DNA of 32,500 nucleotides. It comes from Bolinopsis microptera (taxonomy: Eukaryota > Ctenophora > Tentaculata > Lobata > Bolinopsidae). The position numbers and the translations under genes were made by a program. The DNA is taken from contig NC_087073.1 of NCBI RefSeq assembly GCF_026151205.1, positions 9,155,411 through 9,187,910 on the forward strand, read 5' to 3'. Positions 1-32,500 of this stretch are shown here, in pieces (positions within the stretch are counted from its first letter, which is position 1; each line of letters begins with the position of its first letter). Below the pieces are notes generated by a model that was not told the DNA's origin, ran no database searches, and worked only from the letters and a program-made list of their open reading frames with translations.

Positions 1-420
1 CCAAATTTTTCGCATATATATAAATTAATGTATATTATGGTACATACATTTTTTGTCGAACAAAAATTTGTGCATACTGATTGAGTGATTACGACTTTGT
101 CAATTTGAATTATATTTGTAATTAAACTTAAATGATCTCATGTTAAAATTCAATAACATTTCGCGACTTGTTAAATGTTAAACATTAAATTTAAACAAGT
201 TATGATCCTTTTTTGAAGTAACTGAGTTGTCAGTGAGTTCACTTTCAAATTACAACTTGTATCGGCTGGTCAGCGGCTGAACAAATAATATGTGACCAAA
301 AAGATCAAGATTCAAATATACAATATTGAATATACATTGCATGCGTCAGTTTGAAATTTAAACTAAAGCCAAAGGCACGGTCCAACTCCATGCAAGTTAA
401 TATTTTATTAATGTACCGGC

Positions 421-458
421 TTGCGGCCGGTCGAAGCGTGCACTCCGACCGGCCGCAA
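421..458. repeat. GC-rich perfect hairpin
   Basis: A 13-bp perfect stem (TTGCGGCCGGTCG paired with CGACCGGCCGCAA) encloses a 12-nt loop. It is very GC-rich against an AT-rich background. The sequence just 3' of it (GGGGTTGCAACGTG near 461-474) resembles the end of the small inserted element at 6125-6240. It is therefore probably part of a short mobile element whose left end I could not place. Confidence 0.6.
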
Positions 459-518
459 AAAGGGGTTGCAACGTGTGTCAATTTTAAATTGGTGGTAAAT
501 TTGGAGCTGTTACTGTTA

Positions 519-944
519 GGGGCCATCTACTTAGAGTTAGGACGTCCGGCAAATAGGGAGGGGGTGGTTTTGGAATTTCGGACAAATCCGGACAGGGGGA
601 GGGGTGGTTTCTGAAAATCTTACTGGGCGGCGCTCAGCCTGTCATTCCGCCTAATCTCTATTTATGAACATAAATATAATAGCCTGAGGTCCCCAGGTAA
701 TGAAAATCTGGACGTCTGGAAAATTTGGCAGAATTAACGAAAAAGTCCCATTTATTTCAACTTTTTGAATTTTGTTAACAATGAATTTGAGCTGGTTTAT
801 TTGTACTCTTAGTCTTAAAAGTAGTTGGAAATTCGGACGTCCGGGGGAGGGGGTGGTTTTGAAAATTCGGACACACCCGGACAGGGGAAGGGGGGGTGGT
901 CTGAAAATCTGCGATTTTGGCGGACGTCCTAAGTAGATGGCCCC
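519..944. mobile_element. G-rich MITE, Harbinger-like candidate
   Basis: The two ends are inverted repeats. The left end reads GGGGCCATCTACTTAG then GGACGTCCG after a 5-bp interruption, and the right end is its reverse complement without the interruption. The flanks are TTA (516-518) and TTG (945-947), which could be a 3-bp TTA target duplication with one mutation, as made by PIF/Harbinger elements. Inside, a ~75-bp G-rich unit beginning GGACGTCCGG and ending CTGAAAATCT occurs twice in direct orientation (about 540-620 and 836-910). Runs of four to seven G suggest G-quadruplex potential. An 80-bp MITE (620-700) is nested inside. There is no coding capacity. The superfamily assignment is inferred from the short flank only. 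Confidence 0.65.
620..700 (+). mobile_element. 80-bp MITE, copy 1, 8-bp TSD
   Basis: The element runs from TTACTGGGCGGCGCTCAGCC to GCCTGAGGTCCCCAGGTAA. Its ends are imperfect terminal inverted repeats (TTACTGGG...CTCAG against TTACCTGGG...CTCAGG). It is flanked by the perfect 8-bp direct repeat TGAAAATC at 612-619 and 701-708. The nested position inside the 519-944 element shows that it inserted later. An 8-bp duplication is typical of hAT elements, although the TIR is not a clear hAT match. It is too short to encode anything. Confidence 0.8.
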
Positions 945-1364
945 TTGGCCTTAGTTGGTGACTGGTACTTTATTGGTGGCCCTTTCAATCGATAGCTTTA
1001 GCTAGTAGATTAATTGCCGTAATAATGTTAAGTTTGACTTTTACACTTTTTGAAAGTTAAAAAGTTTTCCAAATCTGAATTGGACGGCAATGTGGGGAGC
1101 CTACTTTTAAATGTAACATAGCGTATTTGGTCTCAAATATCACCTCTGGCTCTGGCTCATTATTTAAATTTTACTATAGCGCGAGTTTATGTTCGCCAGG
1201 ATTCAGGAATGAGGAAACTTGTTAACAATAGCGGGACCCTAAGTTAAACTTAAAGCACTGATGTTGTAATTTAAGTTTAACACTAACACTAACAGTGAGC
1301 TTGTACTTGTAGTTGTTATAAAAATATATATAATATAACTAGTTATTACTAATGTACGACTTAC
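945..1364. other. AT-rich stretch, no gene recognised
   Basis: This stretch contains short (CTAACA)-type microsatellite seeds near 1280-1295. No coding signal was recognised on either strand. If the candidate exon at 1365-1477 is real, this is its downstream intron, since that gene reads leftwards. Confidence 0.4.
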
Positions 1365-1477
1365 GCTTTGAGGTGAATCTCGGTCTCTTCTTTAATGTTG
1401 TTGTTGTGTGTCTCGAACTTCAGGAATACCTCTTTCTGGTCGATTATCTGTTCTAGTGTCACACCCGTCATACTCAT
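1365..1477 (-). CDS. candidate first coding exon, unknown protein
   Basis: On the minus strand an ATG at 1477 with A at -3 opens a 37-codon frame. The protein begins MSMTGVTLEQ and continues with charged helix-like sequence (IIDQKEVFLKFETHNNN, then IKEETEIHLK). The frame runs directly into a consensus splice donor, GC|GTAAGT, at 1364. Composition looks like protein rather than random AT-rich translation: there are many E, K, N and few C or W. I do not recognise the family. Following exons would lie below 1364 or outside the window, and none was identified. It could equally be a chance frame next to a chance GTAAGT. Confidence 0.3.
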
Positions 1478-2640
1478 CCTTGTTATTTAATTCTTAAACT
1501 TAGATCGAGTGTTGCAATATATTTACAATTTACATAGGTAATAGAGTTGGAAATGAGTAAATAAGGGATCATTTACATTTTACGTTATCACTGAGGGGGA
1601 GGGAGGGAGTTTCTAAATGATTAGGCTAGTGTAAGTTTAACACAATAGTAATACTAATAGTAATATGTGTAAAACTGATTCCGGAGGGGAGATAACAATT
1701 TATTCAGTAATTTATGAACGACCCCTTAGCTGTAAAACTATAAGTATAGTACTGGTAATACTAATACTGGTACAGACACGGGGTTCTGAGCGGGAACCAT
1801 TAATTCTATTTTGGTCATATATTGATCATCACAGTTAATTAAGAATCAATAATAGCATGTAAATTGTAAGTGGTTTTAAAACTGAGCGAAAATGTGATTT
1901 CTTGACTTATTCGACATGCCGTTCATTACTTACAAAGTCACAAATTTAAAACTTGAAATTAAATGCAAGATGGTAGAAAAGTCAGCAAAGATTAGAATAT
2001 AAAGTTGAAAACTCATCAAGATATGAAAATATTATGGAAGTTGTCACCTGCATGGCTTTCATTTAATGAACATATTATAAAAGTGATAGAACGGACTCCA
2101 CAATCATTACGAAGGTGTTCACTAGTGTCAGAGTCACGGTAGAGAGTGTCAAAATCAAACCTTCGAGAGAAATCGCTGCCGGAATCTGAAGACACCATAT
2201 TTGATCTTTATTGATTTGAATTTAATGAAATGCTATTTTTAGCTTTTATTGAGCCTCATACCTATGTGCACTATATTAATATGAATATCAATATGCCATC
2301 CCAACCCTATAAAATATTGCTACCAAGTATGACTGACGGCATTGGCTCAGTAGAGGAACTTTTAGTTCTAATACTAATACTAATAGTGAACGCAAAAAGG
2401 TACAAAACCAATTGTTCATAAAACTACATTAAATGTTAAAATGTATGGCTGTGTCCGAATCCGACTCATCCTTACTTTAGTTAATTAATAATTTCAGAAA
2501 AGTTTCCTGTTTACTGTAATAGTATTACTGTTGCGTGCTACTAAAATCTTTCTCCAAAGTAATTATGAAGATCGGTACATAAATTTGACCCAAAGTGTCT
2601 GTGTAGATTCAAGATTACAAGAATACTGTGACCATCATTC
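1478..2640. other. AT-rich stretch with AATACT microsatellite seeds
   Basis: The motif TAATACTAATA(C/G)T recurs near 1645, 1755 and 2370, and again at 4803 outside this stretch. A minus-strand frame from 2198 begins MVSSDSGSDF and is acidic and Ser-rich. It meets a weak GTAATG donor at 2113 but does not join in frame with the 1365-1477 exon, so I do not call it a gene. Confidence 0.4.
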
Positions 2641-3410
2641 ATTCATGAAGAGGTCTCCTCCTAGTCGTTGGAGTGGCCTGCATCACACACATCTCTTCTA
2701 CGGCGTAACATGTTCCTCCATTCCACTCGCTTTAGAGCCAACTGTTTTACTGCATCTCTGCTGATGTTATCGACACCTGTAAATTCAGCCGCATCCTCGA
2801 GTACACAGGCCATCCAGCCTTTCCGGGGTCGTCCTCTCAGTCTCTTTCCATAGTTTGGTTTCCAATCCAGTAAGAAATTGGGAAACCGCGTCTCTGGCAT
2901 TCTGACAACATGTCCGTACCACCTTAGTCTAGCCGCACCGATGAAAGTTTCGATAGACTTAATTCCAGCACGCCTGAGAACTTCTTCATTGGAGACATGG
3001 AAGAACCACTTTATCTTCAAGATTCTTCTCAGGGAGGTCAGATGGAAGACCTCAAACCGTTTCATCTGCTTCTTTGTTGTGTTCCACACTTCAGCTCCAT
3101 ATAACAGAATAGTAATAACAGCAGCCTTATAGATACGGATCTTGGTGGGCGTTCTTATAGTTCGACTGTTCCATATCTTCCAAAGCTGATGGAACGCACC
3201 ATTAGCACGCTGGATCCTGATGTCAAGATCTCGGTCAATGGTACCATCCCCACTGATGTTGGCACCAAGATAAACAAAGTTGCTGAACTGTTCAACAGGT
3301 TCTCCCTCCACTGTTAGCTTTATACTGTCTCTTTCGGTGTAAGGTCGCTGGGACGCACACTTGCTGATCGCCATGCATTGTGTCTTTTTAGCGTTGATCT
3401 TTAACCCAGC
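2640..3410 (-). mobile_element. non-LTR retrotransposon, 5'-truncated RT C-terminus
   Basis: The minus strand encodes about 245 residues of the C-terminal part of a LINE-type endonuclease-reverse transcriptase. It opens in the post-catalytic RT motif GLKINAKKTQCMAI (about 3410-3370). The thumb-like block with YLGANISGDG and LLYGAEVW follows. Next come the RLRWYGHVVRMP and GRPRKGWMACVLEDA segments shared by many animal LINE ORF2 C-termini. The frame ends with a TAG at 2661-2663. A short ATGAATGA-type tail follows near 2640-2656, as seen at RTE-like 3' ends. Endonuclease, RT motif A and the YADD core are missing, so this is a dead 5'-truncated insertion. The intact frame suggests it is fairly young. 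RTE or a related clade is likely, but I cannot fix the clade by eye. Confidence 0.88.
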
Positions 3411-3872
3411 ATAAGAGGTGTAATAAGCTATAAAACTGTGACCAGGCTTTGGATATCGATATTTTACCTAAAACGTTTGTATCGTTTTGTACCATTTTCT
3501 GGTGGACTATTTGTTCACTTCACATTGTACATGGAGTGCTAAAATGTAAAATATTATTTGGAAAATAAATTGAAAACGATCGTGGATTGATTGTCACATA
3601 TTTTGTCAACACTATTGATGTCTTCTCTAACAACGTGTAGTTGTACAGTGACTGTAGGTTTAATTTTAAACTTATATTATAGTGGAAGAGAAAATACACA
3701 ACTTGTATTGACCATTGTTGATTGTCAGACGTTTCTTGAGACATCATTTCTTCGATAAGACCAGGACCACGGAGACGTTGCATTCGGAGCCGAATTTGGT
3801 ATTGCACAATCGTCTTTCGACCGTAAACCGCCTTTTTAACTAACGACAACGTCAAACGTTTCGACCATGAAC

Positions 3873-3952
3873 TTACTGGTAGCGCTCAGCCTGTCATTCC
3901 GCCTAATCTCTATTCGTGTTTATAAACATGATAGCCTGAGGTCCCCAGGTAA
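3873..3952 (+). mobile_element. 80-bp MITE, copy 2, perfect 8-bp TSD
   Basis: This is the best copy of the family. It starts TTACTGGTAGCGCTCAGCCT and ends CCTGAGGTCCCCAGGTAA. Perfect CCATGAAC duplications flank it at 3865-3872 and 3953-3960. The core (GTCATTCCGCCTAATCTCTATT) is nearly identical to copies 1 and 3. The middle carries a TTTATAAACAT-like segment that varies in length between copies. Confidence 0.85.
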
Positions 3953-4252
3953 CCATGAACCAACTATTTAATTGACTGAGAACGATTAAACGTATTCGTT
4001 TAAACTGTTAATTGTTAATGGTTAACAGCAAATGTAACTGTAAAAGATCACAAACTATATAGAAATTGTACTTGTAGTAAGGGATATTTGAGCAAATGAA
4101 GGCAGCATGTCCGAAATACGGCATGGTTCTATAATTGCTAAAGTTGTAAGTGCGACTGCATGCAAAATTGTGGGCGATTACAATTCCATAAGAACATTTA
4201 CTAATTAAATTGAGTAATAGCTGTAATGTTGAAAGTGTAATACCCGGTAACA

Positions 4253-4288
4253 CGACATCTGTCCGACAGCGACATCTGTCCGACAGCA
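4253..4288. repeat. 17-bp tandem duplication
   Basis: The unit CGACATCTGTCCGACAG occurs twice head to tail. A reverse-complement copy (GTCGGACAGATGTCG) lies near 4774-4788. The segment between them is therefore bounded by inverted repeats inside the fold-back complex. Confidence 0.75.
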
Positions 4289-4402
4289 CTATTTTTTTGT
4301 GTTTGAACTTGAAGTGATATGGCACATAGAAATTCACCCAAACTTGGAGGACTTCGCCGCTTCGACGCGCCGCGCGAACTAGCATTCTTGCTTCGCATGC
4401 TT

Positions 4403-4444
4403 GCGTCGATCGTTGCTCTGCTTCGCAGAGCAACGATCTCGACG
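4403..4444. repeat. strong hairpin in fold-back arm
   Basis: A 14-bp perfect stem (GATCGTTGCTCTGC, 4408-4421, paired with 4425-4438) closes on a TTC loop. It is extended outward by CGTCG/CGACG across a 2-nt bulge. The inverted counterpart near 7725-7770 keeps the stem and changes one pair, C4418-G4428, to T-A, which is a compensatory change. This suggests the structure itself is retained. Confidence 0.7.
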
Positions 4445-5469
4445 GATTGACATCGTCAATCAAACCCAAACTTGCACAAATTATTTTGTATTTGTCTTAA
4501 AGCTATCTTACTATCTAGAAAGTTTCAAGAAAATCGTATCGTTGGATTTCCAGATATATGCCTTGGTACCACTGCAAACCCAAAAGCACCGAATTGGAAA
4601 TATTTGTTGTGTTAAAGGTGAATCTCAAATTTGGCACATAGAAACTCGCTCAAACTTACACAGATTATCCCGATCCGTCCTATAACGAACCACCATGCTT
4701 TATCAAAAGTTTCTAGAAAATCGTACGGTAGGATCCGACATGTAAACTATTGTCCAAATAATCTATTTTCTGAGTCGGACAGATGTCGCCCAATCGTAAT
4801 CAGTAATACTAATACTAGGCAGTGCGCCATCGACAATAAGACGCGCGCGCTGACCATTGAATGGTTTTTTAGCTCTTATTTCGGCCAGCACATTATTTTG
4901 GAAACAATCGAAAAGTTATAATACTTCCCATATAACAATTTTGTTGAAATTTGGTCAGCTTACGTAAACACTTATGTTCTACTGAACCTAATTTAGTTTG
5001 AGCAATTTCGATGCTCAGAATTTGAGTTATCAACGAATTTATACCTATTTTGTCATTTTTAGACCTCTTAATCAAGACCAATCTCTCCCAACTAAATTAG
5101 GTTCGGTAGTTAAGTATGATTGGAAGGTTCTGACAAATTTTCAGCATGATTCATGTTCAGGAACCGAAGATATGACAAAATAATACGACAAAAATCAACG
5201 AATTTCGACAAATTACGCGACTTTTACACCAAATTTTGCTCCAAAAGCCGCGCACCATCAAATATGGCACCTAGGCGAAACTCACTGATCATTCCAAAAA
5301 GGTATAATAAATTTGGTACTGTGAAAATTCTCACAGTCTCTAGAAAACGACGGTACACAAATTTTGAAAATCCGAGCAAGTTTATTTTTATAGTGCACCG
5401 CCTACTAATACCCGTACATACCACGTACATTTTTTGTTTGAAATATTAGAATCTTTGACTGTCGATGAG

Positions 5470-5560
5470 TTACTGGGCCATGGCGGCGGCGCTCAGCCTG
5501 TCATTCCGCCTAATATCTATTTTATGTTTATGAACATTATAGCTTGGGGTCCCCAGGTAA
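5470..5560 (+). mobile_element. 80-bp MITE family, copy 3
   Basis: This copy starts TTACTGGGCCATGGCGGCGG and ends GGGGTCCCCAGGTAA. The core GGCGCTCAGCCTGTCATTCC is conserved. The left end carries about ten extra bases (CCATGGCGG), and no 8-bp target duplication is visible (TCGATGAG on the left, GCTTGTCA on the right). It lies inside the fold-back complex, so later rearrangement may have removed one flank. Confidence 0.75.
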
Positions 5561-5913
5561 GCTTGTCACGTGACCAAAAAAGTTTTTGCCCTACCTCATG
5601 CATGAGGGGTGATTATGGATTATGAATCAGTTGCTACACGTTGTATACCTCTCGGCCGCGCGCTCGATCAAAAGGGGTACGTTACAGCATGTGCCAAGGA
5701 ATCAGCGTCTAAAAATACACCAATCCAAATTGCATTCATATCCGTAGGGCCTATTTTCACAAGAATTTTTATTAAATTGAGGGGAGTTATTTTATTTTAC
5801 AAACTGACCCGTGAACAGGCGCGCAATATTTCCAATTTTTACTTTGCAGCACTAAGCATTTTGCTTCAAAAAAATCAACGTGCGCACTGCGCTACTTCAA
5901 AAAATTGTATCTG

Positions 5914-5992
5914 AGGACGTCAGGCTTATTTGTTCATAAACTTAAATTGATAATATATACGGAAAATTGAGAGGCTGAGCGCCACCCAGGGC
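5914..5992 (-). mobile_element. 80-bp MITE family, degenerate inverted copy 4
   Basis: Read on the minus strand it gives CCTGGGTGGCGCTCAGCCT at one end. A TTTATGAACA-like middle and AAGCCTGACGTCC at the other end follow. The inner core is diverged from copies 1-3. Copies 3 and 4 face each other across a 350-bp segment. Confidence 0.55.
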
Positions 5993-6124
5993 AAAGCTTG
6001 TATTTCGGCCAGCACATTATTTTCGGAAACAATCAAAAAGTTAAAATACTGTACTTCCCATATAACAATTTTGTTGAAATTTGGTCAGCTTACGTAAACA
6101 CTTATGTTTTACTGAACTTAAATT

Positions 6125-6240
6125 TGTCATACGTTGTACATTGTATGACCTGCCGCGCACGAGTGCGCGGCTCCCCCTGTATCGTCAGGACAATAAAGGG
6201 GGTGATAGTGAAACGACCGTGGGGGTCGCAACGTGATACA
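6125..6240. mobile_element. 116-bp inserted hairpin element, 10-bp direct repeats
   Basis: The element interrupts a repeat copy exactly where the other copies are continuous. Direct repeats AACTTAAATT flank it at 6115-6124 and 6241-6250. Its ends, TGTCATACGTTG and (on the opposite strand) TGTATCACGTTG, are imperfect inverted repeats. It contains the palindromic stem CCGCGCAC-GA-GTGCGCGG at 6153-6170, a CCCCCT/GGGGGT pair, and CGACC/GGTCG. A 9-10-bp duplication would fit a Mutator-like element. Part of the direct repeat may be pre-existing sequence, so the true duplication could be shorter. Confidence 0.6.
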
Positions 6241-6362
6241 AACTTAAATTAGTTTGAGCAATTTCGATGGTCAGATCATTTGAGTTATCGACGAATTTAT
6301 ACTTATTTTGTCATTTTCAGACCTTTTAATCAAGGCCAATATCTCCTATTTTTAACCATTAA

Positions 6363-6408
6363 CGTGAACCCCCTAAAATTAGTTGCTTCTAATTTTAGGG
6401 GGTTCACG
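6363..6408. repeat. 20-bp perfect hairpin at palindrome junction
   Basis: A perfect 20-bp stem (starting CGTGAACCCCCTAAAATTAG, 6363-6382) and its complement at 6389-6408 enclose a 6-nt TTGCTT loop. It lies exactly where the direct copy of the fold-back family (6000-6350) meets the inverted copy (6400 onward). It is therefore the apex of the inverted duplication. Confidence 0.85.
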
Positions 6409-7560
6409 ATAAAAATAAACTTGCTCAGATTTTCAAACTTTTTGTACCATTGCATTGTTTTCTAGAGACTGTGAGAATTTTCACAGTACCAAATTTGCCA
6501 TACCTTTTTGGAATGATCAGTGAGTTTCGTCTAGGTGCCATATTTGATGGTGCGCGGCTTTAGCAAGCAAAATTGGGCGTAAAATTTGCGTAATTTGGCG
6601 AAATTTGTTGATTTTTGTCGTATTATTCGGTCATATCTTCGGTTCCTAAACATGAATCATGCTGGAAATTTGTCAGAACCTTCTAATCATACTTAACTAC
6701 CAAACCTAATTTAGTTTGGAGAGATTTGCCTTGATTCAAGGTCTAAAAATGATAAAATAGGTATAAATTCGTTGATAACTCAAATTCTCGATCTGACCAT
6801 CGAAATTACTCAAACTAATTTAGGTTCAGTAAAACATAAGTGTTTACGTAAGCTGACCAAATTTCAACAAAATTGTTATAGGGGAAGACGTATTATAATA
6901 ACTTTTTGATTGTTTCCGAAATAATGTACTGGCCGAAATACGAGCTAAAAAAACCATTCAATGGTCCGCAAGCGCGTTTTACGATCGATGGCGCACTGCT
7001 TACTAATTTAGGTTAATCGGTAGTTAAGTATGATTGAAAGGTTCTATGACAAATTTTCAGCATGATTCATGTTCAGGAACCAAAGATATAACAGAATAAT
7101 ACGACAAAAATCAATTTCGTCAAATTACGCGACTTTTACTGTTTACACTAAACGGATGTTACTCGTCTAAATTTTTTGATCGAAGTAACGGGCCAGATCA
7201 TTAAAAATGGTCAAATTTTACAACAATAATTTTGCTCCAAAAGCCGCGCACCATCAAATATGGCACATAGCCTAGGCGAAACTGACTGATCATTCCAAAA
7301 ACGTATAACAAATTTGGTACTTTGAAAATTCTCACCGTCTCTATAAAGACTGTAAGTAAGCTATACCAATGAACTTTTTATTGATTTCGAATAAGACCTA
7401 TAACTTAGCATAAAAATCATTCCTTGATGCTTGACGAGTTAACTGATTGATGATCAAATAACCATTGTTGTCATATACGCGCACGTGACAGGCTTGTCAA
7501 ACGAATTAGACTCGTCGACGTTCTTGAAACAATTATTTTACCTCAAGACCTTCCTTGATT

Positions 7561-7860
7561 GACGATGTCAACCTTGACCATTGTTAATGATCTGGCCCGG
7601 TGCGCGCTACTTCGTAGCTCGTGCCATCGTAGCTCGTGCCATCGGGCTAACATGTCGAAAAGAAAGCGGCGCGCGCTACTTCGAAGAAATTTAGACGAGT
7701 AACATCTGTCAATGTCAACCCATCGAGATTGTTGCTTTGTGAAGCAAAGCAACGATCGACGATGGGTTGCAAGAATGCAACAAGAAAAAACGATCTTCGA
7801 TGCGAAGCAAGAATGCTAGTTTGCGCGGCGAAGCGGTGAAGTCCTCCAATCACCTCCCAA
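7561..7860. repeat. outer inverted arm of fold-back complex
   Basis: This segment is the inverted counterpart of 4340-4470 and includes the GTTGCTTTG/CAAAGCAAC hairpin at 7731-7753. It also contains two tandem copies of CGTAGCTCGTGCCAT (about 7612-7642). The string around 7150-7215 (GATGTTACTCGTCTAAATTT then CGGGCCAGATCATTA) is the reverse complement of 7578-7710 with the middle deleted. At least two deletion derivatives therefore coexist. Confidence 0.6.
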
Positions 7861-8144
7861 AATGCAAAATAATCCAAATCTATATTAAATCTTCTATATA
7901 ATAACAATCAAGGGTTACAAAAACATACGATTAGCCCATATGTCATATTATGTCATATATGCGTATAATATACCAAGCAACTTGAAAGTGTAATACTTAA
8001 TACATTTTCAGGAAAAGCAATTATAATGTATGTGGTATTAAACAGGAATTAAATTGTGGTATGATCTATCAATTATGTAATTGCATATGACTAACTTCAT
8101 TTTTAATATCATGGCGGATTAAATTATTATCATGAATGTTGATT

Positions 8145-8500
8145 AATCACTCTACACTCGACTGTCACGTGATTTTTTCAACCCGTTCTCTAGCTGGTCC
8201 TGAACGACTATTCGAAACCCTAACCCGTTAATCTGATCCCAACCCTATAACCCTAACCCAATCCTCAACAAAAGCATATGCTGAAACCCTAACCCTAACG
8301 AGAAATTAGACTAACTTCCTTGTACGGTCATATCACGTGATCGAGACAGTTTTTCGCCAATATCTCGTCAAGGGAGCAATTTAACCTTATGTCATGGTGA
8401 TTCGGAATCAGCTTCCGAAAATACATCGATTGCATGAAGTTGGTATCAACTGTCGGGGGCCCTTTTAGAACAATCTCGAAGATCGACTGTAGAGTGATTT
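8145..8500. mobile_element. inverted-repeat-bounded segment, possible MITE
   Basis: AATCACTCTACA near 8145 is matched inverted by TGTAGAGTGATT near 8487-8500. Read with TCACTCTACA as the terminus, the flanks are TTAA on the left and TTTA on the right. That could be a mutated TTAA duplication, but this is weak. The inside holds the telomere-like tract and two TCACGTGA palindromes. There is no ORF. Confidence 0.4.
8214..8308. repeat. degenerate interstitial CCCTAA repeats
   Basis: Several AACCCTAACCC-type hexamers alternate with decayed versions (CCCAACCCTATAACCCTAACCC) and end AAACCCTAACCCTAACG. The unit matches the metazoan telomere repeat on the C-rich strand. It is too short and imperfect to be a real telomere. 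Confidence 0.7.
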
Positions 8501-8735
8501 AGCACGCTCGTATTATCCTCGAAATAATGAATAAAGGTATGGCTGGATGCCCAAAAAACAATCTCATGTTAATGGTCATGGTTCTAACGGCGATAATCTA
8601 GTGGTACGGCACACAGAATTCCACCTTTCGGAGGTTCCATAGATGAATGCAGAGTAGACTATCTGGCATGGGGTTCGTTTCATCAACTAGACTAAAATGT
8701 CTTCTTTCACACTGTTAGACACTGTTAGTGTTCTT

Positions 8736-8770
8736 TAACATAACATAACATAACATAACATAACACAACA
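8736..8770. repeat. (TAACA)n microsatellite
   Basis: About six to seven units of TAACA in a row, with the last one or two mutated to TAACACAACA. Confidence 0.9.
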
Positions 8771-8879
8771 TTATAAATAATGCCTCTCTGGGCATCTCAA
8801 AAAAAAATTCACAGCAAATGAACAATTTACGTTTGAAAGGCTCTTGGATCTCCAACCACTATGGATCTCCAACCACTAT

Positions 8880-9205
8880 GTACAATAGCCACGAGAGACA
8901 GAAAAAGAATTTATACAATAAAAGGATTGTAGAAGTCGAACATGGGACGTTTACACCGATAGTCCTATCAACCACTGGGGGTATGGGAAGGGAAGCTAAT
9001 AAGTTCTTCAAGAAATTAGCGGATAAACTATCTAGGAAATCAGGCCAACGATATAGGCAATGAGGCAATGACAATTATTAGGAAGAGAGTAAGATTTGAC
9101 CTATTGAGAACAACAATCATAGCTCTTAGAGAAGAGAGAGGGTTGAAAAGTAGTAGTGCAGTAAAAATAGCAGAATTAGATATAAATTTGGAGCCAGTTC
9201 TTTAA
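8880..9205 (+). pseudogene. retrotransposon pol C-terminus, frameshifted
   Basis: From about 8880 the frame reads a YNSHERQKKNLYNKRIVEVE segment followed by HGTFTPIVLSTTGGMG and KFFKKLADKLSRK. This is the conserved C-terminal block of an animal reverse-transcriptase family (consensus like Y-x-QRI-x-EVEHG-x-FTPLV-x-S-x-TGGMG). The first frame stops at 9061-9063. Homology continues in another frame from about 9045 (IGNEAMTIIRKRVRFDLLRT, then TIIALREERG) to a TAA at 9203-9205. One frameshift therefore separates the halves. A 17-bp tandem duplication (GGATCTCCAACCACTAT, 8846-8879) sits just upstream. The RT domain is absent here, but a fragment of the same kind of element lies inverted at 10747-10935. 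It is an inactive remnant. Confidence 0.75.
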
Positions 9206-10205
9206 ACTGGTTTAAATATACTACTTAAAGGGTGTTTATAAATTTTATTTAGTTTTCTATTGAATTTATATTGAATTTTTATATAGGGTGATTGTTATAT
9301 TATGTGTATATTGTTTGAATAATTTTTCTTTTTACGTTTGAAACCATATAATTACAAACTTTTAAAAATTCAACTAAATACCTTTGATATTAAGGTCTAC
9401 TTCCTCTTAGCTACTATTGGATTCTATTTCATATAACTTACATAACTATTCCTTTAATATACACTTTTCAACTCCTTTCCAATGAACCCTATAAATGACC
9501 TTAGGTAGGGGAAATAGAGCTTTAGCTTTGGCAGCATATTCTGGCTTTACAATCAACTAGGTTTTTGCTGGGTTGCGGGTAGTAGCTGTTAGTGGGTAAA
9601 GCAGTAAAACCGCAGTAATCGTCTAAACCAAGCTGAAATGATCTATATCAATGTATAGTAAATAATACCTCTATTCAATCTGAATAACTCACAATACTTC
9701 TATAAAGAGTAAAAGGGATAAAACCAGAAACACTTGATGGAGAGAGTAACTCACCAAGAAAGCTCCATCAAGGATCGTTCTAGCAGATCTCTAGAGTCTG
9801 TCATATAAAACAACCATGCTTAAGGAAAACATGGGGTCACATAAGGTATATCATAATTTAGGAAATCTAGAGAAAAGGATATATGACAGTAGCCGTACGT
9901 GGGCCCATGGTCTTTTAGGTCTATCCACTATTTCATGAGGTGCTGAGTTGACCCCTTCGCACTGCAGAGTCTTACCTGTTTGGGATACACGTTGTGTCTT
10001 TACTTTATGGTTCTGTTTTTGGTTCATATGTTTTGCTTGTACTTCCTTGTTCAATGAAAGACCTCACATTAATCAGACACTTAACAGAATTAGATAAATA
10101 GACATGAATTTGAATAGAAAGAGTAGGTTATTGCCCAGTTTAAGGGGACGCTTAATAATAATTAGTTCATTTATTAGTTATTTTAGATTAAATAATAATA
10201 CAAAT
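9206..10205. other. AT-rich stretch, no gene recognised
   Basis: The first ~150 bases could be the 3' untranslated tail of the retroelement fragment. A minus-strand frame with MNQKQNHKVK ends at a CAG|GTAAGA donor near 9973. It has no start codon in the frame and no partner exon, so it is left uncalled. Confidence 0.35.
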
Positions 10206-10212
10206 GTACAAA

Positions 10213-10495
10213 TGTACAGGCTAGGTGGCCTAGTGGTCAGAGCATCTGCCTTCTACGCAGAAGGTTCAGGGTTCGAATCTTAGTGTCACTTAGTCTTGGG
10301 AGTAGCTAAGGATCCATTGGATCTATGCGATCTCCTCGGTCGACTCAGCCGAATGATAGGATACTTAATTGAGGGTTAAATGAGGAGGGGTACCTGTTAA
10401 AAGTTCAAGAAACTTCCTAGGAGGCTTTACTTGGTATCCCTCAACCCCTTCAGTGCATACTGTAAACATAGTACTATTAACTATTCTTATTATTA
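10213..10495 (+). mobile_element. tRNA-derived SINE, Arg(TCT)-like head
   Basis: The head has a split polymerase III promoter: A box TGGCCTAGTGG (about 10223) and B box GGTTCGAATC (about 10270). The anticodon arm is intact, a 5-bp stem TCTGC/GCAGA around the loop CTTCTAC, giving anticodon TCT (Arg). The T stem is mispaired (CAGGG against CTTAG) and no clean acceptor stem closes. This marks a retroposed copy rather than a working tRNA gene. A ~200-bp unrelated body follows, ending in a TATT/ATT-rich tail near 10480-10495. CAAATGTAC is duplicated just upstream, but no clear target duplication was found. Confidence 0.75.
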
Positions 10496-10746
10496 TATGT
10501 TGGCCTTTACAGCTCAGTCACTGAGTGCCCTCGATTGGGATTATTCTTTCTGGTTGACTTGATTCACTATCACCACTCATTCAAATATATCATCAAAGAA
10601 TATTCATGTTCATTTTTTCTCGAATGAAGGTTAATTTTCGCATTTGTTTGATAGTTTAAATAATCGGATTGAGCCAAATTGTATTAAATTGTGTTTGGCT
10701 ATTCAAATAACCTGTCTTTTTTCTGGGCATGATATGTGTATCAGAG

Positions 10747-10935
10747 GTTTTCCCAAGCTGAGTTGCGATTTAAGGCATTGAAGGCATTTTCAGCATCAAT
10801 GAGCAGGATTGCTTCTGTGGATTTATCTATTTAAAACCTGTTGGACTGCATGAATGGCCGTTTCCACTCCTTGCAAGCTACTGCATAGTTGTATGGGGGC
10901 TATGTTCGTAGTGATATCCTGTTTTAATACATACG
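10747..10935 (-). pseudogene. reverse transcriptase fragment with motif A
   Basis: The minus strand reads VLKQDITTNIAPIQLC, then SLQGVETAIHAVQQVLN, a stop, and in a shifted frame STEAILLIDAENAFNALNR followed by NSAWENL and a TGA. The second part is RT motif A (DAxNAFNxLNR form). It is preceded by the G-x-E-x-AIHA block typical of the same RT family whose C-terminus lies at 8880-9205. The stop, the frameshift and the loss of everything after motif A make it a dead remnant. Its orientation is opposite to the C-terminal piece, so they are not one collinear copy unless an inversion occurred. Confidence 0.75.
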
Positions 10936-11674
10936 CATTGCTCCTTTACTGAATTATTGTCTGGAACAATATTTTCTTCTACTACCACTTTAAACTGAGT
11001 GTAATCCTCAAACGATAAAAACTAAAAATCAATCCAGCACACAGATCAGATCTGATCAGTCAATTGAAATATGAGCTAACATGTTGGTTGGTTTAACCAG
11101 GCAGTAAATTATTCATCTGTCCGCAAGTAAGGTCTCTTAAATGGTTAAAATTTAGTCAGCATTTATTCTGATATCTACAGGTATAAAAAAGTAAAGCATA
11201 AAATGTGGTACACTAATTCTATGTGCAAAATTTGTATTGATTCCGTTTGTTGCGAGAAGGAAAAGGCTCTTTTCAGGAACGGAATTGTTCTATCTTTTAA
11301 TATAACAATGTATCATATTCATGATCTCAAATTATTTGTTATATAGTAGTGTTGAAAGTATTATCCGATCTGGATATTACATAAATTCTTACTCTTCGAA
11401 AATACATCTTATAATTTTTTTAATCATACAGACTTGTAAGTTAGAAATGACCTAGCTCTATCTCAAAATAGCTCTGTCTCAAAATAAATGTTTGTAATCC
11501 CAAAACTTCACCTTTAAATGTTAAATAAATCTCATTGTACATACAAAATTTTGAATGATGATTTAGAGAAAAGACAATTTTTTTTGAGAAACAATCATAT
11601 TTTTTTTAGAACATTCATATTTTGTGTATACAATTTCTGAATTAAGGTTTACTAGCTCAATTATAGCCAGGAAA

Positions 11675-13436
11675 ATGACTGAATGCAAGGAAGAAGATGA
11701 AGATAAACCTTTTAAGTGTAGTCATTGCAAAGAGGTTAGTATTTGTTAAGTTATTTAATGGTATTTACAAGTTTTAGTTCATTGGGCCTCTTTTACTATT
11801 ACTACGTTTTTGCACCTTACATCATTAGTTAGACTTTGCTTTTCAGTGCTCGTGATGCAAATTTTACAGCTTTTATTCAATTGCTACTTTATCAAACATT
11901 TGTATGAATTAAAAATGTAAATTTTTAATTCTAGTATCTAAATTTTAACATTTGGAAATTTATCATCCAGAGCTTCATCACCGAAGACAGACTGCAAGTT
12001 CATAAACGGAACCATAAACTGAAAGTCAACACAGGAAAAGGAAATCTTCTGCCTGGTAATTATACTCACATCTTCCCAACATAATAATTAGTGGCAAAAT
12101 GCAGACCACAAGATAGTTTTGCAAGCATTTTATTCTAAGTTCCCTTCCAAAGGGTACTTTGTAACATAACATTACTTTGATGTTTCACATGTGCTCATTC
12201 CTTGTGTCATCATTATGAGCATGTTGATTTATATCTTGTTTTGCTGGAACTGAATGTTCATAGATGTATTTTGGAGTATGTATATGGAAACAAATAAGAT
12301 TGGAACTCTGTTTGTGCAGCTAGGGGTATAAATGAAAAAACACTCATATTAAATGGAAATTCAATTTAAAACTTTTCTAGAGATCTGGTTTTGGAATAAC
12401 CAATAATTTGAGCATACCTATTGGAAAATTTTCGATTATGAATTTTCCGCACGGCTCAATGGTGTAATGTTTTCAGGTTGTGAAGTGTAGTTCAAACGTT
12501 TTACTACAAACGATATCACAGGGAGCCTATGTATGGCTTTTAATCAAATGTTGGGATTTGGGACGAGCCACTATCACCTTTTTACGTCAATTAGAAAAGT
12601 AGATTATATAAGCATTTCAGCTGTCTCTAAATCTAATCGAATCAAATAATAATGTTACAAAAATTATCACACGTAATCATTAATAGTTCTACAAAAATTT
12701 ATAATTTAAACTAAAATGCTAGGTACGAAAATGTTCACATAAATTTCAGCAGCCAAACTAGAAGAAGTTACAGAGAAAATGTATGGCCACCATGATTGAG
12801 TTGGTGAAATTAATACACATATAATTAATAGTAGAATTAAATTAATACACATATAGTAGTAGAATTAAATTAATACACATATAATAGTAGAATTCGTCGT
12901 GAAACCAACATTCCAACTGTGTATGGCATTAAATTAAAATAATCTGCCGACTATTATTAGTTCAAAGTTGCCTTACGTTTGCAGTCAAATTCTTTTGGTT
13001 ATCTTTTTTGGGAACTATGTATTGAGTAAGACTTTATTACCGGAACTACATACCCACTCCACTTCGTTATAAAGATTTCGGCTGCAAAACTTGGACTTAA
13101 ATTGTTGTTAAATCACAAAAATATGACATTTTTCTTGCATTACTTTGATGTGCAGAATTTTATTGTTCCGGTTCTTAATTGGTCACGGATTAGATGGTTG
13201 CGAAAATCAAATTTAGTACATTTTTGCAGATTTCGTGAGAAAGAAAGCGGAAACAATAAAAGCCGGATAAACCGCAGTTAATACTTTGAGCCGATAAGGT
13301 TATCTTTTTTGGCAGATTAAACAAAATTGTTAAAATATTACACCAAACGGGAATGTATTATTGGAATGTTATTTCAGAGCAAACTCCTACACCTACCAAG
13401 TTCCTGGATTCTTCATATGATCCCTTCGCTGACCAG
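11675..13436 (+). CDS. ATF2: ATF2/ATF7/CREB5-like bZIP factor, N-terminal exons
   Basis: Three exons join in frame: 11675-11734, 11971-12055 and 13378-13436. Introns are GTTAGT...CCAG, GTAATT...TTTCAG, and a final donor CAG|GTAATC. Exon 1 encodes an acidic lead and KPFKCSHCKE. Exon 2 completes a C2H2 finger (Cys-x2-Cys, then SFITEDRLQVHKRNHK), matching the single N-terminal finger of ATF2. Exons 2-3 encode EQTPTPTKFLDSS. In ATF2 the two threonines of TPTPTRF (Thr69/Thr71) are the JNK/p38 phosphorylation sites of the transactivation domain. The finger has x2 spacing where human ATF2 has x4. ATG 11675 is four bases after an AG (11670), so an upstream 5'-UTR exon may splice there. The product would be a nuclear CRE-binding, stress-responsive factor. 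The bZIP exons were not found, so the gene is partial here. ATF7 or CREB5 orthology is equally possible. Confidence 0.85.
12807..12894. repeat. ~30-bp tandem repeat in intron 2
   Basis: Three copies of AAATTAATACACATATA followed by a TAGTAGAATT segment start at 12807, 12839 and 12867 (periods 32 and 28). It lies within the second intron of the ATF2-like gene. Confidence 0.8.
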
Positions 13437-16100
13437 GTAATCTTTCATTAAATCATGTTTACTTTTATCACATTGCTCAAGGATTTGTTTAGATTGCCCA
13501 AAAATTGTTAAATACACAAAAAGTTCCCTCAAGTTTTAGAATAACATGACGCATAGTTAAACTCTTGAGTAACTTTGTTGGTTCCTGACTCCTTTGCAAT
13601 TTTTATTGCATTCTGTGTTTGTGTCTGTCCGGTGCTCACTACATTTGATCGCACATTACTGCTCATCGTCATTCGTCATCCTAATTATCTAAGTCAGCAG
13701 CAGAATATTCTACACCTTATCAGATGAAAGCCAGTCTAATATAATAAGCTTCCTAACACTTCTTCCCTGTCCCTGGCAACATGCCCGGACATGGCATCCG
13801 CTCCAACGCAGCCCGAGCCACGTGTATATATCCTGGCCACAGCCATTAATTGGCTGAATATTAGATTTGTTATCACGAATTAGAGAAAAGCTTGTAAGAT
13901 GTGGGTGGTGTGCGGGCTGACTAATAGATTTATAATGACATCACCAGCTCCTTTACCAAACTTGTTGAACTGTGCTTTTGCTTTTTGGTCATAAATTAAT
14001 TTACGTTTTCCATTAGAGTCGGTGTCGTCGCCCATGTAATATTAAATATTTGTATTTGATGAGTTGTTTGTTTCATGTTAGGGTTACTCATTTTTAATTT
14101 TTATGTCCTAAGAGTTATCCGAGGGATTAGTTCGTGAGTTGCATGCAATTTCGTTCCATTTTTTAAACGTCAAATATTTTAATTTCTGCATGAAGTGGTG
14201 GTTGGTTAACCATTTTATTAAACTAACATGACAATTTATCAATCGAGCTTTACAATATTATTCTTAAAAAACGTTAATGATCAAACAAGCTCAAGTAATA
14301 AGTCTTATCTTTTAAATCTTTACCGGTAATGACACCTATTCAATATTCATCTCATTATTATTATATACTGACAACATAGTAATAATCCCTTCTACGTTAT
14401 TGGAATTTGGAGATCAATCAGCGACAATAATGTCAGCATTACAATCCATAATTCGTAATTAAGTATCTCATCGGTCTGAATGGTATTGAATTATAGCTGT
14501 TATGACTCCAAACAAAGAAGAAAAGCTACTCTGGCTTGGCAGTACAAATGAACAAAGGTGATGGAGGAAATGAGGAACAGCTAATTAACTTGGTCACGTG
14601 ACAGCTTGTTAACTGTAGAGAAGAGCTCGTCTGAACTGCGACGTATTTAATATATTTCGCTGGATTGTACAACTTTCGTCTTGGTATTTTCCAAACACAA
14701 GGAAATTTTCCTTCTGGTTGGTAATATACTCAATGATGGAAGTATAGTGTATTGGCTATGCCCCGCTTACTAGTTTAGCTCTTTCTAGTCCCCTGCTACA
14801 CGGCATGTAAACAGGGATTGGCTAGTTAGAGGCGGTCCGTGTAGGCCTTACACTGTGCTTTCAGCAATACTCATATATTACTAAATCTCTATTTATATTA
14901 GCCTGTTATAATATTGTTTATCATAATTGCTCTGATGGAATCCAACAAACAACTAATAATTCTATTTTCGTCACACTACCGAGATTATTTACGGATTATT
15001 TAAAAACCACAGCTGTTCACTCCGCGCCCACCGAACAGTTATATCTCTCTCTCTCGATCATGTTATTTGTTCCTTATTTCAAGAGCGCTGAAATGTCACA
15101 TAGCTAAGATGCTTGACACGTAGTTGTGTCGGAAAATTAGCCGGAGTATTTACGTTGATGTCGCTGAAGCCAATTAGTCGGTGTCGGAAGAGGCTCACAA
15201 CTTGACACGCATTACCGACACATCATTAACCGGCCTCCTCATCGCCACCACCTCCTATTTATACAAGTATTTTTAGTTGGCAGCCTTCCTGGAATAATTA
15301 TAGTAATTTGCATGACTGATACCGTATTTCAGGAAACACAGCATCTGAAGAGCTGTATTGCTAATCATGCTAATCTGCATCATCTCTCCGGCTTCTCCCG
15401 TATTCCTTACATAATTGACATTTTCTTGGGCTGTAAATCTTTCTTACGTTAGTTATCACTTTTAGGGGTGTCGTATTGATTCGAAAATACTTGGCCTTAG
15501 CCCATTCTTTATTGTAATTAATCGCCAACTAGATTTACTGTATTTATTAGTTATATGTGGCAGGTAAGAGCGACGGAAGAAAACTGAGCGATTACCTCAA
15601 AGGTAAAACTAGGGGAGTGCTGAGCATATAGGGAGATGTTGTGTGTGTGTTAGTAATTGCAGTGTCGGGGACCATGATGTCATTGTAATGTGACACCTCC
15701 ACATTCAAAGTTAGTATGATGTCATGGCTATATCCGGGTCTGCTAGGGGCAGTGTCACAGCTCAACCGAGAGCTTATATCATCATTCCACCTGCCTTTAC
15801 TTTCCGGTTGTTGATGAACCCTCTCCCTTTCCCTGTGCACTTGTCTGGAGTCGGTTTCTCTTAATCGTCAGTTTTCCTGCTCGTCTGTACTTGAGTGCTT
15901 TTTTTTTGAAGTGGTCAATTTTTTTTGAAGTTTTTGCGACATTTTGGCTGCTGGTTTATTCTGAATCGGGTTCGTCTCGACGATGGGGTGTTATTTGTGT
16001 ACACGTGTTCTATGGTTGCCTCATCATCCAGTATTATTGTGAAATGAGTTAGATCATTTATTTAAAAATTATAAAGTTAGTGAATTTTTCTTTTGTTTAA
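13437..16100. other. gene-poor stretch, presumed intron 3 of ATF2-like gene
   Basis: The donor at 13437 implies an intron starts here. I searched both strands by eye for the ATF2 basic region and leucine zipper and found none. Isolated splice-donor-like sites occur, for example GGCAG|GTAAGAG near 15564, without a convincing exon. A short (CT)n is at 15043-15056 and CACGTG sites are at 13819, 14595 and 16002. Confidence 0.45.
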
Positions 16101-16117
16101 CTTTTGCTTTTGGCAGT

Positions 16118-16307
16118 ACATAAAGACATAAATATAACCTCTCTACTGCGCATACTCATAGAAATATTTGAGACATTGTGGCACGCCCCCCAACGACTGC
16201 AGTACCCGTCATTTAAAAATTTAAAAAATACAATTAACTTCTTAGTAGATGCTGTTGACGTAGATAATTGGGATGTATTACACTTTATTTGGGAAATCGA
16301 TTATTAG
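16118..16307 (+). other. coding-like frame behind a splice acceptor, unknown
   Basis: After a pyrimidine-rich acceptor (CTTTTGCTTTTGGCAG, ending 16117) a frame stays open for about 62 codons to a TAG. It has protein-like composition, including ETLWHAPQRLQYPSFKNL and WDVLHFIWEIDY. I do not recognise it. It could be a terminal exon or decayed mobile-element sequence, since retroelement remains follow at 17270-18000. Confidence 0.25.
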
Positions 16308-17159
16308 AATTTCTAGTTAAATCAGTCTCATAACTAAACTAGCAACTTCTTGCCAATCTTGAAGTGTGAATCTCACACTGTGAGGTAAAGAACGTTTACA
16401 CGCAGTTGTTGCAATAGACTTGACTTACAGTTTAAAATTGCTTTTGCCTCGAACGTTTATAGGGAATTATTGGACTACTTAATTACTATATAATGGGCCG
16501 ATAAATGGCGTATTAAAAGTTTGTGATGTGACAAATTCAGTCCAACGAATCAAATGCTATTTGGTGCCATAAAATAAAAAGCTGGCCCACCATGTAAGTT
16601 CATGAACCATTTTCGTTGAGACAATTTATATTATCGTATTAAACGGTCAATCGCCAACTAGACCCGCTGAAAAACTTTTCAAATCCAATCCTACTGTTTA
16701 AAATCCAATCCCATTGTTTAGGAGAGCAGTACTAGCGGTACTTTCAGTAAACTGTCATTATTCATAACCAATCACAGAACTTTAGTTTGCTACAAGTAAC
16801 TGAACCTTATCTGCCGCAGTGAAATTTTTTTTGTTGAACCGAGAAATGCCTGAATTAGTAGATTTCTCGAAGTCAGTTAAGTTAATTGTGTTAACTACGT
16901 TAGTAATTCAAAACAAATGGCATCTTATCACACATACCGATTACATATCGTATATTAGGAAGCATTTCCGGGTTCTGAGACCGAAAAAAGACAGGCTCAC
17001 ATCTATTATACTTATAGAGAAACCAAGGTTGATCTGAGACAATCGCCGATCGATTATCCGAGTCCACTACCGATCGATTCCGAAAATATTTTCTGTAATA
17101 CACTGGGCCGGGGTTTGGAATATAATCTGATGGCGATTCCCTGACGATATTCCGTACCC

Positions 17160-17490
17160 AGTGTTATGGTTATCTCTCTATGAGTCTCTCCCTTCTCCTC
17201 AAACATTCCGTTTTGAGGATTACTCCAGCTCAAAAAGCTTATTTATACTCTATTTAAGGTGTGCAAAGAATTGATTGAATAAGAGCGCACTAGATTTTTT
17301 GTGGAGAAATGAATCCTTACCAGGACCTAAGTTGGAGGGAGTAAAAACGGAACAATTCTACAGAAATATTACAGACATTGCTCGTGTTTTAAACTGTTAC
17401 GTTGGTATTTATGATATAACTAGTGTAACCCGGCCTTCGGCCGGGATTTCACTGCCGCAGTTAAAAAGGGTAGGAGCATTTACCCGTTGA
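17160..17490 (+). other. stop-interrupted coding-like frame
   Basis: One frame is open apart from a single TGA near 17270. It includes ESLPSPQTFRFEDYSS, then FLWRNESLPGPKLEGVKTEQ and VLNCYVGIYDITSVTRPSAG. It is probably a decayed gene or mobile-element fragment of unknown type. A CCCGGCC-TTC-GGCCGGG hairpin lies inside at 17429-17445, which may be a small insertion. No family was recognised. Confidence 0.3.
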
Positions 17491-17576
17491 GTCAAAACCC
17501 GCATTAGTTGAGCAATTCTATTCGGAGTGCCCTCACGTATCCAATGGTATCTTAAACAATAGTAATAGTATCTTAA

Positions 17577-17999
17577 ACAATAATAATAAATAAACGTGTG
17601 TGCAGTATTAATTCATGTAAAATTTGTCCTTTGATAGTTTGTAATAAAGATTGTGAAGTGAAGAATGTTGTATATAAGATTAAGTGTAAATTATGTGACC
17701 AGCTGTACGTTGGAGAAACCAGTAGGAAAGTACATGCTCGTGTAGGAGAACACTTACGTTACGCTACCTACCCTGCTACCCCTTCTAATGTTAGTCAAGC
17801 TTTTGCCATACATTATTCGAGCTGTCATGAGGGGTTAAATCCCAGTTTAGAAGTAGATATTTTAAGAATTGAACCCAATACTGTCAGAAGAAAGATTTTT
17901 GAAGCGATGTTTATTATTAATCTGAACCCTACAATTAACAAGAGAGAAGAACTGGATACTATTAAACGTTTTATCATAGCTAGTACTGAAGAATTTTAG
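17577..17999 (+). mobile_element. Penelope-like element, GIY-YIG endonuclease domain
   Basis: The frame is open from about 17577 to the TAG at 17997-17999, about 140 residues. It starts with a cysteine cluster (VCSINSCKIC, CNKDC) like the zinc-finger-like linker of endonuclease-bearing Penelope elements. A GIY-YIG fold follows. VVYKIKC stands for the GIY strand and LYVGET for YIG. The conserved Arg lies in SRKVHARVGEHL, and RKIFEAMFI carries the catalytic Glu. NPTIN supplies the usual Asn near the end. In these retroelements the nuclease nicks the target for reverse transcription. The RT domain expected upstream is not seen, so the copy is 5'-truncated or decayed. No ATG begins the frame (GTG at 17598), as expected for an internal fragment. 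Confidence 0.8.
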
Positions 18000-18928
18000 A
18001 TATTTTAGTTTCATTCCCTTTTTATTGCATACAGTTTAAGTTTTCTAGCAGTAGTAAGTTTTAATGTTTTTTCACATCTCGCTCATAATCAGTAACCACT
18101 CACTATATTTTCACTCACATTGTGTATACACCATCTCACATGTATTGTATCTTTTACCTTATCATCTGTTATCACTTACATCTTAAATCATCTGTTATCA
18201 CTGTACATGTCATTCCATCACACGATCACAATCACGTACTTGCTGTTTAGTGGATGTTTTAAGTTTATTGAATAGCAGATCGAGTAGTGTTGTATATATA
18301 TAGATTTTGATTCTAATTTTAGTCGAGTATTTGAACAATTTGTTGTCGTTTAGCCATTTTTGATTAATAAATTTTATGAGACAGTTTTCTCACATATTTA
18401 CCAATTTTGTCAGCATGAATAAGAAGTTGTTACTTTGAAACGTCGTTTATCCTAACAGTGCAATATCATTTGTCGCAAATCAGAATAATCAGAAACTATT
18501 TGGAAAAAACCCAAAAACTGTCTATTAAACAATAATCAATAGAAATTAACCCTTAACACCACACCCGCCTATCATATTTGTGAACACGCATAACATTGTC
18601 CTATGAAAGTTAGAAAGTATGAACTCTCTCTCTGCAGTCCAAACAGTGCCCCCTCCCCTAATAAGATTATAGTATAGACAGCGAATCTTACCCGGGTAAC
18701 TCAATTACACTAATTATGCAGCTACATATGCGAGCCCCGTAACTCTTACCGTTCTGCTCAAGCAATTTTATGTAACATTTGTGGTAGAAAACCATCAATT
18801 AAACCACTTACCAACGACTGATTTAAAAAACCTTTATCATTTAACTTCGTCAGAGTTTTGTCGGCACTTTACCGAAAAAATCAGTCCCGCAACTCTTACC
18901 GTTTTCTTGATTAAGCCGCTCGGAAATT

Positions 18929-18930
<2 letters not shown>
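18000..18930. other. non-coding stretch with a repeated CTCTTACCGTT motif
   Basis: The string CCCG(T/C)AACTCTTACCGTT occurs twice (about 18735-18752 and 18886-18902), so the segment between may be a short duplicated unit. The frame at 18781-19029 runs into (ACAG)n and is not convincing as a gene. Bases 18000-18400 may be the 3' tail of the Penelope-like element. Confidence 0.4.
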
Positions 18931-18932
<2 letters not shown>

Positions 18933-18960
<28 letters not shown>

Positions 18961-18962
18961 AA
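18933..18962. repeat. (ACAG)n microsatellite
   Basis: About seven perfect ACAG units. Confidence 0.95.
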
Positions 18963-19335
18963 AACACACATTCTGGGATTATTAGTTAGATTGTGGGCAT
19001 TTAATTGTGCTTTATTATGCCTCATATGATTGGTCCTTGAGCATTGGGCAATCAGCATACAAGACCACGAGTTCAAAACAGCTGAAGAGCCTTTTAATAT
19101 TTTATTATTTCAGATATTCATGCATATAATATCTATACTGTATATCTGTATATATACCTGAGCGATGAATAACATTTCGTACTCTTGTACACTTTTAAAA
19201 GTAAATATCTGCTACACGTTGTCTGGTCCCTCCTGTCTTACTCTTAAACTTCTTACCGCACAAGATATATCTAGTATATAATAATGCAAGAGTATCAAAC
19301 CCGAATATTATTTACACAAGGTCAGCTAATTTTTA

Positions 19336-19497
<162 letters not shown>

Positions 19498-19696
19498 ACA
19501 AAGTCCACTCCCCTGCTGGAAGGGTGGTCTGATAGGCTGGCAAATTCAAGTTGTAGCTGTTATTCACGTAATTGTCAAATATTTTAAATAGTCGAGGTTT
19601 TGAGAAAGCCCTACAACCTGTGACACCCGTAAAATGTAGAAAGAATGTGACATGTACTAATGTAAATGTACAGTTCGTCATTCAGACGTCCAGAAC

Positions 19697-19784
19697 GTCA
19701 CATACCGCCACGCACCAACCCCACCATTTCTCGCGTGTTTGTCACATACCGCCACGCACCAACCCCACCATTTTTCGCTTGTTA
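19697..19784. repeat. 44-bp tandem duplication
   Basis: The unit starts GTCACATACCGCCACGCACC and occurs at 19697 and 19741. The copies differ at only a few positions (TTTCTCGCGTGTTT against TTTTTCGCTTGTTA), so the duplication is recent. Confidence 0.9.
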
Positions 19785-22700
19785 GAGTTCGTCTTGCTCG
19801 GGGTGATGCGGTGTCTTTGCGAGTTTAGTTTCGTGCAGTGCTACTAAGACTGCGTAATAGCGAGAATATTTTCACGGAAAAAATATCATCGTTCTTCAGA
19901 AAAATATTTCATGTACTGGACGTTGTCATAGTCAAGCAAATATCTGTCCGGTGACGTTGCAGCGTAATAACTTATTTACTGTTTATTAATTTATAGCCTA
20001 AATATTTAAAATGTGCGCCGGTATTTTATCGAAATGTCAAACAGCAACAGAAATAGTTTACAGCCTGTATCAACTGTAAATTCCTAAACCTAAATCCCTT
20101 TCTCTGCTAATTCTCCAACATTATATCTACAGATTAATATTGCCAAATATTTTGCGTATCATGGGCGCGTATATAAACGATTAGTAGAGTACAGATCTGA
20201 TAGGTCAATCATCATTCACCATGCGAGTAAATTTTCAAAGTTAAATAAGATACTAGTATGGTTTAAGCCTTGCCATTGTCGTAATAGCAACTTGTAACTT
20301 CTTTTATCGAAGTTTCGTTCGCTAATCTAGAAGCATTAGTCATATTCAAATTCTTAAGTTTCATTGTACGAAGATAGTATAAATGTTAAAAGGAGCATGG
20401 ATATTGAATCTTTACTTCATCATGCTAGATTGCGGAAAATTATGAATTATTGAAGCTTTGTCGTTATACAACTGCATGTCATCTGCTAAACATTGCGATG
20501 TCTTCATCATCAACAATATATTGAGAACTGTGTGCCGAGAGACTGGCCTTGCTTACCAGCAAATGTAATGAGAAAGTGAAACATGCCGTCAGGTGATAAT
20601 GATTTAAAAGTGATTTTGTGAAGTATGAGCATATTTTTGTTGACATGTAACTTGTAAGTTGTAACCCTCAACTTAGAAAATTCTATATAAGGCTGTTATT
20701 CTTCATTGACATCGTGTAATTGCCAGGAAATATTCACGGAATCGGCGCCAGGTTTTTTTTTCGAATTGAGACCTGTTTACTGGTTAGTCGTTATCTCAGA
20801 ACTGAAATTGCGCATCGAGTGTGCAAAGAATAATACATTGAGTGATAAGGGTTTCTGCGACACTTGCTAAGAAAGTTGGCAGGAATAGAGTCAGTGAAAC
20901 GTGTTATCAGCGAAAACACCTTCCGGTAATCATACCCCTGTAAACCTTTCCAGATTAGGTAATTTCTTAATTATTAATGGTGTAGGGCTTTGGTCGGCTC
21001 TCAAATTATCAACCAACCAACCTGATAAGTGGTAATAAAATGATTTTTGATTTGAGCTGATCATGCAGCACCAATGATAACGTCATCAATTATCCATTTG
21101 CTCCACCGCTCCACAACAAGACAGGTATTGTTACAATCTCAAGAGGCGTTCATAATGTCACGTTTATGTTTTTGGTGCTCATTTAAATATCTGGTTGCAT
21201 TTTGTGAGCAAAAGTTGGTATCATTTTGAATATTATTATGCCTCTTATGAGATAAATATCTGAGCTTTTGTTAACTGGTCCACTGAATAACTGTTTTTCT
21301 GAACACCCTTTGGGTGGGGACTGGCTGTGCATTACAAAAGATGCAACGAAAGCTCGAATATTTCACAAAGTTATGAAACTTATGATGCCACTGCACCTTT
21401 TTATTTAACTTTCTAATATATATATAATTTTATAAATCATATAAATATAATCTTATGATTGAACGCAATATGATTTCCATAGGGTTATCACGCCCCTCTT
21501 TGTTATATTGCTTGAATACAGACGTATAGAAATAAGATATTGTGATCATAGCTTACATGATAACTTAATTTTATATGTTTTATCTAGATTTGAAGATGGT
21601 GTACCTGTGTTAATGACAATCTTCTATTCGGTGAGTCAAATTTGAAAAGCGTTTAACCCATCAAATTGATATAATAATATATTTCCTTTTAGTTTCAATA
21701 ATGTTTAAAAATTGTTTCGATGAAAAAAGCATCTATCTTGTAATTACACGCGTTTTCGTTGAACTACTATCATTTCTCTTAGCGTAGCCAACGACACGTA
21801 ACAACTCGTATTGCTCAGAATTCCCATTAAGAACCTGCTGTATACCTTTTAAATAAACCGTCTGTTTAGAAAACCATGTGTTTAAACTTTAAGTACTTAG
21901 AGAAAGTAGAAAATTGACGCTTTTAAACGATGCACCAAAACCGTCCTGTGATTTAAAAAATTTAACTTAAATAAGTATACTTTTAAGAGAATTAACCTCA
22001 ATCTGCAGTGGTGTAAAGTGCATGTAGGAAACCTTTAATTCGACGTTTTTGACTAATTATGGTTATATAAAACCTGCTACTGAGCCCTCACCATTTCAAC
22101 GACTTTTGACTGTGGGATACGCTTAAAGTAGCTAGTTCAGAACCCATCTAAACTACATAATATCTTGTGTGTGCTCCTTTGAACATTAGTGAGATATTTA
22201 AGGTATTTATCATGGAGGGTGACAACATTTAGCCTGGGCGTGTGTTGCTACATGAACTTTATTTGATAAGAGTTTGAGCTTCAAGGTCTTCCATCTCTCA
22301 CATATCAGCGAGTCAGTCGATACTTTAAAAACCTTCTAGTCCATTTTTTCAAACATATATAATGTAAGTAAAAGTTGTAAGCGATATGTGTTATATGCGT
22401 AACCGGAAACAGTGTGTATTGGCAGGGAATTTGTTTCCTTTTCGTGATTTCATTCTTGGAAGGGGGTGTAAAGTCTCACTTCGCAGATAATCTAGGCTGC
22501 CTCCTTTCTTTTAACACGATGGCTATCGTAATTGACTTTTGTGGGTGGTTTTATGAGTCACGATATTTCGCATTTAACTAAACCCAGAAGGAAGGAAGAA
22601 CTGACGGTTTGTCTGCTGAAAAGGATAAGAAGAAAAATACCGCAGAACCACGTCACACACATTTGAACTCTGCTTCTATTTACTAACGTTAGGTTGACGC

Positions 22701-24213
22701 TGATATTTCACAATATTGGGATGATGTTATCACTTATTTATGATAATGTCTGCTGGTCACGCATATCCAGTACAATAAATAATACTCCGGTATTACTCCC
22801 TTATGTCGGGATGTTTAAATCCGTTTCCCATGTTGTCTAATTATCCTGTCAAAAGTTTGTATTCGCATATAATATGTAATTGTAACGACCTGTTTTCGTT
22901 TTCTCCTCTTGTCTGCATGTATGGGTTTGCTGACAATTGGTTCCATAATCTCTTGTATCATGAATAGAAGTCTGTGTTCTCATAATATGTAACTACATGT
23001 TTTCTTCTTTCGTCTGTGCGTGTTCCCTAGTCTGCATTGTTCGGTTTTGCTGCCTGGTTTCAGTCACAGGCCACAGCTCACACGTAACGTTTTTTCCACA
23101 TTACACATTACTTAACAGGGGCGTTCTCATGTTTCATGACTTCTACACTAGTGAGGCTTCTCATTAATATTTCGTTTGATCTATAAGGAGCAATAGTTAA
23201 AAAGGTTTTATACATATTGGACGGTATTGTGGTGTGTTACGCTGCTAAAGATGTGATGGTCTTGCAAGTCACGTGTGCTGACTATATAGCAGTTTATGTC
23301 ACGTGATATATAATACCATTCCGGATCTGGTTCTTTCTTTGTCAAAGATATAGATATTGGTAAGTGTGGTAGCCGTTCGATAGTCCATCACGATTTTAAT
23401 TTGACAGAAGCTAAGTACAAAGGGGTTTAATCAGCGAGTCGCATGACTTTGAAATGGCCATTTAGGAAGGTTCATTATTTGATAGCATAGGATTGTCGGT
23501 GAACATATTTAAAGATATAAATCATCGCCAGTGTCAAATTTCTATTAGAGTGTCACGAATAGCAGCTACGCAGTAATCGACATAATACTTAGCTACTCAA
23601 ATAGTAGTTTTTAATATCTGTCTATATATCGGTATGCGGCTTCAATCATCGTGCCTATCTAAAGTTTTAAATCCGTTGCCTAATAGCAAAGCTAGACAAA
23701 TGGCATCGGGATGCTTTTTGTCGGTGTGGCACATCTCGTGGACCATGTATGATGAGCTTTTAAATATCGATTAGTTCTGGCAGTGTTCCGTATTGGTACC
23801 CTTGAGTACTTAATACCTGTATAAACTGTAGATCAGGTACATGATGTGACACTCCTCCTATACTCCTCCTACATGACAATAGACCGACACAGTTGTGCTA
23901 TGTTGTAGTCGAGCTACAAGTGTAGCGTAAATAGCAAGCATGATTACCGTCCACCACTTCAAACAGTGATCGGAGTTTAAAACATTCCTGAACAGGCGGG
24001 ATCAATACAACTATCGAAGTTGATCCGCGAGTAAAAGTATATCAACAATGTCTAATGAGCCGAATGTTACATAACTTCGCCTGCATGTTGTTTACAAATC
24101 TCGTGGTTATAGAGTTATTCTTCTTTCCTAGTTGAGAGAAGATGATGGATTAGGCCTGTAATTGAGCTGATACGTTTGAAGTTTAATGAATAGAATCTGT
24201 GAAAGTACGGAGT
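19785..24213. other. 4.4-kb AT-rich stretch, no gene recognised
   Basis: No conserved domain was seen on either strand. A possible mini-exon at 21587-21629 lies between TTTTATCTAG and GTGAGT but has no partner. A diverged tandem pair of roughly 113 bp, each starting AATATGTAA, lies near 22870-23055. Two CACGTG sites sit 27 bp apart near 23271 and 23298. It may be intron or intergenic DNA. Confidence 0.4.
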
Positions 24214-24322
24214 ATGGATAAGCATGTTGCTCGACAGCAGCAAGCATCACAGCAGGCTCGGTCTGATGACGATATTGGGATGTTAACACGCTTTGAGATG
24301 GAGAGCTTCCGGTCATATTCAG
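24214..24322 (+). CDS. candidate first coding exon, unknown protein
   Basis: An ATG in good context (A at -3, G at +4) opens a 36-codon frame. It starts MDKHVARQQQASQQARSDDD and continues IGMLTRFEMESFRSYS. It ends at a plausible donor, TTCAG|GTATGA. The Gln-rich then acidic composition and the change to low-complexity TATCCGGA repeats right after the donor support an exon boundary. No family was recognised and no downstream exon could be linked. The 2.9-kb palindrome and a minisatellite would lie in its introns. A chance frame cannot be excluded. Confidence 0.3.
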
Positions 24323-24339
24323 GTATGATCTGGGCATAT

Positions 24340-24470
24340 TCGGATGTCAGGCATCTTCACACTTTAGATATCTCTAATTTGCGATATCCGGACAGTTTGC
24401 GATATCCGGACATCATGTCTCGCTTCTTCAGGTATTATCCGGAAATCTTCAGGTATCAGAGATTGTTCAA
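24340..24470. repeat. TATCCGGA-rich degenerate repeats
   Basis: GCGATATCCGGACA occurs twice about 20 bp apart. CTTCAGGTAT(T/C)A and TATTC(C)GGA variants are scattered around. The frame through this region is not taken as coding. Confidence 0.55.
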
Positions 24471-24879
24471 AATATTACTTCTGAGGTCTTATTTCCGATT
24501 TGTGATCCTGATACCGAGCAAAAACATCAGTAACTGATTTAATAAAATGGTGCTCAATAAAGTGGTGGCGCAAGGTGCAGCGTGGTCAATATGGCACTTA
24601 AACACACAATCTGTTGATCTGTCAAAGATAAAAGCAAAACACTCAGGAGTGTTGAATGTTGATTCGCGAAGTTCCGATTTCCGAAGTTTTCAGAGATATG
24701 ACCTGTAATTACACCAGAACACATGAACGTGATCATCTTTCACATTCCAACTTAATTCAATCTTTAGTCGTAAGATGTCCGATGAGTGTGTACTGGCTAT
24801 AGTTAGACGCTGCTTCTTGTGTTATTATCATAATATGGAGTAATGAAGTATTGCAATTGCCGCTGTCCCCTTCGTTCCC

Positions 24880-25025
24880 TCAGCCTGTACACGAAGCTTA
24901 CAAACTTGGGGGCAGCTCGGTCCCATCCCGGAAATGTTTTATCCAGTTTGGTGTCACGTGCCCGGGTCGAGCACTCTAATTGGTTGATTTGTAGACGACC
25001 AGTGCGCCGATTGGTGGAGCGCATC
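24880..25025. promoter_or_regulatory. possible promoter: CCAAT boxes and E-box
   Basis: This is a locally GC-rich patch in AT-rich DNA. It contains a CACGTG E-box (about 24955) and two inverted CCAAT boxes (ATTGG near 24980 and 25010). These are features common in animal promoters, but no transcript is known. It lies ~600 bp downstream of the candidate exon at 24214 and could serve a gene on either strand. Confidence 0.25.
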
Positions 25026-25128
25026 TAGACAGATTGCCAAGAGGAAGCTAGACTTCGTCATATGTTGCATGTCTCGGCTGAACCATGCACTATAGTAGGG
25101 TGTATTACAAGGCAGAGGTGGGTGGTGT

Positions 25129-25580
25129 GAGAGACTAGATAGTCCGGATAATTCAGTGTCAAGAGTCTGAATAGTTCAGTGTGAGAGTCCGGATAGTCCA
25201 GTGGGAGAGTCCGGATAGTCCAGTGTGAGAGTCCGAATAGTCCAGTGTGAGAGTCCGGATAGTCCAGTGTGAGAGTCCGGATAGTCCAGTGTGAGAGTCC
25301 GGATAGTTCAGTGCGAGAGTCCGGATAGTTCAGTGTGAGAGTCCGGTTAGTTCAGTGTGAGAGTCCGGATAGTTCAGTGTGAGAGTCCGGATAGTTCAGT
25401 GTGAGAGTCCGGTTAGTTCAGTGTGAGAGTCCGGATAGTTCAGTGTGAGAGTCCGGATAGTTCAGTGTGAGAGTCCGGATAGTTCAGTGTGAGAGTCCGG
25501 TTAGTTCAGTGTGAGAGTCCGGATAGTTCAGTGTGAGAGTCCGGTTAGTTCAGTGTGAGAGTCCGGATAGTCCAGTGTGG
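25129..25580. repeat. 22-bp minisatellite, about 20 units
   Basis: The unit is AGTCCGGATAGTTCAGTGTGAG and the register is kept exactly throughout. Variant units (GGATAGTCC, GGATAGTTC, GGTTAGTTC) are grouped. TCC forms dominate the left and right edges, while TTC forms with interspersed GGTTAG fill the middle. This is the pattern expected from local unequal exchange. Confidence 0.97.
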
Positions 25581-26249
25581 ATGATGTAAGAGTCTGATAG
25601 ACTTACAGGTAGTCCAGCAGTGCTTACATACCGTGTAACACCTCACAGTATGTGGCAGGTGTTTTCTGTAACAATATCACTGAAGGAACACAGTCTATTG
25701 GTACGGACCAGAACATGACAACCTATCGCATCATCGGGTTCCGTCCTGTTCACAGAGCAAGTCAGCCCATTTACTGACAACCTGAGATTCCTCCGAACTT
25801 TTCAAAGTTGGCATTCCACCTGGAAAGACTTGTCGGCATTCCAGGCCTGTGGAACACTAGCCTAACTCTGCACTGCACAGTGTCAGAATTCACTTACTTC
25901 TTTGAAAATCCTTCTGTCGTTTCAACCAAATCGTCGCGTCTCTTTAGTACAATATAGCACGACAAATGTTGACAAATATGAGAGGGTTAAACTTCAAAGC
26001 TTGAGTTCTCTCTCAGTTATTTGAATGCTTCACAAAGCAGGTGCACCTCACAGCAATAAAGCAATTTAACTCAACTCGCGGACAAATTCCTTACTCAATG
26101 ACACGTGACCTACTACCGAATCACTGTTGGTGTTCGGATACCTAATATCTTACATATTATTTCCTAAAACCAAGAGTTTAGAAATTCAAAGCGCTCAACA
26201 CCTTAACCATGTCGCTATTCAACGTCATGCTTGAATAACGAAATACGCC
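25581..26249. other. non-coding stretch between minisatellite and palindrome
   Basis: Short imperfect repeats of GGCATTCCA occur near 25810-25845. A 55-codon plus-strand frame around 25620-25767 with two N-glycosylation-like motifs is open, but it has no start or splice support. No gene is called. Confidence 0.4.
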
Positions 26250-26252
26250 TCT

Positions 26253-27394
26253 TAGTACAGGGAAATCCGTCTGAAAAAATCGATCTGCTGACACACGAAG
26301 CTTTCAGAGGATTTTTGACGTTTTTGAGTTCCATTAGGTGCCCTTTATGGCTGACCAACTTTTCCAAACTTTTCCACGTGGCTTAAGGCCACTTTTTGCC
26401 ACTTTACCACTTTTTACCACCTTTCTTGTTTGTCGAATATCTTTAGTTGTGAACATCGTAAAAGGTTGCGAATCAATCGAGTGTGTTCATATTATCAGGA
26501 AGAAAAACTTTTGTCCTAACAATTTTTACGTCAGATAATAAGTTAATTGGATAATTATCAATTAACCAATTAGCAAAATTCTAAAATTTTTTTATTGGCT
26601 AAAAATGATCGGAATAGCTTAAAACACGGAGAAAAGTAGTTTTTAGAAAAAATTTGAAAATTTTTCACTCACATTTTTTTTTCGAGACTTCGAAAAATTT
26701 CGAAAATTCAAAATATTTTTTTCTGCCAAAAGTGATCAAATTGCATGAAACGCGGAGAAAAATGATTTTCAAAAAAAACTTAGTCAATTTTTCGTTTCAA
26801 GAATACTTAAATCACCAATATTTGTAGTTGGAGTTAAGTAAATCTCGGCAGATTTTAGTAATAATCAGGAATTACTAACTCTAAGTGGAAAGGTCTGAAA
26901 CTGAAAAACGTTAAGTTTAACCATACGATCGTGATGTAAGAGTTTCATAACTAATTACAATACAGCCTTATCGATTTTCACAGAAACTGCACCAATGGCA
27001 CAGTCAAGATCGAAACGATAGCCTGCTGTACTGTCATTTTATTGATTTCAATGATGAATCAGTGGGGTTAAGATAATCACATTTGTAATAAATAAAACCT
27101 CTCTGTACCGTCAATTGTGCTAATCTAAACCGGCCTACCTGTATTACCAGACCTCTTCTTTTCCTCAACAATCAAACCGAGTTGTTCATATCGCATTTGG
27201 TGGGTGATGTAAACTAAGTAGTAATACATATCGAGCTATATTCAATCACAATACGACACAGTACGTGTATATTATATGGCTCTTAATGAGGTTTATGAAA
27301 CGCTTTATACCGGTATAGAGAGGTTTTACAGTTTATCACGAAAACGTCTACTTGGTCTCATGGCCCATTTACAGTTCGAAGAAGGGCAAGAACA
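26253..27394 (+). repeat. left arm of long inverted repeat
   Basis: It contains very A/T-rich segments rich in AAATTTTT and TTCGAAAAAT. Single-base differences from the right arm include a TCTGCC/TCCGCC difference near 26732 and GAGTTAAG/GAGTTTAG near 26832. The inner 120 bp are clearly more diverged from the other arm. Confidence 0.85.
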
Positions 27395-28003
27395 GATCAG
27401 GGAAACTGAGGAACAGCCAGGTCCAGGAAGCAAGTGTAAATACACCTTCCAACATCTACTGTAACTGTTTTGTATTGTACTGCATACCGCTTCATTTGCG
27501 GGATACCTCAAATCACCCCCATATGTCAGGGTCGGCTAAGAGTAAAATCAACAAGGGTAACATACGGGAAAGGGTAAGATTTAGATACGAGTACAGTGTC
27601 GGGCAAGGGGTAGTAAAGAACCGGTAATAATTAATTCAGTGAAATGTTCCACGAGAGTCAGGATATTTTGGAAATTGCTAATAGAGACAGATCCTGATCA
27701 GGAAGGATTGTTAATGTTATTGAGGATGTTGATTTGAAATCCGGACGTCGTGAAGTAAAAATACAGGTTCTTCCCGCAGAATATTCGGGGCCCATGATGA
27801 TCAGCTCGGGATTAATGTGGGACAGATCGAAGACTGACAACTGAACCCAATTGAACCTAGTTCCCACTAACCAATCAGCTTAATTGGTTAGGGTTAGGGT
27901 TAGGGTTATGATTAGGGTTAGGGTTAGGGTTAGGGTTAGAGTTAGGGTTAATCAGTTGTCCGGTAGCCCGCTCTTGCGAGTTGACATTCTAAGCTTTTTG
28001 GTC
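27395..28003. other. unique centre of the palindrome
   Basis: The centre holds decayed coding-like sequence. One plus frame around 27655-27842 reads ESQDILEIANRD, a stop, then GRIVNVIEDVDLKSGRREVK and IQVLPAEYSG. This looks like a broken protein fragment but matches no family I can name. The TTAGGG array follows at its right side. Confidence 0.45.
27887..27952 (+). repeat. interstitial TTAGGG array
   Basis: About ten hexamers, mostly perfect TTAGGG with TTATGA and TTAGAG variants. A small inverted repeat (ACCAAT...ATTGGT, about 27870-27888) precedes it. It lies in the spacer of the 2.9-kb inverted repeat. Confidence 0.92.
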
Positions 28004-29183
28004 TTTTCTTGCCTTCTTTGAGCTGTCAAAGAGCCATGAGACCAAGTAGACATTTTCGTGATAAACTGTAAAACCTCTCCATATCGGGCCTCTCACGGGA
28101 GAAACGAGAAGTGTACGGTATAGAACATTTCATATACCTCATTAAGGGCCATAATATAATATACACGTGTTGCATTGTGTCGTATTGTGATCGAATATAG
28201 CTCGATATGTATTACTACTTAGTTTACATCACCCACCAAATGCGATATGAACAACTCGGTTTGATTGTTGAGGAAAAGAAGAGGTCTGGTAATACAGGTA
28301 GGCCGGTTTAGATTAGCACAATTAACGGTACAGAGAGGTTTTATTTATTACAAATGTGATTATCTTAACCCCACTGATTCATCATTGAAATCAATAAAAT
28401 GACAGTACAGCAGGCTATCGTTTCGATCTTGACTGTGCCATTGGTGCAGTTTCTGTGAAAATCGATAAGGCTGTATTGTAATTAGTTATGAAACTCTTAT
28501 ATCACGATCGTATGGTTAAACTTAACGTTTTTCAGTTTCAGACCTTTCCACTTAGAGTTAGTAATTCCTGATTATTACTAAAATCTGCCGAGATTTACTA
28601 AACTCCAACTACAAATATTGGTGATTTAAGTATTCTTGAAACGAAAAATTGACTAAGTTTTTTTTGAAAATCATTTTTCTCCGCGTTTCATGCAATTTGA
28701 TCACTTTTGGCGGAAAAAAATATTTTGAATTTTCGAAATTTTTCGAAGTCTCGAAAAAAAAATGTGAGTGAAAAATTTTCAAATTTTTTCTAAAAACTAC
28801 TTTTCTCCGTGTTTTAAGCTATTCCGATCATTTTTAGCCAATAAAAAAATTTTAGAATTTTGCTAATTGGTTAATTGATAATTATCCAATTAACTTATTA
28901 TCTGACGTAAAAATTGTTAGGACAAAAGTTTTTCTTCCTGATAATATGAACACACTCGATTGATTCGCAACCTTTTACGATGTTCACAACTAAAGATATT
29001 CGACAAACAAGAAAGGTGGTAAAAAGTGGTAAAGTGGCAAAAAGTGGCCTTAAGCCACGTGGAAAAGTTTGGAAAAGTTGGTCAGCCATAAAGGGCACCT
29101 AATGGAACTCAAAAACGTCAAAAATCCTCTGAAAGCTTCGTGTGTCAGCAGATCGATTTTTTCAGACGGATTTCCCTGTACTA
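28004..29183 (-). repeat. right arm of long inverted repeat
   Basis: It is the inverted copy of the left arm. Relative to the left arm it carries about 34 extra bases near 28080-28115 (ATATCGGGCCTCTCACGGGA and following). Either the right arm gained them or the left arm lost them. Confidence 0.85.
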
Positions 29184-29186
29184 TCT

Positions 29187-30155
29187 GAATACAACCTCCG
29201 AGTCACATAATCTAGAAGTTTTAAACTTTTAAATAAGCGACTTTTTAAGGGCCCTGGAACCCTTTCCTGTATGAAATCTTAATTGCTCTCTGTCTTGAAG
29301 ACTTTTAACTGCGAAATGGAAATAAAGCCCTGACCGGAGAGTACCGCTGGTCAGTGGTATGAAATTATCCCAACATTATCCGTTGAATAGGCCGCTCTAT
29401 ATAATAGTCAATATTTTTCACGCCTAGCCTCAACGCTAATGGTATATTAGCGGAGCTTTTCTTTTAGATGAAATTTGCGCATTCGTCTTGAACGTTTTGC
29501 TTTTGCTGTGACATCGGTATAGTAGTAGTTAGAATACCGCTTCTCTTCTGTTTGTTTAAGGTTTCGGCTCACTTTTGTTTTTTCCGGGTTATTCATATCG
29601 GATGAGGTCGTAGGGTTTGGGCTCTAATTTATTGACACTTACTTCCTGTTACCCTTTCATTCATTTTTCCCCTTATTCTCTTCCGTCACGAACACGATTT
29701 TCTTACTCTGGCTGCTTAAATACTCATCCATGATTTTCAAGTTTATTTAACTTTTTGGTTTGCGTATCCACACAACTTCCATGATCACCGCAACTTACAA
29801 CCATGTTCCACCAAGTCTCCTTTTTAAAATAGCTCTCATATATTAGAGCTCAATGTGAGAGTGGCTAAGTAGTTGATGAGAGGACCCATTAACCAATAAC
29901 AAGCGAGTCTGTAAGCCAACTTGCACGGTCCACTACCACTTACATCTATTGGAAGTTTTACAGCTTAGAGGGAGGAGCTATAGTTAAGTTTAATTTTAGA
30001 TAACGCGAAAGCTCAATATAATATATATCTTGTTATTATATTATATATTATGCTCTCGAGAGATGAATTACTGTACTAATAATAGATATGAGCTCTAGAT
30101 ACTCGTACAACTGCAAGTGTTGTCAGCTATGTTTAGAAGTTTCTGGTATGTGGAA
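29187..30155. other. AT-rich stretch, no gene recognised
   Basis: It contains an AT-only fold-back near 30014-30050 (AATATAATATATA and complement) and a CTCGAG at 30054. No coding frame of note was seen on either strand. Confidence 0.4.
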
Positions 30156-30162
30156 ACTTTAC

Positions 30163-30197
30163 GAGAGTGAGTGAGAGAGAGCGAGAGAGAGAGAGTT
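30163..30197. repeat. (GA)n microsatellite
   Basis: GAGAGTGAGTGAGAGAGAGCGAGAGA-type imperfect tract. A second short (GA)n with GAGCGA interruptions lies at about 30773-30800. Confidence 0.9.
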
Positions 30198-30199
30198 GG

Positions 30200-31240
30200 C
30201 TAAATTCCGCATTCCAAAACACATATCCTTGTTAGTGGTTTTAATACGTCTTCTTCGAGCTGTATTGCTCACGTAGCAAATACTCCGAATTGTTTGTTGA
30301 TCACGTGATGGGGGTACAGTGAGGGTTTTACTTTGACACTGTACCACACGTGTTTTTGAGAGCTCCCCCGTTTCATTTGCTCAGTTATAGAGTTGAAAAA
30401 AGAATGTGGGGCGAGGTGAGGGGGGCCTCCCCACCTCCACCCACCATCCCACCTTGCCATAAACCAGTATCAAGTAGCCAGTCAGGCTATCAGGTGGGCA
30501 CATGCCTCTACATGATTCATATTCTGGTCGACGAATGAAAATATGTGTCACATTATTTATAACATCTCTGTCATCGCAGGCATCTGTGCCAGTTTTCTAG
30601 GCTTGGCCCAGCAAATGCCACCATTCCTTTCGTGTCGTTTTAGGCTAACGTTCCAAACATCTAGTGCTGCCCTGTAATAATCCCAACTTTATAATATGTG
30701 ATAGTAGCTATTTATTATATATCATATATAAGTTACAATACTACAGCGGTATTCTATTGTAATTTTGTGCCGAGAGAGAGAGAGCGAGAGAGAGCGAGCG
30801 TCTCAAGGAAAATATTGGTGCTCGCTTCTCTGTGATTTTGATGATCTAGTATATTATATCACAGCTCAGTGATAATGATACCTAGCTTATATATATGAAT
30901 GATAATTGTGGTATTCCTTATTATGTAATACCCGAAAACTCCGCTTTTTGTGGCCTTGGCTCTATTTATTGATGTGACTTAATCCTCCTCATAGCCCAGC
31001 TGTAAGACGGTGTATGTGTATCAAAAGAATTCCTTTTACTGTACCCAATGTAAGCTCATCATAGCTAGAATTGGCTGCAAGTGTAAAGCCAAGCCCGACA
31101 AGCTCATAAAGTCCAGCCAAGAAGACTGCCCTGAACTTTGTCTTGACGTACTGTGGGGGTCACGTGGCACACTCGGACATTGACGTAATACTTGTTTAGC
31201 GTGTTACTTACACGACTATGGTAGTTTGTGATGAGTGTGT
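30200..31240. other. non-coding stretch, no gene recognised
   Basis: Three CACGTG sites (about 30303, 30347 and 31160) and a small GTACAGTG/CACTGTAC hairpin near 30315-30345 are present. The overlapping ORFs at 30159-30538 on both strands include low-complexity Pro or Ser-Leu runs and are not convincing. Confidence 0.4.
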
Positions 31241-31251
31241 GTAGTGTGTGT

Positions 31252-31283
31252 AGCAGTACTACAACAAGAGTTGTAGTACTGCT
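31252..31283. repeat. 14-bp perfect hairpin beside minisatellite
   Basis: The stem AGCAGTACTACAAC pairs with GTTGTAGTACTGCT around an AAGA loop. Pairing extends outward (TGT/ACA) past a 3-nt bulge. It lies about 85 bp left of the 28-bp repeat array. Confidence 0.85.
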
Positions 31284-31367
31284 GCTACAGTGGCTGTGTG
31301 TCTCATTAATTCACGCACTTCGTAGTTAGATGATACTTCACTGCTCCTGGAGTTGTATTGTGGAGTT

Positions 31368-31932
31368 GTAGTGGACTGTAAAAGTAGGTGGATTTGTAGT
31401 GGACTGTAAAAGTAGGTGGGTTTGTAGTGGACTGTAAAAGTAGGTGGATTTGTAGTGGACTGTAAAAGTAAGTGGGTTTGTAGTGGACTGTAAAAGTAGG
31501 TGAATTTGTAGTGGACTGTAAAAGTAGGTGGGTTTGTAGTGGACTGTAAAAGTAGGTGGATTTGTAGTGGACTGTAAAAGTAAGTGGGTTTGTAGTGGAC
31601 TGTAAAAGTAATTGGATTTGTAGTGGTCTGTAAAAGTAGGTGGATTTGTAGTGGACTGTAAAAGTAGGTGGATTTGTAGTGGACTGTAAAAGTAGGTGGG
31701 TTTGTAGTGGACTGTAAAATTAGGTGGATTTTTAGTGGACTGTAAAAGTAGGTGGGTTTGTAGTGGACTGTGAAAGTAGGTGAATTTGTAGTGGTCTGTA
31801 AAAGTAGGTGGATTTGTAGTGGACTGTAAAAGTAGGTGGATTTGTAGTGGACTGTAAAAATGTGTGAATATGTCGTGGACTGTAAAGGTATGTTGATTTG
31901 TAGTGGACACGGTAAAAGTATGTGGAGGTAAG
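31368..31932. repeat. 28-bp minisatellite, about 20 units
   Basis: The unit is GTAGTGGACTGTAAAAGTAGGTGGATTT. Starts step exactly 28 bp from 31368 to 31900, with degenerate units trailing to about 31970. Since 28 is not a multiple of three and the unit lacks stops when read on the minus strand, long repetitive frames arise there. These are 253 codons at 31259-32020 and 190 codons in an overlapping frame. The apparent proteins (repeats of YFYSPLQ, HLLLQST, PPTFTVHYK) are the same unit in three registers. I treat them as a by-product, not genes. Confidence 0.95.
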
Positions 31933-31974
31933 ATTTCTGGTGAACTCTAAAAGTATGCGGAGGTAGGTGTGAAG

Positions 31975-32440
31975 TTACGTCAAGCTCCAGCTCAAACCGG
32001 CTGTGTGCATGATATAGCATGATGACACGTTATTATGGTCCTTTTTAAAACGTCCACTTTCCTTTGTTGAAGTCTCTTCTCATTGCTGTAATTTACCTTG
32101 CTAAATCAGTCACTCTCTCACATTTGCACTTTCAGGCCTGCGCTGCCTCTTTTCTTTACAACGTGTAAGCCTACATTACATATCTTATAAACTTTCATGG
32201 AGTCATGATTCGTATTGTTCCAACACAAGTTAATGACAATACAAAGCGCTCAGCAGCCCGCTCTCCGATCATTCAGTAATCTATAGCTGCTACCAGAGTA
32301 GCTGGCCACATGTAAGATTGCATCATAAGAATAGAATGTAGTAGTTGCTAGATAATAATCCGTACTTTAGCACTGTTTATAATTGTGCGTCATATTGTAG
32401 TAGCTCCTCCCACTGCCAGCTCTGAGCTCTCTCAGCTTTA

Positions 32441-32442
<2 letters not shown>
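31975..32442. other. non-coding stretch to window edge
   Basis: Nothing was recognised between the minisatellite and the terminal (CT)n run. Confidence 0.4.

Positions 32443-32500
<58 letters not shown>
32443..32500. repeat. (CT)n microsatellite at window edge
   Basis: Near-pure CT dinucleotides to the last base, interrupted once by CCT. It probably continues beyond the window. Confidence 0.97.

What the first reader, a model, noticed from the sequence alone, without database searches (positions are those of the whole stretch)
26253..29183. 2.9-kb long-TIR element with telomeric repeats in its centre
Arms ~1.15 kb long are near-identical outside and diverged inside. The spacer carries a TTAGGG array plus broken coding-like sequence. 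Outer homogeneity with inner divergence suggests gene conversion spreading from the ends, or selection on the ends for transposition. TTAGGG may be fill-in at a former break, or an internal component of the element. I know of no described family with this combination.
Basis: partly seen in the sequence, partly recalled or inferred. Interest (0 to 1): 0.72.

Follow-up and report, generated by a model that had tools for sequence, protein, structure and literature searches.

The report
Foldback transposon carrying a telomere-repeat MITE
This is one copy of a many-copy, gene-less jumping element with long mirror-image ends; its telomere-like TTAGGG stretch is the core of a second, smaller jumping element that landed inside an ancestor and has since been copied along with it.

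Summary
Window 26253-29183 is a 2,931-bp element with ~1.15-kb inverted arms and a 3-bp flanking duplication (TCT). It belongs to a dispersed family: two terminus variants match 131 and 198 times genome-wide, controls 0. Of 31 held two-ended copies, 29 have identical 3-bp flanks. Of 32 tested against held DNA, four have paralogous empty sites with one target copy. No coding domain and no autonomous partner were found.

Arms are homogenised within copies: 0.58% L-R divergence against 2.1% between copies in the outer ~1 kb, ending abruptly near 1,010 bp (21 copies). This supports intra-element conversion; Galileo is a precedent.

TTAGGG is neither fill-in at this locus nor original to the host. 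It is the core of a second MITE family (terminal motif 520 matches). The same junctions recur in every held composite. Genome-wide, 42 places match the occupied left junction and 80 the unoccupied one. Stand-alone array-bearing MITEs exist, one of four with a perfect 8-bp duplication. It is a composite of two known kinds; both superfamilies are unassigned.

The parts
26250..26252 (.). left 3-bp target-site duplication TCT
26253..27262 (+). left arm, outer part, homogenised with the right arm within copies; starts TAGTACAGGGAAATCCGTC
   Evidence: the inner edge (~1,010 bp) is approximate
27263..27402 (+). left arm, inner part; diverged from the right arm, with side-specific states shared across copies
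   Evidence: L-R 11-15% and more at the inner end; L-L 0.9-6%, R-R 2.4-7.3%
27403..27835 (.). non-coding spacer of the host element
   Evidence: the spacer query matches elsewhere in the genome (40 candidates scored)
27836..27968 (+). nested MITE remnant: GACAACTGAACCCAATT... to ...CAGTTGTCCGGTAGCC; left tip missing, right arm partly deleted in this copy
27886..27950 (+). TTAGGG (GGTTAG) array inside the nested MITE
27969..28011 (.). rest of the host spacer
28012..28173 (-). right arm, inner part; diverged, carries a ~31-bp stretch absent from the left arm of this copy
28174..29183 (-). right arm, outer part; ends CCCTGTACTA
29184..29186 (.). right 3-bp target-site duplication TCT

Best explanation
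A non-autonomous, foldback-like DNA transposon family with long inverted arms and 3-bp target duplications, presumably moved in trans by an unidentified transposase (inferred). An ancestral copy received an insertion of a different, short MITE whose core is a TTAGGG array. That composite then multiplied as a subfamily, so the array is now internal cargo whose unit number varies. The two outer arms of each copy are repeatedly homogenised with each other, most likely by gene conversion between arms during break or gap repair, or by mismatch repair of a folded-back stem (pathway inferred). Homogenisation stops where the arms stop being collinear, about 1,010 bp in. Shown: copy number, ends, target duplications, empty sites, a shared nesting junction in all held composites, stand-alone MITEs, arm pattern. 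Inferred: transposase in trans, a single entry of the MITE, the repair pathway.
For: Terminus matches 66+65 (up to 1 mismatch, control 0/0) and variant terminus 106+92 (exact, control 0/0). 3-bp flanks identical in 29 of 31 two-ended copies and in L053. Of 32 joined flanks compared with held DNA, four (L010, L011, L032, L033) align across the joint to a repeat copy 81-91% identical that has no element and one 3-bp target. MITE terminal motif 261+259 matches, control 0/1. Of 9 fetched MITE copies, 5 have a perfect 8-bp duplication, 2 match at 7 of 8 bases, 2 show none (best of 25 offsets); 4 of the 9 carry the array, and on the array side these are 54-58 of 58 identical to the nested segment, against 37-38 of 58 for two array-free ones. 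All 30 held places with the motif inside the host spacer show the same flanks (the window shows only the left one). Occupied left junction: 42 places, up to 2 mismatches; unoccupied: 80, up to 3 mismatches; 41 of 75 array contexts lie within 3 kb of an occupied junction, 34 do not. Arms, 21 copies: within-copy 0.58%, LL 2.08%, RR 2.07%, LR 2.08%; 0 of 20,000 permutations as low; own partner nearest or tied for 34 of 42 arms; states private to one copy: outer 42 on both arms vs 127 on one, inner 0 vs 60.
Against: No autonomous copy or transposase found; the 8,036-bp copy and the sampled centre of the 10.8-kb pair hold LINEs. 8 of 42 arms have a closer relative in another copy, so exchange between copies or unequal drift also occurs. 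Two small copies lack matching 3-bp flanks (L042, L043). Only 1 of the 4 array-bearing stand-alone MITEs has a perfect 8-bp duplication; two match at 7 of 8 and one (L044) shows none. The nested MITE's left tip and an 8-bp duplication are absent in the host, so its entry was imprecise or has eroded. The junction pattern cannot reveal other entry sites, so a single entry rests on the held copies, which were chosen by likeness to the window. Raw reads were not available.
Confidence: 0.87

Rival explanations
1. TTAGGG was added by telomerase or end-filling at a double-strand break inside the element (the usual explanation of short interstitial telomeric arrays).
For: The host-side left junction is imprecise. 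Short interstitial telomeric arrays in primates and rodents are attributed to break repair (PMC7215372, start of abstract in the listing; PMC8537989, passages; the latter also concludes that transposons did not spread the TERC-linked arrays it studied). Other TTAGGG arrays are common in this genome, and nothing here tells how the MITE first gained its array.
Against: The array is bounded on both sides by MITE sequence that also occurs outside the host, in some copies with its own tips and an 8-bp duplication.
Confidence: 0.05
2. Arm identity reflects recent birth of each copy from masters with identical arms, without continuing conversion (not wholly exclusive of the best explanation).
For: Low within-copy divergence; most private states (127 of 169) are on one arm only, as expected after birth.
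Against: 42 private states are on both arms of one copy, spread over 15 of 21 copies, and L-L equals L-R between copies, so arms were equalised in many lineages; the inner arms of the same copies keep side-specific states. Birth by re-copying one arm would itself be a homogenising event.
Confidence: 0.15
3. Selection on the ends for transposase binding keeps the arms alike.
For: Both tips are of the same variant in each of the 31 two-ended copies (ends printed).
Against: Between-copy divergence in the first 120 alignment columns is 3.5-3.7%, among the highest of the outer arm, while within-copy divergence there is 0.2-1.4%.
Confidence: 0.04
4. Assembly artefact (false palindrome or misjoin).
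For: Raw reads were not available.
Against: 31 two-ended copies at different places, 29 with identical 3-bp flanks, and four empty sites.
Confidence: 0.01

Closest known systems
Galileo (Foldback-like, P superfamily, Drosophila)
   Same: Long inverted arms up to 1.2 kb; in two D. buzzatii copies the arms are >99% identical within a copy and ~7% divergent between copies (PMC2775673, passages; two other copies there are chimeric, ~6% within); 98-100% identity between the arms of a copy and the proposal that long arms attract conversion (PMC3573991, passages).
   Different: 7-bp target duplications in Galileo against 3 bp here; Galileo has transposase-bearing copies, none found here. Sequences were not compared.
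Tetris (foldback element, D. virilis)
   Same: Long arms, non-coding variable middle, no autonomous partner found, tandem repeats carried by the element, a smaller relative sharing the tips (PMC4079207, passages).
   Different: 8-10 bp target duplications; its tandem repeats are ~220 bp and lie in the arms, while here the array is a hexamer in a nested MITE in the middle.
Miniature inverted-repeat transposable elements (MITEs) with an internal microsatellite (kind named from recall)
   Same: The nested family: small copies of roughly 100-300 bp, inverted ends, 8-bp duplications in most fetched copies, no coding frame seen, array of variable length.
   Different: The core is the canonical animal telomere hexamer; superfamily not assigned.
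Short interstitial telomeric sequences (ITS)
   Same: Short internal TTAGGG array of variable length.
   Different: ITS are mostly ascribed to break repair; here the array is transposon cargo. A review names transposition by mobile elements only as a possible mechanism (PMC6410037, passages).

Membership tests
Foldback-like DNA transposon (structural class) | long terminal inverted repeats, several hundred bp or more | tested here: met
   1,008 nt near-identical plus ~140 diverged bp in the window; L009 arms aligned over 1,158 columns at 98.8%
Foldback-like DNA transposon (structural class) | multi-copy, flanked by target-site duplications, with empty sites | tested here: met
   29 of 31 copies; empty sites for 4 of 32 tested against held DNA
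Galileo / P superfamily | 7-bp target duplication (reported for Galileo) | tested here: not met
   the duplication is 3 bp
Galileo / P superfamily | THAP/P-type transposase in autonomous copies | not tested
   no autonomous copy found; no search for this domain was made
CACTA/EnSpm | termini beginning CACT (from recall) | tested here: not met
   termini are TAGTACAG
CACTA/EnSpm | 3-bp target duplication (from recall) | tested here: met
CACTA/EnSpm | Transposase_21 in the genome | tested here: inconclusive
   PF02992: no match, but none of the 14 control genomes rang either
PIF/Harbinger | 3-bp duplication of the type TWA (from recall) | tested here: not met
   4 of the 30 duplications listed fit TWA (counted by eye); PF13359 was asked for but not answered
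MITE (nested element) | short, inverted ends, fixed-length target duplication, multi-copy | tested here: met
   520 terminal-motif matches; 8-bp duplication perfect in 5 of 9 fetched copies, 7 of 8 bases in 2, none in 2
Break-repair interstitial telomeric sequence | array inserted directly at a break in otherwise unchanged sequence | tested here: not met
   the array is flanked by MITE sequence that exists elsewhere; about 12 bases of the array-free relatives are replaced

The most novel reading that the evidence does not exclude
In this genome DNA transposons are a regular vehicle of telomere-like hexamer arrays: more than one small dispersed family carries TTAGGG/TCAGGG cores and can pass them on by nesting in larger elements, and the array may be kept because it does something for the element, for example by binding a telomere-repeat protein or by promoting the repair that homogenises the arms.
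Probability: 0.1. Interest if true: 0.75.

Novelty: new variant of a known kind. Interest (0 to 1): 0.42.

Why it matters
It gives a sequence-level case of an interstitial telomeric array spread by DNA transposition, which a review held here lists only as a possibility (PMC6410037, passages) and which a study of TERC-linked vertebrate arrays argued against for its loci (PMC8537989, passages). The carrier, the nesting junction, unoccupied relatives and stand-alone carriers are all visible. It also gives a natural measurement of arm homogenisation within elements, with a sharp boundary. Six paper searches on telomeric repeats in mobile elements showed no title or abstract start describing a MITE with a TTAGGG core; they cover only open-licence PMC papers, and three listings were cut (20 of 21, 15 of 18 and 12 of 39 shown). 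The organism was not identified.

Tried and rejected
Autonomous partner: the 8,036-bp copy (L040+L021) holds a nested LINE with an RT-like reading frame (LINE reading is my own); 2 kb from the centre of the 10.8-kb pair on C5 hold another LINE (L054); the 4,421-bp copy L053 has no array, has arms that pair over ~1.5 kb at 97%, and has a GA-rich insert near its right end. PF02992 gave nothing, with silent controls. PF13359 and PF00115 (the latter to place the organism) did not complete. A search for papers on 3-bp-duplication superfamilies found none.

Coding content of the spacer: not supported. Telomere at contig ends: none of the 5 contig ends looked at (200 bp each) shows TTAGGG, so whether TTAGGG is this organism's telomere repeat is not settled. 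Selection on the ends: disfavoured.

Rows dropped: L035, L036, L037 and L038 lack one or both recognisable ends and are not among the 31. The arm analysis used 21 of the 31, leaving out L022, L027, L029, L030, L031, L034, L039, L041, L042 and L043 (interrupted or deleted arms, or array-free; L022 only for a spacer deletion that would not have mattered). Three of the four array-free copies among the 31 (L041, L042, L043) were fetched because of their unusual size, and the rest by likeness to the window, so 27 of 31 is not a frequency. The junction counts are better, but they allow 2 and 3 mismatches, miss eroded copies, and were not each checked to lie between host tips. In the 34 array contexts away from junctions, C2:8787218 lies in a spacer match and is probably a composite too.

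Full report
Observation. The window lies in a 264.65-Mb genome of 232 contigs, on contig C2. The element is exactly 26253-29183, flanked by TCT on both sides.

Copies. A search with the left arm and its flank gave 41 matches, with only 40 of 1,394 first-look candidates scored, so this is a lower bound. The 19-bp terminus matched 66 times forward and 65 reverse with at most one mismatch, and never read backwards. A second terminus variant, TAGTACAGACAGATCCGTC, matched exactly 106 and 92 times (control 0/0). Of 31 held copies with both ends, 29 have identical 3-bp flanks; the exceptions are the 1,744-bp L042 and the 898-bp L043. The 30 duplications listed (these 29 and L053) comprise 20 different words, A/T-rich but without a fixed motif. 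Of 32 joined flanks compared with the DNA held, four (L010, L011, L032, L033) align across the joint to a repeat copy, 81-91% identical, that lacks the element and has one copy of the 3-bp target. Insertion by transposition with a 3-bp target duplication is therefore well supported.

No genes. No ORF of 100 aa or more with a usual start lies in the element, and the 9 of 12 spacer segments scanned have no Pfam domain above threshold. Two of the long copies are long because of LINEs inside them. The mover is inferred, not seen.

Arms. In 21 copies the outer 960 bp differ by 0.58% on average between the two arms of a copy; between copies L-L, R-R and L-R all differ by about 2.1%. No random re-pairing of 20,000 is as low. 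Own partner is nearest or tied nearest for 34 of 42 arms; it is not for 8 (one arm each of L011 and L012, both arms of L018, L025 and L026). In the outer arm 42 states private to one copy are present on both its arms and 127 on one arm only; in the inner zone 0 and 60. From about 1,015 bp inward the within-copy difference rises to 11% and more and equals the between-copy L-R difference, while L-L (0.9-6%) and R-R (2.4-7.3%) are lower. So the outer arms evolve in concert within copies, and the inner arms do not. There is no gradient from the tips; the zone ends where short indels break collinearity. Conversion between arms, by break or gap repair or in a folded stem, is the simplest mechanism; which of these is not shown. 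Galileo shows like within-copy identity (PMC2775673, passages; PMC3573991, passages).

The array. An alignment of 25 copies of 2.5-3.3 kb shows that the array lies within a segment that stands in place of about 12 bp in the array-free relatives L039 and L041. The segment is bounded by GACAACTGAACCCAATT and its reverse complement (the right one is deleted in the window copy). That motif occurs 261+259 times in the genome with at most one mismatch (control 0/1), so two per composite account for at most about 84 of 520. Nine places fetched show a small family with tips GGGTGRC... and ...GGTAGCC. Five have a perfect 8-bp duplication, two match at 7 of 8 bases, two show none, taking the best of 25 offsets. 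Four of the nine (L044, L045, L047, L048) carry TTAGGG-type arrays in the same internal setting, 54 to 58 of 58 bases identical on the array side to the nested segment; of these four only L047 has a perfect duplication. The array thus came in with this MITE.

One entry. All 30 held places with the motif in the host spacer show the same flanks. Genome-wide the occupied left junction is found at 42 places and the unoccupied one at 80. The simplest reading is one entry followed by multiplication of the composite; a junction pattern cannot by itself exclude other entries. The array context is found 75 times, 41 within 3 kb of an occupied junction and 34 elsewhere. The array has 4 to 19 exact TTAGGG units in the 27 array-bearing held copies. 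The MITE's left tip and its duplication are missing at the host junction, so the entry was imprecise or has eroded.

Wider setting. Perfect five-unit TTAGGG words are frequent in this genome (1,932+1,756 overlapping matches). The first 100 listed places, all on C1, fall into 15 clusters by my reading, 3 of them at composites. Left flanks were fetched for 10 of the other 12. Four of these 10 (L061, L065, L066, L069) share another dispersed flank with its own inverted repeat. Telomere-like hexamers thus appear in more than one dispersed family here. Five contig ends show no TTAGGG, so the telomere repeat of the organism is not established, nor is the organism.

Classification. Structurally this is a foldback-like, non-autonomous DNA transposon. 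The 3-bp duplication with TAGTACAG tips fits neither Galileo (7 bp), nor the CACT tips of CACTA, nor the TWA target of PIF/Harbinger (the last two criteria from recall). The superfamily stays open.

Verdict. A real and well-formed composite of two ordinary kinds of mobile element. The unusual point is that a canonical telomere hexamer array is transposon cargo, passed from a MITE to a larger element and multiplied with it.

Noticed in passing
L061, L065, L066, L069 (C1 arrays): Four of ten other TTAGGG arrays on C1 share a dispersed left flank with CGACAATTGACCCCCC and an inverted partner: probably a second small family with telomere-like hexamers.
   Followed up: partly
L062, L063, L064, L068: TTAGGG arrays that pass directly into CCCTGA (TCAGGG) or CCCAAC hexamer arrays.
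   Followed up: no
window 8286-8298; L017:6499; L026:1429-1489; L023:6893: Further short TTAGGG-like cores in what look like other dispersed repeats.
   Followed up: no
window 2661-3374 (-): ORF with the Pfam domain DUF6451 (E 1.3e-8); it looks like the C-terminal part of a LINE reverse transcriptase (LINE reading is my own).
   Followed up: partly
window 17598-17999 (+): ORF with a weak GIY-YIG match below the curated cut-off; resembles a Penelope-like endonuclease (Penelope reading is my own).
   Followed up: partly
window 25141-25579 and 31360-31926: Two minisatellites, 22-bp unit x 19.9 and 28-bp unit x 20.2.
   Followed up: no
C9:30760-33725 and C9:38619-41584: Two composite copies of equal length, about 5 kb apart near the start of contig C9, with spacers in opposite orientation: possibly an inverted segmental duplication.
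   Followed up: no
L013: A copy with a third tip variant (TAGTACAGACAAATCCGTC) on both ends and no mismatch between its outer arms over 961 compared columns.
   Followed up: partly
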